Virus record (IMG/VR): IMGVR_UViG_3300020472_000071
Location: 1 to 38,393 of that record
Source: a virus
Direction: 5' to 3' (one strand)
Length of the DNA stretch: 38,393 nucleotides
The position numbers and the translations under genes were made by a program. Of the stretch, positions 1-38,393 are shown one piece after another. Below the pieces are notes generated by a model. It was not told the DNA's origin. It did not search any database and worked only from the letters and a program-made list of their open reading frames with translations. Positions within the stretch are counted from its first letter, which is position 1; each line of letters starts with the position of its first letter.

Positions 1-2
1 CG

Positions 3-3000
3 TTTGATACTCCTGTTACATTTAATGAGTACATCACTGTTAATGGTGGTGAGGCTCAGGATAAGAGAAGTACATTCAACTCACCTGTTCTAATTAATGT
101 TCTCGGAACTGTTAGAAACAACCCTGCGTTGGTAGTTTCTTCCTTCGTTGATCCTGCTATTGATGATGGTTCTCTTGACAGATCAGCGTTCGTTAGAAAT
201 GTCGAAACTGGTGGTGATATTGTCATTGCTAGGAATAAAATTTCCGCTGCAATTTTCCAGTTCAATAGTCGCAGAGATGGTCAGGCATACAAGATTCAGA
301 CACATGTTGTAGGTGCTGTACCTTCTAACATTACTCCTGATCAAACTGGTGCATTTAATGCAAGTCAGATTGTTCAGTATGGTAATGCTGGTACTCCTGA
401 TTCTGGTGACTTCCTACTCAAGGGTGGAAGCATTGGTAAGACTGGATCACTTGGTTGGATCTATTCTAACTACTACACATTAATTGGTAATGCTGTTCCT
501 GAATCCTTCTCCTTTAATAACACTAATGTTATTACACTTACATGGGTTTCACTAACTAACCAGCAACTTGGTATTACATCTGCTTCTGAACTTAGAATCA
601 GTGGATTCTCTGATAATGATTTCAATGGCACATGGCAGGTTATATCAAATGGATTTAATCCTGCTGCTAATACATTACAGTTTGCTATCGGTGCAACTAA
701 GAACACTGTAAATAATCAGAACCCAAGAATGTGGTCTGATGAGGTTACTACTAATCCTAACATTAGACTTGAGTACTCTAACTCCAATTGGAAGGAGTGG
801 GGTGTTATTGGTGCTGAAGCACTTAGAACAGAGACTGATGCTATTGGTGATTACAAACTTGGTATTAACACAGTTGGTAGATCTGATAAGGCATCCTTCG
901 AAACAAACTTCGTTGATGCTAAGACAACTCCACGTGCTAACTTAGATGTTGTTGGTACTGCATTCATTAGTGGTAAGAAGATCACTGATTATGCATCACA
1001 TAACACAGATGCTACTAGAACATATCAGGATCGTACTGATGCACTCATGGTTGGTGGAGATTCTGCCACACCAGAGAATGAAGCAACCTTACGTGTTTCT
1101 ACCGCTAATGGTGGACGTGTTGGTATTAATGTAACTAACACTGAACTTGATAGAGCACTGGTTGTTGATGGCACATCTAGATTTACAGATGATGCTAAGT
1201 TCGAAGAGGACATTGAAATTAATGGTGGTGGTGGAACCAATACTGCACAAGTTAGAACTACTATTACTACAGGTACTATTGAGTTCTTCCCAAGTCTATT
1301 TGTTGGAACATTAGACTTTGCACCTACTGCTGGTACAGTTCATGTTGCTAACGATAGCACTGCTGACCAATTCATTCGTGTAGGTAATGCTTCACTCCAT
1401 AGTAATATATGGATTGGTGCTACTCCTGATACTTCTACTAATATTTCTAAGGTAGAGATAGGTGGTGCTTATAATAATAACGAATCATTATCATTCACAC
1501 TTATAGGTACTAAGTCATTCAAGACTAAGGGAGACTTCCAGTTAGGTACAGATAGAGGACTACTTGACACTGTTAAGTTATCATCTACTGCTGGAACTGT
1601 TGAGTTCTTCTCTGGTAGTTCTGCTACATCTAAACTTGACTTTGCTACCAACGCTGCTGAGATAACAATCGCTGGTAAGGGTGGTACTACAACAATTAGA
1701 AACAACCTAGTTGTTGATTCTGCTGCTAGATTTAACTCTGACATCACACTCTGTGGTGGATTTGCTTCTTACTCATTCACAGCATACAGAGCACAAACTG
1801 GATCAACTTCATTTGCTCATGCTAGTGGAATACTTGGTAACAATGTATTCAACAGTAATGTTGACTTGGTTGATGTAATAAGACTTGCAAGCAATGATGA
1901 AAACTACAACGCAGTTGATACTGCTGGTACTGGTGATTGGGGTGGAGCAGTATTCCAGAATACAATCACACAGATTGCTGGAACTGTTGAACCTCTAACT
2001 CTACCAGCTTTAACTGGTGATCAGTACTACTTACCACTTAAAAATCGTCCATACGATTCTAATGGTGTTCAGTACTTTAGTGAGCAGGATATACTACTCA
2101 TTGATACTGATGACTCAGGTGGTGTTAAGCATCCAGAATTTGTCAGGATTGTTTCTCTTCCAAGAATCAACGTTGCACCTTACTGGATCGTAGTTGAGAG
2201 ACTACCATTTGGTACATACACTGCTACTAGATCTGATCATAATGATACTACTGCTATCTACAAGTGTATCGTTCAGTACAATGCTACTTGGACAACTACA
2301 TCTCTAGATGACACAGGTGCTGAAGAGAATGTATACCTATCACAGTTCGGTGGATCTATCGCAATCGGTGATTATATAATCATTGATCGTGAAGACACTA
2401 CTAACCCTGCTAATGGTGTATTTGATCAGGGTGAGATGTTTAAGGTTAAGTCTCTCCTATCTCAGGTTGCTAAGAAACTATCCATCAAGAATGGATGTGA
2501 TACTGCTAATGAAGTAACAGTATTTGAAGTTGATTCCACAAGTGGTAACGCAACTATTGGTACTGGTGGAACTACCATTGTCAATGGTACATTCAACCTT
2601 AATGGTACTTGCACAACACCATATATTAATGCAACAACCAATAAGAAGTTAACTATAACAAATGGTTCCGACATTACAACCTTCGAGGTTGACACTTGTA
2701 CAGGTGACACAACTGTTGGTAACCATCATGGTACAGCATTCATGCTTGCTGAACAGTATGGTACATCACCTGCTGCATACACTAAGGGTGTTGATGTTGT
2801 CCATGTATACAGACATAATCCAATGTCTGTTATCTCTGGTGGTCCTGCAACAACTACTGCTGATAACGTTGTAACTGCAACATCTAACATTGAGATTCAA
2901 GGTAACTTGACATCCTTCACTAAGGGTGACTTGGTTGCAATCTATACTACCAATGCTATTGAGATTATTCAGATTACTGATGATCCTTACACAGGTAGTG

Positions 3001-4325
3001 GTGGAGAACTATTATTACCAACGTCTTCTAACGCATCATATCCTGCTGGTGGTCGTGGAATGGAAGACACGAGTGCTTCAGCATTCTCTATTGGTGCTAA
3101 CATTGTTAAGTTAGACAAGTATGATAGAACTACAACACTTCTACATGACCTTCCTGCAACACAGGCTGATAGAGCGACAGCACTCAAGGCTAGATCACCT
3201 AATACAAGTGACATTAGACTTGAGATCTCACTTAGAGATGCTGATCTAATTGCTCCTAAACTTGATTATGTAACTCTGGTTAGAATAGGAACTGAATTCT
3301 TCTTACCTGATTCTGTTGATGGAACACTTGACGCATTCTATGCGATCAAGATGCCTAAGCAGATCAGAGAACCTAACTCTGTTGGTACTACACCAGTCAA
3401 ACTATTTGGTGGTGGATCTACAACGATCAATCAAGATCTTGAGATCATGAGTGGTAATATCAGAATGTATGGTTCTGATGGTAAGACACTCGTTATGTCC
3501 ATCGCTAACGATGATGGTCACTCAGGTGATGGATCACTTGAAGATCCTAAGACAGATACTGCTGGTCTTACACTTAAGGGTGCTGCTGCATTCTACGGTG
3601 ATCTTAAGATCTACTATGATAACTGTCAGATGCATGGAGTCTGCTCAACCGAGACTTCATTCAGAGTTACCAACAGAGAAGGTAACATCTTGATGGGTGA
3701 AACCTTCTATCAGAAAGGTAAGGTATTGTCAGTTGAATCAGCAATTGATCCAATATTCCATATAGATAACTTAGGTGGTGCTGGTACTGGTGGAACTGAA
3801 GGTCCTAAGGACTTTAAGATCTATCAAAACAACGCTATTGACTCATTCGGTATTGAGAAATACTGGACAGCAGGTGGTGGTAGGAGACATACTTATGTTG
3901 CCTTTGATCCTACAACAGGTATTGGACAACAGCAGGATAATCCGCTACAAGTTAACCAAAACTATCTTATTAATGCTGCTTCTGGAAGTAACATGGTTGT
4001 TTACTTACCAGAGAATGCACAAACAGGTGATATGATTAGATTCATTGAACTCAGTGGTAATCTAACATACAACACAAGTCTGATCATCCGAGCTCTTAAG
4101 GCTAACAACGTTTCTGTTAACATACAGGGTGATGGTGCTGGTTCAAGAATTGCTTCTGGTGCTGGTCAGTCATTAAATACAGCATGGGATTCAGGTGAGT
4201 TAATTATCCAGACTCGCAACGCATCATTCGGTCTAGTTTATGCTGGTACTGTTGACGTTGAAGGTTCTGCTTCTGCACAAACTATTCCTCCAGCATTGAG
4301 AGGATGGTGGTTAATCGAACTCTAA
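3..4325 (+). CDS. Tail fibre-like virion structural protein (5' end missing)
   Basis: The reading frame is open to the first base of the window, so the gene starts upstream; 1440 codons are visible. The first in-window alternative start is a TTG at 129, which is unlikely to be used because the frame runs through it without change in character. The protein is rich in Thr, Gly, Asn and Ser, has no membrane segment, and has the low-complexity beta-rich look of long fibre shafts. Two similar blocks lie near 2470-2570 and 2640-2720 (pattern K-K-L-x-I-x-N-G ... F-E-V-D ... G-x-x-T-x-G), an internal duplication. The C-terminus ends W-W-L-I-E-L. It is followed after 4 bases by three tail-collar genes, supporting a fibre role. 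No specific T4 homologue can be named from sequence alone. Confidence 0.75.
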   Translation, partial: FDTPVTFNEYITVNGGEAQDKRSTFNSPVLINVLGTVRNNPALVVSSFVDPAIDDGSLDRSAFVRNVETGGDIVIARNKISAAIFQFNSRRDGQAYKIQTHVVGAVPSNITPDQTGAFNASQIVQYGNAGTPDSGDFLLKGGSIGKTGSLGWIYSNYYTLIGNAVPESFSFNNTNVITLTWVSLTNQQLGITSASELRISGFSDNDFNGTWQVISNGFNPAANTLQFAIGATKNTVNNQNPRMWSDEVTTNPNIRLEYSNSNWKEWGVIGAEALRTETDAIGDYKLGINTVGRSDKASFETNFVDAKTTPRANLDVVGTAFISGKKITDYASHNTDATRTYQDRTDALMVGGDSATPENEATLRVSTANGGRVGINVTNTELDRALVVDGTSRFTDDAKFEEDIEINGGGGTNTAQVRTTITTGTIEFFPSLFVGTLDFAPTAGTVHVANDSTADQFIRVGNASLHSNIWIGATPDTSTNISKVEIGGAYNNNESLSFTLIGTKSFKTKGDFQLGTDRGLLDTVKLSSTAGTVEFFSGSSATSKLDFATNAAEITIAGKGGTTTIRNNLVVDSAARFNSDITLCGGFASYSFTAYRAQTGSTSFAHASGILGNNVFNSNVDLVDVIRLASNDENYNAVDTAGTGDWGGAVFQNTITQIAGTVEPLTLPALTGDQYYLPLKNRPYDSNGVQYFSEQDILLIDTDDSGGVKHPEFVRIVSLPRINVAPYWIVVERLPFGTYTATRSDHNDTTAIYKCIVQYNATWTTTSLDDTGAEENVYLSQFGGSIAIGDYIIIDREDTTNPANGVFDQGEMFKVKSLLSQVAKKLSIKNGCDTANEVTVFEVDSTSGNATIGTGGTTIVNGTFNLNGTCTTPYINATTNKKLTITNGSDITTFEVDTCTGDTTVGNHHGTAFMLAEQYGTSPAAYTKGVDVVHVYRHNPMSVISGGPATTTADNVVTATSNIEIQGNLTSFTKGDLVAIYTTNAIEIIQITDDPYTGSGGELLLPTSSNASYPAGGRGMEDTSASAFSIGANIVKLDKYDRTTTLLHDLPATQADRATALKARSPNTSDIRLEISLRDADLIAPKLDYVTLVRIGTEFFLPDSVDGTLDAFYAIKMPKQIREPNSVGTTPVKLFGGGSTTINQDLEIMSGNIRMYGSDGKTLVMSIANDDGHSGDGSLEDPKTDTAGLTLKGAAAFYGDLKIYYDNCQMHGVCSTETSFRVTNREGNILMGETFYQKGKVLSVESAIDPIFHIDNLGGAGTGGTEGPKDFKIYQNNAIDSFGIEKYWTAGGGRRHTYVAFDPTTGIGQQQDNPLQVNQNYLINAASGSNMVVYLPENAQTGDMIRFIELSGNLTYNTSLIIRALKANNVSVNIQGDGAGSRIASGAGQSLNTAWDSGELIIQTRNASFGLVYAGTVDVEGSASAQTIPPALRGWWLIEL

Positions 4326-4329
4326 AGAT

Positions 4330-5991
4330 ATGACTGCACTCTACGACTCTATTAAAAGTATGAGAACTGCAAAGGTAGGAACTATCCTACCTTGGGGCGG
4401 TGATGGTGGTTCAGGATTTCTTGCTTCCAATATCCCTAAAGGATGGATAGTATGTACAGGTCAGACAATAAAAGCTGCTGACTATCCAATGTTAGCATCA
4501 ATCATAGGTGATACCTATGGTGGTGACATGACTGATCCAAGTGGGAATCATTATCCATTCCCTTATTATGGGTATGATGATGCTGAGTTTAGGTTACCTA
4601 ACCTATCCAATAGAGTCATGACTGACCTAGAGAATACTGATCTTAATGATCCAACGTATCAATATGGTCAGAGTGATGCTCAAAGTGTAGTTGGTGCTTT
4701 GATTAATGATTATGGTGAGACAACACCAGTTACTACAACCTATGAAGCAACATCTGATATTGATTTCACACTCAATATAGCTGGTAACTTATACTTTAAG
4801 TTCACTAACATATCTTTGTTCGCTCCTGATTTTATTGAGACATTATATACATTGAATCGTAAGCTGGGTATTAATCATACTCCTGCTCATGGTCACTCAG
4901 ATAGTATTGGATCTACTAATGTTAACCCTACAGGTCCAATGACATTTAGGACAGACCAAGGTATTGAGATGACTGGTTCTGCTAGTGTGTACTGTTCCTC
5001 TGATGGTCCTAACACTTGTGCTCTTAAGTCTGCTGAACCAACAACGTGGCAAAATGGTGCGACTGCTATCACATTCTATGGTGATGAGAGTCATGAACAT
5101 ACATTACCACGTATGGATAGTTTCATGGAGTTTATTACCGACAGTTCTAATAAAGATTACTGGGGTAGTGTTCCTGCTGGTGAAGCAAACTGGCGTACTA
5201 ATGCTAATGATAGAGGATCTGGACATGCTAGTACAACATACACACAAACAATTTTTAGTAGAGGAAATACTGGTCAGCTATTAGATACTGTTCCAGTAGA
5301 TACACACAAGACTCCAAACCATACTGGTATGTTCCCAAGACCAATGGAGTATAGGTCTAGACCAAACTACTTTGGATATGATACAGGATCACCATTAAGA
5401 TCGGATGGTTTAGTAGACGATCCTGAAACTGCACCAGTGTTTACTGTTTCTGGTTGTATACTTGATGCTACTAATAAAATTATATTACCTAATGGTACTG
5501 ATCTTAGGAGAACTTATGGTACTGCACCAGATACATGGCAGCAGTGGGATAAGATAACTCCATTGATGTATGTTACACCAGTTAATGTTGATGATAAGTA
5601 TGACGTATTAAGAGAAGGTACATTTGTGCAGACAATGGAAGCTGCTCAGGACGTTTCTGTTAATCCGACACCACAGTGGGAGATTACTCTCAACTCATCA
5701 ACACTAGTAGCTGGTACATATGATTTGAAGTTTAGGCATGGTTCATGGCCAGTGTCAATGAACTTAGGTGCAGAGAATAAGGATCCAATTCAATCTTCTT
5801 ATAGAGCACATAATCATGGTAGTTTTGAAATACAGCAGGGTATAGGGTCGATGGCTGGTCCTCCATCACATGTAGCATCCAATGCTGATGGTTCTGCATT
5901 ACAGGCACAAAGTCTTGAAAATGCACTAAATATTTCATGTGATACTACACAACCTTCCATAACGATGACATTCATCATCAAGGCATTCTAA
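4330..5991 (+). CDS. Tail-collar domain fibre protein
   Basis: 553 residues. The N-terminal ~100 residues are a phage tail collar domain: V-G-T-I-L-P-W-G-G, then I-P-K-G-W-I-V-C-T-G-Q, A-D-Y-P-M-L-A, I-G-D-T-Y-G-G and F-R-L-P-N-L. This domain caps short and long tail fibres and sits in receptor-binding tips. His-x-His pairs follow (H-G-H-S near 4887, H-E-H near 5095, H-N-H near 5810), resembling the metal-coordinating pairs of T4 gp37 and gp12 tips. It ends T-F-I-I-K-A-F, a terminus shared in outline with the next two genes. It begins 4 bases after the previous stop and its TAA overlaps the next ATG by one base, so translation is probably coupled. Confidence 0.85.
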   Translation: MTALYDSIKSMRTAKVGTILPWGGDGGSGFLASNIPKGWIVCTGQTIKAADYPMLASIIGDTYGGDMTDPSGNHYPFPYYGYDDAEFRLPNLSNRVMTDLENTDLNDPTYQYGQSDAQSVVGALINDYGETTPVTTTYEATSDIDFTLNIAGNLYFKFTNISLFAPDFIETLYTLNRKLGINHTPAHGHSDSIGSTNVNPTGPMTFRTDQGIEMTGSASVYCSSDGPNTCALKSAEPTTWQNGATAITFYGDESHEHTLPRMDSFMEFITDSSNKDYWGSVPAGEANWRTNANDRGSGHASTTYTQTIFSRGNTGQLLDTVPVDTHKTPNHTGMFPRPMEYRSRPNYFGYDTGSPLRSDGLVDDPETAPVFTVSGCILDATNKIILPNGTDLRRTYGTAPDTWQQWDKITPLMYVTPVNVDDKYDVLREGTFVQTMEAAQDVSVNPTPQWEITLNSSTLVAGTYDLKFRHGSWPVSMNLGAENKDPIQSSYRAHNHGSFEIQQGIGSMAGPPSHVASNADGSALQAQSLENALNISCDTTQPSITMTFIIKAF

Positions 5992-7355
5992 TGGCAGTAT
6001 TCTATTCAAAAGAGAGAGCAAAGTATGGTAACTTGACAGGTCAAGTTATTATATGGGCAGTCGAATATGAAGGGTTACCTGACGGTGCTCTTAATGCAAA
6101 AAATTTACCTGCTGGTTATTTAAAATGTGATGGTACAAAATACTATGCAGAGAAGTATCCTCAACTCGCTGCTATATGTGGTACAGGAAATGACTGTAAG
6201 TTTATCAGGAAGAATAGTGATAACACAAATTTTGATACATTAACTGATGCACAGTTTATGGTCCCTGATCTTGGATCTAAGTATCCAGAACCAACGTCAG
6301 GTGCTAACGCAGGATTATATAATAATATAAGATTAAAGAATTCATTAGATAATGAAGTAAGTCGTTCAGGTATTGCTATTGAAGCAGTATCTGCTATTGG
6401 TACTAACGTTAGAATAGATTATAGTGGATCTATTTCAGTACCAAGTCAAGAGATTGATGTTCGTGGTAAACCATCATGGGTATATGCTGGAACAACACAC
6501 CGTACAGATAGTGAAGGTGTTGAGGAGAATGCTCTACATCCACACTCACACTTCCACTCAGCAACAAGAGCAAGGAACCACGCATTAACAGAGACTGGTA
6601 CTAATGCTCCTATGCCTATGGGACAACTTGGTAGAAGAAATGCATCTACTATTCCTATCCAAGAATGGTTAGATGAAACTACAAATAGTAGTGGTGATCC
6701 TGGTTCAGGACAAATGCCATGTATGGCTATAGATAAATGGTCTCCAGGTTCAGGTGGTGGTGCAACATCAACACAGGGATTGCAGGGTACTATCTATTGG
6801 GGTCATTGCATCTATGGTGCTGGTGATCAATACAGATATAATTGTCTATTGAATTCAACATTAGGTCCATTACCAAGAGGATCAATGGATGGTTCTGCTG
6901 ATGATTCTAACATCGCACGTTACAGAAACAACTTCCAATATCTTATTGGGTGTAGTGAAGGTGGTGGTGCCATTGCTAGTAGTACATTAACAGTTAATGC
7001 AACATATCTTCAGGGTGCAGATGGTGTACCTGATGATTTTCTAGGTAATAGTTTATATGATGTATTACCATTGCAGTCAAATGATTCAGTTGTTACTGGT
7101 CGTGCGACAACAGACTTAGAAAATACTACAACAGATACAGTTGAACTATCACGTGAAGCAGGAGTTGATCCAACTATACATAATCACAGGGTTGACATAG
7201 ACAAAGGTGATCATAACTATCAGGTTAAGACAAATGCTATTGTTATTCCACCAGAAAATTTAGAAACTACAATGACTATTGGAGCAGATAACTCAGTGTC
7301 TATTGATGCTGCATGTTCTCCGTTCATAGTTATGGAATACTTAATTAAGATCTAA
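5991..7355 (+). CDS. Tail-collar domain fibre protein
   Basis: 454 residues. A collar domain fills about residues 15-100: G-Q-V-I-I-W-A, L-P-A-G-Y-L-K-C-D-G-T, K-Y-P-Q-L-A-A-I-C-G and Q-F-M-V-P-D-L. The W-G-G turn of the canonical domain is replaced by a longer loop. His-x-His motifs occur near 6537 (H-P-H-S-H-F-H) and 7180 (H-N-H). The C-terminus is M-E-Y-L-I-K-I. Start and stop each overlap the neighbouring fibre genes by one base (TAATG). It is probably a paralogue of the two flanking genes that has diverged outside the collar; which one binds the receptor cannot be told from sequence. Confidence 0.83.
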   Translation: MAVFYSKERAKYGNLTGQVIIWAVEYEGLPDGALNAKNLPAGYLKCDGTKYYAEKYPQLAAICGTGNDCKFIRKNSDNTNFDTLTDAQFMVPDLGSKYPEPTSGANAGLYNNIRLKNSLDNEVSRSGIAIEAVSAIGTNVRIDYSGSISVPSQEIDVRGKPSWVYAGTTHRTDSEGVEENALHPHSHFHSATRARNHALTETGTNAPMPMGQLGRRNASTIPIQEWLDETTNSSGDPGSGQMPCMAIDKWSPGSGGGATSTQGLQGTIYWGHCIYGAGDQYRYNCLLNSTLGPLPRGSMDGSADDSNIARYRNNFQYLIGCSEGGGAIASSTLTVNATYLQGADGVPDDFLGNSLYDVLPLQSNDSVVTGRATTDLENTTTDTVELSREAGVDPTIHNHRVDIDKGDHNYQVKTNAIVIPPENLETTMTIGADNSVSIDAACSPFIVMEYLIKI

Positions 7356-10300
7356 TGACATCATCACAACTATACAGAAATGCTCGGACAGGTTTCTACA
7401 CAGATCTTACCGTAGATACAACTCCAGTGGGTGCTATTGTACCCAATTTAAAGACTGGCACAAACTCATATGATCATAGTTTTGTCAAGTTTGGTGCTAC
7501 CACATTTCCTAATTTAACAGAGACTACTGGTAATGCATACCAAGTAGCAGATGATCCTGCATATACTCATGATGGTTATTTGTATTGTAATGGTGATGAG
7601 TATAATATTCGTGATTTTCCAGGATTGTATGCAATTGTTGGTAACAAGTATGGTGGTAGATCCAGTAGTGGTATTGATATAACAAATGGTGGATCAGGTT
7701 ACACAACAGCTCCATTAATATCAATCACTGCTCCTGGTGGTGGATCTGGAGTGCAAGCAACTGCTGCTGCAATAGTTGAAGCTGGAGTAGTTATACGTGT
7801 TGATGTTATTAATCCTGGATCAGGATACACATCAGCACCATCAGTACAATTTACTGGTGGTAATGGAACAGGTGCTGCTGCTGTTGTAAGAATTGATCTT
7901 GAGGATGGTTCTATTGCAAGTATTAATACTAATAATGTAATGGACTGGTGGGGTGCTGATAATATGGGTACATTTAAAGTACCCGATTTAAGAACTAAAA
8001 AGGTTGTTGGTAATGGTCCTGTATTTGGTAACAACTCTCCTAACGTTGGTAACTCTACACTTGGAGTTGGTACTACAGGTGGTGCATGGTATCTTGATAA
8101 GAATCAGCAAGATGAATACTTCTCACTTGGTAGGATAGTTACTACTGGATATGAGAATGTTGTTGAGACTGTTGAGTGTAGTATTATTGGTCAACAACAA
8201 GTTACAATATCTATGAGAGAGACCAAACTTTCTGGTGCTCCTCAACATAGTCACACAGTATATCATACAATACCAGGATTTAATGAATATCCATCAGAAG
8301 CATCAGGTGATAGGTATCTACAAGACTATCGTGAAGGTAAAGGTAGACTGAGTAGATGGTATCCTACTGGTGGTATTGTATTCACACACAAGCATGGATT
8401 ATTAAGGAGTCCTATCACAGATAATACTGTTGCTACCTATGATGTATTCGATGCATTTGGTGGTGCTGCTGGTACTGGATCACTTAAAGATCCAACAGTA
8501 GCTGCAAATGAACAGTTTTATATGGCATCAGGTGCTCAAGGTGCTGGTTCTTATGTGTTCCAGACTTATATACCTGACCCAGTAATGAAACAGTTCACTG
8601 GATCATCTAATATAGGTGGTAGAACAGTTAACACTGGTGGTACTCCTGTCTATGATTACTCAGATGAATGGTCATACTCATCACCAGGATCATACAGCAT
8701 CAACTTAGGAAATATTTCAGGTACACCAGACAGATTAATCTATGAGGTTAAAGCTGGTGGTGGATCAGGTGCTGCTGGTAATGTTGGTGGTAATGATGGT
8801 GGCAACAGCACAATGGTAGTTGGTAGTGATCTTAATTTAGTTGCTGGTGGTGGAAAAGGTGGTGGTGCATCCAATGGACAGCAAGGAGGAGACGGTGGTG
8901 ATGGTGGATCAGCAACCGAAAGTGGTAGTGTCTCAGCCATGGGTAGTCAAGATGGACAAGATGGTACTAACGGACAGAATGGTCAGACATCAGATGGTTG
9001 GCCAACGGCACAATATCCAAATAATCCTAACGGTGGTGGTACTGGTGGACAAGCAGGAGACTATGGTAATGGATCTAATGGTATAAATCTACTGGTCGGT
9101 GGACAAAGTGGTACATACACTCAGACTATTAATGGTGATGGTACATTCAGTACTGCTGGTATTAGTAACCCAACCTCAGTACAATTCACAATAAGAGGTG
9201 GAAAGGGTGGACAGGCTGGTTATGGTGCATACTATGGATATAATGGTGGAACAATAGTAGTTGATCTGGTAAGTTCTCAGTTATCTAGTTTTGCAGGTTC
9301 TGCATGGTCAGTTCAATCTGGTAGTGCTGCTAGTAGTAGAAATGGTGGAACAGCATCAAGTGGTGCTAATGGTGGCTATGGTGGTGAAGGGCATAGCTAT
9401 GCAGAAGGTGGCGGTGGTGGTGCCGCATCATTATTAAAGAGAGGAACACAGATTCTAGCAGGAGCTGGTGGTGGTGGAGGTGCTGGTGCATCTGGATTTG
9501 ACGGTGGTGCTGGTACAAATGGTCAAGGACCACCATCAGGTTATTCTCAACCAGACGGAACAACACAGGCATTAGGACCAGGAGCTGGTGGTGGCGGTGG
9601 TCACTACGGATGTATTGGTGGTGGAGGTGGAGCTGGCGGTGCTGGTGTCGCTAGAAACGGTATTACATTTGGTGGTAATGGTAACGGTGGAGCGTCAGGT
9701 GGTCCTGGCGGTGCTCCTGGTGGAGATGGAGGTCACCAAGGTGGTGGTGCTGGACTGTCAGGTGTTAGTTCTTATCGTACTGATTGGTTTAGTCTTAACT
9801 CATTCAGTCATTCAAATAGTGGTAGTGGATCTGCATCTATCACTGCTGTATATAATAATGACTACTGGACCGCTGGAGGCGGTGGTGGTGGAGCAGGTGG
9901 ACAATGGGGTGGATCAATACAATGGTCACTATTAAATAATCCAGGTTCCATATCAGTAACAGTTGGTGGTGGTGGATCAGGTGTCAATCCAGGTGGACAA
10001 ACTACTGGATCTACTGCAAGTGGTGATGGTGGATTTGTTAAGGTTGGATTAGGTAAGATTGTTGGATATGTTGGTGGATCAACAGGTACATCAGTAGGTG
10101 ATGTTATCGCATCTGGATCACAAGACGCAACAGTGTGGGATGTGAATATTGTTGGTGGTGGTACTGGTACTGGTACTGCTGGTAATTTCAAACTACCAAC
10201 CACACAAGTACCAGATGTTATTATTACTGGTGGTGGTGCAACATCTGACGCTACTGCATCAGTAACTGTGGCATCCAATAAAGTAACAAACATCTCTTTA

Positions 10301-11149
10301 GATACTGCTGGTGGTGGATACACAGAGATACCATACATCTATGTTATGAATGGTGCTGGTGGTGGAACTAAGATTGTATCTACAATTGATGATGCTGCTG
10401 GAGTTGTTGATCAACTATTCTTAACTGCTAATAGTTCACAACAGTATACCAACTATGTCAAGTTCGGTGGTCTCAGTGGTAATACTGGCACACGATTCAT
10501 TACATTGAATCCAGTTGACACAACCAACACAAATTATTTCTCAATCAAAGCATGTAGAGGTAATGGTGTTAATGGTGGTGATATAGCAGAAGAAGTGTTA
10601 CGTGTATACTATCAGGCTGCTGATTCAACTGATTGGACATTGGTTGATACTATTATCACACCAGCATCAGTTAGAACTGATCCTATCATTGGTGATGTCC
10701 CTATTGTCAGTCAAGCATGGGATGGTGGCAGCGGCGATACTCAATGGTATACTTATTCAGTAGCATTACCAACAGATGCTAAGGCAGTTGGTACTAAGAT
10801 AAAGATTGAACAACCACGTGCTACACCTAGTGCTGCTAATGATAATGATCTAGACAGTGACCATTATGGTATTGCTGAATTCATTTACTGGAATGAGAAG
10901 GTAACAGGTCTTGTATTTGTTCCTACTGCTGGTAAGATCAGTAAACCTGCTGTTGATTCACTATCATATACTGTTCAAGGTGAGACAGGTCCAGGTATTA
11001 CATATAGTTCTGGTCTTGGTGCTTCTGAAGCAACGTTGACATTGAAATCAACAACTAAGATAGAACCACAGGCTACCATTGACCCTGATATAGATGTTCC
11101 TTTGGTTACACCATACTTATTATGTAAGTACTTGATTAAAGCTTTCTAA
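7355..11149 (+). CDS. Glycine-rich tail-collar adhesin
   Basis: 1264 residues. The collar domain is split: its first half is around residues 70-97 (Y-L-Y-C-N-G-D-E-Y, D-F-P-G-L, G-N-K-Y-G-G), its second half is G-T-F-K-V-P-D-L-R near residue 205, and two G-S-G-Y-T repeat units lie between. His-x-His motifs are near 8242 and 8388. A long region of about residues 455-890 is dominated by Gly runs (G-G-G-G-G-A), as in the glycine-rich receptor-binding domains of some phage tail tips and the gp38-type adhesins of T-even phages. A third G-x-G-Y-T unit is near 10310. The protein ends K-Y-L-I-K-A-F. This is the best candidate for host-range determinant in the window. The long minus-strand frames opposite the Gly region are by-products of GGT/GGA codons. 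Confidence 0.85.
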   Translation: MTSSQLYRNARTGFYTDLTVDTTPVGAIVPNLKTGTNSYDHSFVKFGATTFPNLTETTGNAYQVADDPAYTHDGYLYCNGDEYNIRDFPGLYAIVGNKYGGRSSSGIDITNGGSGYTTAPLISITAPGGGSGVQATAAAIVEAGVVIRVDVINPGSGYTSAPSVQFTGGNGTGAAAVVRIDLEDGSIASINTNNVMDWWGADNMGTFKVPDLRTKKVVGNGPVFGNNSPNVGNSTLGVGTTGGAWYLDKNQQDEYFSLGRIVTTGYENVVETVECSIIGQQQVTISMRETKLSGAPQHSHTVYHTIPGFNEYPSEASGDRYLQDYREGKGRLSRWYPTGGIVFTHKHGLLRSPITDNTVATYDVFDAFGGAAGTGSLKDPTVAANEQFYMASGAQGAGSYVFQTYIPDPVMKQFTGSSNIGGRTVNTGGTPVYDYSDEWSYSSPGSYSINLGNISGTPDRLIYEVKAGGGSGAAGNVGGNDGGNSTMVVGSDLNLVAGGGKGGGASNGQQGGDGGDGGSATESGSVSAMGSQDGQDGTNGQNGQTSDGWPTAQYPNNPNGGGTGGQAGDYGNGSNGINLLVGGQSGTYTQTINGDGTFSTAGISNPTSVQFTIRGGKGGQAGYGAYYGYNGGTIVVDLVSSQLSSFAGSAWSVQSGSAASSRNGGTASSGANGGYGGEGHSYAEGGGGGAASLLKRGTQILAGAGGGGGAGASGFDGGAGTNGQGPPSGYSQPDGTTQALGPGAGGGGGHYGCIGGGGGAGGAGVARNGITFGGNGNGGASGGPGGAPGGDGGHQGGGAGLSGVSSYRTDWFSLNSFSHSNSGSGSASITAVYNNDYWTAGGGGGGAGGQWGGSIQWSLLNNPGSISVTVGGGGSGVNPGGQTTGSTASGDGGFVKVGLGKIVGYVGGSTGTSVGDVIASGSQDATVWDVNIVGGGTGTGTAGNFKLPTTQVPDVIITGGGATSDATASVTVASNKVTNISLDTAGGGYTEIPYIYVMNGAGGGTKIVSTIDDAAGVVDQLFLTANSSQQYTNYVKFGGLSGNTGTRFITLNPVDTTNTNYFSIKACRGNGVNGGDIAEEVLRVYYQAADSTDWTLVDTIITPASVRTDPIIGDVPIVSQAWDGGSGDTQWYTYSVALPTDAKAVGTKIKIEQPRATPSAANDNDLDSDHYGIAEFIYWNEKVTGLVFVPTAGKISKPAVDSLSYTVQGETGPGITYSSGLGASEATLTLKSTTKIEPQATIDPDIDVPLVTPYLLCKYLIKAF

Positions 11150-11152
11150 ATA
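11145..11152 (+). promoter_or_regulatory. Possible late-promoter-like site
   Basis: TCTAAATA overlaps the stop of the glycine-rich adhesin and lies about 22 bases upstream of the next ATG. It resembles the T4-type late element TATAAATA at six of eight positions. In such AT-rich DNA a chance match is quite possible. Confidence 0.3.
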
Positions 11153-11174
11153 TAACGGAGATACTAATAATACA

Positions 11175-12050
11175 ATGGCAGATGCACCAGTACTGCAAGT
11201 ACAGTTAGATGTTATCAATCAGGAGATTGAGTACAACGGTACACCCAAAACTATTCCTGAATCATATTGGAAGGACACGCTCACTCCACTACTATATCCT
11301 TTATGGGATAGTGACAAGGATAAGCTTATCACATTTCAGTGGTTCACTAATGACACATACACTGCTAAACGTAGGAAGTATGTAAAAGACTTTAAGACTG
11401 ATACATTTCAGTGGGTTGACTATGAGATGGAAGCAGTTGGTGCTACTGAAGCAACTGCATTCAAAGATAAGTTGGTTGATGCATTCTATGTAATTGATTC
11501 ACTTGAGAATGTTGAGTTCCAAGATGAACTTGCTAGAATGTATTCTAAACAGAAAGCAGTCTCACCATTGAGTGTAAGACTAGCAAGGAATTTCCTATTA
11601 GATGAAACAGATTGGACACAGTTAGCTGATGCTCCTATTGATGCTGATACTAAAGCACAGTATACATTGTATAGACAGAAACTAAGAGAACTAACTGATT
11701 CTACTGAGTTCACTAATGATGTTGATAAGACTAAGTTCCCTATATCTCCAGAGTTTTATACTAAAATACACAAGGTAGACTTCCCAACTGAAGATTATCT
11801 TGCAACTGACTCACAGTTCATTGAGATGGGTAAGCACCGTCTTAAGAAGTTTAGAGATAAGATAGCATATTTCTTGACACTCAAGTCAGAGACTGATAAG
11901 ACATACTTCAATGATATGTTAGTTGAGTACGAGCACATCAAGACAACTAAGATACTTGGAACACGAGAGGATGAGGACACAGAGAAGAACAGAGATTTCT
12001 TAGAGAAACTCATACAAGATGCTACTGATGAACTCAACAAGGGTGGATAA
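11175..12050 (+). CDS. Phage tail assembly chaperone-like protein
   Basis: 291 residues, hydrophilic, no signal or membrane segment. Around residues 135-175 it carries R-N-F-L-L-D-E-T-D-W-T-Q-L-A-D followed by Y-R-Q-K-L-R-E-L-T-D. This is the hallmark of tail fibre/tail assembly chaperones (R-x-x-L-L-x-x-T-D-W ... Y-R-x-x-L-R). Its place directly after three fibre genes fits a role in folding or assembling fibres. The N-terminal half (V-I-N-Q-E-I-E-Y-N-G-T) and the charged C-terminal part are not recognised. A purine-rich CGGAG lies about 17 bases before the ATG, too far to be an ideal ribosome site. Confidence 0.65.
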   Translation: MADAPVLQVQLDVINQEIEYNGTPKTIPESYWKDTLTPLLYPLWDSDKDKLITFQWFTNDTYTAKRRKYVKDFKTDTFQWVDYEMEAVGATEATAFKDKLVDAFYVIDSLENVEFQDELARMYSKQKAVSPLSVRLARNFLLDETDWTQLADAPIDADTKAQYTLYRQKLRELTDSTEFTNDVDKTKFPISPEFYTKIHKVDFPTEDYLATDSQFIEMGKHRLKKFRDKIAYFLTLKSETDKTYFNDMLVEYEHIKTTKILGTREDEDTEKNRDFLEKLIQDATDELNKGG

Positions 12051-12052
12051 TA

Positions 12053-12406
12053 ATGATAACAATAGGTAACGAACTATCTCATTTTGATTTGATGTCCTAT
12101 TATGCTAATAGGAATCAATGTGCGTTGCTGTACTTTGATCTTAGCACGTATAATGCTCTCAGTGCAAGTAAGAAAGCGACAGTCATAGCATATTATGAGG
12201 GATTTGTCGATGAGTATGCACTTGACATCATGAAGCAGGGCGTGTATAATACTCTCAGGTTCGACAACGATGACATTGCATGCGTAAGTGCTGCTGCTTG
12301 GTTCCCCAAGCTAGCGCAGTGTCCAGACTCAGACCATTTCATTAATTCGTATGTAGTAGATGCATACGGTGATATAGTATGGCAAAACATCCCAGACCCA
12401 AGCTAG
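12053..12406 (+). CDS. Conserved-type small protein of unknown function
   Basis: 117 residues, begins 2 bases after the chaperone-like gene, ATG preceded by TGGATAATA. It contains many aromatic and Ala residues (for example A-L-L-Y-F-D-L-S-T-Y) and no recognisable domain. The last 28 bases overlap the next gene in another frame. Position between fibre genes and methyltransferases gives no functional clue. Confidence 0.6.
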   Translation: MITIGNELSHFDLMSYYANRNQCALLYFDLSTYNALSASKKATVIAYYEGFVDEYALDIMKQGVYNTLRFDNDDIACVSAAAWFPKLAQCPDSDHFINSYVVDAYGDIVWQNIPDPS

Positions 12407-12603
12407 AGAAGTTAGAAAACTCTTATCTATTAGAAGATAAGTTTATGATGCCTGGTTTTGTTACCAAGAATCCATATGGTGAATGGGCTGCTGTTCCTGT
12501 CATGGGTAAACATAATAGGTACGTGGTCATACACAACGGTAAACTACTTAAAACATGTAGTTATGATGTTGCTTTTAATTTAATGATGAGTCACTATAAA
12601 TGA
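12379..12603 (+). CDS. Small basic protein of unknown function
   Basis: 74 residues, Lys-rich at the N-terminus (M-A-K-H-P-R-P-K-L-E-K-L-E). It overlaps the previous gene by 28 bases and the following methyltransferase gene by 4 (ATGA), so it belongs to the same translationally coupled run. No family recognised. Confidence 0.6.
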   Translation: MAKHPRPKLEKLENSYLLEDKFMMPGFVTKNPYGEWAAVPVMGKHNRYVVIHNGKLLKTCSYDVAFNLMMSHYK

Positions 12604-13529
12604 GAGATACTATATTATATGGTGACTGCATTGCATCATTGAAGCAATTTGATGAACAAGCACGTATGTGTGTCACATCTCCACCTTACTATGGTTTAAG
12701 AAACTATGGTGATGAAGATGAACAGATAGGTCAGGAGGACACACCAGAACAATTTATTGATAACTTAGTTAAGGTATTCAGAGAGGTACGTAATGTGCTC
12801 ACAGATGATGGAACTTGTTGGGTTAATCTTGGGGATAGTTACTATAATTACAGGCCAGGGCGAGGACAAGGATTGGTTAAACAAACAGTCTCAAATACTA
12901 AGCAAGACCTCCCAGATCTGTGTCCTCGTAGAGGAAACAAACTTGACGGACTCAAAGAAAAAGATTTAATTGGTATACCATGGATGTTTGCATTTGCTAT
13001 GAGAGCAGATGGTTGGTATCTAAGACAGGATATTATATGGCACAAGCCTAACCCTATGCCTGAGTCAGTTAAGGATAGATGTACTAAGTCACATGAGTAT
13101 ATCTTTTTGTTTAGTAAGAATAAGAAATATTATTATGATAATGAGGCTATTAAAGAACCTGCTAAGGATTGGGGAACAAGAGACAGAACAAATGGTAAGT
13201 ATCATAATGAAGGGACAGGATTGTCACCTCACACTGGTCTTTCCAAATCATACCCTACTAAGAATAAGAGAAGTGTATGGTCGGTGACCAACAAACCATA
13301 TAAAGGTGCTCACTTTGCAGTGTATCCACCTGATCTGATTGAACCATGTATCCTTGCTGGTAGTGAGAAGGGTGACATAGTATTAGACCCATTCATGGGG
13401 TCAGGCACTACCGCAATGGTAGCTAAGAAGAATAGTAGAGCATATCTTGGGTGTGAACTCAACAAGGACTATGCCAGTTTAATAAGTGACCGCTTGAGCA
13501 CCATTCCAAACAAACTTCCGCTATACTAA
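12600..13529 (+). CDS. DNA methyltransferase, beta class (N4-cytosine or N6-adenine)
   Basis: 309 residues. The catalytic motif IV, T-S-P-P-Y-Y-G-L-R, is at residues 26-34 and the AdoMet-binding motif I, D-P-F-M-G-S-G-T, at 263-270. This IV-before-I order defines beta-class amino-methyltransferases. S-P-P-Y rather than D-P-P-Y is typical of N4-cytosine enzymes but is also seen in some N6-adenine ones. H-E-Y-I-F-L-F-S-K near residue 165 is usual for the family. Length is normal and both motifs are intact, so it should be active. It overlaps the previous gene by ATGA and is followed 20 bases later by an HNH nuclease gene. Target sequence is unknown. Confidence 0.92.
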   Translation: MRDTILYGDCIASLKQFDEQARMCVTSPPYYGLRNYGDEDEQIGQEDTPEQFIDNLVKVFREVRNVLTDDGTCWVNLGDSYYNYRPGRGQGLVKQTVSNTKQDLPDLCPRRGNKLDGLKEKDLIGIPWMFAFAMRADGWYLRQDIIWHKPNPMPESVKDRCTKSHEYIFLFSKNKKYYYDNEAIKEPAKDWGTRDRTNGKYHNEGTGLSPHTGLSKSYPTKNKRSVWSVTNKPYKGAHFAVYPPDLIEPCILAGSEKGDIVLDPFMGSGTTAMVAKKNSRAYLGCELNKDYASLISDRLSTIPNKLPLY

Positions 13530-13549
13530 CAGTATCACATTCTAGAATT

Positions 13550-13975
13550 ATGCCTTCTACAGTATCACAGCAACAGAAAGCGAGATTCTTTGCTGAAGGA
13601 CACACACTCCCTACATGTGTCAATGATGGATGTAATAATAATGTACAAGTAAGAGAGTGGAAGTACTGGTCATTCAAATCAGAATGCTCTAGTTGTGCCA
13701 CTGCACGTAAGAAAGGAGTTGATAGACCTGGTGTTACAAGACATAAAAAGAACTATTGCGAAAATCATGATGGTCATCTAGGATGGACATGTCCTGTTCC
13801 TAGTCTATCATGGGCAGGGTTTGAGAATAGTCTCGATTTAGATCATTTAGATGGTGACCACCACAATAATGTTCCTGATAATGTCAAGACATACTGTAAA
13901 CTATGTCATGGACGTAAATCATTAATCAATGGAGACTGCAACAGTAACAAATCATCTTCAAGGAGTATTGGATGA
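13550..13975 (+). CDS. HNH endonuclease with zinc ribbon
   Basis: 141 residues. The C-terminal part has the beta-beta-alpha-metal signature L-D-L-D-H-L-D-G-D-H-H-N-N followed by N-V-K-T-Y-C-K-L-C-H, giving catalytic H99, N111 and H120 as candidates, with C116 and C119 probably binding zinc. An N-terminal ribbon has C23, C28, C46 and C49. It sits between two DNA methyltransferase genes and overlaps the second by four bases (ATGA). It could be a free-standing homing-type nuclease as often found in T4-like phages, or the cutting partner of a restriction-modification pair; sequence alone cannot decide. Confidence 0.85.
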   Translation: MPSTVSQQQKARFFAEGHTLPTCVNDGCNNNVQVREWKYWSFKSECSSCATARKKGVDRPGVTRHKKNYCENHDGHLGWTCPVPSLSWAGFENSLDLDHLDGDHHNNVPDNVKTYCKLCHGRKSLINGDCNSNKSSSRSIG

Positions 13976-14751
13976 TCATACACGACGACGCATTAAATTA
14001 TTTGACTGAGATGGATGGAGATAGTGTACACCTTACATGTACATCTCCTCCATATTATAATGCCAAAGCATATGCTACATGGCCAAATTATGATAAGTAT
14101 CTACAATTCCTTGAGGATATATTCCGTGAAGTTCACAGAGTCACAATACAAGGGAGAATCTGTGCTGTTAATCTATCACCAGTAATACAGGCACGTGAGT
14201 CAAGATCACATGAGAGTAAGAGACTTGCGATACCGTTCCACTTCTTTAGTATTATGGAGAGGTTAGGTTGGCAGTATCTTGATGATATTATATGGTTGAA
14301 ACCAGAAGGATCTGCTGTTAATCGTAACGGTGGATTCTTTCAGCATCGTAAACCAGTAGCATACAAACCAAATCTTGTTACAGAGACTATACTAATATTC
14401 AAGAAAGAAGCACCCTTCCTTATAGATAAGACAGTGCGCTCATATGCTCCTGATATATTAGAACAGTCATTAGTACCTGATGGTTATGAGAGATCAAATG
14501 TGTGGCAATTTAACCCTGAAACTACATCAAAACACTTAGCACCATACCCACAACAACTATCAGATAAGATTGTACAATACTATAGTTACGTCAATGATGT
14601 GGTACTTGATCCATTTATAGGGTCAGGCACTACTGCTATATCATGTATAGATCATAACAGAAACTATATTGGTATTGAAATCCACGAAGAGTATGTTAGA
14701 ATGGCAAAAGAACGTATTGCACGTCACACACCCCTCAAGAAGTTCTTATGA
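13972..14751 (+). CDS. DNA methyltransferase, beta class
   Basis: 259 residues. Motif IV T-S-P-P-Y-Y-N-A-K starts at residue 24 and motif I D-P-F-I-G-S-G-T is at 213-220, again the beta-class order. D-D-I-I-W-L-K-P near residue 104 matches the same place in the first methyltransferase (Q-D-I-I-W-H-K-P), but the rest differs, so they are distant relatives rather than a recent duplication. The start codon overlaps the HNH gene stop (ATGA) and the stop overlaps the next ATG, so nuclease and methyltransferase are probably made together. Confidence 0.92.
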   Translation: MIIHDDALNYLTEMDGDSVHLTCTSPPYYNAKAYATWPNYDKYLQFLEDIFREVHRVTIQGRICAVNLSPVIQARESRSHESKRLAIPFHFFSIMERLGWQYLDDIIWLKPEGSAVNRNGGFFQHRKPVAYKPNLVTETILIFKKEAPFLIDKTVRSYAPDILEQSLVPDGYERSNVWQFNPETTSKHLAPYPQQLSDKIVQYYSYVNDVVLDPFIGSGTTAISCIDHNRNYIGIEIHEEYVRMAKERIARHTPLKKFL

Positions 14752-14948
14752 AAGATCAAAACTCCGTTGATGACCATGAATCACATGACCAGAAATGGAA
14801 TCGTGGACTGGATTTATACATAGAGTCAGTACATAAACCAGACAACGCACTGCGTGGTTGTGCTCATAACCAGAAGTGTTTCAATGAACTGATGGATGTA
14901 AGAGCACATGTATTAGAATACTTAAAGACTTTACGGAGACCAGTATGA
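14748..14948 (+). CDS. Small His-rich hydrophilic protein, unknown
   Basis: 66 residues with several His and Asp (D-D-H-E-S-H-D-Q near the start) and one Cys pair (C-A-H-N-Q-K-C). It overlaps the methyltransferase and the next gene by four bases each. No family recognised; the tight coupling supports a real gene. Confidence 0.6.
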   Translation: MKDQNSVDDHESHDQKWNRGLDLYIESVHKPDNALRGCAHNQKCFNELMDVRAHVLEYLKTLRRPV

Positions 14949-15298
14949 AAAGTAGAAGAACAATGTTAGCAGAAGCAATTCAAATGTATCTTGACGATGC
15001 ATCTGTTGATGAGTTTCATGCTGATCTAAAGTCAGAATTAGAAAGACTTCAATCATATCATCAACAACATGCTGATGATGCTGCTAAGATGAGTGGCAAA
15101 GCACCCAACACAATCCTACTAAATGAAGAGGATTGGAATGAGTGGGGTAAAAACCCTGATTGGACACCATCACCTGATGAAGGTTATGAGTACACTCCAA
15201 CCACTATACCTGGTAAGGCAGAGCAAAAGCAGTACACTTATGCTGCTAACATTACTATGTCAGATATAGCAAAGTTCCACAGGGGCAGCAGCCTGTAG
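14945..15298 (+). CDS. Unknown protein, last gene of the methyltransferase run
   Basis: 117 residues. The N-terminal half is helical and charged (M-L-A-E-A-I-Q-M-Y-L-D-D-A ... L-K-S-E-L-E-R-L); the second half has acidic and aromatic residues (E-E-D-W-N-E-W-G). No family recognised. ATGA overlap with the previous gene; a palindrome and a promoter follow its stop, so it closes this transcription unit. Confidence 0.6.
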   Translation: MKSRRTMLAEAIQMYLDDASVDEFHADLKSELERLQSYHQQHADDAAKMSGKAPNTILLNEEDWNEWGKNPDWTPSPDEGYEYTPTTIPGKAEQKQYTYAANITMSDIAKFHRGSSL

Positions 15299-15302
15299 TG
15301 TG

Positions 15303-15318
15303 ACAGTTCACAAACTGT
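15303..15318 (+). promoter_or_regulatory. Operator-like palindrome ACAGTT-N4-AACTGT
   Basis: A perfect 6+6 inverted repeat with a four-base spacer, immediately after the stop at 15298 and about 10 bases upstream of the promoter at 15329. Related sites occur at 22114 and 22741, and half-sites at 22532, 23740 and 24634. Binding protein unknown. Confidence 0.45.
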
Positions 15319-15328
15319 TTCAATTTGG

Positions 15329-15356
15329 GTGACAATGCCGCATGATGTACTATACT
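15329..15356 (+). promoter_or_regulatory. Sigma70-like promoter
   Basis: GTGACA, 16 bases, then TATACT. Transcription would begin near 15363 and the first in-frame ATG after that is at 15378, which decides the start of the following gene: the longer frame beginning at 15342 would lie inside the promoter. Confidence 0.65.
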
Positions 15357-15377
15357 AGGTATATCAACAGGTCATTC

Positions 15378-15539
15378 ATGAACCAAGTCACTACAAAGAC
15401 AAGGAGCACGTCAAATGGTAAGATTATAGTCTGCCCATGCTGCTCTCAACCATCCAGAGTGTATCACTTTGCTTGGTCTGCACTATCATGTGCTCATTGT
15501 AATGAATCTGTAAACAAACTGAATTGGTATTTACTATGA
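15378..15539 (+). CDS. Small zinc-ribbon protein
   Basis: 53 residues. Two Cys pairs, C-P-C-C and C-A-H-C, are spaced about 18 residues apart and form a probable zinc ribbon, the likely core of the protein. The upstream ATG codons at 15342-15345 overlap the -10 element, so the start at 15378 is preferred. Such small ribbons often bind nucleic acid or a host protein; the specific role is unknown. Its stop overlaps the next ATG (ATGA). Confidence 0.65.
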   Translation: MNQVTTKTRSTSNGKIIVCPCCSQPSRVYHFAWSALSCAHCNESVNKLNWYLL

Positions 15540-15784
15540 ACGACTTGATCCAAGACTTTACTGATAACATTGCGTATTGCATACATGTTATCGGTTGTAA
15601 CACAGAGCAGACTGATGAACTCATCGGTGCTGCTGATAATTTAGGAGTGTCTGCACAGTATTTCTGTGAAGAGTTTATCGTTGCACCTGAAGATGAAGAG
15701 TGCATGAAGTATCAAGACGATGAATTCATGGACATTGATCTATTCAACACTGTTCATGGGATATATTTTGAAGAGGTTGAATGA
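15536..15784 (+). CDS. Small acidic protein, unknown
   Basis: 82 residues, strongly acidic, especially the C-terminal half (A-P-E-D-E-E-C-M ... D-D-E-F-M-D-I-D). Start chosen at the ATGA overlap with the zinc-ribbon gene rather than 12 bases upstream. The charge could suit a protein- or nucleic acid-mimic, but that is speculation. It overlaps the next gene by four bases. Confidence 0.6.
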   Translation: MNDLIQDFTDNIAYCIHVIGCNTEQTDELIGAADNLGVSAQYFCEEFIVAPEDEECMKYQDDEFMDIDLFNTVHGIYFEEVE

Positions 15785-16002
15785 TGAGTTTGAAAGCAGA
15801 CACTATTAGTAGAGTCATTGGATCTGTACTAATAGTGGTGTCTTACTTCGTTATCTTACATGTCAATGTGATCACTGGTACAGTATTACATGCTGTTGCT
15901 GATCTCATTAGCATACCATATTTCATTCGCACTAGAGGATGGGATGTTGTTATCATGCTATCCTTTATGACATGCATTTCTGTAAGCAAGTTCGCCTTAT
16001 AA
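15781..16002 (+). CDS. Small inner-membrane protein
   Basis: 73 residues with two or three hydrophobic stretches, about residues 11-34 (V-I-G-S-V-L-I-V-V-S-Y-F-V-I-L), 38-49 and 54-72. Mostly transmembrane, with no catalytic motif. Starts at the TGATG overlap with the acidic protein; the second ATG (15784) is equally possible. Two similarly small membrane proteins lie further down this block. Confidence 0.6.
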   Translation: MMSLKADTISRVIGSVLIVVSYFVILHVNVITGTVLHAVADLISIPYFIRTRGWDVVIMLSFMTCISVSKFAL

Positions 16003-16004
16003 CA

Positions 16005-16199
16005 ATGCAACCCAAGTTTCCTTTTGCGGTCGGTGACCGAGTAAGATTTCGTGATGAAGAAGGATTCGTCAATTTCATAGACACAGCATACTTTACGCTG
16101 TGTGTACGACAGTGGGAAGATAAAGGAAAGAAAAATGGCGTAGGTCAGTGTAATTTGTTAATATACAGGAAATATTGGGATGAGGTAGAACGCTTGTGA
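16005..16199 (+). CDS. Small beta-barrel-like protein, unknown
   Basis: 64 residues beginning at ATG 16005, two bases after the previous stop; a longer frame from 15939 would overlap the membrane protein by 64 bases and is not preferred. F-A-V-G-D-R-V-R-F-R-D-E-E-G-F-V-N-F-I resembles the first strands of SH3/KOW-like barrels, so binding to nucleic acid or protein is possible. Confidence 0.55.
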   Translation: MQPKFPFAVGDRVRFRDEEGFVNFIDTAYFTLCVRQWEDKGKKNGVGQCNLLIYRKYWDEVERL

Positions 16200-16215
16200 C
16201 ACTCAAGAGAGTGTC
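16198..16215 (+). promoter_or_regulatory. Hairpin after the stop codon
   Basis: GACACTC, loop AAGA, GAGTGTC: a perfect 7-base stem just past the stop at 16199. No T-run follows, so it is not a classical terminator; it may be a processing or operator site. It lies directly upstream of the next promoter. Confidence 0.4.
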
Positions 16216-16224
16216 CACGATCTA

Positions 16225-16252
16225 TTGCATCCGCTTGCTCACGTACTATAAT
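16225..16252 (+). promoter_or_regulatory. Sigma70-like promoter
   Basis: TTGCAT, 16 bases, TATAAT. Expected start near 16259, 17 bases before the ATG at 16276. Matches the host housekeeping consensus, so this gene is probably expressed early. Confidence 0.65.
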
Positions 16253-16275
16253 AAGTACATAACAAACAAAGGAAC

Positions 16276-16608
16276 ATGACTAAGACAGCATTCTACCCAG
16301 ACACAATGAAGGTCGCAGACAGAGTAATTATATTGGGAAGAGCACTGCAAACAAACTATGACAGAAGAGGATACTCATCTGATACAGTGTTTGATGTCAA
16401 AGAAGGTCGTAAGTACTGGAAGATCATGATGGTCAACAATCAAGAGAGTGTCCATGCATTTATAGATAAGAAGACTGGTGACGTATTCAAACCAGCATCA
16501 TGGAGAGGACCAGCAAAGCATGCACGTTACAATCTAATTGATGAAGGATCATATGGAGAGTGCATAGCAAGAGCAGATTGGTCAGGTGGTTATCTCTATA
16601 TGAGATAA
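16276..16608 (+). CDS. Unknown protein with lysine-rich KTGDVFKP block
   Basis: 110 residues, soluble. The central part, V-H-A-F-I-D-K-K-T-G-D-V-F-K-P-A-S-W-R-G-P-A-K, has the feel of a conserved small domain seen in marine T4-like phages, but I cannot attach a function. It has its own promoter just upstream and AAAGGAA 6 bases before the ATG. Confidence 0.65.
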   Translation: MTKTAFYPDTMKVADRVIILGRALQTNYDRRGYSSDTVFDVKEGRKYWKIMMVNNQESVHAFIDKKTGDVFKPASWRGPAKHARYNLIDEGSYGECIARADWSGGYLYMR

Positions 16609-16611
16609 TCC

Positions 16612-16640
16612 TTGACATCCAGTCCATTTTATCCTATACT
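16612..16640 (+). promoter_or_regulatory. Strong sigma70-type promoter
   Basis: TTGACA, 17 bases, TATACT: perfect -35, five of six in the -10, ideal spacing. Expected start near 16647, 15 bases before ATG 16662. It lies directly after the previous stop (16608) with no terminator between. Confidence 0.8.
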
Positions 16641-16661
16641 AACCACAGTACTTTTATCATC

Positions 16662-16955
16662 ATGTCTAAAAAGTTCTACAATCAGCAACTCAAAGCGCAA
16701 CGTCTATCACCATTGGTAGTATCTCATGTTAAAGAATTACTCTCTCCTATTGACACAAACAACGAACGCTCTGCATTTACCGTTCGTCTCAATACTACTG
16801 CTGATCCCTTGTCTAGAGATTACAGAACATTTTGGACTTACCAATCTCGTTTCACTCTTGAGTTTGTTAAAGCACTAGAAGCATTGATACCACAGGGTTT
16901 ACGCCTTGTTGAGTATGATCACCTGAACAACCTAGCATCACTGGAGCGTGTATAA
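16662..16955 (+). CDS. Unknown small protein
   Basis: 97 residues. The promoter at 16612-16640 rules out the longer frame from 16560 and fixes ATG 16662 (M-S-K-K-F-Y-N-Q-Q-L-K). The central part N-E-R-S-A-F-T-V-R-L ... R-D-Y-R-T-F-W-T-Y is mixed; the end is leucine-rich. No family recognised. Stop overlaps the next ATG by one base (TAATG). Confidence 0.65.
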   Translation: MSKKFYNQQLKAQRLSPLVVSHVKELLSPIDTNNERSAFTVRLNTTADPLSRDYRTFWTYQSRFTLEFVKALEALIPQGLRLVEYDHLNNLASLERV

Positions 16956-17182
16956 TGGACGTTATACTAGAGAGATTTCCGTACCGATACATACAAGATG
17001 GATTGCTTGAGATAAATGGCAATCCAGACTATCGTATTCAGAAATGGAATGAGTACACTAACAGGTACAATGACATGTATTATCTTGAAAACCAAATGCA
17101 ACTTGATACAGCATTGGAGGATGCAGAGTATACTAAATGGTTAGATCCAGAGGGTGTACCAGCATATAGGAAGGCATCGTGA
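16955..17182 (+). CDS. Small Tyr-rich acidic protein, unknown
   Basis: 75 residues, with many Tyr and Asn (N-E-Y-T-N-R-Y-N-D-M-Y-Y). One-base overlap upstream and four-base overlap downstream place it in a tightly coupled operon. No domain recognised. Confidence 0.55.
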   Translation: MDVILERFPYRYIQDGLLEINGNPDYRIQKWNEYTNRYNDMYYLENQMQLDTALEDAEYTKWLDPEGVPAYRKAS

Positions 17183-17406
17183 ATAATATTGATGCCTTGC
17201 GAATATCTCAGCAACGAGACGCTATTTGCGACTATGTTGAGGACAGATTCTTCCAATTAATTAAGGAAGATAGGACAGATGATGCCATCGAATTTGCAAA
17301 TGAGTTCTTAGAATGGATGAAGCCCGATGACTACATAAACGAGTCCACTCATTTTTTCAATCAACATGAGCTCACTGAACTCTATGAATCACTCGCAAAT
17401 GGATGA
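17179..17406 (+). CDS. Small acidic helical protein, unknown
   Basis: 75 residues starting with GTG (17179) at a four-base overlap. Acidic, predicted mostly helical (D-A-I-C-D-Y-V-E-D-R-F-F-Q-L-I-K-E-D). No family recognised. Confidence 0.55.
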   Translation: MNNIDALRISQQRDAICDYVEDRFFQLIKEDRTDDAIEFANEFLEWMKPDDYINESTHFFNQHELTELYESLANG

Positions 17407-17527
17407 ATCCATGAGAGAGCTGGTTCTACAATATTGTGAGGCACAAACTAATCATGATGATGAACTAGCACAACGCATCCTAGCAGAAATAGAGATGCTA
17501 AACAAACTTTGTAATAAAAAGAAATGA
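17399..17527 (+). CDS. 42-residue helical protein, unknown
   Basis: ATG at 17399 overlaps the end of the previous gene by eight bases. Sequence M-D-E-S-M-R-E-L-V-L-Q-Y-C-E is followed by a charged helix ending N-K-K-K. The next gene starts inside its stop (ATGA), which supports it as real. Confidence 0.5.
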   Translation: MDESMRELVLQYCEAQTNHDDELAQRILAEIEMLNKLCNKKK

Positions 17528-17604
17528 CATCATTTATTGTATGGGTATGTATCAGCATACTTTTATACATTGCAATCAAAAACTTTGGAGGTTATGGTAG
17601 ATGA
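17524..17604 (+). CDS. 26-residue single-span membrane peptide
   Basis: One hydrophobic helix (F-I-V-W-V-C-I-S-I-L-L-Y-I-A-I) followed by K-N-F-G-G-Y-G-R. Both ends are coupled: ATGA at its start and at its stop. Its tiny size makes it tentative, but the unbroken chain of overlaps argues for it. Confidence 0.5.
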   Translation: MTSFIVWVCISILLYIAIKNFGGYGR

Positions 17605-17765
17605 CCTCAGTAAATGACTGGGAGAGAGAATATCTCTCAGATGCTTACAATGTTATCACAGATAGAGAGAGGGAGATTCTTGAAGGGTCTCCACTCAAAT
17701 CTAATGAAGGTATGATTTATGGTAGAATGTATGCTGCGTACAAAAAACAGCATGATATACCATGA
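17601..17765 (+). CDS. 54-residue unknown protein
   Basis: Begins M-T-S-V-N-D-W-E-R-E-Y-L-S-D-A-Y and ends Y-G-R-M-Y-A-A-Y-K-K-Q-H-D-I-P; soluble. Four-base overlaps with the membrane peptide and with the downstream oxygenase gene. Confidence 0.5.
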   Translation: MTSVNDWEREYLSDAYNVITDREREILEGSPLKSNEGMIYGRMYAAYKKQHDIP

Positions 17766-18409
17766 CAATTGATATGAACCGTGTGGTCGTGGATGAAATA
17801 TTCCAAGACTTTGTAATCACGGTCAATTTAGATCATGACTTGGATAGAGTTATTAAGGATGTATACACCCTTAAGCATGACTATCCTTCTCAATCTGTCA
17901 GCAACATCGGAGGTTGGCAGTCGCCCGTTTTTGGACCTCAATGTCCAATAGAAATACTCAATCAACTCCCAAAAAGTCTCTCAAACATTCAGAGGGACAC
18001 ATGGGAGTTGTGTAATAGTATAACTGTTGGTAAGTTTAAGAAGAGTCTGCAAAAGAAACATACTGGTTGGTGGGTTAATATCAATGAGAAACATTGCTAT
18101 AACTCTATACACCACCATGCACGTGCAGATTTAATTGCAGTTGCATTTATTAAGACACCACCCAACAGTGGTAAGTTAATAATAGCTCGCAATGATGGTG
18201 CAACTTATTCACAATTATATGATGACTTTCAATACAGTGTGCCGAGTGAAGCAGGAAAACTATATGTTATGCCTGGTCATGTGTGGCATTATGTTGAAGA
18301 GTCATACAGTGATGAAGATAGAATAAGTATTGCATTTAACTTCTACATAGATCCAAAGCACTACGGTGATAGGGTAAGCATGGATTATCATTTCGGTACA
18401 GGAGTATGA
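17762..18409 (+). CDS. Putative 2OG-Fe(II) oxygenase
   Basis: 215 residues. The C-terminal half has the double-stranded beta-helix pattern of this superfamily: H-H-H-A-R-A-D (residues 117-123) as the first metal-binding strand, S-G-K-L-I-I-A-R-N-D-G-A, then P-G-H-V-W-H-Y-V-E-E-S (H173/H176) and E-D-R-I-S-I-A-F-N-F (R187 likely to bind 2-oxoglutarate). Because the first motif is H-x-A/H-x-x-x-D rather than plain H-x-D, the exact ligands are uncertain. Related enzymes hydroxylate proteins, nucleic acids or small molecules; the substrate here is unknown. It is one of three such genes in this block. Confidence 0.8.
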   Translation: MTIDMNRVVVDEIFQDFVITVNLDHDLDRVIKDVYTLKHDYPSQSVSNIGGWQSPVFGPQCPIEILNQLPKSLSNIQRDTWELCNSITVGKFKKSLQKKHTGWWVNINEKHCYNSIHHHARADLIAVAFIKTPPNSGKLIIARNDGATYSQLYDDFQYSVPSEAGKLYVMPGHVWHYVEESYSDEDRISIAFNFYIDPKHYGDRVSMDYHFGTGV

Positions 18410-18540
18410 TCGTTGTCAATGCTGAGAACATAAGACTGTTTGCAATATTAGTATTGGGTATCATATGGTTCTACCTGTTAGTAGAAACACTTGCAATGAA
18501 ATCTGTGGAAAAAGATAATGATCGCAAAAATAATAGATAA
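18406..18540 (+). CDS. 44-residue single-span membrane protein
   Basis: Short N-terminus, one hydrophobic helix (L-F-A-I-L-V-L-G-I-I-W-F-Y-L-L-V), then a charged tail (K-D-N-D-R-K-N-N-R). ATGA overlap with the oxygenase before it and a 23-base overlap with the oxygenase after it. Confidence 0.55.
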   Translation: MIVVNAENIRLFAILVLGIIWFYLLVETLAMKSVEKDNDRKNNR

Positions 18541-19081
18541 CACATTTGATCAGCAATATTTGCATAATATTATACAAGTATTGAATGACCAATTAGAATA
18601 CAAAGCAAACAACATAGCAAATAGAACTACATGGCCATTTGGTGACAGTGGTTCACATAGAATGCTAGGATGCAGACTATTTGAACGCAAGTCATTGAAT
18701 AGATGCACAGTATTACATGATAAGGCACAACCATTCTTTGATATGTTCGAGAGAATATGTACTCTCGTCAACCATGAGTATTATTTGCAAGAGATATTCG
18801 TCAACTTACAACACTCTGGATGTAATGGTTCATCACACATAGACTCCATAGAGGGTACGAGCGATGAATTAACCATCATGGTACTCCCTAACCCAACGTG
18901 GAGTCAAGAGCATGGTGGACAGTTTGAGATCCTAGACAAGGGCAGAGTGATTGAGAGTCATGACTACAAACCTGGTAGAATTATTATATTTCCAGCATAT
19001 GTCAGTCATCGAGGACATGGGCCATCACTGGAGTTCCCACATTTGTATAGATATAGTATAGTTTTTCGAGTGCGACAATAA
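18518..19081 (+). CDS. 2OG-Fe(II) oxygenase, prolyl 4-hydroxylase type
   Basis: 187 residues. Metal ligands H107 and D109 (S-S-H-I-D-S) with distal H164 (V-S-H-R-G-H-G-P) and R178 (Y-R-Y-S-I-V-F-R) for 2-oxoglutarate; H-G-G-Q-F-E-I and K-P-G-R-I-I-I-F-P-A are typical strands of the prolyl 4-hydroxylase-like branch. The domain is complete, so activity is expected. Substrate unknown: ribosomal or virion proteins are possibilities. The last base overlaps the next ATG (TAATG). Confidence 0.88.
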   Translation: MIAKIIDNTFDQQYLHNIIQVLNDQLEYKANNIANRTTWPFGDSGSHRMLGCRLFERKSLNRCTVLHDKAQPFFDMFERICTLVNHEYYLQEIFVNLQHSGCNGSSHIDSIEGTSDELTIMVLPNPTWSQEHGGQFEILDKGRVIESHDYKPGRIIIFPAYVSHRGHGPSLEFPHLYRYSIVFRVRQ

Positions 19082-19242
19082 TGTCACATTACATTGTTGG
19101 TTATCACGACCACCACCTTCATACACATGAAGTATGTGAGTATGCAAATGACTCATACGAGGCTAAGATGGAAGCAACAGAGGATGTACCCTATATCCAT
19201 GAGCATCCTAACTGTATAGACTACATTCTACTAGAGAAATAG
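19081..19242 (+). CDS. 53-residue His-rich unknown protein
   Basis: Begins M-S-H-Y-I-V-G-Y-H-D-H-H-L-H-T-H-E-V; the cluster of seven His could bind a metal. Acidic centre, soluble. The start overlaps the oxygenase stop by one base. Being next to an iron enzyme is suggestive, no more. Confidence 0.55.
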   Translation: MSHYIVGYHDHHLHTHEVCEYANDSYEAKMEATEDVPYIHEHPNCIDYILLEK

Positions 19243-19286
19243 GCATAAATTCTTGTTACATACAGTTTGAAATGTCACCCATTCCA

Positions 19287-19294
19287 CATAAATA
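19287..19294 (+). promoter_or_regulatory. Possible late promoter
   Basis: CATAAATA, seven of eight to T4-type TATAAATA, in the 127-base gap after 19242. The next gene start is at 19370, with a tiny leader frame at 19319 in between. A chance match cannot be excluded. Confidence 0.35.
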
Positions 19295-19318
19295 GTGGTA
19301 GAATTAGAGAGAAGCAAG

Positions 19319-19366
19319 ATGAATCCAAAGTCACTTTGTTATGTTTTTAATTCAATCACGAGGTAG
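19319..19366 (+). CDS. Possible 15-residue leader peptide
   Basis: M-N-P-K-S-L-C-Y-V-F-N-S-I-T-R then TAG, preceded by the purine-rich GAGAGAAGC. It ends three bases before the next ATG (19370). Length and position fit an upstream leader, but nothing else supports it. Confidence 0.2.
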   Translation: MNPKSLCYVFNSITR

Positions 19367-19369
19367 TAT

Positions 19370-19534
19370 ATGCATAATCTCATCTCTCAGAATCAGTTAG
19401 CAGAATGGAATCACATTGAGTCTGACGTTACACAGGACAGACTAACCGAACTAAATGATTATTACGACTGTGTTATTGATGAAGAGATGAATCACGGCGA
19501 TAAACGAATATGTAGGAGCTTACTTCCGAAATAA
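19370..19534 (+). CDS. 54-residue unknown protein
   Basis: M-H-N-L-I-S-Q-N-Q-L-A-E-W-N-H-I-E-S, then D-R-L-T-E-L-N-D-Y-Y-D-C-V-I-D, ending R-I-C-R-S-L-L-P-K. Soluble and helical. It resembles small proteins I associate with cyanophages, without known function. A terminator/promoter composite follows at 19556. Confidence 0.6.
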   Translation: MHNLISQNQLAEWNHIESDVTQDRLTELNDYYDCVIDEEMNHGDKRICRSLLPK

Positions 19535-19555
19535 AGAAAAATTAAATATCCACAG

Positions 19556-19590
19556 AAACCCTTGACAAATCATGTCAGGGGTTTTATAAT
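19556..19590 (+). promoter_or_regulatory. Composite terminator and consensus promoter
   Basis: A 12-base-pair stem (19556-19567 with 19573-19584, one G-T pair, 5-base loop) followed by TTTT forms an intrinsic terminator for the gene at 19370. The same DNA reads as a perfect sigma70 promoter: TTGACA at 19562-19567 in the left arm, 17 bases, TATAAT at 19585-19590. Start of transcription would be near 19597, before ATG 19613. Confidence 0.85.
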
Positions 19591-19612
19591 GTAAACAACG
19601 AATGAGTATTTT

Positions 19613-19918
19613 ATGACTGCACGAGCAATTGATGAAGACTATAGTGTACCACCAATGCCCTCATGGGGTCAAGGAGGCACCCTACCATCACAATTTAGAG
19701 GATCAGGACGTTATTATCGTCAAGAGAAGCAACGCAATCAAGTGAAGTCACGATTCTATTATATCTTTTGGGGTGTTGCTACATTCTCTGTACTTGCTGG
19801 TCAATTGTATGTTGGTAGTGGATACAGAGTGTATGCACAATCATTGAATAGAATCTTTGATAGTATTGAAGTAGAGGTCAAGAGACCACGAGCACTTGAT
19901 GGGTACGAATTCCTATGA
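19613..19918 (+). CDS. Small single-span membrane protein
   Basis: 101 residues: a hydrophilic, Gly/Pro-rich N-terminus (P-P-M-P-S-W-G-Q-G-G), a basic stretch, one membrane helix around residues 48-66 (F-Y-Y-I-F-W-G-V-A-T-F-S-V-L-A-G) and a charged C-terminus. The basic residues before the helix suggest the N-terminus stays in the cytoplasm. Driven by the consensus promoter just upstream, so probably expressed early and strongly. Overlaps the next oxygenase by four bases. Confidence 0.65.
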   Translation: MTARAIDEDYSVPPMPSWGQGGTLPSQFRGSGRYYRQEKQRNQVKSRFYYIFWGVATFSVLAGQLYVGSGYRVYAQSLNRIFDSIEVEVKRPRALDGYEFL

Positions 19919-20481
19919 CAACTGATCAATGGTTTCCCCTTCCATTATATCAATACACATGTGAATCAATTAGAGAGAGAAAAGATGCTGAATCTGATCT
20001 TAAACTAAGTGAATTTGAGCATAGAACTGGTTGGAGTAAAGATACACATCGATTAACACCAAATCCATTTGGGTCGAACGTGTTAGAACATAGCCCCAAC
20101 ATGTTAAACTTCATAAAAAAACATGTTTATCAGTACTTGACAGACATTGGTATTGATGAAGCACCCTATCGTATGGAGAATGCATGGTTCACGTCAACAC
20201 AAAATGGACAGTATGCACACTTGCACAGTCATGGTGGTGCTGATATCAGTGGCGTGTATTATGTAAGTACCAACTCTAAGGATGGTAATATTTACTTTCA
20301 TAATCCACAATATGTGATGGAAAGTAATTTCATGATCGCTCATTTGAATATGGCAAGACAAATCACACCTAAGAAAGGTATGATAGTATTATGGCCAAGT
20401 TTCTTGATGCATGGTACACGTGTAAATGAAACAGATCATAATAGAATATCATTATCATTTAATTTAATATTCAACAGATGA
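19915..20481 (+). CDS. Putative 2OG-Fe(II) oxygenase (TIGR02466-like)
   Basis: 188 residues. W-F-P-L-P-L-Y at the N-terminus, then A-H-L-H-S-H-G-G-A-D-I-S-G-V-Y-Y-V (residues 101-117), D-G-N-I-Y-F-H-N-P, W-P-S-F-L-M-H-G-T (H166) and N-R-I-S-L-S-F-N (R177). This is the hallmark set of the putative 2OG-Fe(II) oxygenase family common in cyanophages. H104/H106, H166 and R177 are candidate iron and cosubstrate ligands. The biochemical role of the family is unproven. Linked by four-base overlaps to the genes on both sides. Confidence 0.9.
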   Translation: MTTDQWFPLPLYQYTCESIRERKDAESDLKLSEFEHRTGWSKDTHRLTPNPFGSNVLEHSPNMLNFIKKHVYQYLTDIGIDEAPYRMENAWFTSTQNGQYAHLHSHGGADISGVYYVSTNSKDGNIYFHNPQYVMESNFMIAHLNMARQITPKKGMIVLWPSFLMHGTRVNETDHNRISLSFNLIFNR

Positions 20482-20816
20482 AACTCACCATCCCCCTAAG
20501 CAATCAACAATTAACAACACTCATTGAATTAGTTGATGCAGAACAAGTACATGAAGTAACTGATGAGAACAATGAGTATTATAATGAATTGAGACGTACA
20601 CTAATCAACCTCAAAGAGTTTTCCCCAGAAGATGTGGAAAACTGTATTACTGATGGTAATGACTACAGAGATTGTGTTGATTATATGGTACAAACTATGA
20701 ATAGTAGTGAGTATGCATCAAGACATGAATACACACCAAGTTTTGAATTATCAGCACAAGATGTAGTTGATCAACACACACCTATGCCACCAGGTTATCC
20801 AAATGAATCTACATGA
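20478..20816 (+). CDS. Acidic unknown protein
   Basis: 112 residues, acidic, with an N-terminal helical part (L-S-N-Q-Q-L-T-T-L-I-E-L-V-D-A) and a Pro-rich tail. No domain recognised. It contains a DnaA-box-like pair at 20619-20641, but this falls on the codons for F-S-P-E-D-V-E-N and may be coincidental. Confidence 0.6.
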   Translation: MKLTIPLSNQQLTTLIELVDAEQVHEVTDENNEYYNELRRTLINLKEFSPEDVENCITDGNDYRDCVDYMVQTMNSSEYASRHEYTPSFELSAQDVVDQHTPMPPGYPNEST

Positions 20817-20997
20817 TAACAAACCCACATGGAAGATTGATCCAAGTGAATACATGCAAGATGGATGGGATCGTGGCGGTGAAGTACGTTACAAGAGAGG
20901 AAGTAGGCATAATAAGATAGGTCTCACTATAATGTGGGTCTACTACATATTCTTTATATTCATGGTCATTAGACTAATCGTTGTATTAAACACATGA
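20803..20997 (+). CDS. Small membrane protein with C-terminal helix
   Basis: 64 residues from ATG 20803; a longer frame begins at 20767 but would overlap the previous gene by 50 bases. Charged N-terminus (D-G-W-D-R-G-G-E-V-R-Y-K-R), then one membrane helix (I-M-W-V-Y-Y-I-F-F-I-F-M-V-I). The basic residues before the helix predict a cytoplasmic N-terminus. Confidence 0.6.
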   Translation: MNLHDNKPTWKIDPSEYMQDGWDRGGEVRYKRGSRHNKIGLTIMWVYYIFFIFMVIRLIVVLNT

Positions 20998-21089
20998 TTG
21001 TAATAACAACACTGTTCCCATTCTTATTTGTAATACTGTTAGTGTCAGGTATGCATATGTTATGGCCTCTACCATATAGAAAACCATGA
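20994..21089 (+). CDS. 31-residue membrane peptide
   Basis: M-I-V-I-T-T-L-F-P-F-L-F-V-I-L-L-V-S-G, a single hydrophobic helix, then W-P-L-P-Y-R-K-P. Coupled on both sides by ATGA overlaps. Similar in layout to the peptides at 17524 and 18406. Confidence 0.5.
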   Translation: MIVITTLFPFLFVILLVSGMHMLWPLPYRKP

Positions 21090-21277
21090 CAATGAATAAC
21101 CAAACTAAACTATTATTCATAGCAGAACACATATTACATGTAGAAGATTTAATACAATCTAATAGTGATGAATGTATACTACAATCATATCTAAATGACA
21201 TTAAATCTATTGTAAAACGACAGTATGCAGTCTATGAACAGTCTAGAGACAATCTACCTGGATTGGGGTTGGACTGA
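21086..21277 (+). CDS. 63-residue helical unknown protein
   Basis: Soluble, helical (L-L-F-I-A-E-H-I-L-H-V-E-D-L-I). Last gene of the chain of overlapping genes; the 381-base noncoding region follows. Confidence 0.55.
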   Translation: MTMNNQTKLLFIAEHILHVEDLIQSNSDECILQSYLNDIKSIVKRQYAVYEQSRDNLPGLGLD

Positions 21278-21304
21278 TGACACTCCGCACACTGGTACAA
21301 CAGA

Positions 21305-21338
21305 GTTTTCCACAGTTTTTAGAGGTGTTGTGGAAAAC
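21305..21338. repeat. Inverted repeat of two DnaA-box-like sites
   Basis: GTTTTCCACA at 21305-21314 and its exact complement TGTGGAAAAC at 21329-21338, loop 14. Followed by TTTTAAAATACATT, so it might also act as a terminator for the preceding operon. Confidence 0.7.
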
Positions 21339-21420
21339 TTTTAAAATACATTAAAAAATATATGTAAGGTGCTCTAGAGATGTCGTCTTAGGCTGCGCCT
21401 GAGCGTTTGTCAAGTCAACG

Positions 21421-21444
21421 TGTGCCAGTACTCAAAGTGGCACA
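21421..21444. repeat. Inverted repeat TGTGCCA / TGGCACA
   Basis: Perfect 7-base arms with a 10-base loop, 31 bases upstream of the -10 element at 21475. Just downstream is a second, longer repeat pair: 21451-21470 is inverted, 17 of 20 bases, at 21615-21634. Confidence 0.6.
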
Positions 21445-21474
21445 AAACCCCTCGAAAAGACTCGAAAGACATTG

Positions 21475-21480
21475 TATAAT
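21475..21480 (+). promoter_or_regulatory. Promoter -10 element
   Basis: TATAAT with no convincing -35 (TCGAAA at 17 bases spacing). Expected start about 21487, giving the gene at 21659 an unusually long leader of about 170 bases that contains the third DnaA-like box. Confidence 0.5.
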
Positions 21481-21522
21481 TAGAAGGTAATCGGGACAAA
21501 CGCACTTTTATGACTTTTTGAG

Positions 21523-21544
21523 TTTTTCACAACCCTGTGGAAAA
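21523..21544. repeat. Second inverted pair of DnaA-box-like sites
   Basis: TTTTTCACA (one mismatch to TTTTCCACA) at 21523-21531 and exact TGTGGAAAA at 21536-21544, four bases apart. It repeats the arrangement at 21305. Confidence 0.55.
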
Positions 21545-21658
21545 CAAAAAGACGAGAAAATGACTTTTTTGACTTTTTAAGAAGTTTAAGAAAGCTATTT
21601 TTTGATATTTTGCGTTTTTTCGAGTATTTTCGAGTTAACCTTTAACTACAACACTAAA

Positions 21659-21907
21659 ATGTCAACTATTTACGACCAATTCACCTCTTCTGCTGTTAAA
21701 TCAGTCGAAACACTTGAAAATGAAGTGAAAATAGTATATAATAGTAATATTAACAAAGAATATACATTTAACTGTGAAGATGTATTAGAATTCACTAATA
21801 AACTATGTGAAGTATTAACTGCACATGAGTTATTACTTAGTGATGGAAGTGTGGGACGATTTGTTAACAATCAGATCAAATCTGGTGTGTTAGTTGAATC
21901 TAAATAA
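21659..21907 (+). CDS. Small acidic unknown protein
   Basis: 82 residues from ATG 21659 (M-S-T-I-Y-D-Q-F-T-S-S-A); the frame can be extended to 21602 but the added residues are AT-driven and hydrophobic. Contains N-K-E-Y-T-F-N-C-E-D-V-L-E-F. No family recognised. First gene of the early-type array. Confidence 0.65.
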   Translation: MSTIYDQFTSSAVKSVETLENEVKIVYNSNINKEYTFNCEDVLEFTNKLCEVLTAHELLLSDGSVGRFVNNQIKSGVLVESK

Positions 21908-21927
21908 TACGTCACTAACTAACAACA

Positions 21928-22101
21928 ATGGCAAGAAACAGTAAGCATAACAAATCATCCAAACTTAAGGAACAATTTGTTAATGACTTCGATGATTACG
22001 GTTTAAATGTAAAGAATGTCAGGAGGATTAAGAAAAAGAAAGTGACTAAGTTCAAGAATAACGATGATTATTACTATCATAGTGACAATCACAGTTATTA
22101 A
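21928..22101 (+). CDS. 57-residue Lys/Asn-rich basic protein
   Basis: M-A-R-N-S-K-H-N-K-S-S-K-L-K, a short acidic patch, then V-R-R-I-K-K-K-K-V-T-K-F-K and a Tyr/His tail. Strongly basic, so nucleic-acid binding is plausible. 20 bases after the previous stop, probably co-transcribed with it. Confidence 0.6.
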   Translation: MARNSKHNKSSKLKEQFVNDFDDYGLNVKNVRRIKKKKVTKFKNNDDYYYHSDNHSY

Positions 22102-22113
22102 CACATAGAGTGG

Positions 22114-22171
22114 ACAGTTGACAAACTGGACTTTTTTACAACAATCTCGTTACAATTGAAAGTTTGTCAAC
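22114..22171 (+). promoter_or_regulatory. Control region with palindrome and 11-base inverted repeat
   Basis: ACAGTT-GACA-AACTGG (22114-22129, one mismatch) overlaps GTTGACAAACT at 22117-22127, which is exactly inverted at 22161-22171. A -10-like TAGAAT at 22182-22187 follows. It probably contains the promoter of the gene at 22213, but -35 spacing is not ideal for any pair. Confidence 0.5.
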
Positions 22172-22212
22172 CCCTCTCGTGTAGAATGAAAGAGTTCAAA
22201 TGAATTTCTTTC

Positions 22213-22542
22213 ATGCCTGTTTCAACTGCTGCAACACCTGCCAAGACTGCAACCCCTCGTAAGAGACGCACTCGTAAGGCAACACCAGCAGCAAAACCTC
22301 AGACAGTCGTCAAGACAGTTAAGGTTAAGAAACCAGTAGCAGCAAAACCAGTTGCTAAAGTGTCCCGTCCTTCAGATTCAAGACTCATCAGTTTTGATCG
22401 CTACGTCAAGGACTTCAACCAAAGATGGGCAATCCATCAGTGGGAGGTCAACGAACTAGTCAAGGACATTTCACAAGGTGTATCATTTGTTACACCGTAC
22501 CACGCTGAACTAGTTAAAACAGTTAAGCAGTGGACAGTTTAA
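22213..22542 (+). CDS. Histone H1-like basic protein
   Basis: 109 residues. Residues 1-55 form a Lys/Ala/Pro/Thr-rich tail with repeated P-A-K, P-R-K-R-R-T-R-K and K-P-V-A motifs, like histone H1 tails and bacterial H1-like proteins. Residues 56-109 look folded (F-D-R-Y-V-K-D-F-N-Q-R-W-A-I-H-Q-W-E-V-N-E-L). Likely to bind DNA or RNA non-specifically; whether it condenses phage or host DNA is unknown. A terminator follows directly. Confidence 0.6.
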   Translation: MPVSTAATPAKTATPRKRRTRKATPAAKPQTVVKTVKVKKPVAAKPVAKVSRPSDSRLISFDRYVKDFNQRWAIHQWEVNELVKDISQGVSFVTPYHAELVKTVKQWTV

Positions 22543-22554
22543 CAAGTTACACAC

Positions 22555-22579
22555 AAGCACCCTACGGGGTGCTTTTTTT
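22555..22579 (+). terminator. Intrinsic terminator
   Basis: AAGCACCC, loop TACG, GGGTGCTT, then a run of T to 22579. Eight-base stem with a stable UNCG loop. Confidence 0.9.
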
Positions 22580-22584
22580 GTGCC

Positions 22585-22590
22585 TATAAT
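22585..22590 (+). promoter_or_regulatory. Promoter -10 element after terminator
   Basis: TATAAT six bases after the terminator T-run, no clear -35. Expected start about 22597, 20 bases before ATG 22617. Confidence 0.6.
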
Positions 22591-22616
22591 GGGCAAGTAC
22601 ACAACGCTATGACCTC

Positions 22617-22739
22617 ATGCGTCTCTTAAAATTCAAAGGACAGTGGCGAGTTGTCTATCATCAGTTTTCCACAGGTCGTCTTGATCGTTCCCATATGGAG
22701 AATGTAATCGAAGGACCAGCAGCAACTGACCTAGTGTAG
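22617..22739 (+). CDS. 40-residue unknown protein
   Basis: M-R-L-L-K-F-K-G-Q-W-R-V-V-Y-H-Q-F, basic N-terminal half. Isolated between its own -10 element and a terminator, which supports it despite the size. Contains one exact TTTTCCACA at 22665-22673, on codons for F-S-T. Confidence 0.55.
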   Translation: MRLLKFKGQWRVVYHQFSTGRLDRSHMENVIEGPAATDLV

Positions 22740-22740
22740 G

Positions 22741-22756
22741 ACAGTTCGGGAACTGG
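22741..22756 (+). promoter_or_regulatory. Operator-like palindrome ACAGTT-N4-AACTGG
   Basis: Two bases after the stop at 22739; identical in both arms to the site at 22114. Preceded by GG, as there. Confidence 0.4.
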
Positions 22757-22781
22757 TACTAAATTGTTACTGAATCGTTAC

Positions 22782-22803
22782 AAAACCCCTAACGGGGTTT
22801 TTT
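22782..22803 (+). terminator. Intrinsic terminator
   Basis: AAAACCCC, loop TAAC, GGGGTTTT with the T-run continuing. Eight-base stem. Confidence 0.9.
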
Positions 22804-22809
22804 ATTGAC

Positions 22810-22815
22810 TATAAT
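22810..22815 (+). promoter_or_regulatory. Promoter -10 element after terminator
   Basis: TATAAT seven bases past the terminator, no clear -35. Start expected near 22822; gene at 22843. Confidence 0.6.
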
Positions 22816-22842
22816 TAAAGAGTACACACAAACAACGATTTT

Positions 22843-22989
22843 ATGTCAGTCGCTGCCCACGAGTCAATTCTTGAGACCTGCTATGAAGAGGTCATTCAAG
22901 AAGCAACCGACACAGGGGACATTGCAATGATGAATTCAGATGATATCGAGTTCGCAGTCCGTCAAAGGTTTGAGGCACTGTGCCAGTAA
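22843..22989 (+). CDS. 48-residue acidic unknown protein
   Basis: M-S-V-A-A-H-E-S-I-L-E-T-C-Y-E-E-V-I, ending V-R-Q-R-F-E-A-L-C-Q. Helical and acidic. It has its own -10 element and its own terminator. The start resembles small cyanophage proteins I have seen, function unknown. Confidence 0.6.
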   Translation: MSVAAHESILETCYEEVIQEATDTGDIAMMNSDDIEFAVRQRFEALCQ

Positions 22990-23002
22990 ACAAACCTACA
23001 CA

Positions 23003-23028
23003 AGACCCCTTCACAGGGGTCTTTTTTT
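23003..23028 (+). terminator. Intrinsic terminator
   Basis: AGACCCCT, loop TCAC, AGGGGTCT, then seven T. Strong eight-base stem. Confidence 0.92.
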
Positions 23029-23032
23029 ATGC

Positions 23033-23038
23033 CATACT
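23033..23038 (+). promoter_or_regulatory. Promoter -10 element after terminator
   Basis: CATACT five bases past the T-run. With a start near 23045, the ATG at 23029 cannot be used and ATG 23065 is the gene start. Confidence 0.5.
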
Positions 23039-23064
23039 TAAGGAGTTCCAAACAAATCCACTTC

Positions 23065-23415
23065 ATGCGTAAGATTGAAAGACAAATGCAAAACGCCATC
23101 TGCTCACTCAGCAACGGCGATGCGTGGAAATCTTCAAACACACGGGTTGAGAAGGATGACGAGGGCAACACCTCAATCTACCTTCACAACAATAGAATTG
23201 GTTACGTGACCTCGTTTGGTGATATCACATTATCATCATGCGGGTGGGACACAGTAACAACCAAGTCAAGACTGAACGCCATTCTAGACACATTCTTACA
23301 CGGTGTGCATGTATGGCAAAAGAATTTCACTTGGTACATTGGCAACACGGGCAACTGCTCGGCATCGGTAGCAAATGCAGACCTGTTTTTTGACGGGTAC
23401 ACTATCGAGCGATAA
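23065..23415 (+). CDS. Unknown soluble protein
   Basis: 116 residues from ATG 23065 (M-R-K-I-E-R-Q-M-Q-N-A-I). The middle has R-V-E-K-D-D-E-G-N-T-S-I-Y-L-H-N-N-R-I-G-Y-V, beta-rich, followed by T-K-S-R-L-N-A-I-L-D and W-Q-K-N-F-T-W-Y. Well-formed domain with better codon mix than its neighbours, but no family identified. Confidence 0.65.
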   Translation: MRKIERQMQNAICSLSNGDAWKSSNTRVEKDDEGNTSIYLHNNRIGYVTSFGDITLSSCGWDTVTTKSRLNAILDTFLHGVHVWQKNFTWYIGNTGNCSASVANADLFFDGYTIER

Positions 23416-23420
23416 CGTGA

Positions 23421-23447
23421 TATAATGGGGTCTCTGACCCCTTTTTT
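23421..23447 (+). promoter_or_regulatory. Promoter overlapping a terminator
   Basis: TATAAT at 23421-23426 abuts GGGGTC-TCT-GACCCC (23427-23441) and six T. The hairpin would end upstream transcripts; transcription from the -10 should start near 23433, inside or just past the left arm, and so escape it. Confidence 0.7.
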
Positions 23448-23475
23448 CTTTACCCTTACTAACCACAATTTAATC

Positions 23476-23616
23476 ATGCGTTACATTGCGTCTTATTGTA
23501 ATGAGTCGCAGTTGCCCCTCTTTGTGTTCTTAATTGTTAAGAAGGCATTGAAACTGCTCGATTCATGTTATAATATAGATCACACATTGCTAGAGGATGA
23601 TCATGGAATGGGATGA
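23476..23616 (+). CDS. 46-residue unknown protein
   Basis: M-R-Y-I-A-S-Y-C-N-E-S-Q-L-P-L-F-V-F-L-I-V-K-K-A. A short hydrophobic part, then an acidic tail (L-L-E-D-D-H-G-M-G). ATG 23476 chosen because the longer frame (23425) begins within the promoter. Overlaps the next gene by 14 bases. Confidence 0.55.
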   Translation: MRYIASYCNESQLPLFVFLIVKKALKLLDSCYNIDHTLLEDDHGMG

Positions 23617-23728
23617 ATACGTTAAGGAAGAGTTAAAGTATTATGACGATCATCCCGAAGAGGATGACCCAAGTCTAGAGGCACACACCAACGATTGCGT
23701 CAGTCTTGAGATTTGTTACATGGATTAA
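23603..23728 (+). CDS. 41-residue very acidic protein
   Basis: M-E-W-D-E-Y-V-K-E-E-L-K-Y-Y-D-D-H-P-E-E-D-D; about one third Asp/Glu. Could mimic nucleic acid, as several phage anti-host proteins do, but this rests on charge only. AGAGGATGA lies just before the ATG. Confidence 0.55.
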   Translation: MEWDEYVKEELKYYDDHPEEDDPSLEAHTNDCVSLEICYMD

Positions 23729-23733
23729 ACCAC

Positions 23734-23747
23734 TTGACAAACTGTCA
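23734..23747 (+). promoter_or_regulatory. Palindromic TGACA-AAC-TGTCA element
   Basis: Contains TTGACA but sits 39 bases from the next -10, too far for a -35. Shares TTGACAAACTG with the site at 22118. Confidence 0.4.
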
Positions 23748-23751
23748 CACC

Positions 23752-23774
23752 AAACCCCCATTTGGGGGTTTTTT
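23752..23774 (+). terminator. Intrinsic terminator
   Basis: AAACCCCC, loop ATTT, GGGGGTTT and further T. Eight-base stem. Confidence 0.92.
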
Positions 23775-23778
23775 AGTC

Positions 23779-23784
23779 TATATT
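23779..23784 (+). promoter_or_regulatory. Promoter -10 element after terminator
   Basis: TATATT five bases past the terminator. Start expected near 23791, exactly where the structured leader begins. Confidence 0.5.
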
Positions 23785-23790
23785 AGAAGA

Positions 23791-23834
23791 GTGGAAGGGA
23801 TGGGCATCCCATAAGCAACTGCTATCACTTCCAC
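23791..23834 (+). ncRNA. Structured 5' leader RNA, three-helix fold
   Basis: Outer stem GTGGAAG (23791-23797) with CTTCCAC (23828-23834) encloses two hairpins: GGGATG-GG-CATCCC (23797-23810) and AGCA-AC-TGCT (about 23814-23823). The shared base at 23797 means outer or inner stem loses one pair. It begins at the predicted transcription start and ends 22 bases before ATG 23857. I do not recognise a known riboswitch family. Confidence 0.45.
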
Positions 23835-23856
23835 TTCAACCAAATTTCATTACTAA

Positions 23857-24024
23857 ATGTCTGAAACCATTCGCACACTAAGTATCACCGAAGCAGAAGA
23901 AACTGCACTCGTTGAAATAATAAGATACTTCAACGATATGGGTTTACCTGAGAATGTTAACAACGAGGATTACAACACTTTAACTGATAAAGTTTGTGAA
24001 CCTGCCTTCTGGGAGTATAACTAA
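23857..24024 (+). CDS. 55-residue acidic unknown protein
   Basis: M-S-E-T-I-R-T-L-S-I-T-E-A-E-E-T-A-L-V-E-I-I-R-Y-F-N, then N-N-E-D-Y-N-T-L. Helical, acidic. Preceded by a structured leader and terminated by a hairpin that includes its own stop codon. Confidence 0.6.
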   Translation: MSETIRTLSITEAEETALVEIIRYFNDMGLPENVNNEDYNTLTDKVCEPAFWEYN

Positions 24025-24038
24025 TACTCCCCTTTTTT
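24011..24038 (+). terminator. Intrinsic terminator spanning a stop codon
   Basis: GGGAGTAT (24011-24018) pairs with ATACTCCC (24024-24031); TAA 24022-24024 lies at the loop. Six T follow. Confidence 0.88.
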
Positions 24039-24063
24039 CTGTCCTTAATTAACAACAACTATC

Positions 24064-24273
24064 ATGGTACAAAGTGAATACTTCGGACGAACATTCTGGT
24101 TCGGTAAGAAGAATCAATTGAAATCTGCACCAACATTTGTTGATAATAGTGTGGATTATTCCAATTGGGATTATGTTAGCAACTGGGACGATTGGGAGGG
24201 AGTTAGTTACTACGAACTCTTTAACATTGTCTCTGAATTAGTAACACAAAAGGAGGCGCAATCTCATGCCTAA
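24064..24273 (+). CDS. Unknown Trp-rich protein
   Basis: 69 residues; cluster of aromatic and acidic residues in the middle (Y-S-N-W-D-Y-V-S-N-W-D-D-W-E-G-V). No clear -10 between the terminator at 24011-24038 and its ATG; leader ends in ACAACAACTATC. Overlaps the next gene by eight bases. Confidence 0.6.
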   Translation: MVQSEYFGRTFWFGKKNQLKSAPTFVDNSVDYSNWDYVSNWDDWEGVSYYELFNIVSELVTQKEAQSHA

Positions 24274-24568
24274 GTACAATTTAACAAATGAACAGTTGTA
24301 TGACATTAAGGAGGCATATTGTGAATTGATTTGTGATAGTATGGATTACAAATCTATGGAGCAGTTTGTATTTCAAACTCTAATGTCTGATTATGAAAAT
24401 TATAATCAAGACGACATATTTGATGAGATTGAACTAACAATGTGTGATGTCGTATTACAAGAACTAATTGATAACTTAGAGGACGTTGCAGTTGTTGATA
24501 ACAATACAACTACAGTTTACTCACTAGATGATAACGAGACCATCACATTTCCAATTCACTCAAAATAG
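24266..24568 (+). CDS. Acidic unknown protein with strong ribosome site
   Basis: 100 residues, acidic (Y-N-Q-D-D-I-F-D-E-I-E ... L-I-D-N-L-E-D-V). An unusually good ribosome site, AAAGGAGG, lies 9 bases before ATG 24266, inside the previous gene, when most genes here have none visible. No family recognised. Confidence 0.6.
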   Translation: MPKYNLTNEQLYDIKEAYCELICDSMDYKSMEQFVFQTLMSDYENYNQDDIFDEIELTMCDVVLQELIDNLEDVAVVDNNTTTVYSLDDNETITFPIHSK

Positions 24569-24585
24569 AGTATTTTTGTACTATC

Positions 24586-24609
24586 GGGTCAGCTGACATT
24601 TTTTGACCC
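24586..24609 (+). terminator. Possible terminator or palindrome
   Basis: GGGTCA (24586-24591) pairs with TGACCC (24604-24609); inside it GTCAGCTGAC (24588-24597) is self-complementary and followed by six T. Either fold is possible, so the function is uncertain. Confidence 0.4.
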
Positions 24610-24633
24610 ACCCGTCAACCCAACCAATTCACA

Positions 24634-24641
24634 AACTGTCC
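24634..24641 (+). promoter_or_regulatory. AACTGTCC half-site
   Basis: Exact complement of the GGACAGTT half-site at 22112, 22532 and 22739, within ATTCACAAACTGTCCC. Confidence 0.3.
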
Positions 24642-24672
24642 CAACCTATGATGATTTTCCTCGCTGCTTTGC

Positions 24673-24678
24673 TATACT
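24673..24678 (+). promoter_or_regulatory. Promoter -10 element
   Basis: TATACT, no clear -35. Start expected near 24685, 17 bases before ATG 24702. Confidence 0.4.
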
Positions 24679-24701
24679 GTGTATGTACTCAAGCAAATCT
24701 C

Positions 24702-25007
24702 ATGCAACGTTTAGAACTCATTATGGGTCGTGACATTCCCGACAGTGGCACAGTTACTGACTACATGATGAATGATTTCATACGCAAGGAGATCATGCCA
24801 CATTTCGAGTATGGCACTTTCATAGATGGCGAAGGTCTCTGGAAGGGGTGCCTAGAGCAAACCAAGATTTTCTATCTTGAGGTTGCTGACTCTGAGGTTG
24901 ATGAGCACATGCTGAGTTTGAACTGTATCGCTGCGGCGTATAAGAAACAGTTCAGGCAAGACAGTGTTCTAATCTCACAAGTACAAACCAACGCCATTTT
25001 TAACTGA
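24702..25007 (+). CDS. Unknown soluble protein
   Basis: 101 residues from ATG 24702 (M-Q-R-L-E-L-I-M-G-R-D-I-P-D-S-G), chosen because a -10 element lies just upstream. The frame is open back to 24603, and starts at 24648 or 24651 would add a hydrophobic M-M-I-F-L-A-A-L-L-Y-C, which would read as a signal or lipoprotein-type leader. Both versions remain possible. The main part (D-E-H-M-L-S-L-N-C-I-A-A-A-Y-K-K) matches no family I know. Confidence 0.55.
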   Translation: MQRLELIMGRDIPDSGTVTDYMMNDFIRKEIMPHFEYGTFIDGEGLWKGCLEQTKIFYLEVADSEVDEHMLSLNCIAAAYKKQFRQDSVLISQVQTNAIFN

Positions 25008-25138
25008 TGACCATTCGTTATTGGACACCCGACGACCAACGCAACGCAAGGAAGATTTCATTCTCATCCCGTGCTAAGGCGTTGGACATGCTAGCATTCT
25101 ATCAAGGTGCTGGCATCAGATGTGAACTCTGTTACTAA
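25007..25138 (+). CDS. 43-residue basic unknown protein
   Basis: M-T-I-R-Y-W-T-P-D-D-Q-R-N-A-R-K-I-S-F-S-S-R-A-K, ending C-E-L-C-Y. Basic, helical. The ATG overlaps the previous stop (TGATG), so translation is coupled. Confidence 0.5.
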   Translation: MTIRYWTPDDQRNARKISFSSRAKALDMLAFYQGAGIRCELCY

Positions 25139-25163
25139 GTGTAACGATTTTATGGGGTTGGCA

Positions 25164-25191
25164 TTGCTGACCCCGCCTCACCCTCTATAAT
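25164..25191 (+). promoter_or_regulatory. Sigma70-like promoter
   Basis: TTGCTG, 16 bases, TATAAT. Transcription would start near 25198, the first base of the next ATG. Confidence 0.5.
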
Positions 25192-25197
25192 AAGAGT

Positions 25198-25392
25198 ATG
25201 AAAAACATCTTCGTCACCAACGCCGCTGCTCGCCGTGACCCTGCCGTCATCGCAGCAATGGCATCAATCCTGAATCAAATGACCCAAGAACACGAGCGTC
25301 ATGCATCAGGAATTCAACCCGAAACCCGTGAGGTGTCGCCAGTGAATTTCTTACAAGACGTGCTAGATGACTTGGGTGATCCACGATTCTAA
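25198..25392 (+). CDS. 64-residue unknown protein, possibly leaderless
   Basis: M-K-N-I-F-V-T-N-A-A-A-R-R-D-P-A-V-I-A-A-M, then L-N-Q-M-T-Q-E-H-E-R-H and an acidic end. The -10 element stops six bases before this ATG, leaving no room for a leader. The next in-frame ATG is at 25258, which would remove the first 20 residues. The strong terminator at 25406 closes the unit. Confidence 0.55.
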   Translation: MKNIFVTNAAARRDPAVIAAMASILNQMTQEHERHASGIQPETREVSPVNFLQDVLDDLGDPRF

Positions 25393-25405
25393 CACAAGCA
25401 CTCAC

Positions 25406-25433
25406 ACCCTGTCCAGTTCGACAGGGTTTTTTT
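25406..25433 (+). terminator. Intrinsic terminator
   Basis: ACCCTGTC, loop CAGTTC, GACAGGGT, seven T. End of the early-type array. Confidence 0.92.
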
Positions 25434-25441
25434 GTGATCGT

Positions 25442-25464
25442 GCGCCCCCCGCCCCCGCCGAGCG
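25442..25464. other. Isolated G+C-only tract
   Basis: A 23-base stretch with a single A or T (A at 25461), mostly C on this strand, in otherwise AT-rich DNA. It lies between the terminator above and the late-type promoter at 25509. Function unknown; it does not fold into a good hairpin by itself. Confidence 0.6.
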
Positions 25465-25508
25465 AAAAAAGTACCGTCTATCTAACCTACAAACGTTTCC
25501 CAGAGCGT

Positions 25509-25516
25509 GATAAATA
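25509..25516 (+). promoter_or_regulatory. Late promoter candidate
   Basis: GATAAATA, seven of eight to TATAAATA, 78 bases before ATG 25594. It is well placed to start the second structural block. An 8-base inverted repeat (25534-25541 with 25549-25556) lies in the leader. Confidence 0.5.
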
Positions 25517-25593
25517 TAATTACAAAATTAAAATTTCAAAACCATAATTTTTGAAAAAATTTTCCAGCAAAAAATTCCCCCAAAAAGTTTATC

Positions 25594-25890
25594 ATGGCAT
25601 ATAGAGAACTAAGTAGATTTGAAAAGGTTGCGAGGTGGTTTAATCAACGAAGGATCGGAACTGCGATGCTGCATAAAAGGCAGATCAGATGGTTTCAGAA
25701 GACAACTGGGTTATCAAATTATCAAATACAGTGGGTAGCATTCCTAGAGGGTGTTATTCTAACAGGAATTGTGCTATACTTAATTGATCCAGAGTTGCTG
25801 GTGAAAATCAAGACTGATGGAAAGATACTGACAGAATTTGTCACTGAAAAAACTACAGAAATTATTAATTATGGCAAGAGTTACTACTAG
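25594..25890 (+). CDS. Small single-span membrane protein
   Basis: 98 residues. A basic N-terminal half (R-R-I-G-T-A-M-L-H-K-R-Q-I-R-W-F-Q-K) and one membrane helix at about residues 48-63 (A-F-L-E-G-V-I-L-T-G-I-V-L-Y-L-I), then a charged tail. First gene after the late promoter candidate. No family recognised. Confidence 0.65.
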   Translation: MAYRELSRFEKVARWFNQRRIGTAMLHKRQIRWFQKTTGLSNYQIQWVAFLEGVILTGIVLYLIDPELLVKIKTDGKILTEFVTEKTTEIINYGKSYY

Positions 25891-26104
25891 TGAAGTCCTG
25901 ATGCAGTTGATGCAATTGCAAAGCAGGGTAAGCGACATGGAAAGACAGATTGATCGCCGTATAAGTCACTTAGAGAAAAGATTCGACCAGTTCGAATTGG
26001 ACTCTAGGTTTAAGAAGGATCCTATAAATGATTCCCTATCAGACTTACCAGGTATGTCAGGTGGAAAACCAGTGTCAAGTTTCGGTAAGGGTATGGGATT
26101 ATGA
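25871..26104 (+). CDS. Small coiled-coil protein
   Basis: 77 residues from ATG 25871 (M-A-R-V-T-T-S-E-V-L-M-Q-L-M-Q-L). Heptads run through S-R-V-S-D-M-E-R-Q-I-D-R-R-I-S-H-L-E-K-R-F; the C-terminus is Gly/Ser-rich (S-G-G-K-P-V-S-S-F-G-K-G-M-G-L). Overlaps both neighbours (20 and four bases). Position in the baseplate block suggests a minor tail or assembly protein. Confidence 0.6.
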   Translation: MARVTTSEVLMQLMQLQSRVSDMERQIDRRISHLEKRFDQFELDSRFKKDPINDSLSDLPGMSGGKPVSSFGKGMGL

Positions 26105-26373
26105 CCAAAGAGGATCGTAACTATTATGAAAAAGCATTGGAGGACTTCGATCACTTTTGTGATGAGTTCGAAAATGCCGCCAATAAACGTTTTCAAGGTA
26201 TAGATGATGACAGCAGACAACCAATTGACAATGCAGAAGTTGAACGAGTCACTCCAGTTGTTGTTCAAGAGATTGACGATATTGGAGGAGAGGGTTTCGA
26301 ATTTAGAGAACCCCCAGTTAATGTACAAGCCACCACAGTCAGAGACATATCTGAAACTGGATCAGACTCTTGA
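26101..26373 (+). CDS. Acidic unknown protein, overlapped by the next gene
   Basis: 90 residues, acidic (D-F-D-H-F-C-D-E-F-E-N-A ... Q-E-I-D-D-I-G-G-E-G-F-E-F-R-E). Coupled to the previous gene by ATGA. Its last 170 bases also lie within the frame starting at 26204. The first third looks the most typical of coding sequence. Confidence 0.5.
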   Translation: MTKEDRNYYEKALEDFDHFCDEFENAANKRFQGIDDDSRQPIDNAEVERVTPVVVQEIDDIGGEGFEFREPPVNVQATTVRDISETGSDS

Positions 26374-26422
26374 TGACATTTATAAGAAGATTGATATATT
26401 AGGGAGGTATACTGGTGGATGA
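26204..26422 (+). CDS. Small coiled-coil protein in an alternative frame
   Basis: 72 residues, +1 frame relative to the gene at 26101. Clear heptads: L-N-E-S-L-Q-L-L-F-K-R-L-T-I-L-E-E-R-V-S, then L-D-Q-T-L-D-D-I-Y-K-K-I-D-I-L. The pattern is too regular for a random frame and recalls the coiled-coil protein at 25871. Its end overlaps the next small gene by eight bases. Confidence 0.5.
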   Translation: MMTADNQLTMQKLNESLQLLFKRLTILEERVSNLENPQLMYKPPQSETYLKLDQTLDDIYKKIDILGRYTGG

Positions 26423-26558
26423 TATTATGTACAGAGATATTATGTTTATACATGACATTATATCGATAAACACTCTACATCTTTCTATAGGTAAATATGT
26501 TGAGAGTGTACAAATAGCATTGGAGAAACAGGATGCCAGCAGCAGCGACAAAGGATAG
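26415..26558 (+). CDS. 47-residue unknown protein, GTG start
   Basis: GTG 26415 preceded by AGGGAGG (ribosome site, 6-8 bases before). Sequence begins M-D-D-I-M-Y-R-D-I-M-F-I-H-D-I-I-S-I-N-T and ends K-Q-D-A-S-S-S-D-K-G, overlapping the PAAR gene by 26 bases. ATG 26427 is an alternative start. Confidence 0.5.
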   Translation: MDDIMYRDIMFIHDIISINTLHLSIGKYVESVQIALEKQDASSSDKG

Positions 26559-26838
26559 TCAAGTAAGTACTGGACATGGTTGTACTGCAACCACCACTAT
26601 CCTAGATGGTGATGAATCTGTGATGATTGGTGGGAAGATGGCAGCAGTGCAAGGTTCTAACCTGACTACACATACAGCACCTGCTGGTGATAAGTGTTTG
26701 CCACATGCTACGAAAGTAACAGAAGGGTCATCAAAAGTCGAGGTAAATGGAAAACCACTTGCCCGTGTTAATGATGGTGTTTCATGTAGTGGTGCTGGCA
26801 AGATTACATCTGGCGAAAGCACCGTAGTTGTCGGTTAG
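26533..26838 (+). CDS. PAAR-domain tail-spike tip protein
   Basis: 101 residues. The whole protein is one PAAR repeat domain: S-T-G-H-G-C, D-G-D-E-S-V-M-I-G-G-K-M-A-A-V, S-S-K-V-E-V-N-G-K-P-L-A-R-V-N-D-G-V-S-C-S-G and S-G-E-S-T-V-V-V-G. His and Cys residues are candidates for the single metal ion at the tip. PAAR proteins sharpen the end of the central spike of contractile tails (T4 gp5.4), where they pierce the host envelope. It lies in the baseplate block, as expected. Confidence 0.9.
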   Translation: MPAAATKDSQVSTGHGCTATTTILDGDESVMIGGKMAAVQGSNLTTHTAPAGDKCLPHATKVTEGSSKVEVNGKPLARVNDGVSCSGAGKITSGESTVVVG

Positions 26839-26856
26839 AAATTTTTGTGCTATAAT
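26828..26856 (+). promoter_or_regulatory. Sigma70-like promoter
   Basis: TTGTCG, 17 bases, TATAAT. The -35 lies in the last codons of the PAAR gene. Start near 26863, 17 bases before ATG 26880. An early-type promoter inside a late block. Confidence 0.5.
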
Positions 26857-26879
26857 ACCATTGATGTTTATTTTGTATT

Positions 26880-27029
26880 ATGGCAATACGTACGTCGGTC
26901 AGTGGTAACGTAGTTACGATTGAACCAAAACCTAAAAAGACCCGTCAAGGTCTTGGGAAACATACTAAGTACTCTGCTACTAGCAGGAACGGTACTAAGA
27001 AACGTTATAGAGGACAGGGGAGAACGTAA
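26880..27029 (+). CDS. 49-residue very basic protein
   Basis: M-A-I-R-T-S-V-S-G-N-V-V-T-I-E-P-K-P-K-K-T-R-Q-G, then K-H-T-K-Y-S-A-T-S-R-N-G-T-K-K-R-Y-R-G-Q-G-R-T. Highly basic with a Gly-rich end; nucleic-acid binding is plausible, for example as a packaged or ribosome-related protein, but unproven. Its last base overlaps the next ATG. Confidence 0.65.
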   Translation: MAIRTSVSGNVVTIEPKPKKTRQGLGKHTKYSATSRNGTKKRYRGQGRT

Positions 27030-27226
27030 TGGAATGGTTTTATAAATTATGGATGGATTTATCGTGGTTTGATGGATTGTTCTTTACTCTATGGATCGTT
27101 GGTCTATATTGGGGTAAGAAACGTTTAGATTTCCACTTTGCTCGTAGAACGCAACATTCTTGGGATAAGAGTGTATATAAGGTTAAACTTGTAGAAGACG
27201 TAAATGTTAATTGGAAAGAACCTTAG
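27029..27226 (+). CDS. Small membrane protein
   Basis: 65 residues: Trp/Phe-rich hydrophobic N-terminus (W-F-D-G-L-F-F-T-L-W-I-V-G-L-Y-W-G) followed by a basic and amphipathic tail (K-K-R-L-D-F-H-F-A-R-R). One-base overlap with the basic protein. No family recognised. Confidence 0.6.
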   Translation: MEWFYKLWMDLSWFDGLFFTLWIVGLYWGKKRLDFHFARRTQHSWDKSVYKVKLVEDVNVNWKEP

Positions 27227-27260
27227 ACCCTAACGCCGAAAATCTCCGAAAAATTTTAAA

Positions 27261-27542
27261 ATGTATCAAGCACTACCAAGTAGACTTCACGTGAAAGACA
27301 GTCCTATCGCAGGGCAGGGTATTTTTGCTTTGGAAGAGATTCCTTCTGGATTTGTTTTGGGTATGTCTCATATAGTTGTAGAGGAGGTCATCTATCGAAC
27401 TCCTCTAGGTGGTTTTATAAACCATAGTGACGATCCAAATTGTGTAAAATGGTGTGAAGAGGATAAGTGGTTCGTTAAAACTTTAAGAAAGATCCACGTA
27501 GGTGAGGAGTTGTCTTTAAAATATACGTTTTATAGCGTCTAA
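27261..27542 (+). CDS. SET-domain protein (putative lysine methyltransferase)
   Basis: 93 residues, essentially just the catalytic SET fold. G-Q-G-I-F-A (18-23) and I-P-S-G match the N-terminal SET motif; F-I-N-H-S-D-D-P-N-C (52-61) matches the N-H-S-x-x-P-N AdoMet-binding knot; I-H-V-G-E-E-L-S-L-K-Y (78-88) matches the G-E-E-L-x-x-x-Y motif with Y88 as catalytic candidate. It is close to the minimum length for a SET domain. Such enzymes methylate protein lysines; the target here is unknown. It lies 25 bases before gene 25, in the baseplate block. Confidence 0.87.
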   Translation: MYQALPSRLHVKDSPIAGQGIFALEEIPSGFVLGMSHIVVEEVIYRTPLGGFINHSDDPNCVKWCEEDKWFVKTLRKIHVGEELSLKYTFYSV

Positions 27543-27560
27543 ATAAGTAGGAATATTCCT
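27538..27560 (+). promoter_or_regulatory. Late-promoter-like site and palindrome before gene 25
   Basis: TCTAAATA (27538-27545) followed by the perfect palindrome AGGAATATTCCT (27549-27560), just before the GTG start at 27568. The AGGAA of the left arm could also serve as a ribosome site, one that pairing would hide. Confidence 0.4.
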
Positions 27561-27567
27561 GCTTGTT

Positions 27568-27966
27568 GTGGCAACCAAATTTACGCAATCCTATAAGGAT
27601 ATATCTTTAGCTTTTAAGAAACATCCTGTAACTGACGATTTAGTAGTTACAAAGGATGGTGCTGCTATTAAGCAAGCAATAACAACACTTTTATTAACTG
27701 ATATTGGCGAAAGGCTGTTTCAACCCTCATTGGGTAGCAGTCTTCGCCAATTTTTGTTTGAACCGTTAGATTATGGTACTGCTTCTCTGATTAAAGGAGC
27801 GATTAAACAATGTCTTGGTAGATTTGAACCTAGAATTAGTATTACCAGCATAAATTGCGATCCAAATAGATCAGAAGATGGATTTGATGTTGAAATGACT
27901 TATAAAATAGTGGGAACTGATCGACCCCCAGTCACAGTAGACCTCTTTCTGAACCGTACACGATAA
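27568..27966 (+). CDS. 25: Baseplate wedge protein gp25
   Basis: 132 residues, the normal size of gp25. A-I-K-Q-A-I-T-T-L-L-L-T-D-I-G-E-R-L-F-Q-P followed by G-S-S-L-R-Q-F-L-F-E-P is the signature of the GPW/gp25 family, which joins the baseplate wedge to the tail sheath. The start is GTG (M-A-T-K-F-T-Q-S-Y-K-D); no earlier in-frame start fits. Its stop overlaps gene 6 by one base, the same order as in other T4-like phages. Confidence 0.95.
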   Translation: MATKFTQSYKDISLAFKKHPVTDDLVVTKDGAAIKQAITTLLLTDIGERLFQPSLGSSLRQFLFEPLDYGTASLIKGAIKQCLGRFEPRISITSINCDPNRSEDGFDVEMTYKIVGTDRPPVTVDLFLNRTR

Positions 27967-29771
27967 TGCCTTACACACAACTTAACAGTTTAGATTTTAC
28001 TGATATAAAATCCACTCTCAGAGAATATTTGAGAGCAGAATCAGATTTTACTGACTATGACTTCGAAGGATCTACTCTGAGTCAACTATTAGACGTACTT
28101 GCTTATAATACGTACTACACAGCGTTCAATACCAATATGGTAGTGAATGAACTGTTCTTGGATTCAGCGTCTCTCAGGGACAATGTAGTGTCTTTAGCGA
28201 AGCAACTAGGTTACAGTCCGAAGTCTGTTACTGCTTCAAAGGCGAATATCAGTTTCAATGTATCAATTCCTAATAATGCACCTGAGTTTGTTATCCTGAA
28301 GGAAGGCACAGGATTTCTAACCAATTATGACGAGACTACATACCAGTTTGTTGCTACAAAAGACTTTCGTGCAGAAGTAGCTAACAACGTTGCAGTTTTC
28401 ACTAATATTGAAGTAGTAGAAGGAAATTTAGTTACCACTAATACCACATTTCAGAGTGGGATCAAAGGACAGAGGTTCAGGATTGAAAACAGTGGTGCAG
28501 ATATGAATACTTTGACCGTGAGGGTATTTCAATCTGCCAATAGTAGTATTTTTGAAGAGTTCAGGGTAGCGGATAATATTTTAGATCCTAGTGTTGATGA
28601 AAACGCTCCAGTTTTCTTTGTGAATGAAATTGAAGATGAAAACTATGAGATTGTCTTTGGTGACGGTGTTCTAGGTAAGAAACTGGATAATGGTAATGTC
28701 GTTCAAATGTCATATGTGGTAACACATGGCAAAGAAGTCAATGGTGCCAAGACATTTACGTTTGGTGGTGTATTGAGTGATGGTATTACGACTTTAACAG
28801 TTCCATATCAGGTTCAATCTATTTCTACAGTAGAGAAAGCGTATGGTGGTGAGGATATTGAGAGTGTTGCTAAGATTAAGTATCTTGCACCTAAATTCTT
28901 CTCTTCTCAGAATAGGGCAGTCACCAGTTCTGACTATGAAGTGATTGTACGTAATGTATATCCTGCTATTAGTGATATTATTGTATTTGGTGGCGAGGAG
29001 CAAGTTCCACCTGACTATGGTAAGGTGTTTGTCTCTATTAAACCATCTGATGCATCATTCCTTTCCGCATATACTAAAGGTACGATTGCCAAAGACCTCA
29101 AGAAGTATTCTGTAGGATCTGTAAGACCTGTATTAATAGATCCATCTATCCTTTATGTTGAAATGGATTCAAGTATCTATTTTGATGGTACTAAGACAGA
29201 GTTACTTCCGCAACAAGTAGCATCTAATGCTGCACAAGCAATAACAGAATATTTGAAGACATCTCAGACAGAGAAGTTCAATGGTAAGTTCAGATATTCG
29301 AAATTCATTAGTGTCATTGATGATTCAGATAGAGCGATTCGTTCTAACCTAACCTCAATCACACTAAGGAAAGATTTCTATGCACAGTTGAATTCAACTA
29401 CATTTTATGAGGTATGTTACCAAAATGCATTTGATGTTGATTGTGATAATCCCGTTGTATCATCAACAGGTTTCATAACTTTAGAATATCCAAACTATAC
29501 CACGTATCTAGAGGATAGATCGGGTAAAATAGTGCTATATAGACTAGATTCAGTGTCAGGCGATAAGATTGTTTTAAATGACTCTTTGGGTGATATTGAT
29601 TATGCTCATGGTGAGATCAAGTTATATGATCTAACTATCATTCAAGGAAGTTTTTCTGATAATCGTATTGAACTGCGTGTAAAACCTGCATCTAATGATG
29701 TCACTGTACTTAGAGAAGTATATCTTGACGTAGATGTAGCAAAGAGTAAATTTACAGCAACTAAAGAGTAG
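27966..29771 (+). CDS. 6: Baseplate wedge protein gp6
   Basis: 601 residues, similar to T4 gp6. The N-terminal L-N-S-L-D-F-T-D-I-K-S-T-L-R-E-Y-L, L-L-D-V-L-A-Y-N-T-Y-Y and E-L-F-L-D-S-A-S-L-R-D-N-V-V are typical of gp6 in T4-like phages; the centre has the baseplate-J fold pattern (E-N-Y-E-I-V-F-G-D-G-V-L-G). It forms the dimeric core of each wedge that changes shape when the sheath contracts. Flanked by gene 25 and the giant protein with one-base overlaps. Confidence 0.95.
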   Translation: MPYTQLNSLDFTDIKSTLREYLRAESDFTDYDFEGSTLSQLLDVLAYNTYYTAFNTNMVVNELFLDSASLRDNVVSLAKQLGYSPKSVTASKANISFNVSIPNNAPEFVILKEGTGFLTNYDETTYQFVATKDFRAEVANNVAVFTNIEVVEGNLVTTNTTFQSGIKGQRFRIENSGADMNTLTVRVFQSANSSIFEEFRVADNILDPSVDENAPVFFVNEIEDENYEIVFGDGVLGKKLDNGNVVQMSYVVTHGKEVNGAKTFTFGGVLSDGITTLTVPYQVQSISTVEKAYGGEDIESVAKIKYLAPKFFSSQNRAVTSSDYEVIVRNVYPAISDIIVFGGEEQVPPDYGKVFVSIKPSDASFLSAYTKGTIAKDLKKYSVGSVRPVLIDPSILYVEMDSSIYFDGTKTELLPQQVASNAAQAITEYLKTSQTEKFNGKFRYSKFISVIDDSDRAIRSNLTSITLRKDFYAQLNSTTFYEVCYQNAFDVDCDNPVVSSTGFITLEYPNYTTYLEDRSGKIVLYRLDSVSGDKIVLNDSLGDIDYAHGEIKLYDLTIIQGSFSDNRIELRVKPASNDVTVLREVYLDVDVAKSKFTATKE

Positions 29772-32700
29772 TGCCAAAGACTGCAAGAAAAACCTCATTA
29801 TTAATAGAGAGTCAACTCGCTGCATTTATCAGTGAGGAGTATGAACTGTTTTCTAAGTTCATACAAAAGTACTATGAGCAGTTAGAATTACAAGGACAAC
29901 CATTAGATATTGCGAATCATCTCACAACATATCGTGATATTGATTTTTATGAGCAGGGTGTTCTAAAACAGAATACACAGTTAACCCAGTTTCTACAATC
30001 AACGGATGTGTCACTAACTGTGGGGGACACCAGTGGTTTCCCTGATAGTGGATATTTGAAGGTTGATGATGAGATATGTTTCTATAAGTCTAAATCAGCT
30101 ACACAGTTTCTAGAGGTCAGTAGGGGAGTCTCAGGTAACACCCAGCTGGGGGATCTCTACAAGGAGTCTACATTTGTTACTACTCAAGCAGCAGATCACA
30201 CTGTTCCTGCTAAAGTATACAATATAAGTAATCTTTTTCTATTTGCTTTAGTAAAAAGTTTCGAATCCCAGTATCTACCTGACTTTCCTGTTGCTTTTCT
30301 TAACGACAGCGTTGATCAGCGTAATTTGATCAAAAATATTGCAGATTTCTATAAATCAAAGGGTACATCACAATCAATCAAGTTCCTCTTCAAATGCTTG
30401 GTTAAAGATGATCCTCAACCAGAAGTAAAATATCCTAGAGAGCAGACGATCAAGTCTTCTGAGTCTACTTGGGTAAAAAATTATTCACTTAAGGCAAAAA
30501 TCCTTTCTGGCACTCCAGAGTCATTTATTGGAAAACGCATCGTCCAAAACGTAGACGGGGCCTACGCTTCGGCGGTTATAGATAATGTGCTTTTCAATGG
30601 AAGGCATGATGGTATTGATTTGTATGAATTGATACTTGCGGAAGAAAGTGTCAATGGAACATTCACATTATCATCAAAGAGTACTCTAACTGCGGATATT
30701 GATAATTCAAGTACTGTTGTTGATGTATTCTCTACATTAGGGTGGAAAGACAAAGGTAAGTTCGTTATTAACAACGAAACCTTCACTTTTGAAGAAAAGA
30801 CCATAGATCAGTTTACAATTAAGACTAGATCTGCCGCTTCTTCACATTCTATTGGTGATTTGGTATATGACGCTGCTGATGTTAAGGTAGGAAGTAATTC
30901 CGTACTCATTTTAGGAGTATTGTACAGTGCATCTCCTACTAGTCCAAACCCATATGCTAATGTTGGGGAAAAATTAGAGATATCAGATCCTGGTTTTGTT
31001 AACACTGATGTAAAGATATTTGATTCATCTAATAATATAAGATGGGATCTAAGTTCTATAAAAGCAATTTTCAATGATGGTGATGATTACTATATTGCAT
31101 TACCAAATAATCAGTTACGTATTGTTCCCAAACAATCTACGTTAACTACTGAGATCTATAAGACTAACAATAAAGACATTGGTGTCTTCCTTGATGGTAG
31201 TCTTGCTATGGGTGCAAGATACACTGACAGTATACTCAATGGTCCAATTCAAGAGATTCATGTTCTTCAACGAGGTAGTGGATACGCTAAGGAACCATTT
31301 GTTCTTGTAGGGGGTGTATCTGGTCTTGCAAGGACTAAGTTAGCAGGTCAGGTAGTCGAATCAGTTATTGTTGATACACCAGGCTCCTACACTGATATAC
31401 CCACCATAGAGATACTTTCTGGTAGGAACGCAGTAGTTACTCCAGTTATAACCAATGGTTCAATCACCAGTATGGTGGTAACTAATCCAGGTGAGTATTA
31501 TTCATCTCCACCTGTTATCAGGATCTTAGATTTAGCAGGTAAGGGTAGGTTTGCGGAATTTAAAGCAGAGGTATCTAATAATGGTCAAATTACCGCATGT
31601 AACTTAGTTACTGCTGGTAGTGGTTATACGGATGCTAATATTCAGGTTGACATCATTCCTGTTGGATCTGGTGCTGATGCATTTGCATCTATACTGTCTT
31701 GGACTCACGATAGGTATAAGTCAACTCAAACAAATCCAGTTCCTGCTGCTTTGCGTAGTGGCGACAACGGTACGAACCATAGTCCTATTCTGGGGTATGC
31801 TTATGATGGCAACCCCATATATGGTGCCTATGGTTATGCAGACCCACTAGACTCTACTAGCTCTGTCACACAAATGACCACTAGTTATTCTTTAAAGAGT
31901 TCTAGAACTAATGGTCCTTCTACTGCAACTTATGTTCTAGGTACATTCTTTGAAGATTATGAGTATACTCATAAGAGAGGAACACTAGATCACAATAATG
32001 GTAGATTCTGTTTAACACCTGAGTATCCTGATGGTGTATATGCATATTTTGTTACAGTTGATGGTACTACTCCAGTATTCCCTTATATCATTGGTGAGAA
32101 CTACTATGCAGTTCCTAGAGATTCTAATTATGTCCAGTCATTAAGTCATAGTGATATTCCTCAAACATCAAAACGATTAAGAACTGGTGATATACAAAAG
32201 AATGGCGATAAGACTACACTTATAGTAGATGAAGTCACAAGAGGTAGCATTGCAAGTGCAGAAGCATTATCTAGTGTCTCAACATTCTCAGTTGGGTCTC
32301 CATTAGAGATTGATGACTCAAACACTGAAGGACGTGGTGTTACTGCTGAAGTTGCTTCTGTAAAAGGAAAACCAATTTCTTCAATTGAATCACAGAAGAC
32401 TAAAGCATTACTAATAAAATTATCAAATACTGCATATCTGTTTGATGGAGATACTATAACACAATCAACTACTGGTTCTACTGGTCAGATAGTTGGTGAT
32501 GTGTTTAGTGGTAGTACAATTACATTGAGAGGTGTGAATGGTGTATTCACTACTACTGATCCATTATATTCTAATACTAAAGTAGTAACTTTAATATTGG
32601 ATGAAAACTCATCATATACGAAAGGATCGAATTTAAGTTATACTGATGGGGTTGCTACTACTATTGCAGTAGGAGAAGTATTAGAAAGTACTACAAGTAA

Positions 32701-35700
32701 AAATACAGTTAAAGTTAAAGTAACAAGTGGAGATTACAATGTTACTGATGACTATTTCATTAGAAGTAGTAATTTGATTGATACTGTTGGTTCTAAGTTG
32801 ATTAGTGTAACATCTTTAAGTTCTGGGTTGAATGTATTCACTATCAACAACAATACAGCGATCTTAAAGACTACTAGTAGTCATGGTGTTGGTATTGGTG
32901 ATGATATCGATGTTGACATTAATCCTGATGATAGTCTTACTACAACTACACAGTATGTCAGAAGCAGGATATATCAGGAAGTAACTTTCCAGTCACCTGT
33001 TGCTTCTACAGCAATAAATGATACAGGTATTGGTAGAACTACTATTCTAAATGGTGGTGAAGATTATACTGCTGGTACATATACTGATATTGCTCTTAAG
33101 GGTGGAACTGGAACTGATGCAACAGCAGACTTCGTTGTTGATCCTTCTGGTAGTGTAATAAATGTTACATTAAAGAATAAAGGTACTGGGTATCAAAAAT
33201 TTGAGATTCTTACAGTTGGTGACAGTGATTTGTCTAAGACTGATAGTAGTACACCAGTACTACAGTTAGAGATAGATCATATCGGTTTAGGACTCACTGA
33301 GACTAAGGTTAATGTAGATAGTGCTATAGGTTTCACTAAAGATGATTATATTCAGATTGATGATGAAATTATAAAAGTTATTAATAAGACTGGTAATGTA
33401 CTAACTGTAACTAGAGCACAAAAGGGAACAATTGCTATAGATCATTATAATGATGCAGTAGTTAAATTATATGTTCCTGGTTATACTTTAGATAGAGGTT
33501 ATAAGATTGGTGAACTTGCTGGAGATGCAGTCATACAGACATATGATCCAATTACTCAGAAAGCACAAGTTGTATGGGATTATAACTCAACGTTAACTTC
33601 AATTAATGCTGTTACTCTAAGTACTGTATTCTATGATACAAGTGATGATAAGAGACTTGTAAGAGTTGTTGAAGTCTCTGCCCCAATTGAAGTATTTGAG
33701 TTTTCCACAGATCAAATAAATTTTGTGAGAAATCCCATACTAAACATTAAGGAATTCTATAGATATAACTTTGATGTATCTCATGCCTCAATGGCTGACA
33801 GGGAGTTTGATATATCTCCTAGTATCAATTATAACATAAACACTCCAGAGAAAGTTGATTCTGGTGATATTGTTAATATTAAATTGGGATTTGGAGCAAG
33901 AGTTGCTACAAACACCTATAGTACAAAAGTACCACTAAGGTATTCTAAGTATTTCTATTTTGATAGGAATAACGTTACATCACGTGAGACAGGTTATTTG
34001 AATGTTGTACCTGATCCTCTTCAGGGTGTAAAGAAAGCATTGGCTGTAACAAGTGATTCTATTGTATATGACACTGGCGTAACTGCACCACATGACGGTT
34101 CTGGAACTGCCACATATACTTCCAAGTCTAAGTTTTCTATTGGTGCTATTGATACAATCAATGTTATTAACATCGGTGGAGAATATAAGAAACTTCCAAT
34201 CGTAGTTGGTGTTGTCCCAACAGAAACGCTGAAAGCGACTGCTACGACTGACATCTACAATGGTTCTATTAGTGGTGTAACTGTTGTTACTGCTGGATCA
34301 AATTATTCTAAACCAAAAGCAATTGTTGAAGGAAATGCATTATTAGATGTAGTATCTGATGCTGGAGTTATTACTGGTATTATTGTACTTGATGCTGGAT
34401 CTGGTTATACTGTTGCTCCAGAAGTTAGAATAGTAGAAAGTGATGTTGAGGTATATCTTTCAAGTTCTGATATAGGAGTTCCTAGAAATATTCGTATTAT
34501 TAACAATGGTGGTACTTATCACAGTGATACTACGTTGAGTTCTACTATCAGATCAAATTACGTATTTACTTTATCTAATTTTGATACTGATGCATTTAAA
34601 ATTGGTGAAACTGTAGTGCAGCATATTGGTGGTTTAGAAACTGCTAGGGGAACAGTTACATCATGGAGAAAGGGATCTAATATTTTATCTGTTAAAGATG
34701 TATCTGGTCTCTTTAGAGAAAAGTTGATTATTACTGGTCTTGCTAAAGGAAACACTGCTGTTTTGGATAGTGTTTCGTATACTGAGTTTACACCAGAGAT
34801 TAAAACATACTTTGATAATCTTGGATCATATAGTGATGATCAAGGTATAGTTAGTTCATCTAATCAAAAGATTACTGATACTTACTATTATCAAGATTAT
34901 TCATATGTTGTTAAATCTAAGACTTCAATTGATGTTTGGAGAGATTTAATTAAACAAACCACTCACCCTGCTGGTTTCCAGTTATTTGGTGAGGTTCTTA
35001 TTGAATCTGATGCACATGTCAGAATGTCACCCACTACATCTAGTGGACATTCTACTAGGATTCAATTATGGGATCCAGAGAAGAATAAGATCACTGTTGT
35101 TAGTACTAAGAAACAAATCAGTACTTCTATCATTAGGACTGAGCAACTTAAAGTAGAACAAGGGTTAGGTTCTGTATCACGTGATACATTCTCTACAGAA
35201 GAGGTCAGAGCAAAACAGATATATCTTAATTCTAATTTTACTGGTGCCTTTACTGATAAAGGAAACCTTGAAGGACAGAAGACATTTGTTATTGTAGATG
35301 AAATTGGTAATGCTGTTGCACCATATAATGCACAAGCATTGACTATTACTCTTGATGGTATTATACAAGAACCTGGTTCAGCATATGTTATCAATGGTAA
35401 TAATATTACATTCTCATCACCACCATTAGGTCCAAGAGTACATGAAGGACAGAATATAGAACAGGTTAAGTTCTATGGTAGGTGGTTTGAATTTAAGACT
35501 GCTGCATTGAATGCTAGGTATCTTAAGAAACTTAGAAATATACATCAAAGATCTGGTACTTGGATTGATGCTGCTAACTTAGTAGCAATGAATAGAGCAT
35601 ATATTCAATCAGAAACATTAGGTTGGATTAAGAATGAGTATCCAGCACTTACATGGGGTACATTAGGTCCAACATGTCATAGAGATATTGGTTTGGTAGT

Positions 35701-38326
35701 AGATGCATTAGAGCATGATTTAAGATTTGGTGGTAACTCTAAAACTATTGCTGCTGGTGAAGCATATTACAACAATGATCTTCTAGATTTCATTACAGGT
35801 GAAATTGAACCAACTATTAAAGCATATGAAAAGACAAGGGATCTTGCTATATTAGCAATGAGAAATATATTACCTACTGGTACATATACTACATTAGATC
35901 CATTTGTTGATATTAATATTCGTGTGGATTCAGGTAATCCTAAATGTGCAGATGTTGAATCTGCATTGATTTCATTGTATGAGAACTTAAAATCAACATT
36001 AGTTACAGGTCCAGGAACTGCTGTAACTTCTCTTCCTGACTACGTTAATAACGAAAACAAAATCTTTGACTTATATTATGATGATGGTGAAGAGGTAGTA
36101 ACTGACGCTAATGAAAATCTTTTAGTTGCAATAAGTGGTGTTGTACAACATGATTCTGCTTATCATATTGATAGAACCACATCACCAAATAAGATAGTAT
36201 TCTCTGGAGCACCTATCTGGGGTCAGGAAGCAAATACTAAGACTGTATATGAACCATTAGCAGTAGAGAATATTGCTCTACATGGTATTGGTAACTATAT
36301 CAGATGTGAGATTGAAACTTCTGGTATATTGGATGGATCTGCTGGTCCTTTCATTCTACTTGATAGTGCTACTAAAGAGGTTAAGAAAGTAGATGATGCT
36401 GATTATGCACTTGTCTTTATTGATGGTGTATTACAGAGACAGACTGAATCATATACTATCACTGGACCTGCTATAAGATTTACAAGAAAGATATTTGCTA
36501 AGAACAGTGTAGAAATTATGCTGTTGTATGGTAGAGATGTACAACAGACAATTACTCTGCATGATTTCCAACCTGGTAAGTATTTTAATAAATTAGAATT
36601 AACAATTACAGATACTAATCCTAATACATTTGGTTCATTGTTTAGTTGGTTTGAAACAAACTATGATAATTCTAGATTTGTATATCAAAAGGATGGATCT
36701 CGTAAAAATCCAATAGGTGAGATTAAGACTATTGAGAGACTTAATGATAGAGCAGTTAAATTAATCATTGCTGGTAATAATCCTTTATTCAATGGTTCCG
36801 AAGCATTATACTTCTCTACTGGTATTAATGAAGTAACTGTTGACGTTCCTAGTACACTTTCTTATCAAAAGGATGAGTATAACAATTACAAGATGCAGAG
36901 AAATGCTTCTGCATGGTTATATGATAGTGTACAAGCAGAAAGTGCATATTACCAATCAAAGAATTTAATAGCGAACTTGAATGTAGGGGATAAGATTAAA
37001 ATTGATGGTGAGAATGCTTATAGAGATATACAGGGATTACCAAAATATGTAAATCCTAAAGATTATAGATCTGGTTCTGAAGTATCTTCTAACTTCTTTG
37101 GTTCTGTATCTACTACAAATTATAATGGAGATGTTAATGGTGTTGGATTAAGTGTTACATGTACACTTACTGGTGATAAAGTAACAAGTATAGAATGGAA
37201 TAAGAAGAGTCTTCAATTATATTATGAAAAAGGTATTATTGAACCTACTACTGCATATGGATATGCTACTCCTCCAGTATTACACTTCGTTCCTGAAGAT
37301 GGTGCTGGTGGTGGAGCAAAGGCTGAGGTAATAGTTAGTAAGGGTCAAATTGTTGACATTAAATTAATACGTTCTGGTTCTGGATACACTAAGGCACCAA
37401 AAGTTAGTGTTGCTAGAAGATTTAGTATCATTAAGAGAAATGATAGAAAGATTGATAGTTTAGTTGGATTAATATTCTCAACTACATTATTAAAACAGTC
37501 TCCTTCTAATGTTACAACTGAAATTATTCCTATTAAGGGTATTGAAGTTATTGGTGATGTTCTACTTGGAGGTCCAGCTAGTGGAGGATTAGTTACTAAT
37601 AAACCAGTAGTTGTTTCTACATTCGAATTGGTTGCTGATCTTGGTGGATTTGTTTTTAATAAAGAGATCATTAGATCATGGCCAACTTCAGTCACTTCTG
37701 CCCCTATGGGATCCTCTATAGAGATTGAAATTGAAAAAACTAGAACTATTAGATCTGTTGCGACATTTAATGTCAACTTCAATAAGCAATTGATTAAATA
37801 TATCGTAACTGGTGCTGTTGATAATCATTTTGCTTATCAGAACACATATAGTTCCGCAATTTTAGGACCAACTCCACAGACATTTAATAGGGTTAGTTAT
37901 AGCACCGTTGGTGGTCAACTAGATCTAGGAGATGTACTTTCTACAGGTGGTATTCCAGTATCCGAGTATACACTGGAAGAGATCAGTAAGTGGGGATTTA
38001 CTATTGGTGAAATCAACGAAGCGGTAAACACGCAGTTTGTTGGTAACATCAAATGGAATTTTGTTAACCCATCAATCAACTACTATATAAGTCAGTTGAA
38101 CACAGCAGACTTGCCAGATGCTAGTGGTGGTGGATATGTACCAACAGGTGCTATCGTATATGCAAATACAACCAATTTCGATACAACAGGGACAATCTTT
38201 GTTGGTCGTGAGAAGATCAGTTACACTGGCAAGTTGAGTGATCGTTTTACAGGATGTACGAGAGGCGTAGAAAATTCTCCTATTGAGGAGCATCTCATTG
38301 GAGAGTACATCAGAAACGCCCTATAA
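29771..38326 (+). CDS. Giant baseplate wedge/fibre-type structural protein
   Basis: 2851 residues with GTG start overlapping the gp6 stop (TAGTG). N-terminus (about 1-225) has the wedge-type pattern F-I-S-E-E-Y-E-L-F-S-K-F-I-Q-K-Y-Y-E and N-I-A-D-F-Y-K-S-K-G-T. It then carries four copies of a module with D-D-E-I and T-R-G/T-R-A motifs (near residues 83-137, 315-371, 1180-1234, 2792-2851); about eleven G-S-G-Y-T-type units; and a YHYH domain near 663-780 (S-P-I-L-G-Y-A-Y-D-G-N-P-I-Y-G). A conserved helical block lies near 1935-2033 (G-T-W-I-D-A-A-N-L-V-A-M-N-R). By position it may take the place of T4 gp7 or carry fibres. Confidence 0.85.
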   Translation: MPKTARKTSLLIESQLAAFISEEYELFSKFIQKYYEQLELQGQPLDIANHLTTYRDIDFYEQGVLKQNTQLTQFLQSTDVSLTVGDTSGFPDSGYLKVDDEICFYKSKSATQFLEVSRGVSGNTQLGDLYKESTFVTTQAADHTVPAKVYNISNLFLFALVKSFESQYLPDFPVAFLNDSVDQRNLIKNIADFYKSKGTSQSIKFLFKCLVKDDPQPEVKYPREQTIKSSESTWVKNYSLKAKILSGTPESFIGKRIVQNVDGAYASAVIDNVLFNGRHDGIDLYELILAEESVNGTFTLSSKSTLTADIDNSSTVVDVFSTLGWKDKGKFVINNETFTFEEKTIDQFTIKTRSAASSHSIGDLVYDAADVKVGSNSVLILGVLYSASPTSPNPYANVGEKLEISDPGFVNTDVKIFDSSNNIRWDLSSIKAIFNDGDDYYIALPNNQLRIVPKQSTLTTEIYKTNNKDIGVFLDGSLAMGARYTDSILNGPIQEIHVLQRGSGYAKEPFVLVGGVSGLARTKLAGQVVESVIVDTPGSYTDIPTIEILSGRNAVVTPVITNGSITSMVVTNPGEYYSSPPVIRILDLAGKGRFAEFKAEVSNNGQITACNLVTAGSGYTDANIQVDIIPVGSGADAFASILSWTHDRYKSTQTNPVPAALRSGDNGTNHSPILGYAYDGNPIYGAYGYADPLDSTSSVTQMTTSYSLKSSRTNGPSTATYVLGTFFEDYEYTHKRGTLDHNNGRFCLTPEYPDGVYAYFVTVDGTTPVFPYIIGENYYAVPRDSNYVQSLSHSDIPQTSKRLRTGDIQKNGDKTTLIVDEVTRGSIASAEALSSVSTFSVGSPLEIDDSNTEGRGVTAEVASVKGKPISSIESQKTKALLIKLSNTAYLFDGDTITQSTTGSTGQIVGDVFSGSTITLRGVNGVFTTTDPLYSNTKVVTLILDENSSYTKGSNLSYTDGVATTIAVGEVLESTTSKNTVKVKVTSGDYNVTDDYFIRSSNLIDTVGSKLISVTSLSSGLNVFTINNNTAILKTTSSHGVGIGDDIDVDINPDDSLTTTTQYVRSRIYQEVTFQSPVASTAINDTGIGRTTILNGGEDYTAGTYTDIALKGGTGTDATADFVVDPSGSVINVTLKNKGTGYQKFEILTVGDSDLSKTDSSTPVLQLEIDHIGLGLTETKVNVDSAIGFTKDDYIQIDDEIIKVINKTGNVLTVTRAQKGTIAIDHYNDAVVKLYVPGYTLDRGYKIGELAGDAVIQTYDPITQKAQVVWDYNSTLTSINAVTLSTVFYDTSDDKRLVRVVEVSAPIEVFEFSTDQINFVRNPILNIKEFYRYNFDVSHASMADREFDISPSINYNINTPEKVDSGDIVNIKLGFGARVATNTYSTKVPLRYSKYFYFDRNNVTSRETGYLNVVPDPLQGVKKALAVTSDSIVYDTGVTAPHDGSGTATYTSKSKFSIGAIDTINVINIGGEYKKLPIVVGVVPTETLKATATTDIYNGSISGVTVVTAGSNYSKPKAIVEGNALLDVVSDAGVITGIIVLDAGSGYTVAPEVRIVESDVEVYLSSSDIGVPRNIRIINNGGTYHSDTTLSSTIRSNYVFTLSNFDTDAFKIGETVVQHIGGLETARGTVTSWRKGSNILSVKDVSGLFREKLIITGLAKGNTAVLDSVSYTEFTPEIKTYFDNLGSYSDDQGIVSSSNQKITDTYYYQDYSYVVKSKTSIDVWRDLIKQTTHPAGFQLFGEVLIESDAHVRMSPTTSSGHSTRIQLWDPEKNKITVVSTKKQISTSIIRTEQLKVEQGLGSVSRDTFSTEEVRAKQIYLNSNFTGAFTDKGNLEGQKTFVIVDEIGNAVAPYNAQALTITLDGIIQEPGSAYVINGNNITFSSPPLGPRVHEGQNIEQVKFYGRWFEFKTAALNARYLKKLRNIHQRSGTWIDAANLVAMNRAYIQSETLGWIKNEYPALTWGTLGPTCHRDIGLVVDALEHDLRFGGNSKTIAAGEAYYNNDLLDFITGEIEPTIKAYEKTRDLAILAMRNILPTGTYTTLDPFVDINIRVDSGNPKCADVESALISLYENLKSTLVTGPGTAVTSLPDYVNNENKIFDLYYDDGEEVVTDANENLLVAISGVVQHDSAYHIDRTTSPNKIVFSGAPIWGQEANTKTVYEPLAVENIALHGIGNYIRCEIETSGILDGSAGPFILLDSATKEVKKVDDADYALVFIDGVLQRQTESYTITGPAIRFTRKIFAKNSVEIMLLYGRDVQQTITLHDFQPGKYFNKLELTITDTNPNTFGSLFSWFETNYDNSRFVYQKDGSRKNPIGEIKTIERLNDRAVKLIIAGNNPLFNGSEALYFSTGINEVTVDVPSTLSYQKDEYNNYKMQRNASAWLYDSVQAESAYYQSKNLIANLNVGDKIKIDGENAYRDIQGLPKYVNPKDYRSGSEVSSNFFGSVSTTNYNGDVNGVGLSVTCTLTGDKVTSIEWNKKSLQLYYEKGIIEPTTAYGYATPPVLHFVPEDGAGGGAKAEVIVSKGQIVDIKLIRSGSGYTKAPKVSVARRFSIIKRNDRKIDSLVGLIFSTTLLKQSPSNVTTEIIPIKGIEVIGDVLLGGPASGGLVTNKPVVVSTFELVADLGGFVFNKEIIRSWPTSVTSAPMGSSIEIEIEKTRTIRSVATFNVNFNKQLIKYIVTGAVDNHFAYQNTYSSAILGPTPQTFNRVSYSTVGGQLDLGDVLSTGGIPVSEYTLEEISKWGFTIGEINEAVNTQFVGNIKWNFVNPSINYYISQLNTADLPDASGGGYVPTGAIVYANTTNFDTTGTIFVGREKISYTGKLSDRFTGCTRGVENSPIEEHLIGEYIRNAL

Positions 38327-38339
38327 ATAAATATAAATA
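38322..38339 (+). promoter_or_regulatory. Tandem late promoter
   Basis: Two exact TATAAATA elements (38322-38329 and 38332-38339), the first overlapping the stop of the giant gene. They lie about 42-59 bases before ATG 38381. This is the best late-promoter match in the window. Confidence 0.75.
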
Positions 38340-38380
38340 ACTCGGATTTAGTCTTAATTTAACATTTAGAGACCAGTGCT

Positions 38381-38393
38381 ATGGCAGCTATTA
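38381..38393 (+). CDS. Start of the next gene (cut by window end)
   Basis: Only M-A-A-I is visible. The ATG follows the tandem late promoter; probably another structural gene. Confidence 0.5.

Follow-up and report, generated by a model that had tools for sequence, protein, structure and literature searches.

The DNA analysed here, referred to below as the window, is the linear IMG/VR virus record IMGVR_UViG_3300020472_000071 at its full length of 38,393 bases. It is a fragment of a T4-like cyanophage, and its relatives in GenBank are mostly phages of Synechococcus and Prochlorococcus. Fibre genes are located on the left, followed by DNA methylases, 2OG-Fe(II) oxygenases and many small ORFs, while gp25, gp6 and a very long baseplate/structural protein occupy the right part. 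Neither tRNAs nor Rfam matches were found in the window. The features in and around the cluster of DnaA boxes are collected in Table 1.

Table 1. Boxes, neighbouring features and landmark genes (positions in the window)
Feature	Position	Strand	Remark
Isolated exact TTTTCCACA	18504..18512	-	directly upstream of the ORF at 18518; membership in the cluster uncertain
One-mismatch box TTTTCCCCA, left member of an inverted pair	20619..20627	+	inside ORF 20478-20816
DnaA box TTTTCCACA, exact, partner of 20619	20633..20641	-	inside ORF 20478-20816
Inverted pair 1, left box, exact TTTTCCACA	21306..21314	+	
Inverted pair 1, right box, exact TTTTCCACA	21329..21337	-	23-bp offset; adjoins the AT-rich stretch
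AT-rich stretch, candidate unwinding element	21338..21363		least stable 30-bp segment ranks at the 99.9th percentile within the window
Conserved non-coding block, about 140 bp	21349..21483	+	nhmmer
Conserved core GTAAGGTGCTCTAGAGATGTCGTCTTAGG within the block	21364..21392	+	alignment of relatives
Sigma-70-like promoter (TCGAAA, 17 nt, TATAAT)	21452..21480	+	TATAAT-like hexamer kept in relatives
A/T-rich untranslated leader, promoter to small ORF	21481..21658	+	
Inverted pair 2, left box, one-mismatch TTTTTCACA	21523..21531	+	also present in relative L279, where the offset is 12 and not 13
Inverted pair 2, right box, exact TTTTCCACA	21536..21544	-	downstream of the promoter
Small ORF behind the leader, 82 aa	21659..21907	+	DNA similarity to ACG-2014e, S-CAM4, S-RSM4, S-H9-1
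DnaA box TTTTCCACA, exact	22665..22673	+	1.3 kb downstream, in short ORF 22617-22739
Baseplate wedge genes gp25 and gp6 (landmark)	27568..29771	+	about 6 kb downstream of the box cluster

The box cluster and the conserved block

The 9-mer TTTTCCACA is present in seven exact copies, six of them in Table 1 and one at 33701 on the plus strand, against 0.65 expected and a maximum of 3 in 100 dinucleotide shuffles; its reversed pattern has no copy in the window. Among 1260 letter permutations, TTTTCCACA alone reaches at least three copies within 240 bp, or at least seven in the window. All seven copies lie where the preliminary description had placed them, five of them within about 2 kb (20633-22673), and the one-mismatch copy that it reported at 21523 is present as TTTTTCACA. 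The two inverted pairs that it described beside an AT-rich segment are there, and so is that segment, but a third pair had been overlooked. The three pairs, 20619/20633, 21306/21329 and 21523/21536, have offsets of 14, 23 and 13 bp, respectively, and two of them have a one-mismatch partner. In the relative L279, pair 1 and its flanks are nearly identical to those of the window, and pair 2 is retained with a spacer one base shorter.

Directly 3' of the boxes the order is AT-rich stretch, core and TATAAT-type promoter, and in most genomes these are followed by an A/T-rich leader and a small ORF. The block of about 140 bp is common to the window, S-PM2 (where the core reads TAAGGTGCTCTAGAGTTGTTGGCTTAGCA), Syn1, S-CAM1, P-SSM7, Syn19, ACG-2014d/e, S-RSM4, S-WAM2 and many IMG/VR contigs, as found by nhmmer. 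In ACG-2014e, S-CAM4, S-RSM4 and S-H9-1 the DNA similarity to the window extends into the small ORF located 3' of the element. With an iterated profile, a box was observed 5-120 nt upstream of the block in 56 block matches; weak matches that cover the promoter half alone should not be counted, as they are probably promoters of the ordinary kind. Further boxes, forming a second set 0.2-1 kb downstream, are often present (window, P-SSM7, ACG-2014d, Syn1, ACG-2014e and S-SZBM1).

The DNA beside the boxes is within the least stable 0.7% of 30-bp windows in nine of eleven genomes, the exceptions being P-SSM7 (92nd percentile) and Syn19 (86th percentile); since intergenic DNA is often AT-rich, this instability is support and not proof. 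The orientation of the boxes was compared at unselected loci, that is, in isolates and in gp6-anchored contigs. The box nearest to the AT-rich stretch always had one orientation in the window, S-PM2, Syn1, S-CAM1, Syn19, P-SSM7, ACG-2014d, S-SZBM1, L279, L291 and L314, but inverted pairs fix the orientation by their geometry, and therefore only the genomes with direct or single boxes (Syn1, S-CAM1, ACG-2014d, L291 and L314) are informative.

The block is present but the boxes are absent in S-RSM4, S-WAM2 and S-H9-1, which indicates that the boxes are not essential in every lineage. In these phages, repeats like ATTGA(G/T)AATCAAT fill the slot of the boxes (loci L009 of S-RSM4 and L011 of S-H9-1, and positions 53499 and 53580 of S-WAM2) and are possibly the binding site of another factor. 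As a separate observation, the box cluster of S-PM2 (L010:2951-3107, AJ630128 19177-19333) is overlapped by two annotated tRNAs, for Asn and Leu, and the neighbouring annotated tRNAs overlap genes. ARAGORN detected no tRNA in a 6.2-kb stretch of S-PM2, and the tRNA coordinates of record AJ630128 look misplaced.

Recurrence and spacing of the boxes

The recurrence of the arrangement was evaluated in 13 genomes, namely 12 complete T4-like cyanophages and the window, all oriented and rotated on gp6, and a tight pair was defined as two exact TTTTCCACA boxes no more than 40 bp apart. Eight of the 13 have tight pairs, and in all eight such a pair lies in the 9 kb that precede baseplate gene 6. Of 1260 permuted 9-mers, the runner-up places a tight pair upstream of gp6 in one genome only. 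The pairs are located 2 to 8 kb upstream of gp6, mostly in non-coding DNA, and some boxes are found within coding sequence or 0.3-1 kb away. Their offsets are 13 and 12 in S-PM2 (three boxes), 23 and 21 in P-SSM7 (the 23-bp offset being also that of pair 1 in the window), 12 and 12 in Syn1, 12 in S-CAM1, 12 and 25 in S-SZBM1, 31 in Syn19, whose element lies near 50.7 kb, and 22 and 11 in ACG-2014d. The clustering of host-type boxes described from the window alone is, then, an arrangement found again at a single map position across several genera of T4-like cyanophages. It should be noted that the eight genomes are related and do not represent independent events, and that between genera the boxes differ in number, orientation and spacing as well as in the sequence around them. 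When whole records of named isolates were searched, exact tight pairs were present in seven of 21 and missing from 14. The box is not universal among cyanophages, as TTTTCCACA was not found in Syn5 or in the first 50 kb of S-CBS4; S-CAM1, on the other side, has 12 copies per genome.

Copy number gave a different picture. Over the 13 genomes the total is unexceptional, with 79 of the 1260 permuted 9-mers as frequent, and when up to one mismatch was allowed the window had 14 copies against 14.7 expected, which is no excess. At the gp6-anchored loci 57 copies were counted against 11 for the reversed pattern, and three other sampled permutations were commoner. The genome-wide count was consequently dropped as a proof, because abundance alone is unremarkable; of the excess over random expectation foreseen earlier, the part that stands is the clustering. 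The signal is the clustering, phasing and position of the boxes, and not their plain abundance.

To describe the spacing, IMG/VR was scanned with the pattern TTTTCCACA-N0-30-TGTGGAAAA, which matched at least 120 stretches, and redundant contexts were removed. Among the matches listed, the non-redundant inverted offsets peak at 12-13, 23-25 and 33-35, and those of the 39 non-redundant direct pairs at 11-12 and 21-22. For a period of 10.5 bp, the resultant length among these listed matches is 0.91 for direct and 0.68 for inverted pairs, and the random maxima in 2000 draws were 0.60 and 0.42, respectively. ORFs resembling those of T4-like cyanophages were present in 86 of the 120 stretches listed (at least 120 in all), and one of the remaining stretches carries a ribonucleotide reductase of the cyanophage type. 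Boxes phased in this way would allow a cooperative assembly of DnaA. The scan with the reversed pattern likewise matched at least 120 stretches, and the matches listed were dominated by a single 28-nt element; for these reasons its counts are not comparable with those of the forward scan. This element, the inverted repeat ACACCTTTT-N10-AAAAGGTGT, was observed in many viral contigs, some of them from isolate genomes (reversed-pattern matches listed, L134-L213).

Host DnaA and the possible roles of the element

TTTTCCACA is known as the cyanobacterial DnaA box from DnaA-binding assays in Cyanothece and Anabaena (PMC4674748). In 30 picocyanobacterial regions upstream of dnaN (oriC) we found 21 exact copies, where permuted 9-mers have a mean of 0.05 and a maximum of 2; with up to one mismatch there were 103 copies against a permuted mean of 3.2 and maximum of 31. 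The boxes had been called cyanobacterial in type, and indeed TTTTCCACA is the dominant 9-mer of the picocyanobacterial oriC. The variant TTTTCCCCA, present in one pair of the window, is the commonest variant and the second commonest 9-mer there. The dnaA gene was found in 53 of the 61 host genomes searched, and no exact TTTTCCACA was present upstream of it. Another conserved exact pair, with its boxes 44 bp apart, was observed in Prochlorococcus genomes G002 and G004 (L555:1973-2025 and L558:2083-2146), in intergenic DNA near a DnaK-like gene and away from dnaN; it may mark another place at which DnaA binds the host chromosome.

A DnaA encoded by the phage was considered and rejected, because the DNA-binding domain DnaA_C is absent from all 17 phage records tested. 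This absence makes host DnaA the obvious ligand, and given the identity of the 9-mer we consider its binding to the boxes very probable. It was also considered that the element could be a captured fragment of host oriC, and this was rejected since the block has no nhmmer match to the host dnaN regions.

The element shows oriC-type features, namely a cluster of host boxes, adjacent AT-rich DNA and helical phasing. Taken together, phased consensus host boxes at a constant location on the map, with a promoter and unstable DNA next to them, fit an origin that involves host DnaA. We propose that T4-like cyanophages have here a conserved element acting in cis, which would bind host DnaA and whose most likely role is that of phage replication origin, a proposal to which we attach an even chance. 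The step to origin function, which is read from the anatomy of the region, is by itself also evenly balanced. The findings suggest that many T4-like cyanophages recruit, or at least bind, the replication initiator of their host. Under this model, the host DnaA present at infection would bind the consensus, helically phased boxes and, possibly aided by transcription that starts at the promoter nearby, would open the neighbouring A/T-rich DNA, where the T4-type replisome of the phage could then enter, or the transcript could serve as primer. Against an origin stand the skew result given below, the lack of exact tight pairs in two thirds of the named isolates, the box-less relatives, the dissimilarity of the block to host oriC and the phages' own replisome, since in T4-type phages the helicase is loaded by phage proteins. 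The loading route in this scheme is speculative; the gp59 loader was set aside as a correlate, as its model matched in only three of 12 cyanophages. The candidate origin of the preliminary description retains the clustered host-type boxes beside unstable DNA at a recurring position, but not the change in GC skew anticipated at the cluster: GC3 skew does not change at the element, and a mild shift starts 10 kb downstream. A skew switch may be obscured where more than one origin is in use, as it is in T4.

The boxes could instead serve transcription, with DnaA activating or repressing the conserved early promoter and its leader ORF, so that early phage expression would be coupled to the DnaA status of the host without any origin. 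In the aligned elements, about 100-150 nt separate the boxes from the sigma-70-like promoter that follows them; in the window this promoter has boxes on both of its sides, and in P-SSM7 a TATAAT directly precedes the first box. Furthermore, DnaA boxes near the lambda promoter pO have been footprinted, and DnaA stimulates origin transcription there (PMC3985674). However, the number of boxes and their distance to the promoter differ widely among genomes, some boxes are inside coding sequence or 0.3-1 kb distant, the promoter persists in the box-less relatives, and the lack of boxes upstream of host dnaA means that DnaA is not evidently autoregulatory there. We regard this explanation as unlikely, but as one to be taken seriously. 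A titration of host DnaA, in which multiplying phage genomes would soak up the protein and halt new rounds of host chromosome replication, appears quite unlikely. The phage pairs are mostly exact consensus and the host oriC boxes mostly have one mismatch, so that the phage sites may have the higher affinity, and the copies are several (seven in the window, 12 in S-CAM1); but a decoy would need copy number, and would require neither helical phasing nor one fixed site with a conserved block and AT-rich DNA next to it, and the 9-mer is not unusually abundant.

That a different protein, encoded by the phage or another host factor, shares the recognition sequence of DnaA is very unlikely in our opinion. 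There are many small phage ORFs near the element that could be invoked, but the boxes are identical to the dominant 9-mer of host oriC, a window pair also includes the second commonest one, and DnaA_C is missing from the phages. Inverted pairs could, finally, fold as RNA; yet the direct pairs, which are unable to form hairpins, are phased too, which argues for protein sites, the folding z-score is only -1.8 and no terminator-like site was scored at the boxes. The hairpin or terminator reading was rejected on the phasing of the direct pairs, and chance is opposed by the permutation test upstream of gp6 (eight genomes against one), so that both are largely excluded.

If the boxes bind the host initiator at an origin, a lytic T4-type lineage would have acquired an origin module that uses host DnaA, and the other repeat found in the box slot of S-WAM2, and similarly in S-RSM4 and S-H9-1, would make the initiator-binding part a swappable cassette; we advance this only tentatively. 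T4-like cyanophages are among the most abundant viruses of the ocean, and the use of host DnaA would tie a T4-type phage to host replication control, unlike what is known of T4 itself. As had been stated, no dependence on host DnaA is known for T4-like phages, and a review of T4 replication does not mention it. In the openly licensed literature we found no description of cyanophage DnaA boxes, of DnaA use or of replication origins in T4-like cyanophages, and neither "replication origin" nor "DnaA" is in the text of a comparative study of 26 T4-like genomes. A fixed site with recognition sequences of a known host factor makes the origin question directly answerable in cultured S-PM2, Syn1, Syn19 and P-SSM7.

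Comparison with known systems

The datA and DARS loci, DnaA-box clusters that set DnaA activity in E. coli, resemble the element in having clustered boxes outside oriC; they are chromosomal loci, and the comparison covers the presence of boxes. The dnaN-proximal oriC of cyanobacteria (S. elongatus PCC 7942, Anabaena, Cyanothece) has clusters of the same 9-mer. In contrast to it, the phage element has neither a skew switch nor a dnaN or dnaA gene annotated beside it, its block is not similar to host dnaN-upstream DNA, its boxes form closely phased pairs or triplets, and the phage has its own replisome.

Phage lambda uses its own initiator O with iterons and the host DnaB, whereas T4-like phages have their own helicase and polymerase. 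As in the element, the lambda origin region has host DnaA boxes (downstream of pO) beside a promoter, and it is a precedent for such an arrangement at an origin; in lambda, transcription and initiation are linked (PMC3985674).

In T4 itself, oriE depends on an early promoter and the role of its iterons is undefined (PMC3016281). Between 77.5 and 84.5 kb of the T4 genome there is no TTWTNCACA, and the 23 matches in T4 are scattered without forming a DnaA-box cluster. The repeats near oriE (L550:1927-2070) are a 24-nt-period array within the coding sequence of gene 5 and may therefore stem from a repetitive protein motif just as well as from iterons of an origin. A homology of the boxes with these iterons was rejected, given that their sequence is unrelated to DnaA boxes, and evenly spaced iterons of the T4 kind are absent from the element. 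Of what a transcript-primed (R-loop) start would use, the element has a promoter-like sequence and the A/T-rich leader. T4 oriE is located 1.7 kb upstream of gene 6, inside gene 5, whereas the cyanophage boxes are 2-8 kb upstream and mostly non-coding, and the intervening gene contents differ. Both have repeated short motifs, and the map neighbourhood upstream of baseplate gene 6 is suggestive.
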